DNA of 64,000 bases from Casimicrobium huifangae (GTDB lineage: Bacteria > Pseudomonadota > Gammaproteobacteria > Burkholderiales > Casimicrobiaceae), in the NCBI RefSeq assembly GCF_009746125.1, contig NZ_CP041352.1, forward strand, positions 3,580,436-3,644,435, in the 5' to 3' direction. A program made the translations under genes and the position numbers. Under the pieces are notes generated by a model. That model worked only from the letters and a program-made list of their open reading frames with translations, did not search any database and was not told the DNA's origin. How positions within the stretch are numbered: position 1 is the first letter of the stretch; each line of letters begins with the position of its first letter. Shown here piece after piece: positions 1 to 64,000 of this stretch.

Positions 1-335
1 AGGTAGGACTTGCCGGCGCCATGATCGACGAGGTTCACGCGGCCACGTTCGGCAACCGTGTGCGCGATCAGTGGCTCAATGAACTGCGTCAGGTGATAAA
101 CCTGTTTGAGCTTGCGCCGCGAATCCTGATTCATCCTGCCGTCGACGGTGAGGATGTGCAGCGCCTTGAGCAACTCGATCGACTGGCCGGGCCGAATTTC
201 TGGCGGCAGTGACTGGGTGCCCGTCCCGCCGGACTGGCGCGCGGTGCCAGCCGTGCTGGCGGGTGACGGTTTGACGCGTTGCGTTGCTTTGCTCAAGATA
301 ATGACTGCCCAATGGCTGGCTGCAGGCAGGAGCAT
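1..335 (-). CDS. SAM-dependent methyltransferase, N-terminal part
   Basis: This gene runs off the left edge, so only its N-terminal part is visible. The minus-strand frame reads through a family-like stretch (LLKALHILTVDGRMNQDSRR, then KLKQVYHLTQFIEPL) into VDHGAGKSYL, a glycine-rich SAM-binding loop at the edge of the window. This resembles the Methyltransf_32 type of class I methyltransferase, whose substrate I cannot tell. The start is unsure. ATG at 335 is used here, but ATG at 371 and TTG at 296 are in frame and none has a clear ribosome binding site. The first 40 or so residues are low-complexity. It points away from glutathione reductase. Confidence 0.6.
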   Translation of the reverse strand, partial: MLLPAASHWAVIILSKATQRVKPSPASTAGTARQSGGTGTQSLPPEIRPGQSIELLKALHILTVDGRMNQDSRRKLKQVYHLTQFIEPLIAHTVAERGRVNLVDHGAGKSY

Positions 336-482
336 AGCGTGCGTACGCGGAGCACTGCGCCTGTCGCCCATCGTGTAAGTCGTCAATCGCCGCCGCGACC
401 AACGGGTTGATGCCACGCCAACAACTGCCACTGGTGCGGCCAGCATTGCATCGATCAGACGCGGCCAGCGAAGGAAAACAAC

Positions 483-1832
483 ATGACACAGCAACAGTTC
501 GACCTATTCATCATCGGTGGCGGCAGTGGTGGTGTGCGCGCCGCACGCATGGCAGCCCAGCGCGGTGCCCGCGTCGCGCTGGCAGAATCCGCCGCAATGG
601 GTGGCACCTGCGTCAATCTCGGTTGCATTCCGAAGAAGCTTTACAGCTATGCCGCACACTTCAGCGAATCCTTTGTCGAGGCGCGTGGTTTTGGCTGGAC
701 CGTAGGCGACACGCGATTCGACTGGCAGACGCTGAAGGCCAACCGCGCCAGGGAAATCCTGCGGCTGAATGGCATCTACGAAGGGCTGTTGTCGAAGGTG
801 CATGTGGTGCGCGGTCGGGCCACCCTGCTTGATGCCCACACCGTTGTGGTCGGTGATCAGCAGTTTGGTGCCGAACGCATTCTGGTCGCTACCGGTGGCT
901 GGCCGCAGGTGCCGCAGATCGTCGGGCGCGAGCATGTGGTGACGTCCAACGAGGTGTTTGACCTGCCAGTCTTTCCGGCCCGGTTGGTGGTCGTAGGCGG
1001 CGGCTACATCGCCAGCGAGTTCGCGTCCATCTTCAACGGCCTCGGCGCCCACGTCATCCAGCTTTATCGCGGCGAACAGATCCTGCGCGGCTTCGATGAT
1101 GACATCCGTCACTTCGCCGCCGGTGAAATGCGCAAGCACGGTGTAGATGTGCGGGTGAATGCGGATGTACGCAGCATCGTGCGAACCAGCAGCGGGCTGG
1201 ACGTACAGCTCGCCGACGGCCAGACGCTTGCAGCCGATACCGTGCTCTACGCGACTGGACGGACGCCAAACGTGCACGGACTCGGGCTCGACCGCGTGGG
1301 GGTGGCGCAGCGTGAAAACGGCGCCGTCGTCGTCAGCGACCACTATCAAAGCTCGGTGCCGTCAATCTACGCGATCGGCGATGTAACCGACCGCGTACAG
1401 TTGACGCCGGTCGCGCTAGGGGAGGCGATGAAGCTGGTCGATCACCTGTTCGGCAGTGGAACGCGCGACATGAGCTACGACGGCATCCCGACGGCGGTGT
1501 TCACCCATCCCAACATCGGCACGGTCGGGCTGACCGAGGCAGAGGCGCGGCGTAGTGTGGGCGCAGTGCGCATCTTCCGCTCCGAATTCCGGCCGCTGAA
1601 ACACACACTGAGCGGCAGCGGCGAGCGCACGCTGATGAAACTGGTCGTCGATGCCACTACCGACCGCGTGCTGGGCGTTCACATGGTGGGCGCGGACGCC
1701 GGCGAGATCGTGCAGGGCTTTGCGGTGGCGCTCAAGGCAGGCGCGACCAAGGCCGTGTTCGACGCCACCATCGGCATCCACCCGACAGCGGCGGAAGAAT
1801 TTGTCACCATGCGCGAGCCGGTTGGCGCTTGA
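483..1832 (+). CDS. gor: Glutathione-disulfide reductase
   Basis: A cytoplasmic flavoenzyme of 449 aa that reduces glutathione disulfide with NADPH. The N-terminal FAD motif is [12 protein letters not shown]. The redox-active disulfide is in [13 protein letters not shown] (Cys43 and Cys48), the spacing typical of glutathione reductase. A second nucleotide motif, [14 protein letters not shown], is for NADPH. The FAD-contact motif [16 protein letters not shown] and the C-terminal [10 protein letters not shown] with the catalytic His-Glu pair are intact. Length is usual for the family. AAGGA at 471-475 precedes the ATG. The gene stands alone and is followed by the palindromic repeat at 1858-1979, beyond which hutF converges on it. 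Confidence 0.95.
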
Positions 1833-1857
1833 TCCCGTTCGACATCTTCGTGGACAT

Positions 1858-1979
1858 ATCAGCTTTTTCACTGAATTCCCATTCAATGAGGGCTGCATGC
1901 GTGTTTACTCACGAAGTCGACTTCAGTGCTTATTACGCCGCTAGCCCTTATCCAATAAGGATTTCAGCGAATAGCTGAT
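1858..1979. repeat. Intergenic palindromic repeat, copy A
   Basis: This 122-bp imperfect palindrome has its dyad centre between 1918 and 1919. The outer ends are ATCAGCT (1858-1864) and AGCTGAT (1973-1979). The inner arms carry GAGGGCT and AGCCCTTAT, and the exact core is GAAGTCGACTTC (1913-1924). The two 61-bp halves align with only a one-base shift. It fills the gap between the convergent stops of gor and hutF. The same layout recurs at five other places in the window. Confidence 0.85.
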
Positions 1980-1986
1980 GACCACG

Positions 1987-3414
1987 TCAGTCGTTCCATA
2001 GCCCGTGCATTGCCGCCGCGAACGACTGCTTGGTGCCCGCACCGCCGACACTCTCCGCGTTGCGGATCGCCCAGCGCCCGGCGACCATCACATCGGCAAA
2101 CGACTGCGACGGACTGCTGAACACCATCGCGTCAAGCGTGCGTGACGTCGGCACGCCTAGCAAGGCAGGCTCCGTCGCGTCGACCACCACAGCGTCAGCG
2201 CGAGCCCCGGCAACCAGTCCCCAGCGCGCCTCACCGGCCGCAGTGGCGCCGCCGCTGACAGCGCGAGCAAACAGACGCTCCGCCGTCGCGCTGTTGCCGC
2301 GGGAAGGCGCCGCAGCAATGTTGCGTGCCCGCCGCTGCAGGCGCTGGCCATATTCGAGCAGGCGCAGCTCCTCGCGCCAGTCGCGGGTGACGTGACTGTC
2401 GGACCCGATCGCGAGCGCGGTGCCAGCGTCCAGCCAAGCGGCGACGTCGGTGAGGCCGTCACCGAGATTGGCCTCCGTCGTCGGGCAGATCACGGCGCAG
2501 GCGCCGCTGCCGGCAACGCCTTCGATTTCCTCGCGGGTCACATGCGTGGCGTGCACAAGCTGCCAGCGCGCATCGAGCCGGCAGTTTTGCAGCAGCCACT
2601 GTACCGGGCGCACACCGGTCACACGCTGGCACTCCTCAACCTCGGCCATCTGCTCCGCGACGTGAATATGGATGGGGCCCTGGGCGCAACCGACCAGTCG
2701 CGCAATCGACGCTTCACTGGCGGCGCGCAGCGAATGGATTGCCACGCCGGCGTTCAGTGGCGACCGGTCACCGATGCCAGCCCCGGTGCTTTCGGTGATG
2801 CGGCGCTGCGCATCGAGCACCCAGTCGGCGCTGGTGGCAAACCGGCGCTGATCGTGCCGCAGCGTCGGCGTCGCGAAGCCCGCCCGCTCGTAAAGCACTG
2901 GCAGCAGGGTGAGGCCGATACCTGCTGCGTGCGCCGCGTCCGCCAGCGTCCACGCCATCAGCAGCGGGTCTTCGTACTCCGCGCCCTCTGCATCGTGGTG
3001 CAGGTAGTGAAATTCGCAAACATGGGTGTAGCCGCCGCGCAGCAGCTCGACATAAAGCTGCGTGGCAATCGCGCGCAGCGCGTCGGGCGATACTGAGAGC
3101 GCAACACGATACATGCGATCCCGCCAGCTCCAGAAATCGTCATGCTCGTTCTCGCGGCGTTCGGCCAGCCCTGCGAATGCACGCTGGAAGGCATGGCTGT
3201 GGGCATTGATCACGCCGGGCAACAGCGGCCCGGCGATGATCTCCGCGCCTCTGACTTGTGCCTGTTCCCTCGTCACGCCGGTCGTCACCGACGACCAGTA
3301 ACCGTTGCCATCAACTTCGAGCAGTACATCGTGCGACCACGTCTGCGCGTTGCTTTCACCGGTCCAGGCGGCGGGCGCCCACAGCGCAGCAGGTCGGCGT
3401 GGACGCGTGATCAT
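1987..3414 (-). CDS. hutF: Formimidoylglutamate deiminase
   Basis: HutF removes the imino nitrogen of N-formimino-L-glutamate as ammonia, giving N-formyl-L-glutamate, the fourth step of the five-step histidine route. The 475-aa protein is an amidohydrolase-fold metal enzyme. The metal-binding NAHSHAFQRAFAGL is near residue 92, later metal ligands lie in HIHVAEQ and HATHVT, and AIGSDSHVTRDWREELR holds the catalytic Asp. The length fits the family. Its ATG overlaps the hutG stop by 4 bp, so it is translated last in the hutC-D-I-G-F run. A palindromic repeat starts just past its stop. Confidence 0.93.
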   Translation of the reverse strand: MITRPRRPAALWAPAAWTGESNAQTWSHDVLLEVDGNGYWSSVTTGVTREQAQVRGAEIIAGPLLPGVINAHSHAFQRAFAGLAERRENEHDDFWSWRDRMYRVALSVSPDALRAIATQLYVELLRGGYTHVCEFHYLHHDAEGAEYEDPLLMAWTLADAAHAAGIGLTLLPVLYERAGFATPTLRHDQRRFATSADWVLDAQRRITESTGAGIGDRSPLNAGVAIHSLRAASEASIARLVGCAQGPIHIHVAEQMAEVEECQRVTGVRPVQWLLQNCRLDARWQLVHATHVTREEIEGVAGSGACAVICPTTEANLGDGLTDVAAWLDAGTALAIGSDSHVTRDWREELRLLEYGQRLQRRARNIAAAPSRGNSATAERLFARAVSGGATAAGEARWGLVAGARADAVVVDATEPALLGVPTSRTLDAMVFSSPSQSFADVMVAGRWAIRNAESVGGAGTKQSFAAAMHGLWND

Positions 3415-4214
3415 TGCGGCTTCCAGTCGAGCATGGTTTCAAGCATCTGCCGCAGCAGCGGCTGCACGTTGGCGGCGCTTGCGGGCAGATAGGCAAACGG
3501 CGGCACTTCCTGCATGTAGAGCGACTGACACATCTCCATCTGCACGGCGTGAATGCGCTGCTCCGGTTTGCCGTAGTGGCGCGTGATGTAGCCGCCCTTG
3601 AAGCGACCATCAGTGGCGTGTGTGAAAGCCGACGCCTGCATACGCTGCGCGAGTCGCTCACGCAGACCTGCCGCGCAACTCGCGCCGCTCGCAGTGCCGA
3701 GATTGAGGTCAGGCAATTTGCCATCAAACAGCCAGGGGATCTGCGAGCGGATGCTGTGGCCATCCCATAGCAGCGCGTAGCCGTGACGCTCGCGCGCCGC
3801 CTGCAACGCGTTACGCAAGGCATCGTGATATGGCTGCCAGTAGCGCGTGCGGCGGCGCTCAACTTCGGCCGCATCCGGCGCGGCGCCCTCTCGATAGAGC
3901 GGTTCGCCATTGAAGAATCGTGTCGGACACAACTCGGTGTTGGACGCCCCCGGATACATCGGCGTGTCGTCCGGCGGCCGGTTGAGATCGATCACATAGC
4001 GTGAATAGCGCGGCACCAATGCGGTGGCACCGAGCGACGCCGCGAAGTCATACAGCCGGTCGAGGTGCCAGTCAGTGTCCTCCACGTCGAGCGCACGCTC
4101 GACGTAGCTGGAGCGCAATGCATCCGGGATCACCGTGCCAACGTGCGGCAGGCTTAGCACCAGCGGTGATGCGCCTGGCCGCAGGTCAAATACGGCGTCA
4201 GTCGATTGCGACAC
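3411..4214 (-). CDS. hutG: N-formylglutamate deformylase
   Basis: HutG hydrolyses N-formyl-L-glutamate to glutamate and formate, the last step of the pathway when HutF is present. The 267-aa protein has family signatures: SLPHVGTVIP near the N-terminus, DTDWHLDRLYDF, RYVIDLNRPPD, LWDGHSIRS and GGYITRHYGKPEQRIHAVQMEM. These hold the conserved His, Glu and Arg residues of the N-formylglutamate amidohydrolase fold. The start overlaps the end of hutI by 17 bp and the stop overlaps the hutF start in ATGA, so all three are probably translationally coupled. HutF next to this type of HutG, and no HutE-like gene, indicates the formate-yielding branch. Confidence 0.93.
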   Translation of the reverse strand: MSQSTDAVFDLRPGASPLVLSLPHVGTVIPDALRSSYVERALDVEDTDWHLDRLYDFAASLGATALVPRYSRYVIDLNRPPDDTPMYPGASNTELCPTRFFNGEPLYREGAAPDAAEVERRRTRYWQPYHDALRNALQAARERHGYALLWDGHSIRSQIPWLFDGKLPDLNLGTASGASCAAGLRERLAQRMQASAFTHATDGRFKGGYITRHYGKPEQRIHAVQMEMCQSLYMQEVPPFAYLPASAANVQPLLRQMLETMLDWKPQ

Positions 4215-5418
4215 GTTGGCCTCCCTGAATCAGTTGTTGCAATGGATGATGGCCGAAGCGATAGACCAGGTCACGCGGATGCTCCGCGTCCCACACGGCG
4301 AAGTCGGCGCGCGCACCAGCGCCCAGCGCACCGCACGTGGGCGGTAGTCCAAGTGCACGTGCCGCGTTGACGGTGAACCCACGCCACGCTTCCTCCGGCG
4401 TCATGCGGAACAGCGTGCATGCCATGTTCATCATCAGGAGCGGCGACAGGGTGGGCGACGAACCCGGATTGTGGTCGGTCGCCAGCGCTATGGGCACGCC
4501 CGCCTCGCGCAGCGCCGCAACCGGCGGCAACTGTGTCTCGCGCAAGAAGTAGTACGCACCGGGCAACAGCACGGCAACGGTGCCGGCTGATGCCATCGCT
4601 GCGATGCCGTCGCTGCCGACATATTCAAGATGGTCGCAGCTCAGCGCAGCAAACTCCGCCGCCAGCGCAGCGCCATGCTGGTCACTCAACTGCTCGGCAT
4701 GCAGCTTGACCGGCAGACCGAGTGATCGGGCGCGCTCAAACACCTGCCGCGTCTGCGCGACGGTAAAGCCGATGCGTTCGCAGAAGGCATCGACCGCATC
4801 AATGAGTCCTTCTGCATGCAGGCGCGGCATCCAGTCGCAAACCGCCGCGACATAGTCATCGGCGCGCTGATCGAATTCTGGCGGAATGGCATGGGCACCA
4901 AGGAAAGTCGTGCGCACGGTCAGCGGCAACGCTTCGCCAAAGCGTCGCGCCACACGCAGGCACCGCGCCTCATCAACCTCGCTCAGCCCATAGCCGGATT
5001 TGATCTCGACAGCGGTCACACCTTCGCGCATCAGCGCCTTCGCGCGCGCGACCGCCAGACTCAGCAACTGGTCATCCGATGCGTCGCGAGTCGCCGCCAC
5101 CGTCGAGCGGATGCCACCGCCTGCGCGGGCAATTTCCTCGTAAGTCGCGCCCTGCAAGCGCAACTCGAATTCGCGCGCCCGGTTACCGGCATAGACAAGA
5201 TGGGTGTGGCAATCGATCAGGCCCGGCGTCACGCAGGCGCCGCCGAGGTGATGCTCGTTCGCGCTTTCTTCGGTTAGCGTCGCTGGCAGGTCGCGATCTG
5301 CGCCAAGCCATATCACTTCGTTGCCGCGTGTGACGATGGTCGCGCCAGGCAACCATCCATACGGCGTGTCACCGCAGAATGTCGCGACGTTGGCATTGCG
5401 CCAGATCGTGGTCGTCAT
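4198..5418 (-). CDS. hutI: Imidazolonepropionase
   Basis: HutI opens the ring of 4-imidazolone-5-propionate to give N-formimino-L-glutamate. This 406-aa amidohydrolase carries VTPGLIDCHTHLVYAGNRA with the HxH metal pair, GGGIRSTVAATR for substrate contact, KLHAEQLSDQHGA, and LATDHNPGSSPTLS with the catalytic Asp. Length and motif order match the family. The ATG overlaps the hutD stop by 4 bp (ATGA). It shares the leftward hut operon with hutC, hutD, hutG and hutF. Confidence 0.95.
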   Translation of the reverse strand: MTTTIWRNANVATFCGDTPYGWLPGATIVTRGNEVIWLGADRDLPATLTEESANEHHLGGACVTPGLIDCHTHLVYAGNRAREFELRLQGATYEEIARAGGGIRSTVAATRDASDDQLLSLAVARAKALMREGVTAVEIKSGYGLSEVDEARCLRVARRFGEALPLTVRTTFLGAHAIPPEFDQRADDYVAAVCDWMPRLHAEGLIDAVDAFCERIGFTVAQTRQVFERARSLGLPVKLHAEQLSDQHGAALAAEFAALSCDHLEYVGSDGIAAMASAGTVAVLLPGAYYFLRETQLPPVAALREAGVPIALATDHNPGSSPTLSPLLMMNMACTLFRMTPEEAWRGFTVNAARALGLPPTCGALGAGARADFAVWDAEHPRDLVYRFGHHPLQQLIQGGQRVAID

Positions 5419-6032
5419 GCTTCCAGCTCCCGAGAGTTGCTTACCACGCAGTGGAATTCGAAATTTCCGGTGTCAGGCGTCACGGCTCGAAACGATGCCG
5501 GCACAGAAGCGCTGGTCGTCGCTTGCCACGCCAACGACATCGGCGGCAGCACGACGACTTCACTGGCATGAGGGCGCAGCTCGCCACCGCCGACGCTGAA
5601 TACGCCGTGCAACACCGCCGTCGGGCTAGCGCTTGCTTCCAGACGAGCAGTGAGCATGACTTCAGTCGAATGCAACGCCCGCAGCCAGCCAGTGGCCCGA
5701 TCGCGGCGGATCATGAGATTGAGGTCCCGCGTCGCGCCGTTGATCAGGTGGCAGTCCGGCGCCGATTCACCAGCGAAGTTGATCGCACCATCGTGGCGGC
5801 GAACAGTCTGAACAGGATTGCCGAGCAGAACGCCGGCGCCCGACAACACCGCGAACCAGCGATCAACTCCTGCGAACGCAGAAAACGGCCCGTCGCGTTC
5901 GATGTCCGCCACCGACAGCCGCACGGACCAGTCGTCCGCATTCGGCCACGCCAGCAGCTCCCGCGTGACGCCACCACCATTGCGCCACGCCTGCGGTGCT
6001 GCGCTGTCAACGCGCACGACCTGCCAGCTCAT
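5415..6032 (-). CDS. hutD: HutD family protein
   Basis: This is a 205-aa protein of the HutD family, a small cupin-like fold found in hut operons and thought to modulate their expression or tolerate pathway intermediates; its exact role is not settled. The sequence starts MSWQVVRVDSAAPQAWRNGG with the typical family N-terminus (WRNGGGVTRELLAWP), then WSVRLSVADIERDGPFSAF and GVDRWFAVLSGAGVLL. I chose ATG 6032 because its first bases form ATGA with the hutC stop; a longer open frame upstream only reads across hutC. It is positioned between hutC and hutI. Confidence 0.88.
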   Translation of the reverse strand: MSWQVVRVDSAAPQAWRNGGGVTRELLAWPNADDWSVRLSVADIERDGPFSAFAGVDRWFAVLSGAGVLLGNPVQTVRRHDGAINFAGESAPDCHLINGATRDLNLMIRRDRATGWLRALHSTEVMLTARLEASASPTAVLHGVFSVGGGELRPHASEVVVLPPMSLAWQATTSASVPASFRAVTPDTGNFEFHCVVSNSRELEA

Positions 6033-6817
6033 GGCTTGAAAACGCCTTCGATCTGATAGTGCCCCGCCGGATGCACCAGCCGCGCCTGCGTGATCGGTAT
6101 GCCACGATTGCTGGTGCGACGGGCGACGATGAGGCAGGGGTCGCTCGTCTTGAGCCCGAGCAGCTTGGCCTCGCGTGCCGTCGGCAGCCCGGCCTGTACG
6201 GAAAAGTGCGCTTCCCACAACGGCGCAACGTCGAGCAAATAGTGAGTTGGCGTCACCCGGGTGAAATCCACCGACAAATAGTCCGGCGCGCATTCCGGGT
6301 TGACGTAGCGGTCTTCACACTGCAGCGCGACGCCGTTCTCATAGTGCACGATCAGCGTATGAAAGATCCGCGTGCCCGCCACAACGCCCAGCCGTTGCGC
6401 CGCCTGCGCACCTGCCTGTTCCTCTCGCGCCAGGTGTACGGTGGCATGATGGGTATGCCCGCGCGAGACAATTTCTTCGTGAATGTCACGAATGACGAGC
6501 GACGACGACACCCGGTGCAGTTGAGCGGCAAAAGTGCCCACGCCCTGCACGCGATCAACCAGACCTTCCAGTTGCAGTTCGCGCAGCGCACGGTTGACGG
6601 TCATGCGGCTGACCCCGAAATGCTGCACCAGCTCAGCTTCCGACGGCATCAGCGTGCCCGGCGTCCATTCACCCGCGGCAAGACGCGACTTCAGGTAATG
6701 CTTCACCTGCTCGAATGGGGCCAGCGCGCTGGCTGCGCGAATCCCCGCCGCGCCGGCTGTGCGTACGCCGTCCGTGGGCAGGGTTCGCGCTGATTTCTTC
6801 CGTGGCACTGATTTCAT
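6029..6817 (-). CDS. hutC: GntR/HutC family repressor of histidine utilisation
   Basis: The 262-aa regulator has an N-terminal GntR winged helix (LKSRLAAGEWTPGTLMPSEA, then LVQHFGVSRMTVNRALRELQ and EGLVDRVQGVGTFAA) and a C-terminal UTRA ligand-binding domain ending DPCLIVARRTSNRGIPITQA. HutC proteins repress hut genes until urocanate binds them. It is the first gene of the leftward operon and is divergent from hutU. The perfect palindrome at 6856-6871 lies 39 bp from its ATG, so autorepression is likely. About 40 basic residues precede the helix-turn-helix, slightly longer than usual, and ATG 6817 could be replaced by a later start. Confidence 0.92.
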   Translation of the reverse strand: MKSVPRKKSARTLPTDGVRTAGAAGIRAASALAPFEQVKHYLKSRLAAGEWTPGTLMPSEAELVQHFGVSRMTVNRALRELQLEGLVDRVQGVGTFAAQLHRVSSSLVIRDIHEEIVSRGHTHHATVHLAREEQAGAQAAQRLGVVAGTRIFHTLIVHYENGVALQCEDRYVNPECAPDYLSVDFTRVTPTHYLLDVAPLWEAHFSVQAGLPTAREAKLLGLKTSDPCLIVARRTSNRGIPITQARLVHPAGHYQIEGVFKP

Positions 6818-6847
6818 ATGGCAATGCTAACGCAGGTTTTCCCCAGC

Positions 6848-6876
6848 TTGCACAAACTTGTCTAGACAAGTATAGT
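6848..6876 (+). promoter_or_regulatory. Predicted sigma-70 promoter of hutU
   Basis: A -35 hexamer TTGCAC (6848-6853) and a -10 hexamer TATAGT (6871-6876) are separated by exactly 17 bp. They lie 65 bp before the hutU start codon. The spacer holds the HutC palindrome, so a bound repressor would block polymerase directly. Confidence 0.6.
6856..6871. promoter_or_regulatory. Predicted HutC operator
   Basis: ACTTGTCTAGACAAGT is a perfect 16-bp palindrome between the divergent hutC and hutU genes. HutC-type repressors of the GntR/HutC subfamily bind sites of the CTTGTNNNNACAAG kind, so the match in sequence and position is good. It fills most of the spacer of the hutU promoter and probably controls both operons. 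Confidence 0.8.
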
Positions 6877-6940
6877 TCGCCAACTTTTTAAACCCACACC
6901 CGGCTGCGGGTGGGCCAATCACTCACAAGGGAGCCCCGTC

Positions 6941-8644
6941 ATGACGCACCCCAACCATCCCCCGGTTCACGCCCTGCCGCGCACTGTCCGCGCGCCGCGT
7001 GGCGCCAGCCTCACCTGCAAGAACTGGCTGATCGAAGCGGCGTACCGTATGGTGCAGAATAACCTCGATCCCGAGGTTGCCGAGAATCCGGACGCGCTGG
7101 TCGTCTACGGTGGCATCGGCAAGGCCGCACGCAACTGGGATTGCTTCGAGGCGATCCTGAAATCGCTGCGCGAGCTGAACGAGGATGAGTCGCTGCTGAT
7201 CCAGTCGGGCAAACCAGTAGGTGTATTCAAGACGCACCCCGATGCGCCGCGCGTGCTGCTGGCCAATTCCAATCTCGTGCCGAAATGGGCTACTTGGGAG
7301 CACTTCAACGAGCTCGACCAGAAAGGCCTCATGATGTACGGCCAGATGACGGCGGGCTCGTGGATCTACATCGGCAGCCAGGGCATCGTGCAGGGCACTT
7401 ATGAGACATTCGTCGAGGCCGGGCGCCAGCACTTCGGTGGCAGCCTGGCCGGCAAGTGGATTCTCACCGCCGGCCTGGGCGGCATGGGGGGTGCGCAACC
7501 GCTCGCGGCGACGTTTGCGGGTGCCTGCTCGCTCAACATCGAATGCCAGCAGTCGCGCATTGAGTTTCGCATCAAGACGCGCTACCTCGACGAGCAGGCG
7601 ACTGATCTCGACGACGCGCTCGCCCGCATCGCAAAGTACACCGCCGAAAAGCGCGCGGTATCGATTGGTCTGCTCGGCAACGCTGCGGAAATCCTGCCCG
7701 AGCTGGTGCGCCGCGCCAAAGCCGGCGGCATCAAACCGGATATCGTGACCGACCAGACCTCGGCACACGATCTGGTTAACGGCTATCTGCCGATGGGCTG
7801 GACGCTGCAGCAGTGGCAGGACGCCCGCATCGACAGCGGCCAGCATGCCGCCCTGCGCGACGCCGCCGCGGCGTCCTGCGCGGTGCATGTGCAGGCGATG
7901 CTGGATTTCGCCGCGATGGGCATCCCCACCGTCGACTACGGCAACAACATCCGCCAGGTCGCCTACGACCGTGGCGTCAAGAATGCATTCGACTTCCCGG
8001 GCTTTGTACCAGCCTACATCCGGCCGTTGTTCTGTCGCGGCAAAGGGCCGTTCCGCTGGGTCGCGCTGTCGGGTGATCCGGAGGACATTGCGAAGACCGA
8101 TGCCAAGATGAAGGAGCTGTTCCCGGAGGACAAGCACCTGCATCGCTGGCTCGACATGGCTGCCGAGCGTATCGCCTTCCAGGGGCTGCCGGCACGCATC
8201 TGCTGGATTGGCCTCGGTGAGCGGCAACGGGCGGGGCTTGCGTTCAACGAGATGGTCAGGCGCGGCGAACTGAAAGCACCGATCGTAATTGGCCGTGACC
8301 ATCTCGATTCCGGTTCGGTCGCTTCGCCCAACCGCGAGACGGAAGCGATGATGGATGGCTCCGATGCGGTGTCGGACTGGCCGCTGCTCAACGCGCTGCT
8401 CAACACCGCCGGTGGTGCCACCTGGGTGTCGCTGCACCACGGCGGTGGCGTCGGCATGGGCTACTCGCAGCACTCGGGCGTAGTGATCGTCTGCGACGGA
8501 ACTGATGCCGCTGCGAAGCGCGTCGAGCGAGTGCTGTGGAATGATCCGGCGACCGGCGTCATGCGTCACGCCGATGCGGGTTACGAGATCGCGAAGCAGT
8601 GTGCCCGCGAGTGGGAACTGAAGCTGCCGATGTTGTCCGCCTGA
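6941..8644 (+). CDS. hutU: Urocanate hydratase
   Basis: HutU hydrates urocanate to 4-imidazolone-5-propionate, using NAD+ as a bound electrophile. The 567-aa length matches the family. Visible signatures are the N-terminal [18 protein letters not shown] and [19 protein letters not shown], the glycine-rich NAD motif [19 protein letters not shown], and [19 protein letters not shown] with the conserved active-site Cys region, followed by [27 protein letters not shown] at 6927-6933 precedes the ATG. It is the first gene of the rightward unit, behind the HutC operator. Confidence 0.96.
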
Positions 8645-8676
8645 TCTCCATCGGCGAAGCACAGAAAACAAAAGAC

Positions 8677-10245
8677 GTGAAAAAAACTTTCCAATTGAAC
8701 GTCGGCGCCCTGGCGCTAGACGATTTGCAGACGCTGCATGCTGGCGGTGTCACTCTTACCCTGCCGATGTCGGCTCGCGAAGCGATTCGCCAGAGTCACG
8801 CGGTTGTCGCCGCAGCGGCTGCGGGTGACGCGCCGGTCTACGGCGTCAATACCGGCTTTGGCAAACTGGCCAACCAGCGCATTGGCGCCGCCGATCTCGA
8901 TACGTTGCAGCTGAACCTGATTCGCTCGCATTCGGTGGGCGTTGGTGAGCCGTTGGCGCCTGCGGTTGTACGCCTGATGCTCGCGCTGAAGGCCGCAAGC
9001 CTGGCGCGCGGCTACTCTGGCGTTCGCGAAGTGGTGGTCGATACGCTGCTGGCGGTCTACAACGCCGGGCTGATTCCGTGCGTGCCGAGTCAGGGCTCGG
9101 TCGGCGCGTCTGGCGATCTGGCGCCGCTGTCACACATGACGCTCGCGCTGCTCGGCGAGGGCGAAATGCTCGAAGATGGTCGCAAGGTACCGGCGGCCGA
9201 AGCGTTGGCAAAGGCCGGAATCGCGCCACTGCGCCTGGCTGCCAAGGAGGGGCTGGCGCTGATCAACGGCACCCAGACCTCAACCGCTCTGGCGCTGCAT
9301 GCGCTCCTGAGTTTCGAGCCAGTACTTGAGTCCGCGCTCGTCATTGGTGCGCTCACGGTCGATGCCGCCCGCGGCAGCGACGGGCCGTTCGATCCGCGCA
9401 TTCATGCGGTGCGCGGGCAACCGGGGCAGATCGACGTCGCGCGTTACTACCGCGCCCTTCTGGCCGGCAGTGAAATCCGCCATTCGCACGAAGAAAACGA
9501 TGATCGCGTGCAGGACCCGTACTGCCTGCGCTGCCAGCCGCAAGTGGTGGGAGCGTGCCTCGACCAGTTGCGCCACGCGGCGCTGGTGTTGCTGCGCGAG
9601 GCCAACGCGGTGACCGACAATCCGCTGGTGTTCGGCGATACGCAGCAGATGATCTCCGGCGGCAACTTCCACGCCGAGCCGGTGGCCCTTGCCTGCGACG
9701 CGATGGCCGTAGCCATCGCCGAAGTCGGCGCCATCGCCGAGCGCCGCATCGCAATGCTGATTGATACCGGCGTGTCGCGGCTGCCGCCATTTCTGACGTC
9801 CGACGCCGGACTCAATTCCGGATTCATGATCGCGCACGTCACTGCAGCGTCGCTGGCCAGCGAAAACAAATCGATGGCCCACCCAGCCAGCGTGGACAGT
9901 CTGCCAACGTCGGCCAATCAGGAAGATCACGTCTCGATGGCCACCTTTGCCGCGCGCCGCCTGCAGCCGATGATCGCCAACACGGCGCACATTCTCGGCA
10001 TTGAACTGCTCGCTGCTGCACAGGGTATTGAGTTTCTGCGGCCGCTCAAATCGTCAATGGCATTGGAAGAGGCACACGGCTTGCTACGTGCCCAGTGCAA
10101 GTCCATCGAACGGGACCGCTATCTGGCGCCGGAGATCGAACGTGCGACACTGCTGGTACGCAATGGGGCGCTGTCAAAAGTCTTCCGTGCGCTGACTGCT
10201 GTCGAAACCGGCGCCGCGTTACCAGCTCTCTGGATTGCCGTCTGA
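8677..10245 (+). CDS. hutH: Histidine ammonia-lyase
   Basis: HutH deaminates L-histidine to urocanate and ammonia. The 522-aa protein has the autocatalytic MIO triad Ala144-Ser145-Gly146 in [27 protein letters not shown] near residue 53, [15 protein letters not shown] and the C-terminal [21 protein letters not shown] at 8677 is the likely start because [12 protein letters not shown] matches family N-termini. The reading frame stays open back to 8599, but that part overlaps hutU. The gap to hutU is 32 bp, so the genes are co-transcribed. Confidence 0.95.
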
Positions 10246-10288
10246 ACAGAATTTCCCAACTTCAAGATCACAACGAAAGGATCGGACC

Positions 10289-11236
10289 GTGAAAAAAACT
10301 CTTATTGCCCTTGGTCTTGCCGCATTGGCTGCAGCACCAGCGGTCGCGCAGGAAACCAAGGTTGCCATCGGCATCTCCGGCTGGACCGGCTTTGCGCCGC
10401 TGACGCTGGCAAAAGAAGCTGGCCTGTTCAAGAAGCACGGTCTCGATGTCACCATAAAAAAGATTCCGCAGAAGGACCGCCACCTGGCCATTGCGTCCGG
10501 TGACGTGCAATGCGCGGCGACCACGGTGGAGACATGGGTTGGCTGGAACGCTGCAGGCGTTGCCACCACGCAAATTTTCCAGCTCGACAAGAGCTATGGC
10601 GCCGATGGCATGGTGGTTAAACCCGGCATTGCAAAGATTGCTGACCTCAAGGGCAAAACAGTGGCTGCCAGCGCACCCGGCACCTCGCCTTACTTCGCGC
10701 TGGCGTGGATGCTCAAGAAAAACGGCCTCTCCGTGAAGGACGTGAAGATCGTCAACCTCGAGCCGCAGGCCGCTGCCAACGCGATCCTCGCCGGCAACGC
10801 CGACGTTGACGCCGCAATGACCTACGAGCCCTATCTCTCCGGCGTGCGCAACGCACCCGACAAGGGCAAGATCATCGCCACCACGCTTGACTATCCAATG
10901 GTGATGGATACCTTTGGCTGCACGCCGAAGTTCCTGACCGACAATCCGAAGGCTGCGCAGGCGCTGGCGAATGGATACTTCGACGCGCTGGCCATGATCA
11001 AGTCCGAGCCGAAGAAGAGCTTCGAAATCATGGGTGCCGATGTCAAACAGTCTGGCGACGCTTTTGAGAAGAGCCAGTCGTTCCTGCGCTGGCAGGACAA
11101 GGCGGCCAACCAGAAATTCTTCGCTGGTGAACACGCGCAGTTCACCAAAGAAGCGGCTGATCTGCTGCTCGAAGTGGGCATCATCAAGGCCATCCCGGAT
11201 CTGTCTAAGCTGGCCGATACGCGCTTCATCAAATAA
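10289..11236 (+). CDS. ABC transporter substrate-binding protein, NitT/TauT (NMT1) type
   Basis: This 315-aa periplasmic binding protein begins at GTG 10289 with a lysine pair, a hydrophobic stretch and cleavage at about AVAQ-ET. AAAGGA at 10275-10280 is a good ribosome binding site. The mature protein has the NitT/TauT fold signs: GISGWTGFAPLTLAKEAGLF, FKKHGLDVTI, SGDVQCAATTVET, LKGKTVAASAPGTSPYFALA and LEPQAAANAILAGNADVDAA. It lies 43 bp after hutH, so it probably brings in histidine, urocanate or a related imidazole, but the substrate is an inference from context only. The next two genes supply permease and ATPase. Confidence 0.85.
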   Translation: MKKTLIALGLAALAAAPAVAQETKVAIGISGWTGFAPLTLAKEAGLFKKHGLDVTIKKIPQKDRHLAIASGDVQCAATTVETWVGWNAAGVATTQIFQLDKSYGADGMVVKPGIAKIADLKGKTVAASAPGTSPYFALAWMLKKNGLSVKDVKIVNLEPQAAANAILAGNADVDAAMTYEPYLSGVRNAPDKGKIIATTLDYPMVMDTFGCTPKFLTDNPKAAQALANGYFDALAMIKSEPKKSFEIMGADVKQSGDAFEKSQSFLRWQDKAANQKFFAGEHAQFTKEAADLLLEVGIIKAIPDLSKLADTRFIK

Positions 11237-11258
11237 GACATCCTGTCTTTCACCCCTG

Positions 11259-11286
11259 AGTCGCGCCTGCGTTGGCAGGCGTGACT
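11259..11286 (+). promoter_or_regulatory. Hairpin between binding-protein and permease genes
   Basis: AGTCGCGCCTGC (11259-11270), a GTTG loop and GCAGGCGTGACT (11275-11286) form a 12-bp stem with one mismatch. No T-run follows, so it is not a standard terminator. In many ABC operons such a stem protects the 3' end of the binding-protein message and lowers permease expression; that role is inferred here. Confidence 0.6.
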
Positions 11287-11296
11287 TGCTGCCCCC

Positions 11297-12076
11297 ATGA
11301 AACCACTTACCGCCGTAGCGCCCGCCACTCGGGTCACCCTTGGCATCGCCTTCTTCGTGCTGTTCGTCGTCGTATGGGCGATCGCGACGCTGGGCGGTTT
11401 TGTGTCGAAGACCTTCCTCGCCGACCCGATCACGATGGTGAAGAGCGGCTACACGCTGGTCACCGAGATGGGATTTCTGAAAGACATCGGCATGACCGTG
11501 TGGCGCGTGGTGGGCGGGTTCGTGATCGCCGCCTTGCTGGCGCTGCCGCTTGGCGTGCTGATGGGGGCATACAAACCCATCGAGGCCTTCTTCGAGCCCT
11601 TCGTTTCGTTTGCCCGCTATCTGCCAGCCTCTGCCTTCATTCCGCTGCTGATCCTGTGGGCAGGCATTGGTGAGGCGCAAAAGCTGGCGGTGATCTTCAT
11701 TGGCTCGTTCTTTCAGCTGGTGCTGATGATCGCTGTGGTCGTCGGCAACACCCGGCGTGACCTCGTGGAAGCCGCATACACATTGGGCGCGACCGATTCC
11801 AGTCTGGTGCGGCGCGTGCTCATTCCAGGTGCGGCGCCGGAGATCGCCGAAATCCTGCGCATGGTGCTGGGTTGGGCGTGGACTTATGTGATCGTTGCCG
11901 AGCTGATCGGCGCATCAAGCGGCATTGGCCACATGATCACTGACAGTCAGGCGCTGCTGGCCACCGACCAGATCATCTTCGGCATCATCGTGATCGGCTT
12001 GATCGGCCTGATCAGTGACTTGCTGTTCAAGCTGGTCAACCGCAGGCTTTTCCCCTGGGCGGCGCTGGGAAAGTAG
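11297..12076 (+). CDS. ABC transporter permease, TauC/SsuC type
   Basis: The 259-aa inner-membrane protein has about six hydrophobic segments, the first at residues 15-37 (LGIAFFVLFVVVWAIATLGG). The EAA loop, which docks the ATPase, reads DLVEAAYTLGATDSSLVRRVLIPGAAPEI. Length and layout fit the BPD_transp_1 family of NitT/TauT importers. It follows the binding-protein gene after a hairpin and ends 4 bp before the ATPase gene. The substrate is presumably a histidine-related compound because of the hut context. Confidence 0.87.
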   Translation: MKPLTAVAPATRVTLGIAFFVLFVVVWAIATLGGFVSKTFLADPITMVKSGYTLVTEMGFLKDIGMTVWRVVGGFVIAALLALPLGVLMGAYKPIEAFFEPFVSFARYLPASAFIPLLILWAGIGEAQKLAVIFIGSFFQLVLMIAVVVGNTRRDLVEAAYTLGATDSSLVRRVLIPGAAPEIAEILRMVLGWAWTYVIVAELIGASSGIGHMITDSQALLATDQIIFGIIVIGLIGLISDLLFKLVNRRLFPWAALGK

Positions 12077-12080
12077 GCGC

Positions 12081-12866
12081 ATGAACATCCTCTCTGTCCG
12101 GGGCGTTTCCCGTACCTTTGAAGCTACTGGCCGCGCCCCCACAGTAGCGCTACAGGCGACCGATCTCGACGTTGCCGAGAACGATTTCATCACCATCCTC
12201 GGCCCCTCGGGTTGCGGCAAGAGCACACTGTTGCGCATCGTCGCCGGGCTCGACAAGCAGTCCTCTGGCGAGGTTCTGCTTGATGGCAAGCGCATCGACG
12301 GCCCGGGGGCTGACCGAGGCATGGTGTTCCAGAGCTACACCCTGTTCCCCTGGCTGACAGTGCGCGACAACGTCTGCTTCGGGCTGCGCGAGCGCAACCT
12401 GCCGCGCAGCCAGCAACTGGAAGTCGCCGATACCTTTTTGTACAAAGTCGGGCTGCGCGGCTTTGAGAACCACTACCCCAAGCAGCTCTCGGGCGGCATG
12501 CAGCAACGCACTGCCCTCGCCCGCGCCCTCGCCAACAACCCGCGCATGCTGCTGATGGATGAGCCGTTCGGCGCGCTCGACCATCAGACGCGCGAGCTGA
12601 TGCAGGAGCTGCTGCTCGGCATCTGGGAGTCCGAGAAGAAGACCGTGCTGTTCGTCACTCACGACATTGACGAGGCAGTGTTCATGGGTAGTCGTGTCAT
12701 GGTAATGAGCGCCCGGCCGGGCCGCATCAAGCTCGACCGCGCGGTGCCGATTGCGCATCCACGGCATTACTCGGTGAAGACGACCCCGGTATTCGCCGAA
12801 TTGAAGGCCGAACTCACCGAACAGGTACGCGCCGAAGTGATAGCAAGCCAGAACGCCACCGCCTGA
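12081..12866 (+). CDS. ABC transporter ATP-binding protein, TauB/SsuB type
   Basis: The 261-aa ATPase has Walker A GPSGCGKSTLLRI, a Q-loop at MVFQSYTLFPWLTV, the signature LSGGMQQRTALARAL, Walker B RMLLMDEPFGALD and the switch histidine in VLFVTHDIDEAV. ATG 12081 is chosen because it follows the permease stop by 4 bp and starts the family-like MNILSVRGVSRTFEATG; the frame is open further upstream but inside the permease gene. It is the last gene of the rightward hut unit. Confidence 0.9.
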   Translation: MNILSVRGVSRTFEATGRAPTVALQATDLDVAENDFITILGPSGCGKSTLLRIVAGLDKQSSGEVLLDGKRIDGPGADRGMVFQSYTLFPWLTVRDNVCFGLRERNLPRSQQLEVADTFLYKVGLRGFENHYPKQLSGGMQQRTALARALANNPRMLLMDEPFGALDHQTRELMQELLLGIWESEKKTVLFVTHDIDEAVFMGSRVMVMSARPGRIKLDRAVPIAHPRHYSVKTTPVFAELKAELTEQVRAEVIASQNATA

Positions 12867-12913
12867 GCAGCCCGCTGACGGCCGCGACCGCGCGGACGTC
12901 ATATCATCGGCGC

Positions 12914-14620
12914 ATGAGCAGCGTCGATCCAGGCGAAACCGGTGTGACGGACATTCCGGCGAATTCCCATGCGGGAATTGCCGCTGCCGTGGAGCGCGCC
13001 CGCGCACTGCGCAACAGTGACCCGACGCAAGGCATACGCATCGCAGACGGTGCGCTGGCCGCCGCGCAACGGCTGGCATCAATCCACCCTGATGATTTGC
13101 CCGCGCAGCGCCTGCTCGCCGATGCATTGGCGGCGCTTGGCCACTGCGAGCGGATGAGCTCATCGCTGGCCGATGCGGCACAGCACAGTTCGGCCGCGGT
13201 CAGCGTCTACGAAGCGATCGGGGAGCAGCGTGGCGAAGCAATGGCCCGCACGCAGTGGGGCATCGCACTGGTGCAGATGGGTGATCTCACTGGCGGTCTC
13301 GCCCAGCTCGAGCGTTCGCGCGACATCAGTGTTGCCCTCGGTGACCGGCGCAGCGAAAGCGACGCCCTGATTGACATCGGGGTGGTGCACAACATGCTCG
13401 GCGACGACGCCAGCGCGATCGCGTTCTACCAGCAGGCACTCCCGATCTACGAGCAGGCGAACGACACCTATCACGTCGCCACCTGTCTCAACAACATGGC
13501 TTATGCCCACGTCTGCTGGGGCCGCCGCGAGCTTGATGGCGGCCGGGGGGACTCGGCCAGCCCGCACTTTTCGCAAGCGTCCTCGCTGGCCGCACGTGCA
13601 CTGCCGCTGGCGCGCGAGTGCGACCACGTCGATTTCGTCGCGACCTGCCTCAACACCTTGTCGCTGGCGCGACGCCACTCGGGCGATCTCGATGGCTGCA
13701 TGGCGGCGCTGCGCGAGCAGCTTGCCATTTCCGAGCAGATCGTCGGCCACCGGATGCGTGCAGTATGTCGCGCGACCATTGCCGACGCCCTGCTGCAAAG
13801 GAACAATGACGGTGACGCGAGCGAAGCGCTGCACTTGCTGACCGAGGCGGACGAAATCTGCGCGGCGCATCAGTTGCGGGAGTCGCACCCTCCGATTGTG
13901 GAATCGCTCGCGCTGGCACTCGAGCGTTCCGGTGATATGGCCGCTGCACTGGCGGCGCACCGCCGCTTTCATTCACTGCAAATGCAGATCAACAGCGAGA
14001 CGGCGGAGCGGGAGGCGCGCGCGCTCGAATCGCGGTTGCGCCTGGTGCGTACCGAAGCTGATCTCGACAGCGCGCGACTGCGCGAGCAGGAGCTTGCCAC
14101 GCTGAACGCGCAGCTCAATGCCAAGCAGGCGGAGCTGGAGCGGCTCGCCCACATCGACCCGCTGACCGGCCTCGCCAACCGTCGCGCCTGGCTGCAGGAG
14201 CTTGCGTCGGAGTGGGCAGCTGGTCAGCAGGGGCTCTACCTGCTGCTGCTCGACATTGACCACTTCAAGTCAATCAACGACTCGTGGGGACATGCGGTCG
14301 GCGATGCCGTCCTGCAACGCGTAGCGCGCTGCGTGGTGGGCAGCATCGGGGAGCCCCGCGCGACGGGACGTTTTGGTGGCGAGGAATTTGTCGCCTGGTG
14401 CCGCGTGGATAGCCGCGAGACGATGGCAGCGCTGGCGGCGCGGACCCTGCAGGCGATCCGTCAGTCAAACTGGGATGAGATTGGGGCCGGCCTGCGTGTC
14501 ACGGCGAGCCTGGGCTGGACTGCGGCAACCCGGCACGCCAGTGTCGACGCCGCCCTGTCCGAGGCCGATCGCCGCATGTATGACGCCAAGCACGCCGGGC
14601 GTGATCAGGCGATGGGCTAG
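12914..14620 (+). CDS. TPR-GGDEF diguanylate cyclase
   Basis: The 568-aa soluble protein begins with several tetratricopeptide-like helical repeats (about residues 60-360, for example ALIDIGVVHNMLGDDASAIA and ATCLNNMAYAHVCWG), then a coiled coil (about 355-410, rich in Glu, Arg and Leu), then a GGDEF domain. The domain has LTGLANRRAWLQEL, LLLLDIDHFKSINDSWGHAVGD and the active loop GRFGGEEF near residues 488-492, so it should make c-di-GMP. No RxxD inhibitory site lies five residues before GGEEF. There is no membrane segment or signal peptide, so the TPR part probably senses a protein partner. It converges on an FHA-EAL gene. Confidence 0.87.
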   Translation: MSSVDPGETGVTDIPANSHAGIAAAVERARALRNSDPTQGIRIADGALAAAQRLASIHPDDLPAQRLLADALAALGHCERMSSSLADAAQHSSAAVSVYEAIGEQRGEAMARTQWGIALVQMGDLTGGLAQLERSRDISVALGDRRSESDALIDIGVVHNMLGDDASAIAFYQQALPIYEQANDTYHVATCLNNMAYAHVCWGRRELDGGRGDSASPHFSQASSLAARALPLARECDHVDFVATCLNTLSLARRHSGDLDGCMAALREQLAISEQIVGHRMRAVCRATIADALLQRNNDGDASEALHLLTEADEICAAHQLRESHPPIVESLALALERSGDMAAALAAHRRFHSLQMQINSETAEREARALESRLRLVRTEADLDSARLREQELATLNAQLNAKQAELERLAHIDPLTGLANRRAWLQELASEWAAGQQGLYLLLLDIDHFKSINDSWGHAVGDAVLQRVARCVVGSIGEPRATGRFGGEEFVAWCRVDSRETMAALAARTLQAIRQSNWDEIGAGLRVTASLGWTAATRHASVDAALSEADRRMYDAKHAGRDQAMG

Positions 14621-14655
14621 GGCCGCCATCGCTTTCTGCGCAAGCGTCAGCCGGG

Positions 14656-15834
14656 CTAAGCGATGCGACGGTCGCGCAGCACGGCGGACACCGCCGCCAT
14701 GCCGGGCGCCACATAGTGCGGATGATATTGCCGGATGTCGTCGCCGGACGCCGGGCGTCCGGTCCAGTAACCCTGGATCAAGTCGAAATGCATCTGCGCG
14801 CAACAAGCCGCTTCGTCGCGGGTTTCAACGCCTTCGGCCAGCGCGGTGGAGCCAACGTCATGCACGATGTTGACCAGCTGCGCGACCAGCTGCTGCTTTT
14901 TCGGGCTGGCGCGATCCAGGCCGCGAATCAGCCCCATGTCGAATTTGACGAAATGCGGTGGCACCTCGGCCAGCTCCAGCAGGCGCCCCTGCCCGGCGCC
15001 GAAGTCGTCGTAGGCAAACTGCACGCCGTAGCCAGCCAGGCGGTCAGCCATTGCCCGCACGTCGGCAATCTGCGTCACCGCGCTTTCGTGGACTTCGACC
15101 ACCAGACTGGCCGTCGGCACCATCGCGCGCAGCAGGGCAATGGATCGGTAGAACGCCTCCTGGAACATCTCCTTCGGGTGGGCGTTGACAAACAGCGTCG
15201 CCTCTGGCGCCAGCGCCGCTGCCGTCGTAAGACCAGCCCAGCGAAACGCCTCGCTCAGCTCCACTTCCCGGCCCAGGCGCATGGCGAGACCGAACAGGCC
15301 CATCGGCGAATCCGGCAAACCTTCCGCCCGGCCACGCCCAAGCACCTCGAAGGCGCGCAGTCGCCCGTCGGTCACTCGCACAATCGGCTGCAGTGCGGCG
15401 GCAACATTGCGCGCCCGCAGCATCTGGTCAAACGCGCGCTCTTCCACCACAAAGTGTTCGCTCAGCGCCGGGCTGCGCCCCACGATGACGGTCTTCATGT
15501 CCTCCGGTGGCGCCGCCAGCGCGAGCAGGCGCTCGTCCATTCGCCGCAACCGGTACTCCGTCACGCCGAAATGCAGTACATCGCCATCACGAATCAACAC
15601 CGAGCCATGGATCGGTGCACGGTTGACGAAGGTGCCGTTGCCGCTGTTGAGATCGGTCAGCCGCAGCAGGCCGCCGATGTCCTGCTCGATGCGGGCATGT
15701 TGGCGCGAGGTCTCGGCGGAGGCGATGGCAAGATCGCAGGACGGATCGCGGCCGACCACGAACGGAAAGCGCAGCATCGGCAGCAGCGTGCTGTCGCCGT
15801 TCACCGTCAAGCCTTCAAGACACCAGCCGTCCAT
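14656..15834 (-). CDS. FHA-EAL c-di-GMP phosphodiesterase
   Basis: The protein of about 392 aa joins an N-terminal FHA phosphothreonine-binding domain (FVVGRDPSCDLAIASAETSR, then QHARIE and DLNSGNGTFVNRAPI) to a C-terminal EAL domain. The EAL residues look complete: FEVLGRGR for the ExL motif, LFVNAHP, VVEVHESA, YDDFGAGQGRL, HFVKFDMGLI, LAEGVETRDEA and IQGYWTGRP. It should therefore hydrolyse c-di-GMP. ATG 15834 starts MDGWCLEGLTVNG; an in-frame ATG at 15876 would add 14 low-complexity residues. Its stop is 36 bp from that of the convergent GGDEF gene. Confidence 0.87.
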   Translation of the reverse strand: MDGWCLEGLTVNGDSTLLPMLRFPFVVGRDPSCDLAIASAETSRQHARIEQDIGGLLRLTDLNSGNGTFVNRAPIHGSVLIRDGDVLHFGVTEYRLRRMDERLLALAAPPEDMKTVIVGRSPALSEHFVVEERAFDQMLRARNVAAALQPIVRVTDGRLRAFEVLGRGRAEGLPDSPMGLFGLAMRLGREVELSEAFRWAGLTTAAALAPEATLFVNAHPKEMFQEAFYRSIALLRAMVPTASLVVEVHESAVTQIADVRAMADRLAGYGVQFAYDDFGAGQGRLLELAEVPPHFVKFDMGLIRGLDRASPKKQQLVAQLVNIVHDVGSTALAEGVETRDEAACCAQMHFDLIQGYWTGRPASGDDIRQYHPHYVAPGMAAVSAVLRDRRIA

Positions 15835-15942
15835 CCCGTCGCCCCCGGTCCCGCTGCATGGCGGCGCGACTGCCACCCATCACCATTGTAAGAACGCGGC
15901 AAGGCCAGGATGTGCGCCAGCATCACGGACGCTGAAGCACTT

Positions 15943-16062
15943 ACATCTTTCTATCGAAATCCTTATTCAATAAGGGCTAGACGCCTTAAAACACCGTAAG
16001 TCGACTTGACATTATTTGCACCGCCGAGCCCATTACGGACGCCATTTTTCTGAAAAGTTGAT
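15943..16062. repeat. Intergenic palindromic repeat, copy B
   Basis: This copy has the core AAGTCGACTT at 15998-16007, a left arm GAAATCCTTATTCAATAAGG followed by GCT, a right arm with AGCCCATTACGG and CCATTTTTC, and an outer AGTTGAT at 16056-16062. The left arm is almost the same as the right arm of copy A read in reverse. It lies downstream of the beta-propeller gene and upstream of the FHA-EAL gene. The rest of 15835-16111 holds no gene that I can see. Confidence 0.8.
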
Positions 16063-16111
16063 GGTTGGGAGTGCGCTTGTCGGGCACCGCGCGACCCATC
16101 GCGCTGCGACA

Positions 16112-17095
16112 TCAAACGTTGTCCGGATGGCGGATGTGCTGCCAAGTGTCACCATCAAACGTCGCCAGCGAACGGTAGCCGAAGCACCACAGCACCCCGT
16201 CGCGGACATCGACGGCGCAAACCGCCGTGTCGCCGTCGGCGAACTGCAGGGGCACCGGCACAACGCGCTGGCCGTCGTAGCGGAACAGGCCGTCGTTGGA
16301 CGCGAGGTAGGGTTGATCGCGAAAGACGCACAGATCGTGAAAGATCACGTTGAGGTCGTACTGGCTGACGTCAACAAAGCCGCTGTCCGCATTGCCGCGC
16401 AGCAAGGTGCCGTTGAAGCCGCAGACCCAGACCAGCGCCGAATCAACACAGCGAACGCGAGTGAGACTCTCGTCGGTATTGACAACGCAGGGTGACCAGG
16501 TGGTGCCGTCGTAGTGGTGCACCGTGCCATCGCCCACCACGTAAAGATCGCCCGCAGCAGTGCCGTCGATATCGGAGAAGTCGTCAGCCAGCACGACCGG
16601 GTTCAGCGCAAGGTTGGCTGCGGGTGCCGCCACCGGCTGGCGCAAGTCGCCGGCGATACTCACCCAGCCGACCGCATCGCGCCGATAGATCTGCCCGCCG
16701 CCACCGCAGGCGTAAAGCTGCTCGCCAATTTCGCGCAACGCGTTGATATAGCCATAGATCGGCGGCTCGCTGCGCTCCAGCCCTGCCTCAGCAATGCGCT
16801 CCTGACGAATGCCCTGTGGATTCGCGATATGCAGCACGCCATTGTTTGAAATGCTGACGTAGCTGCGAACGCGACCAAGGGCATGCTGTGCCACGCAGAC
16901 GCCCGCGACGGTGAAGTCAGGGATATCGACATGCCGCCAGGGCGTCGCGTTTTGCTGATCGAAATAGAAAATTCGCGTGAAGGCCTGATCTTCATCGAGG
17001 CTTTCCGGCTTCGCCGCGACGAACACATAGTCGCTCTCGATCGCGCATGCCGCCTGAAAGCGCACCGGTTCCGTCCGCACTGTCTTCGTTGCCAT
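16112..17095 (-). CDS. Beta-propeller-like protein, candidate immunity protein
   Basis: The 327-aa protein has no signal peptide and no membrane segment. It consists of repeated units of about 40-50 residues with aromatic turns such as GQIYRRDAVGWVSIAGD, GTVHHYDGTTWSPC, NGTLLRGNADSGFVDV, DGLFRYDGQRVVPVP and SLATFDGDTWQHI, which suggests a six- or seven-bladed beta-propeller. TAGGAAC sits 5-6 bases before ATG 17095. The gene follows the toxin gene after 8 bp in the same operon, which is where an immunity gene is expected. No family name is claimed; immunity is an inference from position and cytoplasmic location. Confidence 0.6.
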   Translation of the reverse strand: MATKTVRTEPVRFQAACAIESDYVFVAAKPESLDEDQAFTRIFYFDQQNATPWRHVDIPDFTVAGVCVAQHALGRVRSYVSISNNGVLHIANPQGIRQERIAEAGLERSEPPIYGYINALREIGEQLYACGGGGQIYRRDAVGWVSIAGDLRQPVAAPAANLALNPVVLADDFSDIDGTAAGDLYVVGDGTVHHYDGTTWSPCVVNTDESLTRVRCVDSALVWVCGFNGTLLRGNADSGFVDVSQYDLNVIFHDLCVFRDQPYLASNDGLFRYDGQRVVPVPLQFADGDTAVCAVDVRDGVLWCFGYRSLATFDGDTWQHIRHPDNV

Positions 17096-17103
17096 GGTTG
17101 TTC

Positions 17104-18162
17104 CTATCGTGGCGGTAGCGCCGGCGGCGATGCACCGACACCAATTTTGGTGAAATCGATCGGGATTTTTCCTGTCGGATCCGCGCGTACCACCGTGCCG
17201 GGGCCGAGCCCCTTCGCCTGATGATACGCACGCAACTGCGCTTCGAGCAGCAGCGGATTGCAGCCAGTCACCTTGCCGGCAGCGAAAGCACCGGCGGCCT
17301 CAAGCACGCCCAGCGGTGCCGTGCCGCGCGGGCTTCCCGCAACCCCGGCGGCCAGTTCCAGCGGGTCATAGATGCGATGAATCTTGCCGTGCTCCTTTGA
17401 GCTGTCGAGGTTGGGTCCGTCGACACAGATCACCAGACCATCGTTCTCGGTCACCCCGCCCTTGATGCGTGCGCTGCCACGGCTACCGACGCGAAATACC
17501 CGGTCTGGCACGACGTGATGGCCGGTACGGTTTGGCTTGCAGGTGTCGGGCTTGTACGGTCGCAACACGCAGCGCGGGTCGCCCTTGACGTGGCCACCTT
17601 CACCGCCGCCGCGCTGCGCCGCCTTCTTCTCCGCTTCCTCTGCAGCCTTGCGCTCGGCCGCCTGCGCAGCGCGCTTCTCGGCGGCCTGTGCCGCCTCTTT
17701 GGCGACCTTCTCTGCGGCCTTGGTGCCGTACTTCGCTGCCGTCGCCGCCTGACCACCGGCGGGCCACATCGCTGCGAGATCGAGCGCCGCGCTGGCGTAG
17801 TCGCCCTCAAGCGCATAAATGCCTGCGCCCGCAAGGTTGGCCACCTCGCCGACGACCGGGATCAGTCCGACCACGTCGAGCACGCCGTGGGTCGCTGCGC
17901 TGCCCCAGGACGACCACCAGCCACCCTCGCCTGCTCCTTCGGCTTTCGGCGTCGGCGCGCTGCTACCCGACAGGTTCGGGCTAGTCTTGGGCAGGATGAT
18001 GCCGGTCGTATTGGCAATCGGTCCCGGGGCCGTGCGGCTGTTGGGCTGAACGCGGCCGCAGTTCGGAATGCAGATATTGAGCGGACCGCCCGGCGCCTGA
18101 AAGCCAATGATCTCGCCGGCCTCGTTGACGAAGGTCTTGGCGTTTGCCGGGATCTCGCTCAC
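17104..18162 (-). CDS. Polymorphic toxin, likely T6SS effector with HNH-like end
   Basis: The 352-aa protein has three parts. Residues 1-85 are Pro/Gly/Ser-rich. Residues 93-145 form the hydrophobic segment often seen before toxin domains (LDVVGLIPVVGEVANLAGAG, then IYALEGDYASAALDLAAMW). Residues 148-185 are an Ala/Lys/Glu coiled stretch. The C-terminal part from residue 190 has HHVVP (215-219) and KEHGKIHRIYDP (256-267), the histidine-rich pattern of HNH/endonuclease VII-like nucleases. It would cut nucleic acid in target cells, with the 327-aa downstream protein as guard. It starts at GTG 18162, 43 bp after a PAAR-like gene. Confidence 0.7.
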   Translation of the reverse strand: MSEIPANAKTFVNEAGEIIGFQAPGGPLNICIPNCGRVQPNSRTAPGPIANTTGIILPKTSPNLSGSSAPTPKAEGAGEGGWWSSWGSAATHGVLDVVGLIPVVGEVANLAGAGIYALEGDYASAALDLAAMWPAGGQAATAAKYGTKAAEKVAKEAAQAAEKRAAQAAERKAAEEAEKKAAQRGGGEGGHVKGDPRCVLRPYKPDTCKPNRTGHHVVPDRVFRVGSRGSARIKGGVTENDGLVICVDGPNLDSSKEHGKIHRIYDPLELAAGVAGSPRGTAPLGVLEAAGAFAAGKVTGCNPLLLEAQLRAYHQAKGLGPGTVVRADPTGKIPIDFTKIGVGASPPALPPR

Positions 18163-18205
18163 TCGCTGACTCGCGTTGCCGTGCAGATGCGCCGACGCCT
18201 GCGCG

Positions 18206-18565
18206 TCAGGGCTTCTTCCAGTTCATCCACACCTGATCGGCGGTGCGCACGATCGCCTTGCCGTTGACGTAGACGTCGCGGCTGTGGCGGATCGAGTGGC
18301 TGATCTTCATGTGGGTCTGGCTCACGACGCCCTTGCCCTTGCCCGGCTCGTCGCCCTTCACGTTGTCGACGAAGCTCTCGTTGTGCAAGAACGCCGCCTT
18401 GCCGCGAAAGTACACATTCGGCGAGCAGTGATCGCTCTGGTCCATCGTGTGCGTGATCGGGTAGGGAATCGGGTAGCCCGGCTTCTTCGGCGTGAAGCAG
18501 ATGTCGGGCAGCAGACAGACCAGCACGAACTGCTTGTCCCTGGCGGTCGCCGCTTCGTTAGCCAT
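18206..18565 (-). CDS. DUF4150 PAAR-like T6SS spike-tip protein
   Basis: The 119-aa protein fits the DUF4150 PAAR-like family: LVCLLPDICFTPKKPGYPIP, YPITHTMDQSDHCSPNVYFR, GKAAFLHNESFV, DEPGKGKGVVSQTH and DVYVNGKAIVRTADQVWMNW. Such proteins cap the VgrG trimer and carry or recruit effectors. ATG 18565 is used because MANEAATARDKQFVLVC begins the conserved part, and it overlaps the DUF2169 stop by 8 bp. No toxin domain is fused to it; the toxin is the next gene. Confidence 0.82.
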   Translation of the reverse strand: MANEAATARDKQFVLVCLLPDICFTPKKPGYPIPYPITHTMDQSDHCSPNVYFRGKAAFLHNESFVDNVKGDEPGKGKGVVSQTHMKISHSIRHSRDVYVNGKAIVRTADQVWMNWKKP

Positions 18566-19853
18566 TGATCGCTTCCTCTGGCGCCGCAACGCTTGCGGCA
18601 TCGCGCGCCTTCTGCTGTTCGGCCAGCGTGGTCGCGTTGCGTGCGCGCGCAGCCGCAACGTCCCAGGTGCCCAGTTCGAGCACTTCTATACCGCTCGCCG
18701 CCGCCACCGTGCAACGCGCGACGATCGTGAGCTTCATCGCCTCGGCATCGATGATCAGCGTGTCAACGTTCATCGCCTTGAACAGCGGGATGCCGGCATC
18801 GAGATGCAGCAGCAGCTTCAGCTCGTTGCGCGGCAGCCGGAACGCGAGGCTGCCCTCCGCCGCCTGCTCGGGCGCGACCAGGTTGACCAGCTTCACCAGC
18901 TCGCCGCCCTGGGGATAGTCGATCTGCTGGTCATCCGGCGCGCAATTCCAGTACGCAAAGTCGAAGTCGTCGGGCAGGCGCGGCCAGCGCGTCGCCTTCC
19001 ATACCTCGTCGTAGCTGCCCGCCAGCGCGCGGCGCGGCTGCCACCAGCGGCCGATGGCACCGAAGCCCACGGCCGGATACGGTGCATCGGCGTCGGGGTT
19101 GCCTGCGTTGCGCGCAGCCGTCTCCGCGTGCGCAGACGTGAACGGCTTCTCAAATATCTCGATCTGTGGCGCCGGAAACTGGCTCAAGCCCGTCTTCTTC
19201 TGCCAGTTCGGCTCGATGAGCCCGCAGCCGATCGGGTTGTAAGCCTCGTGCAGATCGATCTCCATGCGCTGATCGTCCTCAATGCGCGCGGGCCAGCCCT
19301 TCCACCACTGATTGGTGCCGCCGTAAGCGTGCTCGTAGCGGATCGGTACCGCCAGCACCGGCTCCGGCTCGCTGAGGCTGTAGCCGCCCATGAGGCCGCG
19401 GCCCAGCGTGCGCGGGCCGGTGACCGTGACGAGCTTCTGCACGATCTGCCTGCCATCGGCGCTGTCGATGCGCAGCCCTGCCGGAAACCGCGGCAGCGGC
19501 TTGCGCTTGCCGCCGCCATTCGGTGGGGCATGCGCGCTGGCGTTAACCAGCAGCACGTCGCACTTCGGCTTGAACGGCGCGAAGTCGCTCTCCTGCACAA
19601 CGCTCGAAATGTTGTCGGCGTCGTAGAACTCGTCGACCTCGCGCAGCTCGTCCTGCACGGCAGCGAGCGCGGGCGTGCCGTCGCCTTCGAGCGCGCGCAG
19701 GTCGTAGGTGATGCGCGTGACCATCACATGAAACACCTCGTCGGCCGCGTCCATCATCTGGAAGTACTGACTCGGGAATGGCGTGTGATTGCGCACCTCC
19801 GGCACGGGTGCCGCTTCGATCGGGGCAGACAGCAGCTTGTCGGGACCGTTCAT
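18558..19853 (-). CDS. DUF2169 T6SS adaptor protein
   Basis: The 431-aa protein has the ordered DUF2169 signatures: RNHTPFPSQYFQMMDA, CDVLLVNASAHAPPNGG, VTGPRTLGRG, IRYEHAYGGTNQWW, EAYNPIGCGLIEPNW, GFGAIGRWWQPRRALAGSYD, LPDDFDFAYWNCAPDDQQ and a late FRLPRNELKLLLHLD. DUF2169 proteins act as effector-specific loaders between VgrG and DUF4150-type tips; in Agrobacterium one is needed for a VgrG2-linked DNase. ATG 19853 lies one base past the vgrG stop. The last 40 residues are Ala/Glu-rich. Confidence 0.85.
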   Translation of the reverse strand: MNGPDKLLSAPIEAAPVPEVRNHTPFPSQYFQMMDAADEVFHVMVTRITYDLRALEGDGTPALAAVQDELREVDEFYDADNISSVVQESDFAPFKPKCDVLLVNASAHAPPNGGGKRKPLPRFPAGLRIDSADGRQIVQKLVTVTGPRTLGRGLMGGYSLSEPEPVLAVPIRYEHAYGGTNQWWKGWPARIEDDQRMEIDLHEAYNPIGCGLIEPNWQKKTGLSQFPAPQIEIFEKPFTSAHAETAARNAGNPDADAPYPAVGFGAIGRWWQPRRALAGSYDEVWKATRWPRLPDDFDFAYWNCAPDDQQIDYPQGGELVKLVNLVAPEQAAEGSLAFRLPRNELKLLLHLDAGIPLFKAMNVDTLIIDAEAMKLTIVARCTVAAASGIEVLELGTWDVAAARARNATTLAEQQKARDAASVAAPEEAING

Positions 19854-19854
19854 C

Positions 19855-22023
19855 TCAGTTGAGGTCGATGCGTTTGGAGTCGAGCTGGATGTGCTTGCTG
19901 CCCACGATGTCGATGTCCTTGCCATTGACCGTGACGCTGCCGTCTTTCTTCATGACCAACACGCTGTTGCCGACGACCAGTTCGATCGTCTCGCCGGCCT
20001 CTAGCTTGAAACTCTTGCCCACCTTGACCGACTTGTTCTGGCCGATCTGTTCGAACTGGCTGAGCCCCACGACTGTAGCCATGACGGCGCCGACGTTGAG
20101 GTTGTAGCCAGCGCCCACGTTTTCCATGCGGCCCAGCCCAACGTTCTGCATGTAGGCCATGCCGATGGTCTCGGTCTTGAAGCGGCCAACGTTGATCGAC
20201 CAGGTCTTGCCGATCTTGTCGATCTCGTTGTTGCCGACCGACTTGCTGCGCGTCTTGCCGATGCTGACTGTCTCGTTGAGATCGACAGTGCGCGTGCGGT
20301 TCTGGTGGATGGTGATGGTCTCGTTCTTGTCGACCTCTTCATCGCGTTGGCCGTGCACGGTGATCGTCTCGTTGCGGTCAACCGTCTCGGTGCGGTCGCG
20401 CTGGATGTGATTGAGCTCGTCACGGTCGATGGTTTTGCGGCGGTCGCGGCCGACCCATTTCGTTTCGTCGTTCTCGACCTCGGTCAGTTGGTCCTTCTGC
20501 GCATGCAGCCAGAGCTGCTCTTCGCCTTTCTTGTCCTCGAAGCGGATGGCGTTGGCGTCACCGGCGCCATTCTTCATACCGGCGCCGGGCGCGCCGCCCT
20601 TGCTGCTGCGGGTGAGGATGCCCGACTGCGTCTTGTTGTCCGGCAGTGCCCACGGCGGCATCTGGTCCGCGTTGTAAACGCGGCCCGTGATGATCGGATA
20701 GTCCGGGTCGCCGTCGATGTGATCGACGATCACCTCCTGGCCGATGCGCGGAATGTGAATCGCGCCGTAATTCGACCCGGCCCAAGGGTGCGACACGCGC
20801 ATCCAGCACGACGAGTTCTCGTCGTTACTGCCGTAGCGGTCCCACGGAAACTGCACCTTCACGCGACCGTACTCGTCGGTGTAGATTTCTTCTCCGGGCG
20901 GGCCGACGACCACTGCCACTTGCGGGCCATTGCTGCGCGGCTTCTCGGTCAATCGCTGCGGCCGATACGTGATCGACGTGGGCTGCGCAAGCACCGCGAA
21001 ATTCCACTCCGCGCCGGCCGTGGTCGAGGCGGTCGAGCCATACGGGTTGTCCTTCAGGTGATAGGTGACACCGACAATCAGATGTTCGCGGTTCTGGTCA
21101 CCACGCGGGCAGCGCGCCAGCGTCATCAGGTAGCCGGGCGCCAGCGTGCGCAGCGTGCCATCACCGCTGGCGCGGGCCTGCTCCGCCTGCAATGCCTCCA
21201 TGCGAGCGCGGGCATAGTTTTCACCGTCACCAACGTCGACGTAACCGCCGGGCCACTGGTAGCGCTCCCAGGCATCAAACGTGTGGCCAGCCGGGTGCTT
21301 GTTGCGGGTCGAGAGGTCAGCCTTCGGTCGCTTGAAGTCGTAGTCGGTGGTCAGGTATTCGCCGGAATCAAGCTCCTCACGCGGTCGCCAGGCGTAGAAA
21401 TGCTCTTCGTCAGCCACCGTCGCTGCATCAAGCCCGATGTAGTTCACCGTCGAGCGGCCCGGCAACGCAGCGTGCGACGCAATGCCGTCGGCCAGTACCA
21501 GCGTGTGTTTGCCGGCAGCATGCTCGAAGAAGTAGTAGATCCCTTCGTGCTCCATGATCCGCGAGACGAAATTGAGATCGGTCTCGTGATATTGCACGCA
21601 GTAGTCCCAGATCCGATAGCTGCCGGAAAGCTTGCGCTTGATCGGAAAGCCATACTTGCCGAGCACTGCCTCGACGATGTCGGGCACTTTCTGCTGCTGA
21701 AAAATTTTGCTGTCGGAGCGGCGCGACGCGAGCCACAGCCACGGCCGCAGCCGTGCTTCGTAGAGATGGTAGTCACCGCTGCGCCCGTTCATGGCAAAAC
21801 GCGTGCAGATACCGTTCAGATAGCGCGGCGGACCACCGTTTTCGGTCTCGATGGCGAGCGTGATGTCCTTGCCGAGCAGTGCCTTCGCTGCGATGCCAAC
21901 CTGCTTCGACAGCAGTGACACGCGCAGGTCAAATAGCGTGGACAGCGCTTCGCTGCCATGCGCTTCGAGAAACTGCAGCGCTTCCGGTCCGAGCGGCGTG
22001 GTGGCTTCTACCAGGCGGGGCAT
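19855..22023 (-). CDS. vgrG: Type VI secretion spike protein VgrG
   Basis: The 722-aa protein forms the trimeric spike of the T6SS. Its gp27-like half contains LFDLRVSLLSKQVGIAAKAL, DYHLYEARLRPWLWL and FVSRIMEHEGIYYFFEH. The gp5 OB-fold part contains DEYGRVKVQFPWDR and MRVSHPWAGSNYGAIHIPRI with GQEVIVDHIDGDPDYPIITG. Residues from about 520 to the end are short beta-helix needle repeats (DRTETVDRNETITVHG and similar), with no extra catalytic domain. Cargo must therefore ride on the separate tip and adaptor encoded next. It overlaps the FHA gene by 16 bp. Confidence 0.95.
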   Translation of the reverse strand: MPRLVEATTPLGPEALQFLEAHGSEALSTLFDLRVSLLSKQVGIAAKALLGKDITLAIETENGGPPRYLNGICTRFAMNGRSGDYHLYEARLRPWLWLASRRSDSKIFQQQKVPDIVEAVLGKYGFPIKRKLSGSYRIWDYCVQYHETDLNFVSRIMEHEGIYYFFEHAAGKHTLVLADGIASHAALPGRSTVNYIGLDAATVADEEHFYAWRPREELDSGEYLTTDYDFKRPKADLSTRNKHPAGHTFDAWERYQWPGGYVDVGDGENYARARMEALQAEQARASGDGTLRTLAPGYLMTLARCPRGDQNREHLIVGVTYHLKDNPYGSTASTTAGAEWNFAVLAQPTSITYRPQRLTEKPRSNGPQVAVVVGPPGEEIYTDEYGRVKVQFPWDRYGSNDENSSCWMRVSHPWAGSNYGAIHIPRIGQEVIVDHIDGDPDYPIITGRVYNADQMPPWALPDNKTQSGILTRSSKGGAPGAGMKNGAGDANAIRFEDKKGEEQLWLHAQKDQLTEVENDETKWVGRDRRKTIDRDELNHIQRDRTETVDRNETITVHGQRDEEVDKNETITIHQNRTRTVDLNETVSIGKTRSKSVGNNEIDKIGKTWSINVGRFKTETIGMAYMQNVGLGRMENVGAGYNLNVGAVMATVVGLSQFEQIGQNKSVKVGKSFKLEAGETIELVVGNSVLVMKKDGSVTVNGKDIDIVGSKHIQLDSKRIDLN

Positions 22024-23108
22024 GGCTCACCTTGCCGCGGCGCGGCAAACAGACCGGCCGCGATACCTTCGTATCCCGTGGCCTGCAGCCGCGCAGCCGC
22101 GTTGCCGCCCGACTGCAAACTGGCCAGCGCAATTTCGCGCGCACCATCGGCCGCCCCTGCGTACGCCTCGGCAAACACACGGCCCCAGGCCTGCTGAAAG
22201 TCGTCCTCGGCAGCGGTCTGCAGCTCGGCGATACGCATGCTTTGCACATCCCACCAGCGCGCCTTGACGGTGCTGGCAGCGATCTGTGCGCTGGCGATCT
22301 GCGTTTCGCGCAGCGACTCATCAACCTGCCGGGGATCAAGCCGGGACAGCATGTCGGTCAGTGCCGCGCGCATCCCTGCCATCACACCGGCGTCGTGTGC
22401 CAGCAGATCCGCAAAGGCATCGGGCATGGCACGCGTGGCGTGCATGAATCCGGGCAGATGCCCGCTCAGCAGTTGCACCATGGCAGCATCCGCGTTGGGC
22501 AAGAAGGCGAGCGGATTGTTTGACTGATCGGTGAGCATGGCGGCGCCCAGCCGCACTTCGCGCTGCGTGATGGCGCGCGCGGCGAGCAGGTCCATGGTGC
22601 CCTGCACGGCATGACGCAGCATCGCACCGAGCAGTTCTGCTGTCTCGCCGGTGAGACCTTCCGGCGCCAGCGCATCGGCTGGCAGTCGGGCGCCCTCGGC
22701 GAACGCCGCCCCCAGCGCGGCGGTGGTGGTCGCGGGCCGTTCGCGCGCCGGCGCAACGGCGACCGGCGACGGCACTACGCCCCGCTCGTCAAGCACGTGG
22801 GCAGCGAGCAGATAAGGGCCGATTTCGATCACATCGTCGTCCTGCACGATGGCGCTCTCACCGGGCAGCACCTCATGCTCGCCAACATTCACTGCGAGGC
22901 TGGCCGAGCGGTTGCTGAGGATTGGCACGCCGCGGACGAAGGTGACCTCGGCATGAATGCGCGAAACGCGGCAAAAGCGGTCGTCCAGCACCAGGGTGTT
23001 GCGTACGTCGCGCCCGATGGTGCCGCCCTCACCGGCAATCACGCAGCGGCGATGCGGGGCCGGGAACACGTAGTCCAGCGCAGCGATCTCGAGGATCAGT
23101 TCGGGCAT
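22008..23108 (-). CDS. T6SS-associated FHA domain protein, TagH/ImpI-like
   Basis: The 366-aa protein has an N-terminal FHA domain (GGTIGRDVRNTLVLDDRFCR, then VSRIHAEVTFV and LSNRSASLAVNVG) that should bind phosphothreonine peptides. A Pro/Ala linker precedes a C-terminal helical domain typical of T6SS FHA proteins (AMLRHAVQGTMDLLAARA, DQSNNPLAFLPNADAAMVQL). In known systems such proteins belong to threonine-phosphorylation control of the secretion machine. It is first in the cargo operon and overlaps vgrG. ATG 23108 is preferred; an in-frame GTG at 23168 would add 20 residues. Confidence 0.78.
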   Translation of the reverse strand: MPELILEIAALDYVFPAPHRRCVIAGEGGTIGRDVRNTLVLDDRFCRVSRIHAEVTFVRGVPILSNRSASLAVNVGEHEVLPGESAIVQDDDVIEIGPYLLAAHVLDERGVVPSPVAVAPARERPATTTAALGAAFAEGARLPADALAPEGLTGETAELLGAMLRHAVQGTMDLLAARAITQREVRLGAAMLTDQSNNPLAFLPNADAAMVQLLSGHLPGFMHATRAMPDAFADLLAHDAGVMAGMRAALTDMLSRLDPRQVDESLRETQIASAQIAASTVKARWWDVQSMRIAELQTAAEDDFQQAWGRVFAEAYAGAADGAREIALASLQSGGNAAARLQATGYEGIAAGLFAAPRQGEPCPAW

Positions 23109-23320
23109 GAGGAGGCAGCAGTTTTTTCGACTCGACGCAGCGGAACGCTCTACGGCGAACTCTGTCACCGTATTGTGTCATTTTTCTTGTCGTTTAATGA
23201 CGTCAGCATAATCTGAGTCAGCTAAGAAACGCGAGCAATCCTGCCAACGGCCGTTCGTTACAGACAGGTGGTCCGTGCGTCACGCGTGGCGCACTGCGCT
23301 CGGAAGGTGCGGGCTGCTGG

Positions 23321-24991
23321 CTACTGGCGTGCAGCGGCGCTGGCGGCGATCGCACGGGCCGCAGCTTCGGCGACCCGGATGCCATCAATACCCGCCGACA
23401 TGATGCCGCCGGCATAGCCTGCGCCTTCACCCGCCGGATACAGGCCGGCGACGTTGAGGCTCTGCAGGTCGTCGTCGCGGCGCTTGATGCGGATCGGCGA
23501 ACTGGTGCGCGTCTCCACCGCCGTCAGCACGGCGTCGGGCATGAAGAAGCCGGGAATCGTCTTGTCGAACGCGGGCAAGGCCTCACGCATGGCGACCACC
23601 GCGTAGTCCGGCAGCGCGGTCGCCAGATCGGTCAGATGCACGCCGGGCTTGAAGCTGGGCTCGACGCTGCCGAACGCGGTGGAAGCGCGCCCGGCGACGA
23701 AATCTCCGACCAGCTGCCCCGGCGCGTTGTAGTTGCCGCCGCCGAGCTCGTAGGCACGGCTTTCCCAGTGGCGCTGGAAGTCGATGCCACCGAGCGGGTT
23801 CTGCATGTCGGCCGGAAAGTCAGCCGGTTCGATACCGACCACAACGCCGGCATTGGCGTTGCGCTCGTTGCGGGAATACTGGCTCATGCCGTTGGTGACC
23901 ACACGGCCTTCTTCCGATGTCGCCGCGACCACCGTGCCGCCAGGGCACATGCAGAAGCTGTAGACCGCGCGACCGTTCGACGCGTGATGAACGAGCTTGT
24001 AGTCCGCAGCACCGAGGATCGCGTTGCCCGCGTTCGGGCCGAAGCGGGCGCGGTCGATCAGGCCCTGCGGATGCTCGATGCGAAAGCCAATCGAGAACGG
24101 CTTCGGCTCGATGTAGACACCGCGTTCATGCAGCATCTTGAAAGTGTCGCGCGCGCTGTGGCCGATGGCGAGGATGACCTGATCGGCAGTGAGCGTTTCG
24201 CCGTTGTCGAGCACCACGCCGCGAATGCGCCGCGTTCGCGCCGGGTCGGCTGCGTTGGTTTGCTCCTCCAGCACAAGATCAACCACCTTGTGTTGAAAGC
24301 GGAATTCACCGCCCAGCGATTCGATTGTCGCGCGGATGTGCTCCACCATCTTCACCAGGCGAAAGGTGCCGATGTGCGGCTTGCTGACGTAGAGGATTTC
24401 CTCGGGCGCACCGGCCTTGACGAACTCCTCAAGCACCTTGCGGCCGTAGTGTTTCGGGTCTTTCACCTGCGTCCACAGTTTGCCGTCGCTGAAGGTGCCA
24501 GCGCCGCCCTCGCCGAACTGCACGTTGGACTCGGTATTCAGCTCACGCTTGCGCCAGAAGCCCCAGGTGTCTTTCGTTCGCTCACGAACAACCTTGCCAC
24601 GCTCGAGGATGATGGGTTTCAGTCCCATCTGCGCGAGGATCAGCGCCGCGAGAATGCCGCAGGGGCCGAAGCCGATGACGATCGGACGCGGCGTACCGGC
24701 GGCAAATGAACCCGGCGCGGCGACGTACTTGTACGAAGTGTCCGGCGTCGGCGTGATGTGAACATCCTTGCGGAAGCGCTTCAGCAGCGCCGCCTCCAGC
24801 GACTTGGGCAATTCCACGTCCAGCGTGTAGACGAGCTGGATGTCCGCTTTCTTGCGTGAATCGTAGCCGCGCCGGAACACGGTGAAACCGAGCAAATCCT
24901 CGGCCTTGATGGCAAGCCGCGCCAGGATGGCCGCCGGCAGCGCCGCCTCGACGTGGTCAAGCGGCAATTTGAGTTCGGTGATGCGCAGCAT
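23321..24991 (-). CDS. FAD-dependent dehydrogenase, COG2509 type
   Basis: The 556-aa flavoprotein has an N-terminal alpha/beta part of about 100 residues (MLRITELKLPLDHVEAAL), then a Rossmann motif IVIGFGPCGILAALILAQMG with ILERG, and FAD-contact segments NVQFGEGGAGTFSDGKLWTQ and QVILAIGHSARDTFKML. The end reads AGLYPAGEGAGYAGGIMSAG. The layout matches large uncharacterised FAD-dependent dehydrogenases of 530-560 aa in proteobacteria. The substrate is unknown. It is followed on the same strand, 24 bp upstream, by a LysR gene; co-transcription is possible. About 210 bp without a gene separate its stop from the T6SS operon. Confidence 0.8.
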   Translation of the reverse strand: MLRITELKLPLDHVEAALPAAILARLAIKAEDLLGFTVFRRGYDSRKKADIQLVYTLDVELPKSLEAALLKRFRKDVHITPTPDTSYKYVAAPGSFAAGTPRPIVIGFGPCGILAALILAQMGLKPIILERGKVVRERTKDTWGFWRKRELNTESNVQFGEGGAGTFSDGKLWTQVKDPKHYGRKVLEEFVKAGAPEEILYVSKPHIGTFRLVKMVEHIRATIESLGGEFRFQHKVVDLVLEEQTNAADPARTRRIRGVVLDNGETLTADQVILAIGHSARDTFKMLHERGVYIEPKPFSIGFRIEHPQGLIDRARFGPNAGNAILGAADYKLVHHASNGRAVYSFCMCPGGTVVAATSEEGRVVTNGMSQYSRNERNANAGVVVGIEPADFPADMQNPLGGIDFQRHWESRAYELGGGNYNAPGQLVGDFVAGRASTAFGSVEPSFKPGVHLTDLATALPDYAVVAMREALPAFDKTIPGFFMPDAVLTAVETRTSSPIRIKRRDDDLQSLNVAGLYPAGEGAGYAGGIMSAGIDGIRVAEAAARAIAASAAARQ

Positions 24992-25015
24992 CGCACGCTC
25001 CAGACGGGCGGAAAG

Positions 25016-25993
25016 TTAGTCCGCAATGGCTTGCATGTTAGCGAGCCCGCAGCGCTCCAGCCACGCGCAGAATGCAGCCACTGCAGCGTTGCCCTGGGTG
25101 CGCGGCGCGCGTATCCAGTAGTTGTCCTTGGGGCCGACCACAATGTGCGGAAACGGTTGTCGCAACGCCCCTTCTGCGATCAGCTCGGCCAGCAGCGAGG
25201 TAGGTGCCAGCGCCATGCCGGCGCCCTGCAACGCCGCATTGAGGGCGAGATGCACATGGTCGAAGCTGAGCCGGGTGCGCGGCCAGTGCGCTTCGTCGAG
25301 GCCGGCTGCCTGCAACCATTCCGCCCAGACCGTTGGCGTTGAGCGGCTCTCCAGCATCGCGTGTTGCCCGATGTCATCAAGCGCTGCGAGCGGCCGCGTG
25401 GGCGTCACCAGCGCGGGGCTGCACACCAGCGTCATCGTCTCGCCAAGGAAGCGCCCCGCCTCGACGCCACGCCAGTCGCGGCGCTGCAACTGGCTGCGCA
25501 GCTCATCGCTGGTGTAGCAGCGGATCGATACATCCGACGCGGCCGGGTCAAAGTCGTAGCGGGCGTAGTTGGTCGACAGATCGACATCAACCGCGGGGTT
25601 TTCGGCGCAGAAGTCCGCCAGCCGCGGAATCAGCCAGTAAGTCGCCAGCGTCGAGAAGGCGCTCACCGTGATGCGCTCGCGACGGGCGCGACGCTGCAGG
25701 CTGCGCGTGGCGTCCGCCATCAGGTCGAGCGCCGTGGACAGGCTCGGCGCGTACGCCGCGCCCGCCGTCGTCAGCACAATGCGGCGACCTTCGCGCTGCA
25801 CCAGCTTGGCGTCGAGCCAGTGTTCGAGCGCCTTGACCTGATGACTCACCGCCCCTTGCGTGACATGCAGCTCGGCTGCGGCAAGCGTGACACTTTGATG
25901 CCGCGCCACGGCCTCGAAAGCGCGCAACATCGACAGCGGTGGCAGCGAGCGTCGGGGCGCTTCGCTGGCCAGCAATTCATTAGTTTTGTTCAT
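25016..25993 (-). CDS. LysR family regulator, GcvA-like
   Basis: The 325-aa regulator has an N-terminal winged helix (RSLPPLSMLRAFEAVARHQS, VTLAAAELHVTQGAVSHQVKAL, WLDAKLVQREGRRIVLTTAG) and a substrate-binding domain. The start PPLSMLRAFEAVARH and the HVTQGAVSHQVK helix are typical of the GcvA subgroup. The effector and targets are unknown. Upstream is an AT-rich gap that could hold its own promoter. It may be transcribed together with the FAD dehydrogenase, which begins 24 bp after its stop. Confidence 0.88.
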   Translation of the reverse strand: MNKTNELLASEAPRRSLPPLSMLRAFEAVARHQSVTLAAAELHVTQGAVSHQVKALEHWLDAKLVQREGRRIVLTTAGAAYAPSLSTALDLMADATRSLQRRARRERITVSAFSTLATYWLIPRLADFCAENPAVDVDLSTNYARYDFDPAASDVSIRCYTSDELRSQLQRRDWRGVEAGRFLGETMTLVCSPALVTPTRPLAALDDIGQHAMLESRSTPTVWAEWLQAAGLDEAHWPRTRLSFDHVHLALNAALQGAGMALAPTSLLAELIAEGALRQPFPHIVVGPKDNYWIRAPRTQGNAAVAAFCAWLERCGLANMQAIAD

Positions 25994-26192
25994 TGTTTAT
26001 TCAGAATTGCTCGATAGTCGTGGCGAATATTGATCCATAGCATTCAGCGCCATTGCCAGATAACTCCCGATGAATGGCAGGAATGAATATTTTAGATTTG
26101 CTCATTGAATATCGAACTCATGCGGCGCCGTCAGCAACCCCATTGCGACTGCCAGCAGCGCTTCGTGGCGAGCAAAACCAGGCGCTCGGCAA
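25994..26192. other. AT-rich gap upstream of LysR gene
   Basis: About 200 bp without a credible gene. The part next to the LysR start (about 25990-26130) is clearly more AT-rich than its surroundings and has several GAATATT and ATTGAATAT-like words, which suits a LysR-controlled promoter region. I found no convincing hexamer pair. Confidence 0.4.
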
Positions 26193-26314
26193 TACAGCTT
26201 TGCGTGGAAACCCGCACCCAAGCTGGGCTCAGAAGGTCATTTGGCGACTTTCCGGTATTCGGCAGAATGAACGCCTAAGCCCTCATGGAATGGGCTTTTC
26301 AAGGAAAAGCTGAT
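26193..26314. repeat. Intergenic palindromic repeat, copy C
   Basis: A degenerate copy. Outer ends are TACAGCTTT (from 26193) and AAAGCTGAT (to 26314), inner arms are AGCTGGGCT and TAAGCCCTCATGGAATGG, and the core is decayed to TTTGGCGACTTTCC near 26241-26254. It lies 52 bp past the stop of the TPR gene. A 79-codon open frame crosses it but looks accidental. Confidence 0.65.
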
Positions 26315-26365
26315 GGGCGGCGCGGCGTTGTCGGCTTCTGGAAAATGCGGCAGCCTGGCGGTTCC

Positions 26366-28129
26366 CTAACCGTGCCGCCAGTAGAGCCCGTGTTGCGCCA
26401 GCAGGGCGCGGAAGCCATCCGCCGCCGCGAGCGGTTCCAGCATCGGATCTACCTGGCACTCGGCAAAGCCGCCTTCGTGCGCGGCTGCTGCGCGAGCGAG
26501 CCAGGCCAGCGCTTCGTCCGGCTCGCCGAGTTGCGCATACACGGCCGCCAGCGCCGACGGATTGGTTTTTTCAATCTCGCCGCCGCCGCGCACCGAGTTC
26601 ACGATCTTCTTTGCCTGCCGCTTGTCGCCCTCGCGCGCGGTGACGATCGCGAGTGAGAGGCGGGCGCCGGCATCGTCCGGGTCGTGCTCGATCACGGCGT
26701 TCAGCTCGTTGCGGGCCGCTGCATAAGCGCCGGATAGCGCCAGCGAATTGGCAAACGAGACGCGCGTCGAGGTGCGCTGCGGGTACTCGGTGAGCAGTTC
26801 GAGGAACACGCGATTGGCGTCGTCAAAATGCTTGCAGAAGTAATACGCCACGCCGCGATTGGCGCGGATCGCCGGGAACAGCGGGTCCACCTCCTGCGCG
26901 GCGTCGAGATGATTCAGCGCATCATCCAGCTCGCCGCAATATGATGCAGCGGTGCCCATCAGCATGTGCACGCCCGGGTGCCGCGGGGCAAGCTTGCGGG
27001 CCTGCAGCAGCAGATCGTTGGCGGCAGCGAAGTCGTACTCGTAATAGATCTTGTCCGCCGCCAGATTGAGATAGGCACCGGGCTCCAGCGGGTCAATCTC
27101 CAGCGCGCGCCGAGACGCCGCGCTGCCGACGCGCCAGGCTTCCTCCGGCGTCACCTGTTCATACATCGAGAGGTTGCCCATCGTGGCAGCGAGATAGGCA
27201 TGTGCCATCGCGAAATCCGGCGCTGCGGTGATCGCGGACTCCAGCAGGCGACGCGCTTCGCGATGGCCGTCCGCCGTGCCCAGCGCACTGGCGCGACGCG
27301 ACTGCACAAAAGCATCCGCCGCCTCGCGCGACACACCACTGAAGCCTTTGCGCTGCGCTGGCAGGGTGTACTCACCCGGCAGCAGATCGGCCAGCGCACG
27401 CAAGCTGTCTTCACGAATCTGCCTGGACACGCGGTCGATAAAGCCGGCGTCGGATTCCTCCGCCGTGCGCGAGTAGCGCTTGCTGGCCAGCATCTGGCCA
27501 TACGGCGCCGACAGCAGCATCGTATGCACATGCTGCGACTCGCCCTTGCCGGCGCCTTCGGCGAGACGGACGATGCGCGAAGACAGCACCGCCTGCGCGT
27601 TGACGCGCCGCGCCGAATCGAGCGGCTCATCGTCGGCCACCGCTCGTGCTGAGCGCGACCCGAGTACCAGCACCTGCAGCATCGCCTGCAGCTCACCGAT
27701 GGTGGATTCAAACAGCAACGTCGCCAGCGCATCGTCGCGGCTCTCGCTGACGAATGGCAACACCAGAAAGCGCGGCGCTGCGAGCTGGCGTGCACCGAGC
27801 TCGACAAACTCCGGCACATAGCGGCCTTTCGGCAATTCGATGCGCACCTGCGGCGGCGCTTCGAACATCGCGTAGTGCTTCACCAGCCGCTCGCGCAGCC
27901 GGCTTACGTTGACGCGGACGATGGGATCGCTCTTCGGGTCGTAGGTGGACGGGTTGCGGTGGAACACCTCGATGCCGATCGACATTTCGCGCAGCGCGCC
28001 ATCGTCGTTGGCCAGCCGGCGCTCGACCAGATAGCGCAGCAGGCGCAGATGGCTGGGTGAGCGGCGCAGAAAATCGCTGGCCAGCAGCCGTTCCAGCTCG
28101 TTGCGGATCAAATTGCCGTCCTGCACCAT
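26366..28129 (-). CDS. TPR protein with N-terminal regulatory-type domain
   Basis: The 587-aa protein begins with a domain of about 120 residues (ELERLLASDFLRRSPSHLRL, SIGIEVFHRNPSTYDPKSDP, IVRVNVSRLRERL, VRIELPKGRYVPEF). This block is usual at the start of bacterial TPR proteins and adenylate-cyclase-like proteins and probably contacts DNA or a partner. A middle part of about 130 residues (FLVLPFVSESRDDALATLLF) is followed by TPR units from about residue 300 (DFAMAHAYLAATMGNLSMYE, AIRANRGVAYYFCKHFDDAN). No catalytic domain or membrane segment is seen. Its role is unknown. It is monocistronic, with repeat copy C past its stop. Confidence 0.7.
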   Translation of the reverse strand: MVQDGNLIRNELERLLASDFLRRSPSHLRLLRYLVERRLANDDGALREMSIGIEVFHRNPSTYDPKSDPIVRVNVSRLRERLVKHYAMFEAPPQVRIELPKGRYVPEFVELGARQLAAPRFLVLPFVSESRDDALATLLFESTIGELQAMLQVLVLGSRSARAVADDEPLDSARRVNAQAVLSSRIVRLAEGAGKGESQHVHTMLLSAPYGQMLASKRYSRTAEESDAGFIDRVSRQIREDSLRALADLLPGEYTLPAQRKGFSGVSREAADAFVQSRRASALGTADGHREARRLLESAITAAPDFAMAHAYLAATMGNLSMYEQVTPEEAWRVGSAASRRALEIDPLEPGAYLNLAADKIYYEYDFAAANDLLLQARKLAPRHPGVHMLMGTAASYCGELDDALNHLDAAQEVDPLFPAIRANRGVAYYFCKHFDDANRVFLELLTEYPQRTSTRVSFANSLALSGAYAAARNELNAVIEHDPDDAGARLSLAIVTAREGDKRQAKKIVNSVRGGGEIEKTNPSALAAVYAQLGEPDEALAWLARAAAAHEGGFAECQVDPMLEPLAAADGFRALLAQHGLYWRHG

Positions 28130-28219
28130 CCTCTGCCACCTCGCGTTCTTCTGGGGCGAACTGTAGCGCGGAAGACCACCGGCGGAGCGGCCGATGTAAC
28201 AGGCTGTAACGTGGCTGGA

Positions 28220-29320
28220 CTACTCGTGCAACAGTCCCGCGACATGAACGCCGATGGCCAGCGAACTGGTCAGACCGGGCGATTCGATGCCAAACAGATT
28301 GACCAGGCCGCGCACGCCATGCACGCTCGGCCCCATGATGACGAAGTCGGCCGCGGCTTCGTCCGGACCGGAAATCTTCGGGCGGATGCCGGCGTAACCG
28401 GCCTGCAGCGCACCGTCCGGCAGCGCAGGCCAATACTTGCGCACCTCGGCGTAAAACGCATCGCCCCGGCGCGGATCAACCACCAGATCGTCGGCGGACT
28501 TAACCCATTCCACGTCCGGTCCGAATTTGGCTTGACCGCCAAGGTCGATGGTCAGGTGAACCCCAAGGCCGGCATGCTGCGGAACGGGATAAATCAAGCG
28601 ACTGAACGGCGAACGGCCCGCCAGGGTGAAGTAATTGCCCTTGGCGTAGTGCTGCTTCGGCACGTGCACCGCGCGCAGACCAGCTGTCCTCGCCGCCAGC
28701 AGCGGTGCGCCGTGCCCGGCCGAGTTCACCACGCGCTGGGCGAGCAGCTCGGTGCCGTCACCCGTGCGCACCACAATGCCATCGCGGGTGAACGCAAGCG
28801 AGACGACGGGTGTGTTGAACGCCACAAGTCCACCCGCGTTTTCCAGATCGCCCTGCAACGCGAGCATCAGTGCGTGGCTATCGACAATGCCCGTGCTCGG
28901 CGAGTGAATGGCGGCGACACATGACAGCGCCGGTTCCATCGCCCGCGCCTCGGCCGCGCTCAGGCGCACCAGATCATGCACCCCGTTCGCGGCCGCCTTC
29001 GCGATGATGCAGTCGATCTGCGCGACCTCATCGTCCGCCGTCGCAACCAGCAATTTGCCGCAACGACGATGTGCAATGCCACGCTCGTCACAGTAGCGAT
29101 AGAGCAGCGCCTTGCCTTCGATACAGAACTTCGCCTTGAGCGATCCCGCCGGGTAATAGATCCCAGCGTGAATTACCTCGCTGTTGCGCGAGCTGGTGCC
29201 GGTGCCGATCGCGTCCGCCGCCTCCAGCACCATCACTTCGCGTCCGTCGAGCGCAAGCGCTCGTGAGATGGCGAGGCCGACTGCGCCGGCGCCGATGACG
29301 AGGGTGTCGACTTGATCCAT
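28220..29320 (-). CDS. FAD-dependent oxidoreductase, L-2-hydroxyglutarate oxidase-like
   Basis: The 366-aa protein has an N-terminal FAD motif [20 protein letters not shown] with [20 protein letters not shown], then [18 protein letters not shown], a pattern shared by L-2-hydroxyglutarate dehydrogenase/oxidase (LhgO) proteins. Later [39 protein letters not shown] and [14 protein letters not shown] also match. It most likely oxidises L-2-hydroxyglutarate or a similar 2-hydroxy acid and passes electrons to the membrane. Length is a little below that of LhgO. It is divergent from a DUF4375 gene. Confidence 0.82.
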
Positions 29321-29403
29321 ATTGGTATCGTAGCGGCTTATGCGCGGTCAAGATCCACTTGATGTTGGCCGCCGAACCGCCTTCCCACTGCTACACCGCC
29401 GTC

Positions 29404-30009
29404 ATGACCCAACGCCAGCCTTGTTCTAGTTGCGGAGCTTTGATATTGCCAGATACAGCCACCAAGAATGGCGGCCTTTGCATGCCTTGCAAACGTGGAT
29501 ACCGAAAAAGTATCGAAGAGAGCAAGCTCTTTCACGCAGAACAACGAAAGCAGGAGCAAAGCGCAGAGCGCAAACACTGGTTGGCGCTTGTTGATCGCGT
29601 TCACGGAACGCCGGGTGGTTTTGACCAATTGAATTCAGCAGAAAGGACATATTTCGCGGTGTCCTGCTTGATCGGCGAGGTCTACAACGGCGGCTTTGAA
29701 CAGTTTTTCTCCAACAGTTCGGGTTCGCTATACGGATACGCACTGGACGGATTGGTCGAGCTTGGCGCGGCAAAGTCAGTTGCGCTGCTGGCCGAGGCCA
29801 AGCGTGCGATTTTCGGGGACGGTTTGGTGCCGCTGGATCGACAAGATCGTTTCAACAAAATGCTCACCAACTCAGAGGAGGATGACGCATCATCACAAGC
29901 GTCTACGCTTCTCGACTCACTGGACAAACAGTTCTGCAAGGATGAAGATGGGCTCACTGAACTACGCGCCCGATATGCTCTAAGGCATGAGCTCTACTCG
30001 AAAGACTGA
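29404..30009 (+). CDS. DUF4375 (DMP19-like) protein with zinc ribbon
   Basis: The 201-aa protein starts MTQRQPCSSCGALILPDTAT and continues to CMPCKRGY, a Cys4 zinc-ribbon pattern. After a charged helix comes a DMP19/DUF4375 domain (LNSAERTYFAVSCLIGEVYN, GGFEQFFSNSSG, ALDGLVELGAAKSVALLAEA). The function of the domain is not known here. The gene is visibly richer in A and T than its neighbours and uses rarer codons, so it may have been acquired. ATG 29404 is chosen since the 15 codons upstream belong to the GC-rich gap. Confidence 0.68.
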   Translation: MTQRQPCSSCGALILPDTATKNGGLCMPCKRGYRKSIEESKLFHAEQRKQEQSAERKHWLALVDRVHGTPGGFDQLNSAERTYFAVSCLIGEVYNGGFEQFFSNSSGSLYGYALDGLVELGAAKSVALLAEAKRAIFGDGLVPLDRQDRFNKMLTNSEEDDASSQASTLLDSLDKQFCKDEDGLTELRARYALRHELYSKD

Positions 30010-30119
30010 GTAGGTAAGTTGCGTCACTGAGCACGCGCCATCGCTGCGCCCGTCATTCCGTTGATGCAACTACCGAATGGTGCGCACTTTGGTACGCACC
30101 CTCAGTCTCAACGGACGAG

Positions 30120-31532
<1,413 letters not shown>

Positions 31533-31541
<9 letters not shown>

Positions 31542-31640
31542 GCGGGAGGAGCGGCTGAATGCGCCCTGATGCACGAACGCACCCACGCGGTACGCGGCGG
31601 GCGGTACGGCGAGGAAAGGGTGGTTGACCAAAGCGTTCAT
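31533..31640 (-). CDS. Candidate leader peptide of serS, 35 aa
   Basis: A short frame on the serS strand reads MNALVNHPFLAVPPAAYRVG and then ends in FSRSSRSR and a stop. Four of its last eight codons are serine (AGC, TCC, TCC, TCC). Its stop codon forms the loop of a GC hairpin followed by a T-rich stretch, about 100 bp before the serS start. That layout is what ribosome-mediated attenuation by serine supply would need. No strong ribosome binding site precedes the ATG, though TAAACT, a possible -10 box, ends 7 bp before it, which would give a nearly leaderless message. Function is inferred. Confidence 0.5.
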
Positions 31641-31743
31641 GGGCTGTAGTTTACCTGCAAGCCCGGTGCGGCGTCAGCGGCGCGGCACCGGCCAGTCCTG
31701 TCATCCCTTTACTCCCACTACGCAATGCTTCTGCACCACCGAG

Positions 31744-32196
31744 ATGTCAGCAGACTTTGAACCGCCACCACCTTCGCCACGCATCGCCGGCGGTTCTGCA
31801 CGTTTCGCACTCGAGATTCGTCCCTCGGCTATTCATCGCTTTGGCATGTTCGCAGGCGAAACGATTCCAGCCGGCGAGCGTGTGATCGAGTACGCCGGCG
31901 AACGCATCTCGTACCGGGAGGCAGCGCGGCGAAGCCAGCAACCGATCAATTATCTGCTGTGGGTCGCGCCAGGCCGCGTTATTGACGGCTCGGTGGGTGG
32001 CAGTGGCGCCGAGTTCGTCAATCACAGTTGCGAGCCCAACGTTGCTGTCGAAATCAGCGACGGCCACGCCTGGTTTGTGAGCCGCCGAGCCATTGCCGCT
32101 GGCGAGGAGCTGCTGCTCGACTACAAAATGCGCAGTGAAGAACGCCTCGCCTGCAGGTGCGGAAGTCCGCAGTGTCGCGGTTACCTCAACGCGTGA
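31744..32196 (+). CDS. SET domain protein
   Basis: The 150-aa protein is a stand-alone SET domain of the protein lysine methyltransferase fold. It shows FALEIRPSAIHRFGMFAGET with the SAM-contact GxFA-like turn, ERVIEYAGERIS, the pseudoknot motif GAEFVNHSCEPNVAVE, AGEELLLDYKM, and a post-SET CRCGSPQCRGYL cysteine cluster. All key residues are present, so it may be active on lysine, but the target in bacteria is unknown. ATG 31744 gives the compact length usual for bacterial members. Its last 16 bp overlap the end of the convergent DUF1203 gene. Confidence 0.85.
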   Translation: MSADFEPPPPSPRIAGGSARFALEIRPSAIHRFGMFAGETIPAGERVIEYAGERISYREAARRSQQPINYLLWVAPGRVIDGSVGGSGAEFVNHSCEPNVAVEISDGHAWFVSRRAIAAGEELLLDYKMRSEERLACRCGSPQCRGYLNA

Positions 32197-32678
32197 TCGT
32201 CGCACTCGTCCTGCGACGCCCGTTCCACGCGGCACTGGAAGCAGTTGAACTTTGAGCGGATGTGCACATAGGCCACGTCGTCGCGGGCGAGTATGGTTCG
32301 GCAGGTGGCATCGAGATCCTGCCCCTGAACCACGTTGCCCGTCTCGTAAACAATCCAGTCGCCGCGGTTGTAGCCGCGCACAATGGCCGGCTGCAAATAC
32401 ACAAACCACGCCGGCAATCGCGAGTCCTCGTAGCGCTCGCAGGCGTCCCGATGCAGAAAGATCGGTCCCGTCTCGGCATACGGCTGGGCGTGTGGGAACG
32501 GCCGGTACGACAACACCAGTTTTTCTTCGCCCGCCGGAATCAGGCCGAGGCAGTGCCGGCACGGATTGCCGCTGCCTTCCGCTGGTCGCCGCAACGCTGG
32601 CTGGCCATTGGCGTCAACCCCACCGTTGCGAATGGCCGACACATAGTCGGTCGGTATGCCACGAACCATCATCTTCAT
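32181..32678 (-). CDS. DUF1203 domain protein
   Basis: The 165-aa protein matches DUF1203: MKMMVRGIPTDYVSAIRNGG, NPCRHCLGLIPAGEEKLVLS, YRPFPHAQPYAETGPIFLHR and LPAWFVYLQPAIVRGYN. A C-terminal CFQCRV and the CRHC pair could bind metal. No biochemical role is established. ATG 32678 is preferred; another ATG lies 18 bp upstream. It converges with and overlaps the SET-domain gene by 16 bp. Confidence 0.82.
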   Translation of the reverse strand: MKMMVRGIPTDYVSAIRNGGVDANGQPALRRPAEGSGNPCRHCLGLIPAGEEKLVLSYRPFPHAQPYAETGPIFLHRDACERYEDSRLPAWFVYLQPAIVRGYNRGDWIVYETGNVVQGQDLDATCRTILARDDVAYVHIRSKFNCFQCRVERASQDECDDHALR

Positions 32679-32821
32679 CGCAATTATTCCGTTCATGCTG
32701 CCCGACGTGCGGGCGATGACGGCATTGCATCACGCAGGTTCATCGCATTCCGGCCGTTTTCGGACGGGCAATTCCGCGCACGCACGACATGGCACGTCGC
32801 GTTTGCCTCGTGGCAGCGGTA

Positions 32822-33691
32822 CTACGTCCAAACCAGGCAAACCACCCCGGTCGCGATGAGCCCAGCATAGGCAACGCGTCGCACGACATCGCCCTCGTCC
32901 AGCAATTTCGCGCCAAAGAACGCCGCAATCAGCATCGACACTTCGCGCGCGGGAGCCACGTGCGATACCGGTGCCAGTTTCATCGCGAACAGCACGGCGA
33001 TATAGCCGATCGGGCCGAGCGTTGCCACCGTGACGATCTGCGGCCAGAACTGCCGCCATTGCGCGCGCACCTCGCCGGGTTCGCGCAACGCCCGTCGCGA
33101 CAGCACTACCGAAGCGAACAGGTTGCCGCAGATGTCCACCACAAACGGTGACATGAGCAGATAGCGCACAGCCCAGCCATCGATTACGGTGTAGCCCGCC
33201 ACGAAGGCGCCGGCGATCAAACCCCACATCACGCCGCGCAACTCGACGCCGCCGCGATGCGCCGAAAACCACGCACGCCCGCCCGAAATCGCCAGCACGC
33301 CAACAACGATCAACAGCAGCCCCAGCAACGCCAGCAAGCTCGGCTGTTCGCCGAGCAGCAGCACGGCGGCCGTGAACGACAGCAAGGGCCCGGACCCGCG
33401 AGCGATCGGGTAAACCACCGAAAAATCGGCCACCCGGTACGCCGTCTGCCGCGCCACGTTGTAGCCAAAGTGCACCACTGCACTGGCGCTGCAGGCGAAC
33501 GCCTCCCGCCAGCCAAAGTTGACCGGTGTGGTCAGCAGTATCCAGCCAACGACCGGTATGTACAGCGCCGCAGCAAACACCGCCGACAGCCACATGAAGT
33601 GCGTCGCGTGCGCCGCCCGCTTGGCGGCAAGATTCCAGGTGGCATGCAGCAGCGCTGCTACGAGCACCAGCGCGAAGGCGGAGAGAGGCAT
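32822..33691 (-). CDS. DMT superfamily (EamA) transporter
   Basis: The 289-aa inner-membrane protein has about ten hydrophobic helices arranged as two EamA repeats, beginning MPLSAFALVLVAALLHATWN with LAAKRA, the usual EamA opening. The second repeat starts near residue 150 (GVMWGLIAGAFVAGYTVIDG). Drug/metabolite family exporters of this length carry amino acids or metabolites; the substrate here is unknown. It follows the ABC permease gene after 12 bp on the same strand, so it is probably part of that transcription unit. Confidence 0.83.
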   Translation of the reverse strand: MPLSAFALVLVAALLHATWNLAAKRAAHATHFMWLSAVFAAALYIPVVGWILLTTPVNFGWREAFACSASAVVHFGYNVARQTAYRVADFSVVYPIARGSGPLLSFTAAVLLLGEQPSLLALLGLLLIVVGVLAISGGRAWFSAHRGGVELRGVMWGLIAGAFVAGYTVIDGWAVRYLLMSPFVVDICGNLFASVVLSRRALREPGEVRAQWRQFWPQIVTVATLGPIGYIAVLFAMKLAPVSHVAPAREVSMLIAAFFGAKLLDEGDVVRRVAYAGLIATGVVCLVWT

Positions 33692-33703
33692 CGTTCCGCG
33701 TGG

Positions 33704-34486
33704 TTACGCGGCCTCCTCGCTGGTGCGCAATGCGCTCTCGTGCCAGCCGCCCAGTGCGCGGCGCGACAACGCGCCCATCAGCACGAACAGTGCGACGCCG
33801 GTGGCAGCGATCAGCACCAGCGCCGCGAACATGCGTGGAATGTTCAGCTGGTAGCCCGCCTGCAGGATTTGGTAGGCGAGCCCGGTGCCGGTGCCGCCGG
33901 TGCCGGCGACAAACTCCGCTACCACCGCGCCGATCAGGGACAGGCCGGAGGCGATGCGCAGCCCGCCGAAGAAGTAGGGCAGCGCGCTTGGTACCCGCAG
34001 GCGCATCAGTGTCTGCCAGCGCGACGCGCCGTGCATGCGAAACAGGCTCGCCAGCCCGGGGTTGACGCTGCGCAGGCCGAGGGTGGTGTTGGCGATCACC
34101 GGGAAGATGGCAACGATAGTGGCGCAAATCACCAGCGACAGCGTCGGGCTTTGCACCCAGATGATGATCAGCGGCGCGATGGCGACGATCGGGGTCACCT
34201 GCAGCAATACGGCGTAGGGAAAAAACGCGGTCTCGATCCAGCGGCTTTGCACGAAGGCAAACGCGACGGCAACGCCAATCACCACCGAGGCGACCAGCGC
34301 GAGGAAGGTTACCTTCAGCGTGACCAGCAGCGAGCCGCTGAGCAGTGGCCAGTCCTTCGCCAGCGTCTTCATCACCAGCAGCGGGCTCGGCACCAGAAAC
34401 GGCGGAATGTCATACGCCATGACCCACCACTGCCACAGACCGAGCAACAGAATCGCGACCATGACGGGCGGCAGCAAACGCTTCAT
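33704..34486 (-). CDS. ABC transporter permease, NitT/TauT type
   Basis: The 260-aa inner-membrane protein starts with a hydrophobic segment (LLPPVMVAILLLGLWQWWVM) and has about six in all. The EAA loop that docks the ATPase reads NPGLASLFRMHGASRWQTLM with RLRVPSALPYFFGGLRI. Length suits the family. It overlaps the ATPase gene by 4 bp. With the binding protein upstream it forms an importer related to ThiXYZ and RibXY. Confidence 0.87.
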   Translation of the reverse strand: MKRLLPPVMVAILLLGLWQWWVMAYDIPPFLVPSPLLVMKTLAKDWPLLSGSLLVTLKVTFLALVASVVIGVAVAFAFVQSRWIETAFFPYAVLLQVTPIVAIAPLIIIWVQSPTLSLVICATIVAIFPVIANTTLGLRSVNPGLASLFRMHGASRWQTLMRLRVPSALPYFFGGLRIASGLSLIGAVVAEFVAGTGGTGTGLAYQILQAGYQLNIPRMFAALVLIAATGVALFVLMGALSRRALGGWHESALRTSEEAA

Positions 34487-35262
34487 GCCAGTGCCTCGTC
34501 TGCATTGCGGGATGCGGCCAATAGCGCATCCTGCAACTGCTTGGCGTACGTGGCAAATTCGATGGACACACGAAAATCGTCGTTGCGTCCGGCGGCGGGT
34601 TTGATAGCAATTTCATCGACGACGCGGCCCGGCCGCGCGGCCATTACGACCACGCGATCCGAGAGATACACCGCCTCGTGAATGGAATGCGTCACGAACA
34701 GCACGGTGAGATTGCGCTCTCGCCGCAAGCGCAGCAGTTCGTCATCCAGCCGGTTGCGGGTGATTTCGTCGAGCGCGCCAAACGGTTCGTCCATCAACAG
34801 CAGCGTCGGCTCGGTGACGAGGCTGCGCGCGATGGACGCCCGCATCTGCATGCCGCCGGAAAGTTCGCGCGGCCATGCGTTGGCGAACTTGTCGAGGCCC
34901 ACCAGTTGCAGCGCCTCGGAGACTCGCCGATCCCCGGCGTCACGTACGGTGCCCGCAAGGTCCAGCGGCAAGCGCACGTTGGCCGCCACGCGAGCCCAGG
35001 GCATCAACGTTGCCTCCTGAAACACGAATGACACCCGCTCGCCCTCGCCCACTTGCACCTGCCCGGCGGACGGCGCGAGCAAACCCGCCACCATGTTGAG
35101 CAGCGTGCTCTTGCCGCAGCCCGACGGCCCGAGGAGGGTGACGAATTCGCCCGCCGCGACCGTCAGCTCGACCGGCAGCAGCGCACGGACGCCGCTGGGA
35201 TAGGTCTTTTCGGCGGCGCGGATCGCGATGACGGGATTGGGAGATAAGTGCGCTGCTGACAC
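34483..35262 (-). CDS. ABC transporter ATP-binding protein, NitT/TauT type
   Basis: The 259-aa ATPase has Walker A LLGPSGCGKSTLLNM, Q-loop FVFQEATLMPWARV, signature LSGGMQMRASIARSL, Walker B LLLMDEPFGALDEITR and the switch region VLFVTHSIHEAVYLSDR. I place the start at GTG 35262 (VSAAHLSPNPVIAIRAAEKT). The frame is open upstream to 35442, but that part is palindromic intergenic repeat and codes for Arg/Pro-rich nonsense. It overlaps the permease by 4 bp. Confidence 0.87.
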   Translation of the reverse strand: MSAAHLSPNPVIAIRAAEKTYPSGVRALLPVELTVAAGEFVTLLGPSGCGKSTLLNMVAGLLAPSAGQVQVGEGERVSFVFQEATLMPWARVAANVRLPLDLAGTVRDAGDRRVSEALQLVGLDKFANAWPRELSGGMQMRASIARSLVTEPTLLLMDEPFGALDEITRNRLDDELLRLRRERNLTVLFVTHSIHEAVYLSDRVVVMAARPGRVVDEIAIKPAAGRNDDFRVSIEFATYAKQLQDALLAASRNADEALA

Positions 35263-35456
35263 CCCTCTCCCTTGAGGGGAGAGGGGCGGGGGAGAGGGTG
35301 GCGGTTGCATGCGACTACGTTGGCGGGAACACCAACCTGCACCCTCTCCCTGACCCTGCCTTGCAGGCCGCGCTCGCGCAAGCATGCGCGCGCCGCTCCG
35401 GCGGCGGCTCGCATGCGAGCCGAAACCCCGCCTTCTCCCCACGAGGGGAGAGGGAA
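35262..35456. repeat. CCCTCTCCC-type palindromic repeat cluster
   Basis: CCCCTCTCCC-TTGA-GGGGAGAGGGG (from 35262) and CTTCTCCCC-ACGA-GGGGAGAGG (35432-35455) are two strong hairpins flanking related copies GGGGGAGAGGGTG and CACCCTCTCCCTG. GCATGCGAC and CTCGCATGCGAGCC form further small palindromes between them. Such CCCTCTCCC hairpins are common intergenic repeats in proteobacteria. The cluster splits the binding-protein gene from the ATPase gene within one transport operon. Confidence 0.75.
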
Positions 35457-35460
35457 CTCA

Positions 35461-36456
35461 TCACGGCATCACCTTCGCATCCTTGACGAATTTGTCGGTC
35501 CATGCGTCGGTGAATTTCACCTTCGTCGTGTCAACCAGCTTGTTGGCCACCATCATGTCCCAGGTCTGCTTCATGCGCGCTTCGGTGATGATGCCGATGC
35601 CCATCTTCGCCGCGTCGCCGCCGTCGACGATGCCCATTTCCTTCATCTTCTGCAGGCCGAAGGCGAGCAGCTCATCGGTCATCGCCGGGTTGTCTTTCTT
35701 GATCAGCGCATTGCCCGGTGCCGGATTTTTTAGGTAACTCTTCCAGCCTTCCATCGTTGCTTTCACAAAGGATTCGACCATCTTTGGATTGGCGTCAATC
35801 GTCTTCTTGAGCAGGGTGATCGTCTCGGTGTAGGGCGGATAGCCGAGGTCGGCGAGCAGGAAGACCTTGGCGTCCTTCACGCCCGCCTTCTGCACGGCCA
35901 GCGTCTCGGAAGTCAGATAGCCCTGCTGCGCGAAGTTCTTGTTGGCGACGAAGGGCTGCACGTTGAAGGTGTACGGCCGCGTCTGCTCGTCCTTGAAGCC
36001 GTACTTCGCCTTTGCCCACGGCCACCAGTTGGTCTGGCCGTCGGTGGAGACGAGCACTGTCTTTGACTTCAGGTCGGAGAAGGTCTTCACATCGCTGTGG
36101 GCGATGACGACGATCGGGTCCTTCTGGAAGAAGGTGCCGACGCTCACCGCCTGAATGCCCTGCTCCCAGGCCTTGTAGTTCTGGATGTCAAAGCCCATGA
36201 AGATGTCCACCTGACCCGCAGCGAGCAATTGCAGGCCGTTGACCTGCGGGCCGCCCATCTTGACGGTGACATCGAGGCCGTACTTTTTGTAAGTACCCTC
36301 GGCGACCGCTTGATACAGCCCGCCGTGCTCGGCCTGGGCGAACCAGTTGCTCTGGAAGGTGACTTTTTGCTGCGCGCCGGCGACTACTGGCAGGGCGGCG
36401 GCGAAGGTAGCGACAAGCGTCGCTGCCGCTTTTGACATGGTTGAGCGGTCGAACAT
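35461..36456 (-). CDS. ABC transporter substrate-binding protein, NMT1/THI5-like
   Basis: The 331-aa periplasmic protein begins MFDRSTMSKAAATLVATFAA with cleavage near VAGAQQ. The mature part starts KVTFQSNWFAQAEHGGLYQA, the opening shared by ThiY- and RibY-like proteins that bind thiamin-precursor pyrimidines or riboflavin, followed by KKYGLDVTVKMGGPQVNGLQ and LLAAGQVDIFMGF. The substrate cannot be told. I saw no thiamin- or flavin-riboswitch motif upstream. An ATG further upstream would place the signal peptide inside the protein, so 36456 is chosen. It heads a unit with ATPase, permease and perhaps the EamA transporter. Confidence 0.85.
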   Translation of the reverse strand: MFDRSTMSKAAATLVATFAAALPVVAGAQQKVTFQSNWFAQAEHGGLYQAVAEGTYKKYGLDVTVKMGGPQVNGLQLLAAGQVDIFMGFDIQNYKAWEQGIQAVSVGTFFQKDPIVVIAHSDVKTFSDLKSKTVLVSTDGQTNWWPWAKAKYGFKDEQTRPYTFNVQPFVANKNFAQQGYLTSETLAVQKAGVKDAKVFLLADLGYPPYTETITLLKKTIDANPKMVESFVKATMEGWKSYLKNPAPGNALIKKDNPAMTDELLAFGLQKMKEMGIVDGGDAAKMGIGIITEARMKQTWDMMVANKLVDTTKVKFTDAWTDKFVKDAKVMP

Positions 36457-36571
36457 GGCATCTCCGGATGCATTGGTGAGGTGGCAGATTATCGCTGCGA
36501 TGACGCAATCGCCGTCCTGCTTCCGTCTCAACAGCGGATGATTGCGGTCATTACTGGCGGACATTTATGTT

Positions 36572-36694
36572 CAACAGCCTGATGGCAAGAGCTGCAATTT
36601 AATTGGGCTAAGCGGCTGGTTTGCCAAAAAGTCGACTTTTTGACAAATAAGGCGCCAAGCCCTGTTCAAAAGTCATTCCGCGCAAAAGTTGCAT
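36572..36694. repeat. Intergenic palindromic repeat, copy D
   Basis: This copy has the longest perfect core, AAAAAGTCGACTTTTT (36626-36641). Arms are TTTAATTGGGCTAAG (left) and CCAAGCCCTGTTC (right), with AAAAGTTGCAT as the right end. It is the only copy placed between two gene starts: the binding-protein gene begins at 36456 and the DUF3592 gene at 36730. The arms are less regular than in copy A. Confidence 0.78.
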
Positions 36695-36729
36695 CAATCC
36701 CGGACATCAACGGTGCGTATGATTCGGCC

Positions 36730-37590
36730 ATGAGTTCTACCCCCAACAACCCGCACCAATCGTGGGGCAAACGCCTGCTGGCGTTCCTGCTCTGGAGTTT
36801 GTTCGCCGCCATCTTTGGTCTTTGCGGCTGGTTTTTCATGTTGAAACCGGTTACCACGGCCCTGGGCAACTGGTCGCTCGCCCGTGACTACCAGAGCGTT
36901 CAGGGCGACGTCGTGCCGCGCACCGGGCAGGACGAGGGCGGCACCTTCACCTGGTACAGCGTGCGCTACGCCGTCGGCGGCAAAACCTACGACACCAGCC
37001 GCCTGTCAGTGCTGGACGACGAAGCGATCGACGAGCCGTTCAACGCCACCGTGTTCAAGCGACTGGAGCAGGCCAAGGCGGCCGGGCAGACCGTGGAGGT
37101 GTGGGTCAGTCCGCGCCTGCCGGACGTTGCGCTGCTGTCGCGCGATCTGCCGGTAAGCCGCCTGTGGCCAAAGGCGCTGGCGGGTGCCAGTTTCGCCATC
37201 TTCGCATTGGCCGGGTTTGCCGGCATGCTGGGCGCGTTTGCGCGTTTCGCCTGGTACGGTCGACTGGTCGAGGCCGCGCCCGTGTGGGGCTTCGCCGGCG
37301 CCTGGTGTGGCTTCATCTTTCCGGTCATGATGCTGGTGCTGAGCGACAGCAGCATTGAATGGGTACCGGCACTGTTCGTCGGGCTGTTCGCCCTGGTTGG
37401 CGTGCTGGTGATGTGGGCCGCGATCAACATCACCCTCGGCCGCGCCACCGGCGTTGTCCTGCAACCCGGTCGCCGGCTCAAAGCGGGAGCCCTGGCGACC
37501 AGCTACGGTCAAGGCAAGAAAAAGGCCGTCAACAGCCCCGTCAAACGCGGTGGCGTCGGCGGGCGCGGCGACAATTTCGACAAGAACTGA
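36730..37590 (+). CDS. DUF3592 membrane protein
   Basis: The 286-aa protein has an N-terminal membrane helix (LLAFLLWSLFAAIFGLCGWF), an extracytoplasmic beta-rich domain with DYQSVQGDVVPRTG, YSVRYAVGGKTYDTSRLSVL and VWVSPRLPDVALL that matches DUF3592, then three helices from about residue 145 (ALAGASFAIFALAGFAGMLG). The C-terminal tail is basic and Gly-rich. The function is unknown. ATG 36730 follows copy D by 36 bp; the frame is open upstream only through the repeat. Confidence 0.77.
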   Translation: MSSTPNNPHQSWGKRLLAFLLWSLFAAIFGLCGWFFMLKPVTTALGNWSLARDYQSVQGDVVPRTGQDEGGTFTWYSVRYAVGGKTYDTSRLSVLDDEAIDEPFNATVFKRLEQAKAAGQTVEVWVSPRLPDVALLSRDLPVSRLWPKALAGASFAIFALAGFAGMLGAFARFAWYGRLVEAAPVWGFAGAWCGFIFPVMMLVLSDSSIEWVPALFVGLFALVGVLVMWAAINITLGRATGVVLQPGRRLKAGALATSYGQGKKKAVNSPVKRGGVGGRGDNFDKN

Positions 37591-37614
37591 CGCCGCCGAA
37601 CGTCGGACCGTCAC

Positions 37615-38892
37615 TCAGCGCGCCGAAACCTCCATCACCATCCGCGCCAGCAGATACAGCCGCGGTTCGATCGACGAAATGGCGATGTATTCGGCATCGT
37701 TCGAATGCGCGCCAAAACCGGCGAAACCGAAGCGCTCGATGACCGGGCCCTTCGCTTTCAGCGAAGCAAATGCCGCATCGGTGCCGCCGCCCTCGGCGAT
37801 GCTGCTCACGGTGAGCTCGCGTCCGATTTCCCGGTAAATTGTTTCCGCACGCTTTGCCAGTGCCTTGGCCACATCGGTCGGCTCCAGCGGCGGCCGACGG
37901 CGCACGAAATCCACCTCCACCTTGGCCTCGGGCAGCAACTGCTTCTTGGCCCGCGCGCGCACTTCTGCCTCGATGCCGTCGTAGTCGGCAACGCTCCACA
38001 CCCGCACATCGGCAAACGCCACCGCATCCGCCGGAATCACATTGCGATTGGTGCCGGCGTTGGCTACCGTCCAGTTCATCTTGAGACCCTGCTGCGGTTT
38101 TGACAGATCACGCATCTGCAACATCTGGTGCGACAGCTCGTAAAGCGCGTTGACACCCAGATGCGGTGCACTGCCAGCATGCGACGCCCGGCCCGTGACC
38201 TTGAGTGTTACCGCCGCGATGCCACTGGTCGCCAGCGACAGCCTGTCGTTCGCCACGCTGGTGCTTTCGCATGAAAGCACGGCGTCGTGCTCGCTGCCCA
38301 GCGCTGTCAGCAGCGCGCGTGAGCCCGGAGAGGAAATCTCTTCGTCACCGTTGATCAACACCGTGATGCGACCGTACTGGTTGAAGCCCGTCTTCTTCAA
38401 CGCGGTCAGCGCATGGATGATCGCAGCGACACCGCTCTTGTCATCCGAAATGCCAAGACCATAGGCACGATCACCTTCGACACGGAACGGCTGCTTGGCC
38501 AGCATGCCCTTCAGATACACCGTGTCCATGTGCGCAATCAGCAGCACCGAGCGATTGCCCGTACCCTTGAACGTCGCTTTCACCATCGGCCCGGTTTTCT
38601 CGGGCGTATCGTGCATGCGGTAGGCGGTCGCCATGTCCGCCTCGATCAGCTCAACCTCACCACCCAGCGTTTTCAGCCGGCCGGCAACATAACCAGCGAT
38701 CTTCTCCAGGCCCTCGCGGTCACCGCTGCCGGACTCGAAGTTCACCAGATCGCGCAGCGTGTCGAGCGCGGGCTGCTTCTCCGCCGTCACGGCCTGCCAA
38801 AGCGGTTCATTGCGCGCGGTTTGCGCCTGCGAGAGTGGGGCCAAGGCAACGCCTGCTAAGGCGACGGCGACGAACAGGGCTTTGCGAATCAT
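37615..38892 (-). CDS. M20 family metallopeptidase, glutamate carboxypeptidase-like
   Basis: The 425-aa protein has a signal peptide (MIRKALFVAVALAGVALAPL, cleavage near SQAQ) and is periplasmic. The dizinc M20 residues are seen in LIAHMDTVYLKG, GISDDKSGVAAIIHALTAL, INGDEEISSPGSRALL with the catalytic Glu pair, CESTS and the final GAHSNDAEY. A dimerisation domain with VTGRASHAGSAPHLGVNALY is inserted. It resembles carboxypeptidase G2, which removes C-terminal glutamate from folates and peptides; the substrate is inferred. It converges with the DUF3592 gene. Confidence 0.86.
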   Translation of the reverse strand: MIRKALFVAVALAGVALAPLSQAQTARNEPLWQAVTAEKQPALDTLRDLVNFESGSGDREGLEKIAGYVAGRLKTLGGEVELIEADMATAYRMHDTPEKTGPMVKATFKGTGNRSVLLIAHMDTVYLKGMLAKQPFRVEGDRAYGLGISDDKSGVAAIIHALTALKKTGFNQYGRITVLINGDEEISSPGSRALLTALGSEHDAVLSCESTSVANDRLSLATSGIAAVTLKVTGRASHAGSAPHLGVNALYELSHQMLQMRDLSKPQQGLKMNWTVANAGTNRNVIPADAVAFADVRVWSVADYDGIEAEVRARAKKQLLPEAKVEVDFVRRRPPLEPTDVAKALAKRAETIYREIGRELTVSSIAEGGGTDAAFASLKAKGPVIERFGFAGFGAHSNDAEYIAISSIEPRLYLLARMVMEVSAR

Positions 38893-38995
38893 GGCGAATC
38901 ACCGGATGACATGGAGCGTCACATCATAGTCGGCCATTGCTGTCACCGCACTAGCAAGCGGTGTGCAGGTGAAACAGTATCTAGCGATCATCATC

Positions 38996-39082
38996 GTAGC
39001 CTCGATGCAATGAAGTGGAATCGAGGGTGAATGTGGCGCGTTGAACAAATGCCTCGATTCCGCTGCGCTTCATCGCGGCTAC
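38996..39082. repeat. REP-like palindromic element
   Basis: GTAGCCTCGATG with GTGGAATCGAGG (38996-39026) and CCTCGATTCCGC with CATCGCGGCTAC (39052-39082) are inverted copies of a 31-bp unit with a short spacer. It resembles the widespread GTAGCC(C/T)CGATGAAGC type repeats of proteobacterial genomes. It begins 13 bp past the SelO stop and may act as its terminator. Confidence 0.75.
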
Positions 39083-39094
39083 GACCGACACACG

Positions 39095-40675
39095 TCAGCT
39101 GCTGCACGAGAGCATGGAACATCCTGCTTTCGTACGCGCCCAGTCGGGCCGTTTCTCGGCAAACCGCTCGCGACCCGGCTGTTCGTCGTAGGGCTTGCGC
39201 ATCACATCCAGCAGCTCGGCCAGTGGTGCGTAGTCGCCCGCGTGCGCCGAATCGATGACTTGTTGCGCGAGGTAATTGCGCAGGACGTACTTCGGGTTCA
39301 CCGCATTCATGCGCGCTACGCGGGCCGCGCGCTGCTTAGGCGACGCGTGCTGTCGCGCCACCAGCGCGGCATAGCCGTCAAACCACACCTGCCAGGCGGC
39401 GCGCGCGTCCTGCCATTCACGCTCGCTGTAGAACGCCGGGTGCAGGTCATCCACCGCCACAGCCGTGGCAAGCGCGCGGAAAAAGATCGTCATGTCGATC
39501 TCATGCTGCACCAGCAACGCGAACGCCGCATCAATCGTCGCCTCATTCTCGCTGGCGTCGCTGGCGTGCCCGGCATCGTCGCGCAGGCCAAACTTGTCGC
39601 GGAAGATGCGGTTCACTTCGCCCGCATACGTCCGCTCATACGCCTCGAGCGCATCCGCCAACACCTCGGGCGTCGCGGTGCCGAGCGTCGCCAGTGCGTC
39701 GCCCAGCCGCGCAAGGTTCCACTGCGCAATGCCGGGCTGGCGACCGAACGCATAGCGCTTGCCGCCAGCGTCAGTGGTGTTGGGTGTCCAGCCGGGGTCG
39801 AAGTTGTCCACCCAACCGTACGGGCCGTAGTCGATGGTGAGTCCGAGGATCGACATGTTGTCGGTGTTCATCACGCCATGCACAAAGCCCACGCGCATCC
39901 ACTGCGCAATGAGGCGCGCCGTGCGCGAGCACACGTCCGCGTACCACGCCAGCATCCGTTCGGTCGCATCCGCGTGCTGGGCGGCGATGGCAGGAAAGTA
40001 GTGCGTGATCGTGAAGTCGATCAACTGCCGCAACAGCGCATGCTCACCGCGCGAGGCAAACAGTTCAAAGTGCCCGAAGCGGATGAACGTGGGCGCCACG
40101 CGGCAGACAATCGCACCGGGCTCCAGCTCGGGGTTGCCGTCGTAGAACATGTCGCGCTCCACCTGATCGCCGGTCAGTACCAGCGAAAGCGCCCGCGTGG
40201 TGGGCACGCCCAGATGATGCATCGACTCCGAGCAGAGAAATTCGCGAATGGACGAACGCAGCACTGCGCGACCATCGGCGCGACGGGAGTACGGCGTCGG
40301 TCCGGCGCCCTTCAGTTGCAGCTCAAAGTGCTCGCCCGATGGCGCCACCGCCTCGCCCAGCAGAATCGCGCGGCCATCGCCCAGTTGCCCGGCCCAGTTG
40401 CCGAACTGGTGGCCCGCATAAGCCGTGGCATAAGTCTCCATACCCGGCAGCAGCCCATTGCCCGAGAGCGCCGCCAGCATCTCGGGCGAATGCATCTGCG
40501 CATCGCTCAACCCAAGCACCGCTGCCACCTCGGGCGAATGCAGCAACAGCGAAGGCGCCGCCACCCGCGCCGGCGTCACCCGCGACCAGAACGCCCCATG
40601 CACCTGCCGCGAATGGTTGTTCGGGTTGGGGTCGCCGGGGAGTGTGTTGAGGAAGCGATTGGTGAGGCTCAGCAT
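39095..40675 (-). CDS. selO: Protein adenylyltransferase SelO
   Basis: SelO is a pseudokinase-fold enzyme that transfers AMP to Ser, Thr or Tyr of target proteins in redox stress. The 526-aa protein has SLTNRFLNTLPGDPNPNNHS, ATAYAGHQFGNWAGQLGDGR with AILLGE, LQLKGAGPTPYSRRADGRAV, RSSIREFLCSESMHHLGVPT, NTDNMSILGLTIDYGPYGWV and the C-terminal SMLSCSS. The final Cys-Ser-Ser is where other family members have selenocysteine or cysteine. It lies between a LysR gene and a REP-like element. Confidence 0.94.
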   Translation of the reverse strand: MLSLTNRFLNTLPGDPNPNNHSRQVHGAFWSRVTPARVAAPSLLLHSPEVAAVLGLSDAQMHSPEMLAALSGNGLLPGMETYATAYAGHQFGNWAGQLGDGRAILLGEAVAPSGEHFELQLKGAGPTPYSRRADGRAVLRSSIREFLCSESMHHLGVPTTRALSLVLTGDQVERDMFYDGNPELEPGAIVCRVAPTFIRFGHFELFASRGEHALLRQLIDFTITHYFPAIAAQHADATERMLAWYADVCSRTARLIAQWMRVGFVHGVMNTDNMSILGLTIDYGPYGWVDNFDPGWTPNTTDAGGKRYAFGRQPGIAQWNLARLGDALATLGTATPEVLADALEAYERTYAGEVNRIFRDKFGLRDDAGHASDASENEATIDAAFALLVQHEIDMTIFFRALATAVAVDDLHPAFYSEREWQDARAAWQVWFDGYAALVARQHASPKQRAARVARMNAVNPKYVLRNYLAQQVIDSAHAGDYAPLAELLDVMRKPYDEQPGRERFAEKRPDWARTKAGCSMLSCSS

Positions 40676-40711
40676 GGCGCGATTATCCGTCTAGCGGCAT
40701 GCGGCAGGTGA

Positions 40712-41581
40712 TCAGTCGCCAGCAAGTGCTTGTGCCAGTTGATCGAACACCACACGTATCCGTCGGGCGGTACGAAGTTCTCGATGCGTCACGAGCCAGA
40801 TCGGGAAGCGGAAAGGCGGCACCTCGTCCAGAACCCGCACGACATTGGGCGTCGCCGCGGCAACTTCGTCCACCATGACGCCGATACCGAGCCCGCGTTG
40901 TACCAACTGCCAGTTCACCACGGAGTTGTCACTCAACACATTGAAATTGGCGTCACCCAGCGGCAGGCCGAGTGAGCGCATGTACTGGAGGAATTGGCCG
41001 CTGCGGTCGGCACCGACGAACGGGAACTTCGCCGCCTCGGCCGTTGAGCGCGGATGCCCGTTCCGGGCGACCCAGTCGCTGGATGCGTAGAAACTCGCGG
41101 TCGCGTCCCGCAGATGCCGCCCGATGAGGTCCGGTTGCTCGGGTCGTACGTGCCGCACAGCAATGTCTGCCTCGCGCCGCTGCAAGTCAGCGATCGCGTT
41201 TGACGCGATGATCTCGATCACGATGCGCGGGTTTTCGGCCTGGATGCGCGCCACAATCGGCGGCAGCAGATAGATGGCGCATGCGTCGGTCGCAGAGATG
41301 GAAACGATGCCCTCGACTGACCGCGACTGCCCGGTCGCGGCCAGCGCTAGTTCATCAGCGGCCGCCCCCATCCCGCGAGCGTGATCGAGAAGCGCCAAGC
41401 CCGCCTCCGTCAATTGCATCGTTCTCCCGACCCGCTCAAACAGCGTCACGCCCAGCTGCTGCTCAAGCGCTGACACCTGCCGACTCAATGTGGGCTGAGT
41501 CGTGCCGAGGTGCCGTGCCGCCGCTGAGAGGGAGCCCGCCTGCGCTGTTTCAAGAAACGCTTTAAGGTGGTTCCAGTCCAT
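40712..41581 (-). CDS. LysR family regulator
   Basis: The 289-aa regulator has an N-terminal winged helix (MDWNHLKAFLETAQAGSLSA, AARHLGTTQPTLSRQVSALE, FERVGRTMQLTEAGLALL) and the effector domain (GIVSISATDACAIYLLPPIV). The start codon is 41581; an ATG 21 bp upstream is also possible. It is divergent from a methyltransferase gene, 103 bp from its likely start, and could control it. The effector is unknown. Confidence 0.88.
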   Translation of the reverse strand: MDWNHLKAFLETAQAGSLSAAARHLGTTQPTLSRQVSALEQQLGVTLFERVGRTMQLTEAGLALLDHARGMGAAADELALAATGQSRSVEGIVSISATDACAIYLLPPIVARIQAENPRIVIEIIASNAIADLQRREADIAVRHVRPEQPDLIGRHLRDATASFYASSDWVARNGHPRSTAEAAKFPFVGADRSGQFLQYMRSLGLPLGDANFNVLSDNSVVNWQLVQRGLGIGVMVDEVAAATPNVVRVLDEVPPFRFPIWLVTHRELRTARRIRVVFDQLAQALAGD

Positions 41582-41684
41582 GCGTTTATGTATGGGAATC
41601 ATGCGTGTCGGAGCGTTTTCGGCGTGAGTTATCGAACATATCATGCACGTAGAGGCCACACTGCAAGCGGGCCAGGAATTGTCA

Positions 41685-42419
41685 ATGACAGGTTCATCCT
41701 TCTCCAGCTCCATATCGCGATCCGCCACTACGACGGCAGCACGACCCATTCGCCGCGTTGTCACGGGCGATGCACGCTTCTGGAATCGCAAAGCGCGGGC
41801 ATACGCAGCGAGCAAGATCGCCGACTTGCCCGGCTACGAGCAGACGCTCGCTCGCACAATCAACTATCTGGGGCCACAGCAGGACGTGCTCGAAGTGGGG
41901 TGCGGTACGGGCAGCTCGGCGCTGCGTCTCGCCCCCTTCTGTCGCAGCTATCGGGCGACCGACGTCGCGTCCGAAATGATCGCCATCGCCAATGGGAAAC
42001 TGGCGCGCGCACCCGATGCCCGTCTGCAGTTTGCCGTTGACGATGCCGCAATCTGCGATAGCGAATCTGCCAACCGTTACGACCGCGTGCTCGCGTTCAA
42101 TGTGCTGCATCTGGTGGAGGATCTGGAGGCCACCGTCGAAGCATGCGCGTCTGCATTGCGCCCCGGAGGGTTGTTGATCTCCAAGACCCCTTGCCTGCGC
42201 GAAATGAACTGGCTGCTACCGAATGTCGCTGTTCCGCTGGCCCAACTCGTCGGCATGGCGCCGACCGTACACAACCTGAGCGAAAACGACCTGCTCGATT
42301 CAATGCGACATCAGGGGTTGATTGTCGTGAGTGTGGAGCGGCATGGTACGCGCGGTCAGGACGTGCGACCGTTTATCGTCGCCCGAAAACCCGCTGCGCC
42401 CGAAGCGATGTTCGTCTGA
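41685..42419 (+). CDS. Class I SAM-dependent methyltransferase
   Basis: The 244-aa protein has a Methyltransf_11/25-like core: DARFWNRKARAYAASKIADL, the SAM loop QDVLEVGCGTGSSALRLAPF, YRATDVASEMIAIANGKLAR, YDRVLAFNVLHLVEDLE and ALRPGGLLISKTPCLREMNW. Substrate unknown; the fold is used for small molecules, quinones and lipids. ATG 41685 is chosen; an in-frame ATG at 41643 would add 14 residues. It is divergent from a LysR gene that may regulate it. Confidence 0.82.
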   Translation: MTGSSFSSSISRSATTTAARPIRRVVTGDARFWNRKARAYAASKIADLPGYEQTLARTINYLGPQQDVLEVGCGTGSSALRLAPFCRSYRATDVASEMIAIANGKLARAPDARLQFAVDDAAICDSESANRYDRVLAFNVLHLVEDLEATVEACASALRPGGLLISKTPCLREMNWLLPNVAVPLAQLVGMAPTVHNLSENDLLDSMRHQGLIVVSVERHGTRGQDVRPFIVARKPAAPEAMFV

Positions 42420-42481
42420 GCCAGTATGGCCGATCGGTGTGGTAGTGCGAAGCGGCCGAAACATGGCCGCCTCGGCCCCTC

Positions 42482-44428
42482 CTAAACCAGCAACGCATTC
42501 ACCCGCTTCACGTAGGCCGCCGGGTCATCCGGCAGACCGCCTTCGGCGAGCATCGCCTGATCGAACACGATGTGGGCGAGATCGTTGAAGCGGGTTTCGT
42601 CGCCGGTGGACGCTTCGAGCTTTTTCACCAGTGCGTGTTCGGCGTTGACTTCGAGAATCGGCTTCTGGTCGGGCACGTTCTGTCCGACCTGCTTCAACAT
42701 GCGCGCCATCTGCGTTGACATGTCACCATCTTCGACCACGAGACACGCGGCCGAGTCGACGAGGCGGGTAGTGACGCGCACGTCCTGCGCCTTGTCCTTC
42801 AGCGCGTCCTTGAGTTTGTCGAGTACCGGCTTGAACGATTCGGCGGCGGCCTCTGCTGCCTTCTTTTCCGCCTCATCCTGCAGCTTGCCCAAGTCCACGG
42901 CGCCTTTGGCGACCGATTGCAGCGGCGTGCCATCGAAGTCGTAGAGGAACTGCAGTGCCCACTCGTCCACACGGTCAGTCATCAACAGCACTTCGATGCC
43001 CTTCTTGCGGAAGACTTCGAGCTGCGGGCTGTTCTTCGCAGCGGCGAGTGTGTCAGCGGTGATGTAGTAGATCGCCTCCTGGCCCTCCTTCATGCGTGCC
43101 TTGTAGTCGGCCAGCGAGGTCATTTCACCGGGCAGGATGGTAGACGGGTCCGCGCCCTCCTTGCCTTCGCGCGACACGCCTGACGAGGCGAAGCGCAGCA
43201 GTTTGGACAGGCGCTCCCGGTTGGCGAAGTCTTCGCCCAAACCTTCCTTGAGCACAGCGCCGAACTCTTTGTAGAAGTCCGCGTACTTGGCCTTTTCGGC
43301 GTCGTCACCGCTAGACGCCAGATCGTCTAGGATGGTCAGCACACGCCGCGTGTTGCCCTCGCGGATGGCCTTCACGTCGCGGCTTTCCTGCAGCAGCTCG
43401 CGCGAGACGTTGAGCGGCAAATCAGCAGAATCGACCACGCCCTTCACGAAGCGCAGGTAGACCGGCATCAGTGCTTCGGCGTCGTCCATGATGAACACGC
43501 GCTTCACGTAGAGCTTGAGGCCCGCCTTCTTGTCGCGGTTCCACAGGTCCTGCGGCGCCTTGGCCGGGATGTAGAGCAACTGCGTGTACTCGGTGGAGCC
43601 TTCCACCTTGTTGTGGCTCCACGCCAGCGGAGCTTCGCTGTCGTAACTGATCTGCTTGTAGAAATCGGTGTATTGCTCGGCGGTGATATCCTTCTTGGGC
43701 CGCGACCAGAGTGCGCTGGCCTTGTTCACCGTCTCCCACTCGTCCCTGACAACGTTTTCCTTTTTCTCGGCGTCCCACTCCTCTTTCTGCATCAGGATCG
43801 GCAGGGAGATGTGGTCGGAGTATTTGCCGATAATGGACTTCAACCGCCATGCGCTTGCGTATTCCAGCGCGTCATCGCGCAGGTGCAGGATGACGCTGGT
43901 GCCGCGCTTGTCACGGGTGATGCTCTCCACCTCGAATTCACCGGTGCCGCCGCTGATCCAGCGCACGCCCTCGTCGGCCTTGAGGCCGGCGCGGCGCGAT
44001 TCCACGGTGATCTTGTCGGCGACGATAAAGCCGGAATAGAAGCCCACACCGAACTGCCCGATCAGCGCGCCCTGCTCCTTGGCATCGGCCTTTTGCGAGG
44101 CTTCAAGCTTGCTGACGAAGTCGCGCGTACCGCTCTTGGCGATGGTGCCCAGGTTGTCGATGGCTTCCTGTTGCGAGAGGCCGATGCCGTTGTCGGTGAT
44201 GGTGAGGGTTTTGCCGTCCTTGTCGAAGGCGACGCGTACTTCGAGGTTCGGCTGGTCTTCCCACAGCGCCGCATTGCCCAGCGCCTCATAGCGGAGCTTG
44301 TCACAGGCGTCGGAAGCGTTCGAGATCAGCTCACGCAGGAAGATCTCCTTGTTCGAATACAGCGAATGGGTAACGAGGTGCAGCAGTTGGGCGACTTCGG
44401 CCTGGAAGGAAAGGGTTTGTTTGCTCAT
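42482..44428 (-). CDS. htpG: Chaperone HtpG (Hsp90)
   Basis: HtpG is the bacterial Hsp90, an ATP-dependent dimeric chaperone in the cytoplasm. The 648-aa protein begins [20 protein letters not shown] with [20 protein letters not shown], then the ATP-site motifs [35 protein letters not shown] and RGTSVILHL. The middle domain has [20 protein letters not shown] and [10 protein letters not shown]. The C-terminal dimer domain ends [16 protein letters not shown] 44428 is standard; the frame stays open 18 codons further. It stands alone between a methyltransferase and an EamA transporter gene. Confidence 0.96.
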
Positions 44429-44552
44429 GGTGTGTCTGCGATCAGTTTGGCAATGGCGATTCGCCGCTTGCCTTGTGGACATTGGTTCTCACGCGGACAT
44501 GGGGCCGGTGATCGGACTTTCAAGCGTCGACGGTAGTCGGTCGGCGAGCGTG

Positions 44553-45470
44553 CTACTCCGGCGCCGACTCAAGCACACGGTCACGCGCCCGTGCCCGCTC
44601 GGAGATGACCATGTACAGGCCGGCGGCGACGAGCAGCGCAATGCCTGCCCACGCGAGGGCGTTCGGGATCTCGCCCCATACGACGAAGCCGATGGTCAGC
44701 GCGGCCAGTAGCCCGGAGTAACGAAACGGCACGATCAGCGACACGTCACCTGCCCGCATCGCGCGGATGAGCAGCATGTAGCCGCTGCTCAGAAACACCG
44801 ACGCGGCGGCCAGCATGGCCAGTTGGGCCAGTGTGACCGGCTGCCACTGCTGAAACAAGGACAGCACGGCACCGGAAGCGGTGACGGCAATCGCGGTACC
44901 AATGGTGATGAGAATTGACGGTGTACCGGGGTTGATGCGGCGCGTGTACAGGTCACGACAAGCGACGAAGAACGTGCTCAACAAACACACCAGCGAATAG
45001 CCGTTGAAGCCCTCGCTACGTGGCTGCACGATCAGCAGCACCCCGACAAACCCGATGGCGATGACCAGCCAGCGCATGGCGCCAATGCGCTCGCCCAGCC
45101 AGAGCACCGAGAGCAGCGTGATGCACAGCGGCGCCGCCATGTTGATTGCCGTTGCGTTGGCGAGTGGCAGATGAAATAACGCCGTGAGAAAGGTCATCGT
45201 CGACACAGCGTCGAGCACCGAGCGTGTGATCACCGGGCGTTGCCACAGATCGCGCAGGCGGGCTTCCGGCCCGCGCACCAGCCCCATCCACCAGGCACCA
45301 GCAAACAGGAACACGATGGCGAACAGGCCGCGAATGACAATCAGTTGCCCGCCAGGCAGCGACTGGCTGGCGTACTTGACGAACGCGTCATTGATGACGA
45401 AGGACGTCATGGCGCCGATCATGGCGAGAATGCCGCGGCGGTTGGCGGCGGCCTGAACGGAGAGTGTCAT
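44553..45470 (-). CDS. DMT superfamily (EamA) transporter
   Basis: The 305-aa inner-membrane protein has ten hydrophobic helices in two EamA repeats (ILAMIGAMTSFVINDAFVKY; later VCLLSTFFVACRDLYTRRI, FRYSGLLAALTIGFVVWGEI). Members of this branch export amino acids or other small metabolites, or are of unknown substrate. It begins 24 bp after the rarA stop on the same strand and may be transcribed with rarA. The gap of 124 bp before htpG shows no clear signals. Confidence 0.83.
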   Translation of the reverse strand: MTLSVQAAANRRGILAMIGAMTSFVINDAFVKYASQSLPGGQLIVIRGLFAIVFLFAGAWWMGLVRGPEARLRDLWQRPVITRSVLDAVSTMTFLTALFHLPLANATAINMAAPLCITLLSVLWLGERIGAMRWLVIAIGFVGVLLIVQPRSEGFNGYSLVCLLSTFFVACRDLYTRRINPGTPSILITIGTAIAVTASGAVLSLFQQWQPVTLAQLAMLAAASVFLSSGYMLLIRAMRAGDVSLIVPFRYSGLLAALTIGFVVWGEIPNALAWAGIALLVAAGLYMVISERARARDRVLESAPE

Positions 45471-45494
45471 TGGGTGACGTGGCTTTCTTGCTGC

Positions 45495-46784
45495 TTACTT
45501 CTTGCCATTGCGTTCGCGCAGGGCGTCGAGCTTTTCCCTGATTTTGGCTTCCATGCCACGGTCCACCGGCGCGTAGAACTGTTGCGCTGGCATGTCGTCC
45601 GGGAAGTACGCTTCACCCGCAGCAAATCCACCTTCCTCATCGTGCGCGTAGCGATAGCCGTCGCCATAGCCGAGGTTTTTCATCAGCTTGGTTGGCGCGT
45701 TGCGCAGGCGCAGCGGCACCGGGCGGGTGCCGCTTTCGGCAGCTGCCTTGCGGGCCTTCTTGTACGCGGTGTAGACAGCGTTGCTCTTGGCGGCGACGGC
45801 GAGGAATACGCAGGCTTCTGCCAGTGCGAGTTCCCCTTCCGGTGAACCGAGTCGCTCGAACGCCGCAACTGCAGCAAGCGTGATGTCCAGCGCGCGCGGA
45901 TCGGCGAGGCCGATGTCCTCACTGGCCATGCGGATCATGCGGCGGCCCACGTAAAGTGGATCGGCGCCCCCCTCCAGCATGCGGCAGAACCAGTAAAGCG
46001 CGGCGTCCGGATCGCTGCCACGCACGCTTTTGTGCAGGGCGCTGATCAGGTCGTAGAACTGCTCGCCGCCCTTGTCGAAGCGAGCTCGGGCTCGCGTCAG
46101 CGAACCTTTGACGAAATCGACGGTAATCTGCTCGACCTTGCCTGCGCGCACGGCCGCGTCGAGCTGCTCAATCGAGTTCAGAAAGCGGCGGCCGTCGCCG
46201 TCGGCGTAGTCGATCAGCAGTTGCTGCGCATCGGCATCGACGGAGTAGGTAGCGTCCAGCGCCACCTTCGCGCGCTGGAACATCGTCGCCAATGCGTCGT
46301 TGTCGAGCGCTTCCAGCACGTACACCTGCGCACGCGACAGCAGCGCGGAATTGACCTCGAACGACGGGTTCTCGGTGGTGGCACCGATGAAGGTAAACAG
46401 GCCGGACTCGACATGCGGCAGAAAGGCGTCCTGCTGGCTTTTGTTGAAGCGGTGCACCTCATCGACGAACATGATGGTGCGGCGATTGAACTGCTCGCGC
46501 GTCATCTGCGCCCGCTCGACGGCCTCGCGGATGTCCTTGATGCCGGCCATCACGGCGGAGAGCGCGATCATTTCCGCGTCAAACGCATCGGCGAGCAGTC
46601 GTGCCAGGGTTGTTTTGCCGACGCCCGGCGGCCCCCAGAAAATCATCGAGTGCGGCACGCCGGCCTGAATGGCGTTTGCCAACGGCTTGCCTTCGCCCAG
46701 CAGATGCCGTTGTCCGACCACTTCGGCAATGGATTGGGGTCGCAGGCGTTCGGCCAGCGGTGCGTTTCTCGACGGGGAAGCCAT
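45495..46784 (-). CDS. rarA: Replication-associated recombination protein A
   Basis: RarA (MgsA) is a clamp-loader-like AAA+ ATPase that acts at stalled replication forks. The 429-aa protein has [20 protein letters not shown], Walker [19 protein letters not shown], Walker [21 protein letters not shown], sensor 1 [20 protein letters not shown] and the C-terminal tetramer domain ([40 protein letters not shown]). In many proteobacteria it lies directly after lolA; here a GGDEF gene intervenes. Confidence 0.96.
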
Positions 46785-47174
46785 GCCGCAATCGTAGCAA
46801 GCGACCGCCTTTGCACCGGAATGCTCGGCGCGGGGCGGTCAGACAACTGACATTCCGATCTTTCTGGTAATTTACCCGCCGCCCGCATTGCGATGCGCTG
46901 ACCGCAGCGGTGGCCCGTGACTGGCGAGGCAACTGACACCATGACTGAAAACCGCATGCACACGACGATGCGGCCAGATCGCGAGGTAACCCGGCTGCGG
47001 CTCGTCAGGGAATCACCGTGAACACCGTTGATGCCGCCATGACGTGAGCATGAGCGGCAGTCTGGCGGCTTTTGATACAAGGGGTTACGCCGTCCGCAGC
47101 GGCCCGCGCCCCGTCTCGCGCCCTGTGACGCTCGGCGCGTGGCCGCCAGACAACGGCGAGCTGGATTGATTCTG
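46785..47174. other. 390-bp gap between rarA and GGDEF gene
   Basis: No gene is supported here. It should contain the divergent promoters of rarA and the GGDEF gene. CTGACA at 46847-46852 with a weak TAATTT downstream is a poor promoter candidate. GTCTGGCGG (47060-47068) and CCGCCAGAC (47143-47151) are a 9-bp inverted repeat about 75 bp apart, just upstream of the GGDEF start. Confidence 0.4.
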
Positions 47175-48899
47175 ATGTCTCGAATGTTTTCGTCGTTGCG
47201 CGCTGCCTTGCTGATCCCGTTCGTCGGGGTGGTGATACTGGTGGCAGTTTCGATTTCGCTGCTGTCGTACCAGACTGGTCTCAAGGCCGTCGATGAACTC
47301 TCAGAGCAGTTGCTGCTGGATATTTCCAACCGAGTGACGCAGGCGACCAGCCGCCATCTGGCCAGCTCGTCCGTGGTGCTGAATGCGGTCGCACCCGACG
47401 TAGCGGCAGCCGGTAACGCCCCCAGACATTCCGATCTGGTGCCCGACTTGCTGCCACAGTTCGAGCAGCGCATGTGGATCGCGGCCAACCTGTATCCGGG
47501 CAACGAGGGCTACATCTATTACGGCTCCCACAAAGGCGAATTCGTCGGCCTCAACCGCAAGGCCGATGGCGACTATGAGCTGCGCTGGCGCGAGCTTGGC
47601 ACTGCGCAACGGACGATCTACACCACCCACGGGCCTGGCCTGCGTGATGCCGTGTTGCGCACCGACAACTACGACCCGCGCGCCCGGCCCTGGTTCGCCG
47701 AGGCCACGCAGCGCGGCTCCCTGACCTGGTCGTCGGTCTATGTCGATTTCACGACGCGGGCGTTGACGGTAACGCTGGCAAAACCGGTATTCAACCAGCA
47801 GCGGGCCCAGCGCGGTGTGGTCGCCACCGATATCCCGCTGACAGCGCTGACTGAATTCGTCCGCGGGCTGCAGGTCAGCCGTACTGGCGTGGCGTTTATC
47901 GTGGAACGTGACGGCACGCTGATCGCCACCTCGACGCCGGAAGCCCTGTTCGGCGACAACCCGGGGCAGCCGGTTCGCCTGCGTGCCAGCGAGAGCACCA
48001 ACCCGCTCGTGCGGCGGGCGTGGGAGCAGTTGCGCGCCAACGTCGAGCCCACCCGCAGCACGGTGCGCGGCGTCGAGATTGCGCGCTACTCATTCGATGG
48101 TGACGACGGTCGCGTGCACATGAGCGCCACTGCGCAACGCGACAGCGCCGGACTGGACTGGACGATGGTGGTCGCAGTGCCGCGCTCCGACCATATGGGC
48201 AACGTGCAGCGCACCATCCTGCAAAACGTCGCCATTGGTCTGGCCGCCGTCGGGCTGGCCATCGCGCTCGGGCTCTGGATCATGCACCGCGTCACCAGCG
48301 ACGTGCGGCGGCTGTCGGAGGCCACCCGCCTGCTGGCCCGCGGGCAATCGCCGGAGCGGCTGTTCAAGGGGCGCAGTGATGAGCTGGGCGTGATTGCGCG
48401 GGCGATGGAGGACTTCAAGGACGGGCTACTGGTGGACCCGCTGACCGGCGCCCTGACCCGGGCCACCTTCGAGAAGCGCTTTGCTGCGCTGATCAGTCAA
48501 CAGCCCGATGCCACGCTGGCCATCGTGTTCGTCGATCTTGACCGCTTCAAATTGGTCAACGACGAGCATGGGCACGCGGTGGGTGACGCGGTACTGGCTG
48601 TCTGTGCGCAGCGCATCGCCTCGGCAATGCGTCGTGACGACGTGCTCGCGCGCTATGGTGGCGATGAATTCGTGCTGATGCTGTCGGGCATTCCGTCCGA
48701 TGAAGCGCTTGACGCCCAGCTCGCACGGCTGACCGCCGCGCTGGACCAGCCGGTCGCAATCGCCGGCATCGAAGTCACCGCCGGTGGCTCCTGCGGCAGC
48801 GCGCTCTACCCGCGCGATGGGCGCACGCTGGAGCAACTGGTGAAGGTGGCGGATGCCCGGATGTACGGCGTGAAAAAGGCACGTACGGGGCGGCGCTAA
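47175..48899 (+). CDS. Membrane diguanylate cyclase with Cache-type sensor
   Basis: The 574-aa protein has an N-terminal membrane helix (LRAALLIPFVGVVILVAVSI), a periplasmic Cache-like sensor of about 280 residues (GNEGYIYYGSHKGEFVGLNR, RARPWFAEATQRGSLTWSSV, YVDFTTRALTVTLAKPVFN), a second helix (NVAIGLAAVGLAIALGLWIM), a HAMP-like linker and a C-terminal GGDEF domain (VDPLTGALTRATFEKRFAAL, ARYGGDEFVLML). RRDD precedes the GGDEF loop by five residues, so the inhibitory I-site is present. It should make c-di-GMP in response to a small ligand. Its position splits the lolA-rarA pair. Confidence 0.87.
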   Translation: MSRMFSSLRAALLIPFVGVVILVAVSISLLSYQTGLKAVDELSEQLLLDISNRVTQATSRHLASSSVVLNAVAPDVAAAGNAPRHSDLVPDLLPQFEQRMWIAANLYPGNEGYIYYGSHKGEFVGLNRKADGDYELRWRELGTAQRTIYTTHGPGLRDAVLRTDNYDPRARPWFAEATQRGSLTWSSVYVDFTTRALTVTLAKPVFNQQRAQRGVVATDIPLTALTEFVRGLQVSRTGVAFIVERDGTLIATSTPEALFGDNPGQPVRLRASESTNPLVRRAWEQLRANVEPTRSTVRGVEIARYSFDGDDGRVHMSATAQRDSAGLDWTMVVAVPRSDHMGNVQRTILQNVAIGLAAVGLAIALGLWIMHRVTSDVRRLSEATRLLARGQSPERLFKGRSDELGVIARAMEDFKDGLLVDPLTGALTRATFEKRFAALISQQPDATLAIVFVDLDRFKLVNDEHGHAVGDAVLAVCAQRIASAMRRDDVLARYGGDEFVLMLSGIPSDEALDAQLARLTAALDQPVAIAGIEVTAGGSCGSALYPRDGRTLEQLVKVADARMYGVKKARTGRR

Positions 48900-48923
48900 C
48901 TACCCGCCGCCTGAGGTTCGGGC

Positions 48924-49049
48924 GAAGTCAACTTATTACGCTATCGACCTCCGTGTGCGGCGCCGGGCCCCATTTCACGGAAAGTCGACTTTTCAACCAA
49001 ATGCGTTCGAAGCCCAGGCGAAACGGGCTTCTAGCCAAAAAGTTGAATC
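48924..49049. repeat. Intergenic palindromic repeat, copy E
   Basis: The core is AAAGTCGACTTT (48981-48992). Outer ends are AAGTCAACTTATTACG (from 48925) and AAAAAGTTGAATC (to 49049), with inner GCCGGGCCCC and CGAAGCCCAGGCG. It fills the space between the convergent GGDEF and lolA stops, and its right end touches the lolA stop codon at 49049-49051. Confidence 0.8.
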
Positions 49050-49681
49050 TATTGCTTGAGGACGTCAGCGCCCTTGGGCGGCGCGAACGAAAAGGCATCA
49101 GCACCGAGCTTGCCGTTCTTCGCCAGATCGCCGAAGCGGATAGTGTTGGCATTCTGCAGCGCATCGCGCCAGGTGAGCTCTTTCGGCTGCAAGGCCACCA
49201 TCGCCACCCGCAGGTCAGTGAACGGCGCGTCTGCCTTCTTTGACTTCGCCTCGACGTAGCCAATCGATCCCGCCGGGTCCAACGCTTTCAGCTCGAACAG
49301 TTTATCGGCAGCGGTCGGGTCCAGCAAAAGCGCCAAAGGCTGCTCGCTGACCGTGTCACCCAGCTTGCGGATGGTGACCTGATTGAGGTCTTCGTCATAC
49401 AGCCACACCGTGGTGCCATCGCTGACGATGGTCTGCTTGTACGGTTTCTCGTAGATAAAGCGGAATTTGCCCGGCCGCGCGATGGCAAAGCTCCCGGACG
49501 ACTGCCGGCTGACGCGACCGCTCTTGTCGCGCACTTCCTGCGTGAAGGTGCCCGCAAGCGACTGCAGATCGCGCGTGTACGAACGGAAGTCAGTGAGCGC
49601 ACTGGCCGGCGCTTGCGCGAAGACAGTGCTGCCGAGTAACAGTACGGCAGCAACAGTGACGGTAGATTTCATCAGTTTCAT
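49049..49681 (-). CDS. lolA: Outer-membrane lipoprotein carrier LolA
   Basis: LolA carries lipoproteins through the periplasm from LolCDE to LolB. The 210-aa precursor has a signal peptide ([20 protein letters not shown], cleavage near VFAQ), then [20 protein letters not shown] with [60 protein letters not shown] and the late [16 protein letters not shown]. Length suits the family. It overlaps the ftsK stop by 4 bp, the usual ftsK-lolA arrangement. Confidence 0.94.
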
Positions 49682-52056
49682 TCTTCCCGCTTCGGTGCCA
49701 GCACTTCGCGTTTGCCCATCGCATTGGGGCGGCTCACGATGCCGGCCTGCTCCATCGCCTCGATCAACCGCGCGGCGCCGTTGTAGCCAATGCGCAGACG
49801 GCGCTGCACGTAGCTGATGCTGGCCTGGCGGCTCTCCACCACGGCGGCAACCGCTTCGTCGAAGCGCGGATCTTTTTCACCATCGTTCGACCCATCGCCA
49901 TTGATTTCGTTCAGCGTCTCGGCGTCGGTGCCTTCGAGCACGCCCTCGATGTATTGCGCCGGCGCCTGCGCCTTCCAGTGTTCGACGACACGATGCACCT
50001 CGTCGTCGGTCACGAAGGCACCGTGCACGCGGTTCGGCACGCCAGTGCCACCGAGCATGTAGAGCATGTCACCACGGCCCAGCAGCGCCTCGGCACCCAT
50101 CTGGTCGAGGATCGTGCGGCTGTCGATCTTGCTTGCCACCTGGAACGCGATGCGCGTCGGCACGTTGGCCTTGATCAGGCCGGTGATCACATCCACTGAC
50201 GGCCGCTGCGTCGCCAGCACCAGATGGATGCCCGCAGCGCGCGCCTTCTGGGCGAGCCGGGCGATCAATTCCTCGATCTTCTTGCCGGCGACCATCATCA
50301 GGTCGGCCAGCTCGTCGATCACCACCACGATGAACGGCAATTCTTCGAGTGGCTCGGGCTCGTCAGGCGTCAGCGAGAACGGATTGGTCAGCGGCGAACC
50401 TTTCGCCTTGGCTTCGCGTACTTTCTGATTGAAACTGGAGAGCTGCCGCACGCCCGCATGCGACAGCAGCCGGTAGCGCCGCTCCATCTCGTTGACGCAC
50501 CAGTTGAGGCCGTTGGCCGCGAGCTTCATGTCGGTCACGACCGGACACAGCAGATGCGGAATGCCCTCGTAGATCGAAAGCTCCAGCATCTTCGGATCGA
50601 TCAGCATCAGCCGCACTTCGCGCGGCTCCGCCTTATAGAGCAGCGAGAGGATCATCTGGTTGATGCCCACCGACTTACCCGAACCCGTGGTGCCCGCGAC
50701 CAGGCAGTGCGGCATGCGGCCGAGATCGGCAACCACCGGGCGGCCCGCGATGTCCTTGCCGAGGCCCATCGTGAGCAGGCTCGACGAATCGTTGTAAACC
50801 GCACTGCCGAGAATTTCGATCAGACCGACCGACTGCCGCTGCGGATTCGGCACTTCGAGGCCCATGCAGGACTTGCCGGGGATGGTCTCGACCACACGGA
50901 TGCTCATCACGCTCATGGCGCGGGCGAGATCCTTGGCGAGATTGACGATCGAATTACCCTTGACGCCCACATCGGGCTCGATCTCGTAGCGCGTGATGAC
51001 GGGGCCGGGATAGGCCGCGAGCACCTTGACCGGTACATTGAACTCGGCGAGCTTGCGTTCGATGAGGCGCGAGGTGAACTCGAGCGTCTCGGCCGACACC
51101 ACCGGCTGGTCTCTCGGCACCGGCTCCAGCAGCGCGAGCTGCGGCAGCGTCGAATCCGGCATCTCGGCGAACAGCGTGGTCTGCTTTTCGCGTTCAACAC
51201 GTTCGGACAGCACCACCGGCTCGAAGGTCTCGACGATCCGGATCGGCTCGTGCTGCTCGACTCGGCGCGTTTCTTCCTGAACATATAGATCGCGCAGTTC
51301 GACTTCCGGCGCTGCGATCTCAAAGTCGCGCTTGATCTCGCGTGTTTCCTCGCGTCGGGCACGCCAGCCCGCGAAGCCATCCAGCAGCAAGGCGCCGACG
51401 CGCTCGCTGAGATCAAGCCACGGAATGGCAAACGCCAGCGTGACGGCAACGAAGATCAACACAATCAGCAGCAGCGTCGCCGGTACGAAACCAACCAGTT
51501 TGAGCAGTGGAAAGCCAAGGCTTTGCCCGAGCGCACCGCCGCCGCCCTGCGGCAATCCGGCAAACCAGCGGTGCATGGCAACCGCCTCCAGCGCACTGCT
51601 GCAGGCAATAAGCAGCGCCAGCCCGCCGAGGCGCCACGGGAGTGACAATCCCGGCGCCCAATCACCCGTCTCGTCGGCCTCGTCCGCCTGTGGGCGGAAC
51701 AACGACACCCGTGGCATGGCGCGCCAGATCGCCAGCGCGGCAAAAGCAAGCAGCCACCAGACCGTGGCGCCGAAAACAAAATAAGCAATGTCGCTGACCC
51801 AGGCGCCAAGCGGGCCCAGCCAATTGCGAACGCTGGTGGCACGACCGCTGGTAGACCAGGCCGGGTCTGCCGACTGGTAGCCGAGCAGCGCTACTGCGGC
51901 GGCAATCCACGCCGCGAGCAACAGCAACCACACAATCCAGCGGCGCAGCGCCTCCAGCCGCGCCGATGCCGGCGATGCGCTACGCGCGGCGCGCGCGCCA
52001 CGGTTGCGGCGATTGGCCGGCGGCCGAATCAGCAGACTCTTCAGTCGTTCAAACAT
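49678..52056 (-). CDS. ftsK: DNA translocase FtsK
   Basis: FtsK anchors at the septum and pumps chromosome ends towards dif for XerCD resolution. The 792-aa protein has four N-terminal membrane helices ([20 protein letters not shown] onward), a short linker, the alpha-beta motor with Walker [21 protein letters not shown] and Walker [21 protein letters not shown], and the C-terminal winged-helix gamma domain ([20 protein letters not shown]) that reads KOPS. It is shorter than the E. coli protein because the linker is short. It heads the ftsK-lolA pair. Confidence 0.96.
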
Positions 52057-52129
52057 CGACCAATTCTATTGGGCGCCGCAGCACGGCTGCCAGGCACCAG
52101 ATGCTCGGGCGCGTCAACACGACCTGGGC

Positions 52130-52165
52130 AACAAAAAAGGCGCCGTGTTTGCACAGGGCGCCTTT
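52130..52165 (-). terminator. Intrinsic terminator of cytochrome c operon
   Basis: On the minus strand AAAGGCGCC and GGCGCCTTT (52157-52165 with 52136-52144) form a 9-bp stem with a loop of about 12, followed by TTTTTTGTT. It begins about 19 bp past the stop of the second cytochrome gene and is a textbook rho-independent signal. Confidence 0.88.
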
Positions 52166-52183
52166 CCAAGAAGCAGCCTCCGG

Positions 52184-52504
52184 TCAGTACTTGGCCGCCA
52201 GCGCAGATTTCTGCGACGCGAAATAGGCTGACAGATTCTCGATGTCCTGCTTGCTCAGCGCCTTGGCAAAACCGCCCATGATGGCATTGTTGCGCTCGCC
52301 GGACTTGTAGTCGCGCAGGGCCTTGGCGATGTAGTCGCGATGTTGGCCGGCCAGCCGAGGATTGTTGGGGTCAGTGCTGTTGCCATCAGCCTGATGGCAG
52401 GCCGCGCACACTTCCTTGGCCTTGGCAGCGCCAGCAGCCACGTCAGCTGCTTGCACAGCGCCAGCAGCAGCCACCGCGAGGATCGATGCGAGAAGCTTGT
52501 TCAT
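52184..52504 (-). CDS. Small periplasmic cytochrome c
   Basis: The 106-aa precursor has a signal peptide (MNKLLASILAVAAAGAVQAA), the haem c attachment motif CAACH (in KAKEVCAACHQADGN), a distal Met in NAIMGGFAKALS, and a C-terminal helix DIENLSAYFASQK. It fits class I cytochromes c of the c553/CccA type and would shuttle electrons in the periplasm. Its ATG overlaps the stop of the upstream cytochrome gene by one base (TAATG). The pair ends in a strong terminator. Confidence 0.88.
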   Translation of the reverse strand: MNKLLASILAVAAAGAVQAADVAAGAAKAKEVCAACHQADGNSTDPNNPRLAGQHRDYIAKALRDYKSGERNNAIMGGFAKALSKQDIENLSAYFASQKSALAAKY

Positions 52505-52830
52505 TATTTGGCCTCCGCGTAATAGGCGGCAAGATCGGCCATGTCTTTGTCCGACAGGCTGGCAGCGATGCCGCGCATGCTCGGATGCTTGCGTTCACCC
52601 GATTTGTAAGCCTTCAGCGCATTGACGAAATAAGTCGAATGCTGGCCAGCGATCTTGGGCACGTGGTAGACCTCGGGGAAGGCAGTGCGCCAGCCTTCAA
52701 TGCCGTGACATCCCTGGCACATCTGGATCTTTTGAGCGCCTGCCTTGGCGTCACCTTGCGGCGCCTGGGCGAGGGCTCCGTTAGCGCCAGCCCAGCCGAG
52801 CGCGGCAATCAACAACGCGAAGCGTTTCAT
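52504..52830 (-). CDS. Small periplasmic cytochrome c
   Basis: The 108-aa precursor has a signal peptide (MKRFALLIAALGWAGANGAL, cleavage near LAQA), CQGCH as haem site (IQMCQGCHGIEGWRT), a distal Met in PSMRGIAASLSD and the helix DMADLAAYYAEAK. It is a paralogue of the next gene with about the same length and shares YKSGER-like and Met-loop segments, so the two probably arose by tandem duplication. Both are likely soluble electron carriers to a terminal oxidase or a reductase. Confidence 0.88.
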   Translation of the reverse strand: MKRFALLIAALGWAGANGALAQAPQGDAKAGAQKIQMCQGCHGIEGWRTAFPEVYHVPKIAGQHSTYFVNALKAYKSGERKHPSMRGIAASLSDKDMADLAAYYAEAK

Positions 52831-52998
52831 GGAGCGAGTTCAGGAATTTTGGAAAATCCTATCGATTATAAGCACTCGCCCGCAATGTTGCGGCGCTTCC
52901 GGGTTGCCAAGGCCACTTTGCAACCCGCCACGTTTGCCGCGATCAACAGAAATTGCGGCCGCGGTGTGCAACACCGCGGACTTGCCAACGGTGGTGTC

Positions 52999-53682
52999 CT
53001 AGAAGTCGAAACGCAAACCCGCAGAAATGAGGTTGTAGTTCAGGCGCCCATTCGCTTTGGTGTCCGTCGCCGTCCACGCAAAGGTCTTGCCGACACCGTT
53101 CACGCGCTGGTAGTCGAGCGTTGCGGCCATGTTGGGGGCGAACTGCCAGGCTGCGCCCACGCCAAGATGCAGGCGGGCCTGCCGGGTATTCGGCGCGCTG
53201 AAGCCGTCGGAGTCGCTGTACTTGAGACTGGTTTCCATCACGCCGACGCGGGCGTTGAGAGAAAGGTCCTTGGCCACCGGGAGGCGGCCTACCAGATCAA
53301 GCGACACGCCGGATGCCTTGAAATCGCCACGGACGAAGTAGTTGGCAGTCGACCCGAATACTTCGTAACTGGAACGGCGGCTGCCGAAGTCGGTGTAGCC
53401 AAGTTCGGCGGCGAGTTGCGGCGTGAATTGATAGCCGGCGTAAATCCGGCCCCCAAAGCGGGAACCATTGTTGAGCGAAGCGCTGTTAACGCGGAACAAA
53501 AGCGGATCCACGGGCGGAGTCGCAGAAAAAACCTGCCCGCTGTAGTCGCCATCGGTCATGGCGGCGCCAACACCGAACCCGGCGTAGAACGGGCTCTTTT
53601 GTTGCGCAAAAGCAGTCGCGGTCAGCAACAAACCGGCGGCAACGACGGAGGTTCGAAGGAGGGAGGGGTTACGAAGCTTCAT
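52999..53682 (-). CDS. Outer-membrane beta-barrel protein
   Basis: The 227-aa precursor has a signal peptide ([20 protein letters not shown]) and a mature part of alternating beta strands: [58 protein letters not shown], ending [10 protein letters not shown] with a terminal Phe. This pattern is that of small OmpW/OmpA-like barrels of about eight strands. Its role is not known. It starts at ATG 53682, divergent from trxA, with 168 bp of open region between it and the cytochrome genes. Confidence 0.78.
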
Positions 53683-53866
53683 GGAGACCAATCACTTTTT
53701 TCTAGTTGAAACCATCACTAGACCTGTCGTTCGCGAGCGAGTTCCCGCCTCGCCGTCATCCATCGTCAAGCGCACGGCAGTCGGCCAGACTTGCAATTTC
53801 CCGTCGCAACATCAACTAACATTCATCTTTGGCATCAACCGACGGACGCGACAGGAAAATTCACCC

Positions 53867-54193
53867 ATGAGCGAAAACATCACCCACGTTACCGACGCCA
53901 CCTTCAGCGACGACGTACTCAAGTCCGATACGCCCGTGCTGGTTGATTTCTGGGCGGAGTGGTGCGGCCCGTGCAAGATGATTGCGCCGGTGCTGGAAGA
54001 AGTCGCCGTGTCGCACGCCGGCAAGATCAAAATCGCCAAGGTCGATGTCGATGACAACCGGGAAGTGGCCGCCAAGTACGGAATCCGTGGCATTCCGACG
54101 CTGCTGCTGTTCAAAAACGGTGAACTGGCCGCGCAAAAGGTTGGCGCGCTGTCGAAGGCCCAACTGACCGCTTTTGTTGACAGCAACGTCTAA
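53867..54193 (+). CDS. trxA: Thioredoxin 1
   Basis: The 108-aa protein is a standard cytoplasmic thioredoxin: [20 protein letters not shown], active site [13 protein letters not shown] with [24 protein letters not shown] with the cis-Pro, and [23 protein letters not shown] 53867 starts the usual protein; the longer open frame upstream is not conserved. It lies 189 bp before rho, the common trxA-rho order in proteobacteria, with a hairpin between. Confidence 0.95.
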
Positions 54194-54219
54194 GCCCGTC
54201 ACAATTCGGTTTCAGTAAT

Positions 54220-54240
54220 GCCCCGCTGTCCTGGCGGGGC
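54220..54240 (+). terminator. Hairpin after trxA
   Basis: GCCCCGC, a 7-base loop and GCGGGGC form a perfect 7-bp stem 26 bp past the trxA stop. TAAATTCCCC follows instead of a T-run, so termination may be partial. The rest of the gap to rho (54241-54382) shows no gene. Confidence 0.55.
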
Positions 54241-54382
54241 TAAATTCCCCAGCAAAAACAAAGTCTTCAGCGCGCAAGCGCCAGTCTGTTCACACATTCC
54301 CCTTTCGCGAGCCCGCTCCGCATGTTCATCGCGTTGAGCCGCTCATTCCGCCGCCCGAGGGTGGCCACTCACTCCCTACAGC

Positions 54383-55645
54383 ATGAATCTCGCTGAACTC
54401 AAAGCCAAATCCGCCGCCGAACTCCTCGAAATCGCGACCGCTCACGAGCTGGAAAACGCGAACCGCTTCCGCAAACATGACCTGATCTTCGCCCTGCTCA
54501 AGCAGCAGGCCAAGAAGGGCGAAAGCATCCGCGGCTCCGGCGTGCTCGAAGTCCTGCCCGACGGCTTCGGCTTCCTGCGTTCGCCCGAGGCGAGCTACCT
54601 GGCCGGCACCGACGACATCTATATTTCACCGTCGCAGATCCGCCGTTTCAACCTGCACACCGGCGACTCGATTGAGGGCGAAATCCGCACCCCGAAAGAA
54701 GGCGAGCGCTATTTCGCGCTCACCAAGCTCGACAGCGTCAACGGCCTGCCCCCCGAGGCCGGCAAGAACAAGGTGCTGTTCGAAAACCTGACGCCGCTGT
54801 TCCCCGACGAGCCGCTCAAGCTCGAGCGCGAGATCAAGGCCGAAGAAAACATCACCGGCCGCGTGATCGACATCGTGGCGCCGATCGGCAAGGGCCAGCG
54901 CGGCCTGCTGGTCGCCCCGCCGAAGTCCGGCAAGACCGTCATGCTGCAGCACGTGGCGCACGCCATCGCCAGCAACCATCCCGACGTCGTGCTGATCGTG
55001 CTGCTCATCGACGAGCGCCCCGAAGAAGTGACCGACATGCAGCGCACCGTGCGCGGCGAGGTCGTCGCATCCACCTTCGACGAGCCCGCGACGCGCCACG
55101 TGCAGGTCGCCGAGATGGTCATCGAAAAGGCCAAGCGCCTGGTCGAACACAAGAAAGACGTGGTGATCCTGCTCGACTCGATCACCCGCCTGGCCCGCGC
55201 CTACAACACCGTGATGCCGTCGAGCGGCAAGGTGCTGACCGGCGGCGTTGAGGCCAACGCGCTGCAGCGCCCCAAGCGCTTCTTCGGCGCGGCGCGCAAC
55301 ATTGAGGAAGGCGGCAGCCTGACCATCATCGCCACGGCGCTGATCGATACCGGCAGCCGCATGGACGATGTGATCTACGAAGAATTCAAGGGCACCGGCA
55401 ACATGGAAATCCACATGGATCGCCGCATGGCCGAAAAGCGTGTCTACCCGGCGATCAACATCGGCCGCTCGGGCACCCGCCGCGAAGAGCTGCTGCTCGA
55501 GCCGAGCGTGCTGCAAAAGACCTGGATCCTGCGCAAGCTGTTCTCCGAAATGGACGAGATCGAGGCGATGGAAAAGCTGCAGAAGCACATGCGCGAGACC
55601 AAGAACAACAAGGAGTTCTTCGAGGCGATGACGCGGGCGCGCTAG
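54383..55645 (+). CDS. rho: Transcription termination factor Rho
   Basis: Rho is the hexameric RNA-DNA helicase that ends untranslated transcripts. The 420-aa protein begins [20 protein letters not shown], then the RNA-binding cold-shock fold ([39 protein letters not shown]), Walker [19 protein letters not shown], Walker [17 protein letters not shown] with the Q-loop [20 protein letters not shown], and [13 protein letters not shown] near the end. Sequence and length are typical of betaproteobacteria. Confidence 0.97.
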
Positions 55646-55690
55646 TGCGTCCCTCGGCCGGCACGATTCCGGCCCGTCTCGCTTGTTCGT

Positions 55691-55722
55691 GATCGCCGGC
55701 GCCGCCGCTTTTGGCGGCGATC
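55691..55722. terminator. Possible bidirectional terminator after rho
   Basis: GATCGCC (55691-55697) and GGCGGCGATC (55713-55722) can pair over an inner GCCGCC/GGCGGC stem with a CTTTT loop. It lies 45 bp past the rho stop and 4 bp before the stop of the convergent kinase gene. There is no clear T-run. Confidence 0.4.
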
Positions 55723-55725
55723 ATC

Positions 55726-58422
55726 CTATCGTTTGTCATTGCCGCTTTTTCGCGGCAGTGACGCCAATGCGGCCTCCGCGCGCTGGACGCCTGTTTTCAA
55801 CAGTTGCAGCATTTCGCCATTGTCGCGCTGGATCATGTCTTCGATCTGTGGCAGCAGGCGATTGGCCTCACGAAACCCCTCTACGGCCTCGGCGATCATC
55901 TGGGCGCACTCGCCGCCCGTGGGAGCAGCCGGGCTCGCGCACAAGCGCAGCTTGACCTCCGCACTCAAGGCCGCCATTCCCACCCTCACGGCAACCCCCT
56001 GACGCTCCGCAGCCAGGCTGGCGGGCAAGGTGGCCGCTTCGGCCAGAGTCGCCTGCACCAGCGCGTGCAGTGCCACCGGATCGGACCTTGCTGACAACTC
56101 CATTTCGATCTCGGCCATCGCGGCGGCAACGGAGTTCAGCTTTGCTTGCGCCAGATTTGGCTCGAGTCTGGCCAACGCCTGCGCGTGCTCGCGGGCACGC
56201 CGAAAACCGTTTCGTGCGCCGTTGAGATCACCTGCCTCGCGGGCCAGTTCGGCCGCCATTGAGGTGGCGAACGCGAGGTTGGCCAGAGTGCCGACTTGCC
56301 CCGGGCGGGCGAAATTCAGCGCTTCGAACGCGCGAACTGCCTCATCGCCCAGTTGTCGCGCCGTCGCTTTCGCAATCTCGGGCGGTGCGTGCTCCGAGGC
56401 AACGGTCGCGACGTAAAGCGTGGTGATCGCACGCTTGCCTTCCACCTCGGCATGCAGATCGGCGGCAAGGCGGCGTTGTGCCAGCTCCCGATGAATGGCC
56501 AGCGCCTCTTGCGCCAGCGACCAGCGTTCGGCTGACGGTACGTCAACCGCTCCCAGTCTCGCCGCTTCGATCAGTGCATCGGCGCGGGCCAATTGCATCG
56601 ATTCATTGGCCGCGAAAGTCACCGCGGTACGCGCCAAACTGATCGCCGCTGCACGCTGTACGCCCGCTTCCCTGGCATCACTGGCGTTCACCAGCGCAGC
56701 GGCAAGCTCGGTGCGGGCCGCCAGCTCCAGCCGGATGCGCTGCATCGCATCAGCACCGTTCGCTGCAGCCTGTCCAATCAAAGCAAGTGCACGCTGCAAC
56801 AAGGCCGCTTGCGATTTCGCATCGGCCAGGTCCCGAGACTGCACTTTCGCCAGATTGATAAAGCCCTTGGCCGCCTCAAGTGCCAGCGCCGGGTCTGACG
56901 CTGAGTCCTTCGCCAGCGCCGACAAATACTCGGCGCCGGTATCTACCATTTCCTTCTGCACGGCCCTGGTACCGGGAATCTCCTGCAACTGGTCGAAGAA
57001 TTTGAAGATGAATCCGTTGACCAGAGTGCGCACATCGGCAAAGTGGCGTTCTGCGCGCGCCTGCGCCAGCCGTGCCTCACGGGCCTGCCACGCGGTCGCA
57101 GCAATGCCGCCGAGCAATCCCACGACCGCGAGCGCGGCAAAGCTTACGGCCCAGCGGTTACGTGAGACGAACCTGCTGGTGCGGTAGCCGAAGGTATCGG
57201 CTCGGGCGCGCACCGGCAGCCTCGCGCGATAGCGGCGTACATCGTCAGCGAGTTGTTCGGCGGACGCATAGCGCCGTTCCGGCTCCTTGCGCAGCGCCAT
57301 CAGCACGATGTTGTCGAGATCGCCGCGAACGCCGTTGCGCAGGCGGCGCAGCGCTGCTGATGGCAAGGCCGGGGTAGCAGCACCGCTGACCAGTGTGGGC
57401 GTCAGCGCGCTGCTCGGCACATCGGGACTGCGCTCGCAGATTTCGCGCGCCAGATCCAGCGGCTGCGTTGACCTGGCCCGGTACGGCGAGGTGCCGGTCA
57501 GCAACTCATACAGCACAACGCCGAGCGCGTAGATGTCGGTGGCAGTAGTGACGGCTTCGCCGCGGACCTGTTCCGGGCTGGCGTACGCGGGTGTCATCAC
57601 CTGCTGGGTGACGAGTGCAGCGCCGGTGTCGGCCTCAACCAGCTTCGCGATGCCGAAATCGAGCAGCTTGACCACGCCGTCCTTCGTCACCAGGATATTG
57701 CCGGGCTTCAGGTCGCGGTGCACCACGAGCCGCTGGTGGGCAAACTGCACTGCGGCGCACACCGCCTCGAACAGCGCCAGCCGTTGCCCGAGCGGCAATG
57801 CACGCGCTTGCGCATATTGCGTGATCGGCTCGCCGTCGACGTACTCCATCACAAAATATGGCAACCCCTCTGCGGTGCTACCACCGTCAAGCAGGCGCGC
57901 GATGTTGGGGTGATCGAGACTGGCGAGGATCTGCCGCTCGGCCACGAAACGTTCGACTACGTCGGGCCGCTCGCGACCGTCACGGATCAACTTGATCGCC
58001 ACATCCTGCTGGTAAGCATCGTCGGCGCGCACCGCCTTGAACACCGCGCCCATGCCACCACGGGCGATCTCGGCCACGATTTCCCAGGCACCAAGTCGGC
58101 GGCCAATCCAGGCTACCTCCGGCTTGTCCGCACCGTCCGGTCCAAGTCCTTGCGCCAGCGCATCTCGCACCTGTTGCGCCACCTGCGTGCGCTCCAGCGT
58201 GTGAGCGTCGCTGTCGGCGAGACGCAGGAATTGCCCGACTTCGGCGTTGAGTGCAGAGTCGTCACCGCAGGCAGCCTCAACAAACGCGCGGCGCCGGGCC
58301 GGATCGGTAATCTCCAGCGCGTCGGCAACGATGTCGCTGACCCGTTGCCAGCGCTCGCGCTCGGCCTCTGAAACCACGTCCACGCTGCTCGTGGACGGCG
58401 CCGATGGCGGCTGCTCACTCAT
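55726..58422 (-). CDS. Membrane-linked Ser/Thr protein kinase
   Basis: The 898-aa protein has a helical N-terminal segment (residues 15-75), a Hanks-type kinase domain (glycine loop EIARGGMGAVFKAVR, VAIKLIRDG with the catalytic Lys, VVHRDLKPGNILVTKDG, LLDFGIAKL, TPAYASPEQVRGEAV) and a membrane helix (AVSFAALAVVGLLGGIAATA) near residue 430. The remaining 440 residues are helical, TPR-like and Ala-rich and should face the periplasm. It should phosphorylate Ser/Thr targets in the cytoplasm in response to an outside cue. It overlaps the ECF sigma gene by 8 bp, so the two are coupled. Confidence 0.88.
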   Translation of the reverse strand: MSEQPPSAPSTSSVDVVSEAERERWQRVSDIVADALEITDPARRRAFVEAACGDDSALNAEVGQFLRLADSDAHTLERTQVAQQVRDALAQGLGPDGADKPEVAWIGRRLGAWEIVAEIARGGMGAVFKAVRADDAYQQDVAIKLIRDGRERPDVVERFVAERQILASLDHPNIARLLDGGSTAEGLPYFVMEYVDGEPITQYAQARALPLGQRLALFEAVCAAVQFAHQRLVVHRDLKPGNILVTKDGVVKLLDFGIAKLVEADTGAALVTQQVMTPAYASPEQVRGEAVTTATDIYALGVVLYELLTGTSPYRARSTQPLDLAREICERSPDVPSSALTPTLVSGAATPALPSAALRRLRNGVRGDLDNIVLMALRKEPERRYASAEQLADDVRRYRARLPVRARADTFGYRTSRFVSRNRWAVSFAALAVVGLLGGIAATAWQAREARLAQARAERHFADVRTLVNGFIFKFFDQLQEIPGTRAVQKEMVDTGAEYLSALAKDSASDPALALEAAKGFINLAKVQSRDLADAKSQAALLQRALALIGQAAANGADAMQRIRLELAARTELAAALVNASDAREAGVQRAAAISLARTAVTFAANESMQLARADALIEAARLGAVDVPSAERWSLAQEALAIHRELAQRRLAADLHAEVEGKRAITTLYVATVASEHAPPEIAKATARQLGDEAVRAFEALNFARPGQVGTLANLAFATSMAAELAREAGDLNGARNGFRRAREHAQALARLEPNLAQAKLNSVAAAMAEIEMELSARSDPVALHALVQATLAEAATLPASLAAERQGVAVRVGMAALSAEVKLRLCASPAAPTGGECAQMIAEAVEGFREANRLLPQIEDMIQRDNGEMLQLLKTGVQRAEAALASLPRKSGNDKR

Positions 58423-59116
58423 CGCGAGCGGCCGCGATTTCGCGTTGCAGGAACAAACGGGCAACCGCCCAGTCTCGCTTCACAGTGGCGATGGAAAGGC
58501 CCAGCACCTCCGCCGTCGCCTCAATCGACAGGTCGCCGAAAAAACGCAGATGTACGACGTCGGCCTGCCGGGGGCTGAGCGCCTGCAAACGCTGCAGGGC
58601 CTGATCAAGTGCGATGAAATCCATCTCCTGCGCTACGGCCGCGTCAGTCGCGTCCGCGTCGCGCGCAACGAGCTGGCGGGTGGCGTGATCGGCGTAGCCG
58701 GTGAGCGTGCGGTCGAGGCGGGTGATGTGCACGTCACCACCACGCTTGACAGCACGTTTCGCCCGGGCGTGATCCACCAGCACGTGACGCATGATGCGCG
58801 CAGCAAGGCGGAAAAAATGGCTGCGATCCCGAGGCGACAGGCCGGTTGCCTCGCACATGCGCGCGTAGGCTTCGTTGACCAGTGCGGTGCTCTGCAGCGT
58901 GTGGTCGGCCCGTTCGTGGCGCAGTTGTGCGCGCGCGACGCGCTTCAACGCCGCGTAGATCTGCGGCGTCAGCTCGTCCACCACCGCCTGCGCCTCGGTT
59001 TCGTCGCCACCGGCGAAGCGCGCCAGCGGGCCTGCAAGCGCTGTTGGTGCATCGTGGATGGCATCGATCAATTCGACCAGTGGCGGTTCAACGGTCGCGG
59101 CGGTCGGGTGCTGCAT
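58415..59116 (-). CDS. ECF sigma factor, kinase-linked type
   Basis: The 233-aa protein belongs to the ECF-like sigma group found next to Ser/Thr kinases (TIGR02999 type). Region 2 reads LKRVARAQLRHERADHTLQS with TALVNEAYARM and RSHFFRLAARIMRHVLVDHA; region 4 reads RLQALSPRQADVVHLRFFGD and LSIEATAEVLGLSIATVKRD with WAVARLFLQ. It has no anti-sigma gene, so control likely goes through the kinase translated right after it. ATG 59116 is used; upstream codons look non-coding. It is divergent from a small secreted protein gene. Confidence 0.85.
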   Translation of the reverse strand: MQHPTAATVEPPLVELIDAIHDAPTALAGPLARFAGGDETEAQAVVDELTPQIYAALKRVARAQLRHERADHTLQSTALVNEAYARMCEATGLSPRDRSHFFRLAARIMRHVLVDHARAKRAVKRGGDVHITRLDRTLTGYADHATRQLVARDADATDAAVAQEMDFIALDQALQRLQALSPRQADVVHLRFFGDLSIEATAEVLGLSIATVKRDWAVARLFLQREIAAARDE

Positions 59117-59221
59117 GGGTTCAGTATAAGAAAGCAGTGAGCATTTCATGCCGTCGGCATGAGCCGTTTTGACATCGAATGCGCTGGAGGTGATGGTGTA
59201 GACCCCTTTCAGGAGCACAAC

Positions 59222-59644
59222 ATGACATCCGTATCACTCCGTGCCATCGTCGTCAGCACCACCATCGCGCTTTCGGGCATCGCGACCGTAGTGGCGCCGG
59301 CGGTCGCCCACGCCGACTGGGACGCCGCCGCCGAGGCACGTGATGCCGCACGTCGGCAGGCCGCCCGCGAGGCCGCAGCCAAACAGGCTGCCGAGGTGCA
59401 AGCGCGCAGGGCCGCCGCGCAGGCCGAGGCCAACAAGCGCCTGGCAGACGATTACCGCAAGCGCTACGGTCAACGCGCCAAAGGCATGAGCGATGAGCAA
59501 GTGCTCACCGCCGGTCGCCAGTGGGACGCCGAGCACACAGCGAAAGCGATGCGTGACGCCACCGAGGCGATCAAACACCTGCCGCCGGAGCAGCGAGCGA
59601 TGGCCGAGCAGATGATGAGACAGGCGGCACAGCAGCAAAAGTAG
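59222..59644 (+). CDS. Small Ala-rich secreted protein
   Basis: The 140-aa protein has a signal peptide (SLRAIVVSTTIALSGIATVV, cleavage near AVAHA) and a mature part that is nearly all charged helix: DAAAEARDAARRQAAREAAA, then KRYGQRAKGMSDEQVLTAGR and QAAQQQK at the end. The helix is Ala/Arg/Glu-rich, like a coiled coil. AGGAG at 59211-59215 precedes the ATG. It is divergent from the ECF sigma and kinase genes, 105 bp apart, so it may be a target of that sigma factor. No family is recognised. Confidence 0.65.
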   Translation: MTSVSLRAIVVSTTIALSGIATVVAPAVAHADWDAAAEARDAARRQAAREAAAKQAAEVQARRAAAQAEANKRLADDYRKRYGQRAKGMSDEQVLTAGRQWDAEHTAKAMRDATEAIKHLPPEQRAMAEQMMRQAAQQQK

Positions 59645-59660
59645 CCGGCGCGGACGCTTT

Positions 59661-59793
59661 ACAGCTTTTTGCTGAGGTCGCCATTGCAATTGGGCTCAGA
59701 CCGTGTTTTTGCCCAAAGTCGACCCAATCGGCCAAAAAAGATCGGCAAAACCGGGGGCACATCCCTTGAACACAGCGATTTTGCGCGGCAGCT
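59661..59793. repeat. Intergenic palindromic repeat, copy F
   Basis: The core is half-decayed, CAAAGTCGACCCAATC near 59714-59729. The left arm is ACAGCTTTTTGCTG then CAATTGGGCTCAG, close to copy D. The right arm ends in GCGCGGCAGCT, which runs into the stop of the LysR gene at 59792. It fills the space between the convergent secreted-protein and LysR genes. Confidence 0.65.
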
Positions 59794-60694
59794 ATTGCTG
59801 TGAATCGCTGAATTGCGGCAGCCACTCCGCCCAGAAATCCACGCAAGCCCGAATCTTCGGTAGCCGGTGCCGCTCGGGCAGCATCATCGCGTAAACCGGC
59901 ACCACCTGCTGGTCGGTGAATCTGGCGAGCACTTCGACCAGTTCGCCACGCCGCACCAGCGGTGCCGCGATCAGGTCGTGCACGCGACAGATGCCGAGGC
60001 CAGCCAGCGCCATTTCCTGGGTGATCGCCGTACTGCTGGCGCGCAGCTGACCGTGCGTTGGGCGCACGACCATCTTGCCGTCGATCACAAACGGCCAGTC
60101 GTTGAGTCGCGGCGCGGTGCTGGTAGTGATGATGCGATGTTTCGCCAGGTCGTCCGGGTGCTTTGGCTTGCCGTGCTTTTTGAGGTAAGCAGGGCTGGCG
60201 TAGAGTCGGCGCCCGTGGCTGCCAATCTGGCGGGCGATGACCTCCTCGGTTTGGGTGCTGCCGGTGCGGATGGCGATGTCGATACCGTCGCGGCTCATGT
60301 CGACCAGCGCATCGCTCACCTGCAGCTCGATGGTGAGGCCCGGATGCCGTGCCACCAGCGCCGGCAGGCTTGGCACCAGCACGTGCTGCGCCATGTTGGC
60401 GCTTACTGCGACGCGCACCACGCCACGCACATTGCGGGCGCGTGAGGTGAATTCGCCGTCGAGTTCGTCCAGCGTCTGCGCGATGTTGCGGCAATAGCCG
60501 AGGAACACCTCGCCTTCCGCCGTCAGCGACAGGCCGTGCGTCGTCCGGCGCAGAAGTTGCACGCCGCAATGTGCTTCAAGCTGGCTCATCGTCCGCGAGA
60601 TCTGGCTCACAGCCACGTCACGCTCGCGCGCCACCGACGACAGCGTGCCCAACTCTGCCACCCGTACGAACAGCCGCAGGTCGTCAAGATTCAT
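59792..60694 (-). CDS. LysR family regulator
   Basis: The 300-aa regulator begins MNLDDLRLFVRVAELGTLSS, with the recognition helix VAVSQISRTMSQLEAHCGVQ and LRRTTHGLSLTAEGEVF, then the effector domain (RGVVRVAVSANMAQHVLVPS, VSDALVDMSRDGIDIAIRTG). It fits the CrgA/DsdC-like branch of LysR proteins. It is divergent from the 39-aa peptide and tautomerase genes; a dyad operator sits 22-42 bp before its start. The effector may relate to tautomerase substrates. Confidence 0.88.
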   Translation of the reverse strand: MNLDDLRLFVRVAELGTLSSVARERDVAVSQISRTMSQLEAHCGVQLLRRTTHGLSLTAEGEVFLGYCRNIAQTLDELDGEFTSRARNVRGVVRVAVSANMAQHVLVPSLPALVARHPGLTIELQVSDALVDMSRDGIDIAIRTGSTQTEEVIARQIGSHGRRLYASPAYLKKHGKPKHPDDLAKHRIITTSTAPRLNDWPFVIDGKMVVRPTHGQLRASSTAITQEMALAGLGICRVHDLIAAPLVRRGELVEVLARFTDQQVVPVYAMMLPERHRLPKIRACVDFWAEWLPQFSDSQQ

Positions 60695-60715
60695 GCGATT
60701 CCCAGCCTCAGTCTG

Positions 60716-60736
60716 CTTTTGCAGAAATTGCAAAAG
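60716..60736. promoter_or_regulatory. Predicted LysR operator
   Basis: CTTTTGCA-N5-TGCAAAAG is a perfect 8-bp inverted repeat around GAAAT and contains the T-N11-A LysR box (TGCA-N5-TGCA). It lies between the LysR gene and the divergent peptide gene. A further TTGCAC follows at 60741-60746 and could be a second half-site. Confidence 0.65.
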
Positions 60737-60828
60737 CGAATTGCACCACAGATCGTTTCCGGATGTGCGACGGCAGCCTATTGTTCGGGGCGTCGCGAAT
60801 GCGCGAAACATCCCTTGAGGAGAAACTC

Positions 60829-60948
60829 ATGTCTTACTACGCCGTCCCGCCCTATGCAGAGCGCCTGCAATTTCACCGCGAATTCTGGCGCGCAGTTGCC
60901 CACTGGCTTCGTCGCTCGCCAAAGCCACAAGTCTGCGGAGGTGAATGA
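60829..60948 (+). CDS. Small ORF, 39 aa
   Basis: The 39-aa frame starts MSYYAVPPYAERLQFHREFW, then RAVAHWLRRSPK and ends in CGGE. TTGAGGAG at 60815-60822 is a strong ribosome binding site 7 bases before the ATG. The stop codon overlaps the tautomerase start in TGATG, so the two are coupled. It has the aromatic and basic makeup of a DUF1127-like or similar small protein but I cannot assign a family. It may be a translational leader for the next gene or a real small protein. Confidence 0.55.
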   Translation: MSYYAVPPYAERLQFHREFWRAVAHWLRRSPKPQVCGGE

Positions 60949-61328
60949 TGCCGCTGGTCACCCTCACCACCTGCAAGCCGCAAAGCGCCGATTGCAAATC
61001 CGTCGTACTTGATGCCATTCATGCTGCGCTGGTCAGCGTGGGCGTGCCGGCGGCTGACCGCTTTCAGCGCGTCATCGAGCTTGCGCCGGACAATGTCCGC
61101 ATCGACCCGGGCTATCCCGATGTTGCGGGCGCCCGTAGTGACAACTTTCTGCTGATCGAAATTCTCTGGTCAGTCGGGCGCAGCGTGAAGGTGAAGCGTG
61201 CGCTGCTCGCCGATCTGATGGCGCGGCTCATGGCCGGTGGCATCGATACCGAACAGGTCATGGTGGTGTTCAAGGAAGTCGGCTGGGAGAACTGGTCATT
61301 CGCCGGTGGGCGGATACTGCACGCCTAG
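60948..61328 (+). CDS. Tautomerase family protein
   Basis: The 126-aa protein begins MPLVTLTTCKPQSADCKSVV. Removal of Met leaves Pro1, the catalytic base of 4-oxalocrotonate tautomerase-fold enzymes, which is why ATG 60948 is chosen over the ATG three bases upstream. Later VPAADRFQRVIELAPDNVRI and SDNFLLIEILWSVGRSVKVK resemble malonate semialdehyde decarboxylase/tautomerase relatives of about 130 aa. The substrate is unknown. It is coupled to the 39-aa frame and probably controlled by the divergent LysR protein. Confidence 0.75.
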   Translation: MPLVTLTTCKPQSADCKSVVLDAIHAALVSVGVPAADRFQRVIELAPDNVRIDPGYPDVAGARSDNFLLIEILWSVGRSVKVKRALLADLMARLMAGGIDTEQVMVVFKEVGWENWSFAGGRILHA

Positions 61329-61348
61329 CAGGCGACGCTGGCGGACGT

Positions 61349-61702
61349 CTACGCGCCCCGGAACACAAAGTAAACCGCCCCGAGCAAACACAACCCCGCC
61401 CACAGAAAATCCAGCTTGACCGGCTGGTTCATGTAGTACACCGCGAACGGCACGAACACCGCGAGCGTGATCACCTCCTGCATGATCTTCAGTTGCGCGA
61501 TCGAAAACTCGGTAGCGCCGAGCCGATTTGCCGGCACCTGCAGCAGGTATTCGAACAGCGCAATACCCCAGCTCACCAGCGCGGCGATCCACCACGGTTT
61601 GCTGGCCAGATTCTTCAGATGCCCGTACCAGGCAAAGGTCATGAAGACGTTGGACAGGATCAGGAGGCCGGCGGTCTGGGCCCAAAGTGGAAGACTGGTC
61701 AT
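61349..61702 (-). CDS. DMT family protein, DUF486
   Basis: The 117-aa inner-membrane protein has four hydrophobic helices (LWAQTAGLLILSNVFMTFAW, WIAALVSWGIALFEYLLQVP, VITLAVFVPFAVYYMNQ, LDFLWAGLCLLGAVYFVFRG). The conserved YGHLKNL and PANRLG segments are those of DUF486, small DMT-like proteins that probably act as dimers. The substrate is unknown. It converges with the tautomerase gene. Confidence 0.88.
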   Translation of the reverse strand: MTSLPLWAQTAGLLILSNVFMTFAWYGHLKNLASKPWWIAALVSWGIALFEYLLQVPANRLGATEFSIAQLKIMQEVITLAVFVPFAVYYMNQPVKLDFLWAGLCLLGAVYFVFRGA

Positions 61703-61881
61703 GATGCGGCAGGTGCGATGATTGTGGTGGCAAGCCGGGTTATTGCTAATGAAGTTTAGTCGGCGGCCGCGCCTTCGATTGCGTTACGCTTCGGCAGTCG
61801 CGCGCCGGACCGGTCTGCCGGTATCTGGCGTGGCAAACGCATCATCACGACACGAATACCGTACGAACACAAGGAGGACTC

Positions 61882-62850
61882 ATGAAATTGAAAGCTATTG
61901 CTTCGGCAATCGGCGTCGCCGCCGCGCTCACCCTGTCGCAGGGCGCCTGGGCGCAAATGAAGATCAGCATTTCGGTCGCACAGAACTCGCATCAGGGTAT
62001 CGCCATCGACACGATGGCGAAGGAAGTGGAGAAGCGCACCAATGGCCGCATCAAGATTCAGCCGTTCTATTCGGGTTCGCTCGGTGGCGAGCGCGAGTCG
62101 ATCGAAGCAGTGCAACTGGGCACCCAGGAGCTGACTTTCACCTCCACCGGCCCGGTGCCGAACTTCGTGCCCGAGGCACGTATCCTCGACATCCCGTTCC
62201 TGTTCCGTGACAAGGCGCATGCCCGCGCGGTGCTCGACGGCCCGATCGGCCAGGAGATGCTGGCCAAATTCGAAGCCAAGGGCTTCAAGGCGCTGGCCTG
62301 GGGCGAGAACGGCGTGCGCCATATGACCAACAACAAGCGGGCCGTCAACGCACCGGAGGACCTGAAAGGCCTGAAGATGCGCACGATGGAGAACCCGGTG
62401 CACATTGCGGCCTACAAGGGCTTCGGCATCGTGACCACGCCGATGGCGTTCCCCGAAGTGTTCACTGCGCTGCAGCAGGGTACGGTGGATGGCCAGGAGA
62501 ATCCGCTGTCGGTAATCATGGCCGCGAAGTTCGAGCAGGTTCAGAAGCATCTGTCGCTCACCGGTCACGTCTATTCACCCGCGATTTTCCTGATGAACAA
62601 GGCGGCCTTTGACAAGCTCTCTGCTGCCGACAAGCAAATATTCCTCGACGCCGCCAAGGAGGCTGTCAAGGCCAACCGTGCACGCGTGGACGAAGACGAT
62701 GCCAAGGGCGTTGCCGAGCTGCGCTCGAAGGGCATGCAGGTCATTGACGTCGACAAGGCGAAGTTCGTCTCGGCGCTTGGCCCGGTTAACGCCGAGTTCG
62801 AAAAGCAGTTCGGCAAGGCGAACATTGATCGTATCCGCGCGGTGAAGTAG
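61882..62850 (+). CDS. dctP: TRAP transporter substrate-binding protein DctP
   Basis: The 322-aa periplasmic receptor has a signal peptide (MKLKAIASAIGVAAALTLSQ, cleavage near AWAQ) and the DctP fold: MKISISVAQNSHQGIAIDTM, RIKIQPFYSGSLGGERESIE, LKGLKMRTMENPVHIAAYKG with the conserved Arg of the ligand site, and FPEVFTALQQGTVDGQENPL. The ligand is probably a carboxylate such as a C4-dicarboxylate, but this is not certain. AAGGAGGA at about 61871-61878 is a strong ribosome binding site. Three hairpins separate it from dctQ. Confidence 0.93.
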   Translation: MKLKAIASAIGVAAALTLSQGAWAQMKISISVAQNSHQGIAIDTMAKEVEKRTNGRIKIQPFYSGSLGGERESIEAVQLGTQELTFTSTGPVPNFVPEARILDIPFLFRDKAHARAVLDGPIGQEMLAKFEAKGFKALAWGENGVRHMTNNKRAVNAPEDLKGLKMRTMENPVHIAAYKGFGIVTTPMAFPEVFTALQQGTVDGQENPLSVIMAAKFEQVQKHLSLTGHVYSPAIFLMNKAAFDKLSAADKQIFLDAAKEAVKANRARVDEDDAKGVAELRSKGMQVIDVDKAKFVSALGPVNAEFEKQFGKANIDRIRAVK

Positions 62851-62874
62851 TTAGCGACCGTCGATACTCGGGAG

Positions 62875-62956
62875 GCCCGCCCATGCGGGTCGAAGCAACG
62901 TTAGAAGCCCGTCCGTGCGGGCCGATTGCGAACATGAAGCCCGCCCGTGCGGGCTT
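62875..62956 (+). repeat. Three hairpins at 32-bp spacing
   Basis: Three near-identical hairpins of the kind GCCCGYCCRTGCGGGY start at 62875, 62907 and 62939, exactly 32 bp apart. The third is the longest, AAGCCCGCCCGTGCGGGCTT (62937-62956), followed by CGTGCTTTTC. They lie between dctP and dctQ and could protect the dctP message or reduce read-through. The linkers between them differ. Confidence 0.75.
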
Positions 62957-63036
62957 CGTGCTTTTCGGAACGCATCGGCCTCGATGCAGTCAACCCGACA
63001 GCCAGCGCTTCTTACAATCAGGCAAAAGGGGAGATC

Positions 63037-63531
63037 ATGAAACAAATGTTTCTGCGCCTGGAGCGTGCGACGACGGCGCTGTCGATGTATTTCGCCTGTG
63101 CCATGCTGGCGATGGCGGCTGGGCTCGGTGTGTTTCAGATTCTCACGCGATTCGTGCTGGAAAAGCCCGCCGAGTGGACCGAAGTGCTGATCCGCTTCTC
63201 GCTGATCTGGATGGTGTTCATGGGCATCCCGATGGCGTTTCGCCAGGGCGCGATGGTGAGCGTGGATGTGCTTTACCGCTGGGCCAGTGATCGCCACAAG
63301 CGGGTGCTGGATGCGGTAGTGATGCTGGCGTCACTGCTGCTGATCGCGGTGATCATCATTGTCGGTTGGGACTATTCGCAGCGCGGCCGCGTGCAGACGA
63401 TCATTGGCCTCGAAGACTATTCAATGTTCTGGGCCTACATTGCGATGCCGGTGGGCGGGCTGTTTGCCGTGCTGGGCATTGTCGGCAATTTCCTCGACCC
63501 GAAGCGGCTCGAGCTCGAAACCGCACAATAG
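63037..63531 (+). CDS. dctQ: TRAP transporter small permease DctQ
   Basis: The 164-aa inner-membrane protein has four helices: LSMYFACAMLAMAAGLGVFQ, WTEVLIRFSLIWMVFMGIPM, VVMLASLLLIAVIIIVGWD and YIAMPVGGLFAVLGIVGNF, with FRQGAMVSVDVLY between the second and third. This is the DctQ pattern. GGGGAG at 63028-63033 precedes ATG 63037. It lies 186 bp past dctP, beyond three hairpins, and 12 bp before dctM. Confidence 0.9.
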   Translation: MKQMFLRLERATTALSMYFACAMLAMAAGLGVFQILTRFVLEKPAEWTEVLIRFSLIWMVFMGIPMAFRQGAMVSVDVLYRWASDRHKRVLDAVVMLASLLLIAVIIIVGWDYSQRGRVQTIIGLEDYSMFWAYIAMPVGGLFAVLGIVGNFLDPKRLELETAQ

Positions 63532-63543
63532 GACGCGCACACC

Positions 63544-64000
63544 TTGTCTACCGCCATGCTCATCACGATGGTGCTGTGCTTTGCACTCACCATCTCGGTC
63601 GCCGTATCCATCGGGCTCGCTGCCGTGTTCGGCATTTACATCGGGAACGTCAACATGCTGGTGTCGGTGAAGGAGATGTTCTCCTCCATCAACAAGTTCC
63701 CGCTGGCCGCGATTCCGTTCTTCATCCTCGCCGGTAACCTGATGGAGACCGGCGGCATCTCGCGGCGCCTGGTTAACTTTGCCAAGAGCATCGTCGGCGG
63801 CGTGCAGGGCGGCCTGCCGATGACCTGCGTGCTGACCTGCATGATCTTCGCTGCGGTATCAGGATCGTCAGTAGCAACCACCTTCGCCATCGGCGCCATT
63901 CTCATTCCGGCGCTGATCAAGCACGGCTACCCGACCAACTGGGCTGCTGCGCTGCAGGCAACCAGCGCCGAGCTGGGCGTGATCATCCCGCCGTCGATTC
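63544..64000 (+). CDS. dctM: TRAP transporter large permease DctM, partial
   Basis: The first 152 residues of the large membrane subunit are visible before the window ends. They include MLITMVLCFALTISVAVSIG, FPLAAIPFFILAGNLMETGG, MTCVLTCMIFAAVSGSSVAT and ELGVIIPPSI, which are DctM signatures. TTG 63544 is likely the start because AGGA at 63530-63533 is well placed; ATG 63556 is in frame but lies 22 bases from it. Together with dctP and dctQ it forms a sodium-driven TRAP importer. Confidence 0.88.
   Translation, partial: MSTAMLITMVLCFALTISVAVSIGLAAVFGIYIGNVNMLVSVKEMFSSINKFPLAAIPFFILAGNLMETGGISRRLVNFAKSIVGGVQGGLPMTCVLTCMIFAAVSGSSVATTFAIGAILIPALIKHGYPTNWAAALQATSAELGVIIPPSI

Follow-up and report, generated by a model that had tools for sequence, protein, structure and literature searches.

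The 64-kb window, by which we mean the whole 64,000-nucleotide stretch of the Casimicrobium huifangae chromosome analysed here, carries six copies of a long palindromic intergenic element. Copy A, a full element at positions 1857 to 1980 (73.9 bits and E = 3.8e-22 with profile R1, in whose training set it is included), lies in a convergent gap, flanked by genes that end at 1832 on the forward strand and at 1987 on the reverse strand, as predicted by a purpose-written gene caller. Its dyad falls between positions 1918 and 1919, inside an exact match to the core AAGTCGACTT at 1914 to 1923 that is centred on the dyad TCGA. At 25-29 bp from the dyad stand a GGGCT block on the left (1890 to 1894), which was demanded by the exact-skeleton pattern described below, and an AGCCC block on the right (1943 to 1947), which was read from the sequence. 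The left end, AGCTTTT (1861 to 1867, 52-58 bp from the dyad), belongs to an outer block that is conserved though the pattern did not demand it, and the right end, AGCT (1973 to 1976, 55-58 bp from the dyad), was again read from the sequence.

Copies B (15942 to 16063; 62.7 bits) and D (36572 to 36693; 61.5 bits) are also full elements, located in a tandem and a divergent gap, respectively, and they too belong to the profile training set. The other three copies were outside that set. Copy C (26193 to 26315; 46.3 bits; tandem gap) has good arms and a damaged core. Copy E (48921 to 49047; convergent gap) has a strong right half and core, which give 40.5 bits over 48959 to 49047, and a weak left half, whose end at 48921 to 48946 shows only a chance-level profile match (E = 7.5). 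Copy F (59660 to 59723; 35.7 bits; convergent gap) consists of the left half and core only. All six places listed in the first-pass annotation were recovered by the sequence-only profile, with best E values per place from 4e-22 to 3e-10, and all are real; those that it placed at 26193, 48924 and 59661, however, are damaged or incomplete. With at most one mismatch, AAGTCGACTT occurs five times in the window compared with 1.0 expected, and four of these occurrences are exact, each at a dyad. No Rfam family matched above its gathering cut-off within the window.

Copy number, distribution and anatomy of the element

The six copies are a small fraction of the family. The exact skeleton, GGGCT-N-AAGTCGACTT-N-AGCCC, was found 47 times in the 4,465,898-bp genome of C. 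huifangae and the reversed pattern not once, which is far from the few chance matches that the first-pass annotation had allowed for in a genome-wide search. Pattern copies 80 bp or less from a locus end were dropped. In a genome-wide profile search, 150 of the 936 first-look candidates were scored, and all 150 (counted per strand) had E values below 2e-14. Elements above 20 bits numbered 36 in a contiguous stretch of 464 kb (window included) and 31 in another of 400 kb. Ten of these 67 were members of the training set, and a profile from the same alignment reached at most 5.9 bits on the shuffled and reversed 864 kb. By extrapolation, 67 copies in 864 kb correspond to about 350 in the 4.47-Mb chromosome. 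Profile matches below 20 bits were dropped, including four of 8-12 bits in G018, another genome of the genus.

Profile searches within the family, in which up to 54 candidates were scored per genome, found the element in 16 of the 17 genomes of the host genus and in none of the 47 other genomes. When 399 genomes were drawn evenly across the order (up to eight candidates scored per genome), five matched, all of the host genus. The exact pattern matched 92 stretches among 84,980 species genomes, a collection that may omit the records of C. huifangae itself. All 92 came from six metagenome-assembled genomes, whose titles read Burkholderiales, Betaproteobacteria, Proteobacteria and, once, Deltaproteobacteria. 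The last of these (L049, JAKQOD010000145.1) carries one exact element, and its label or binning is probably wrong. With the models used, the element is limited to one genus. Within the genus, G014 (2.6 Mb, 97% complete) had no element with either model. G014 and G020 (2.5 Mb) are the smallest genomes of the genus; they have no and few elements, respectively, and neither has a RAYT match.

Conservation among the 47 own copies is position-specific and symmetric around the dyad TCGA. Counted in bp from the dyad, the inner blocks are A/T only at 13-14, AGCCC at 25-29 and A/T-rich at 30-33 and 36-38, and the outer blocks are G-rich at 39-41, T at 44-46, A at 52-54 and (A/G)GCTG-like at 55-59, the ends of the element being CAGCTTTT and AAAAGCTG. 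The core and the GGGCT/AGCCC blocks were demanded by the pattern that selected these copies, and the remaining blocks were not.

The arms had been described in the first-pass annotation as pairing partly, as if structure were kept, but no position pair clearly covaries. None of 74 mirrored positions exceeded z 2.4 for base-pairing over the shuffled expectation, and only 7 of 8,633 position pairs exceeded z 3, with none above z 3.5. The pairing excess summed along the mirror diagonal (z 1.9) was the second highest of the tested diagonals, which is within chance for their number. RNAalifold predicted no pairs on 95 copies (45 of 140 copies were left out of this alignment, A1). A conserved stem is therefore unlikely, and the mirrored-position, all-pairs and RNAalifold tests together disfavour an RNA or cruciform structure. 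The same annotation had named missing arm covariation as a result that would count against its proposal; what this result removes is the conserved structure, not the family. The two halves look independently read, like the DNA site of a symmetric protein.

G009, which has a GC content of 55% and is only distantly related within the genus (121 reciprocal best hits to proteins of the own genome and G018, with a mean identity of 58%), has a dialect of the element. Geometry and TCGA dyad are retained, but the core is approximately TTATCGATAA and CGCCC replaces AGCCC. A model trained iteratively on a 400-kb stretch of G009 found 87 sites in that stretch, 66 intergenic and 21 inside called genes; strong sites on untrained G009 contigs and in the own genome provided an independent check of this model. 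In an alignment of the intergenic G009 sites (A2, from which 23 of the 66 were left out by choice), an inverted repeat lies within each half, near GCCCAATTnAATTGGGC and some 34 bp away from the dyad, which suggests a second, putative dimeric subsite per half.

Gene-gap placement, spacing and shared positions

Genes were called with a purpose-written dicodon caller, which gave coding fractions of 0.89 and 0.91 in the two stretches. All 67 elements are centred in intergenic gaps, and the few that overlap a called gene end do so by at most 18 bp. They occupy 40 tandem, 14 convergent and 13 divergent gaps, compared with 190, 41 and 76, respectively, among all 307 gaps of at least 100 bp, so that there is little bias among gap types apart from some over-representation of convergent gaps (14/67 vs. 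41/307). In the tandem gaps of the own and G018 stretches, 38 of 57 elements lie nearer the end of the upstream gene.

The elements are evenly spaced. The 65 inter-element gaps have a median of 11.1 kb, and against a null of random choice among intergenic gaps, only two were shorter than 4 kb (17 expected; 0 of 5,000 permutations as low), while 46 fell between 6 and 16.5 kb (24 expected). For elements above 30 bits, none of 61 gaps was under 4.4 kb. Even spacing was also found in G009, where 8 of the 65 gaps between the 66 intergenic sites were shorter than 2.5 kb (20 expected; 0 of 3,000 permutations as low), the 21 sites inside called genes being excluded from this test. G018 shows weaker regularity, with 2 of 26 gaps shorter than 4 kb (5.9 expected, p = 0.024) and a p of 0.14 for the overall spread. 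In one metagenome-assembled genome, two rather similar elements (L105, 2849 to 2976 and 3701 to 3828) lie 852 bp apart, an exception to the spacing rule that is probably a local duplication.

Some of the longest gaps without elements were read by eye. In one (contig C1, approximately 3382900 to 3407700), transposase-like gene pairs, alike over the 40 residues shown and in opposite orientation, flank efflux-like genes, and the block is likely acquired. Another contains a low-GC block with glycosyltransferase-like genes. These two gaps may be acquired because of the transposase-like flanks in the one and the low-GC glycosyltransferase-like block in the other; a third among the longest showed no acquired-looking features.

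The positions of the elements are shared between species. A syntenic 359-kb contig of G018 has 229 reciprocal best hits to own proteins, at a mean identity of 87%; of these, 215 fall in the 400-kb own stretch. Among conserved adjacent gene pairs, the element was present in both genomes in 12, only in G018 in one, only in the own genome in two and in neither in 163 (Fisher, 8e-16); when gaps of at least 100 bp were required on both sides, the corresponding counts were 12, 0, 2 and 33 (Fisher, 2e-9). Twelve gaps are thus common and three differ, and of the two counted as only own, one rests on a weak 24-bit match and the other has an 8-bit match in G018, one of the 8-12-bit matches dropped there. 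In loci from five genomes of other species, the own element stood between the same two genes in 13 of 14 cases, a figure to which own sequence picked for carrying elements contributed; the unselected stretches gave seven of eight. The 53 gene pairs comparable between the own genome and G009 included three own elements, all matched by a G009 site, and five more G009 calls were unmatched.

Between orthologous copies, identity was 0.76 in the skeleton and 0.49 elsewhere, which indicates that the skeleton is kept and the rest is nearly saturated with change. The corresponding values for non-orthologous copies were scarcely lower, at 0.72 and 0.45, and fourfold sites agreed at 0.61 in the orthologue comparison. 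Element-free orthologous gaps (n = 57) were 0.73 identical, compared with 0.59 when shuffled, and are better kept than the variable positions of the element. The 1,953 pairs among 63 own copies had a mean identity of 48% and a maximum of 67.5%. The element positions are old.

Comparison with known repeats and alternative explanations

Like REP, BIME and REPIN sequences, the element is intergenic, palindromic and present in hundreds of copies, and a dispersed family of this kind could be a mobile MITE or REPIN whose even spacing was produced by transposition immunity, an explanation that we consider very unlikely. In its favour, four RAYT genes exceed the curated cut-off in the own genome (C1: 2013704, 3283895, 3570623 and 4154831; three of the four were also run through NCBIfam). 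Y1_Tnp is present in 15 of the 17 genus genomes and absent from G014, which has no element, and G020, which has few; owing to this distribution a REPIN/RAYT system was seriously weighed, but the correlation is confounded because these two genomes are also the smallest of the genus. The system was then set aside because the own RAYT flanks lack the element (0 matches in the eight 250-bp flanks of the four genes), the element-rich G016 and G017 have no RAYT above the curated cut-off, and RAYT genes occur in element-free genera; across the 64 family genomes, 47 have a RAYT match at E 0.001 and 25 exceed the curated cut-off. A non-autonomous MITE, one of three options in the first-pass annotation, also fits poorly with gene gaps common to two species and with the absence of near-identical copies, the closest of the 63 own copies being those at 67.5%. 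REP sequences are described as carrying GTAG or CGTC tags (PMC3733652), and REP doublets as randomly distributed in extragenic space (PMC3116915), whereas the conserved columns of the element include no such tag, its arms neither form a conserved hairpin nor clearly covary, and its copies are evenly spaced and shared in position between species. Each own RAYT flank region does contain a different palindrome beginning with GTAG, as seen by eye. One of these, GTAGCCTCGAT, beside the RAYT at 3283895-3284326, is clearly repeated, with 12 copies of a 12-mer in 864 kb; the most frequent 12-mers in the remaining flanks reach 4-6 occurrences, not above the 99.9th percentile of all 12-mers. In the window, an inverted repeat at 38994 to 39084 with arms that are 82% complementary matches GTAGCCTCGAT in its left arm and is likely a canonical REP doublet. 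When GTAG-type REP patterns of four families were pooled over the same stretches, 8 of 24 gaps were under 4 kb, a rough contrast to the element given how short these patterns are. ERIC/IRU sequences are imperfect palindromes of about 127 bp whose copies are alike along their whole length and arise as insertions. The element is similar to them in length, palindromy and intergenic setting but shares only a skeleton among its copies (the 48% mean identity given above) and holds old positions.

A transcriptional boundary, where a bound protein or weak structure would stop readthrough or insulate neighbouring genes, appears improbable. The intergenic location, the position nearer the upstream gene's end in tandem gaps and the excess of convergent gaps are in line with it, but terminators would not be expected to be evenly spaced on a kilobase scale, and both the 13 elements in divergent gaps and the absence of a conserved hairpin disfavour the intrinsic bidirectional terminator that the first-pass annotation had offered as its second option. 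Even spacing, hundreds of copies, lineage dialects and acquired-looking element-free blocks would also suit a self-marking or DNA-uptake sequence, by which evenly placed tags would serve a preference for own DNA and the G009 core would be a dialect. Uptake sequences are evenly spaced in Haemophilus, and known ones are short and non-palindromic, so that a symmetric 120-bp palindrome confined to intergenic gaps in its own genome is unlike them, and we regard this explanation as very improbable. Dialects of uptake sequences have been described (PMC3630211), and one study of such sequences addresses intragenic copies (PMC2346458). A phage origin was rejected: the sole exact pattern match in a viral collection lies on a contig of 40% GC, scores 17 bits by profile and was judged to be a chance match. 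Other chromosome-organising sites such as parS and matS are 13-16 bp long and regionally clustered. The element resembles them, as dispersed protein-bound chromosomal sites, in being dispersed and putatively protein-bound, but it is 120 bp long and found throughout the examined stretches.

A putative architectural site and its candidate reader

Judged from its sequence features, the element is probably a two-fold symmetric, protein-binding and probably DNA-wrapping site of chromosome architecture. This reading is favoured because conservation is symmetric and position-specific without clear covariation, and because all 67 elements are intergenic, evenly spaced, shared in position with G018 and kept in geometry in G009. 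The points weighed against it are the weaker regularity of spacing in G018, the 21 G009 sites inside called genes, the mirror-diagonal z of 1.9, the element-free gaps that are better kept than the variable positions, and gene calls that come from the purpose-written caller. Among the options of the first-pass annotation, a protein-binding site, still putative, fits best, while a MITE, a terminator and a conserved secondary structure fit poorly. Each copy would offer about 120 bp of double-stranded DNA to a two-fold symmetric protein assembly, which would contact fixed points on each side of the TCGA dyad: the core, the A/T step at 13-15 bp, (A/C)GCCC at 25-29 bp, the G-rich step at about 39-42 bp, the T-run at 44-46 bp and AAAAGCTG at about 51-58 bp. 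The assembly would probably wrap or bend the DNA, and hundreds of such sites, at a mean spacing of about 6-13 kb, would split the chromosome into short intervals. Because the sites divide the chromosome and have been kept in place over evolution, their likeliest role would be in chromosome architecture or topology. They may be docking sites either of a dedicated nucleoid protein or of a wrapping topoisomerase, for which DNA gyrase is the leading candidate. The protein reader, the wrapping and the architectural role are what we infer from these patterns in the DNA.

The evidence is suggestive of gyrase as the leading candidate reader. In a specific form of this idea, the elements would be strong DNA gyrase sites, centred on TCGA with a 4-bp staggered cut and with both arms wrapped, and their even spacing would spread twist relief in a genus apparently lacking topoisomerase IV. 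We consider this form possible but rather unlikely. The motif described for Escherichia coli gyrase is 130 bp long and symmetric about a cut with a 4-bp stagger, its arms being phased, and BIME-2 sequences are reported as gyrase sites in that species (PMC6379681); the strong gyrase site (SGS) of phage Mu is described as having two periodic arms, both of which wrap (PMC12393610). The element resembles these in its length of about 120-130 bp, its 4-bp symmetric centre and its phased A/T content: over 1-58 bp of the own element the best period was 9.75 (permutation p = 0.0015; block permutation p = 0.03), and in G009 it was 10.0. Strong gyrase sites are characterised by a 10.75-bp GC periodicity in the arms; phasing in the arms alone peaked at 7.25 rather than 10.5 bp in the own element (17-60 bp) and at 10.5 in G009. 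Among 36,577 Mu positions, the annotated gyrase cut dyad ranked 698th with the full own profile and 346th with the full G009 profile, that is, in the top 1-2% at the exact base. Arm-only profiles were weak, with ranks of 6,669 and 1,104, respectively, at the exact centre. These mixed ranks are no more than suggestive, and they come from one test site and two correlated profiles. A single match to the type IIA topoisomerase A-subunit (PF00521) was found in the own genome (C1: 2479455 to 2480885) and in 13 of the 17 genus genomes, the other four having two partial pieces each, and ParC seems to be absent from the own genome and many family genomes. A single gyrase-type match is nevertheless unspecific, as the element-free G014 and many genomes of other genera also have one. 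Moreover, gyrase is universal whereas the element is limited to a genus, and the near-fixed words and hundreds of evenly spaced intergenic sites of the element differ from the degenerate E. coli motif and from the Mu SGS.

Taking the architectural reading further, the genus may have its entire chromosome marked by several hundred symmetric 120-bp wrapping sites, evenly spaced and conserved in position, which would delimit topological or architectural intervals of about 6-13 kb and whose species dialects would change together with the reader protein; we hold this broader proposal tentatively, with somewhat less than even confidence. None of the tested repeat families fits the element, and among the papers listed in literature searches on the core word and on evenly or regularly spaced intergenic palindromes, no named family appeared. 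To our knowledge, no described bacterial repeat is of this size, symmetric without pairing, evenly spaced and also conserved in position. The size and basis of the micro-domains of bacterial chromosomes are a long-standing question that has usually been answered statistically. Evenly spaced, conserved and symmetric sites would make this question directly testable, since they could be mapped and mutated and could serve as bait. Dialects that differ between relatives would likewise provide a natural experiment on the joint change of a protein and hundreds of fixed sites, and the element illustrates that not every abundant palindrome between genes is a REP, a MITE or a terminator.
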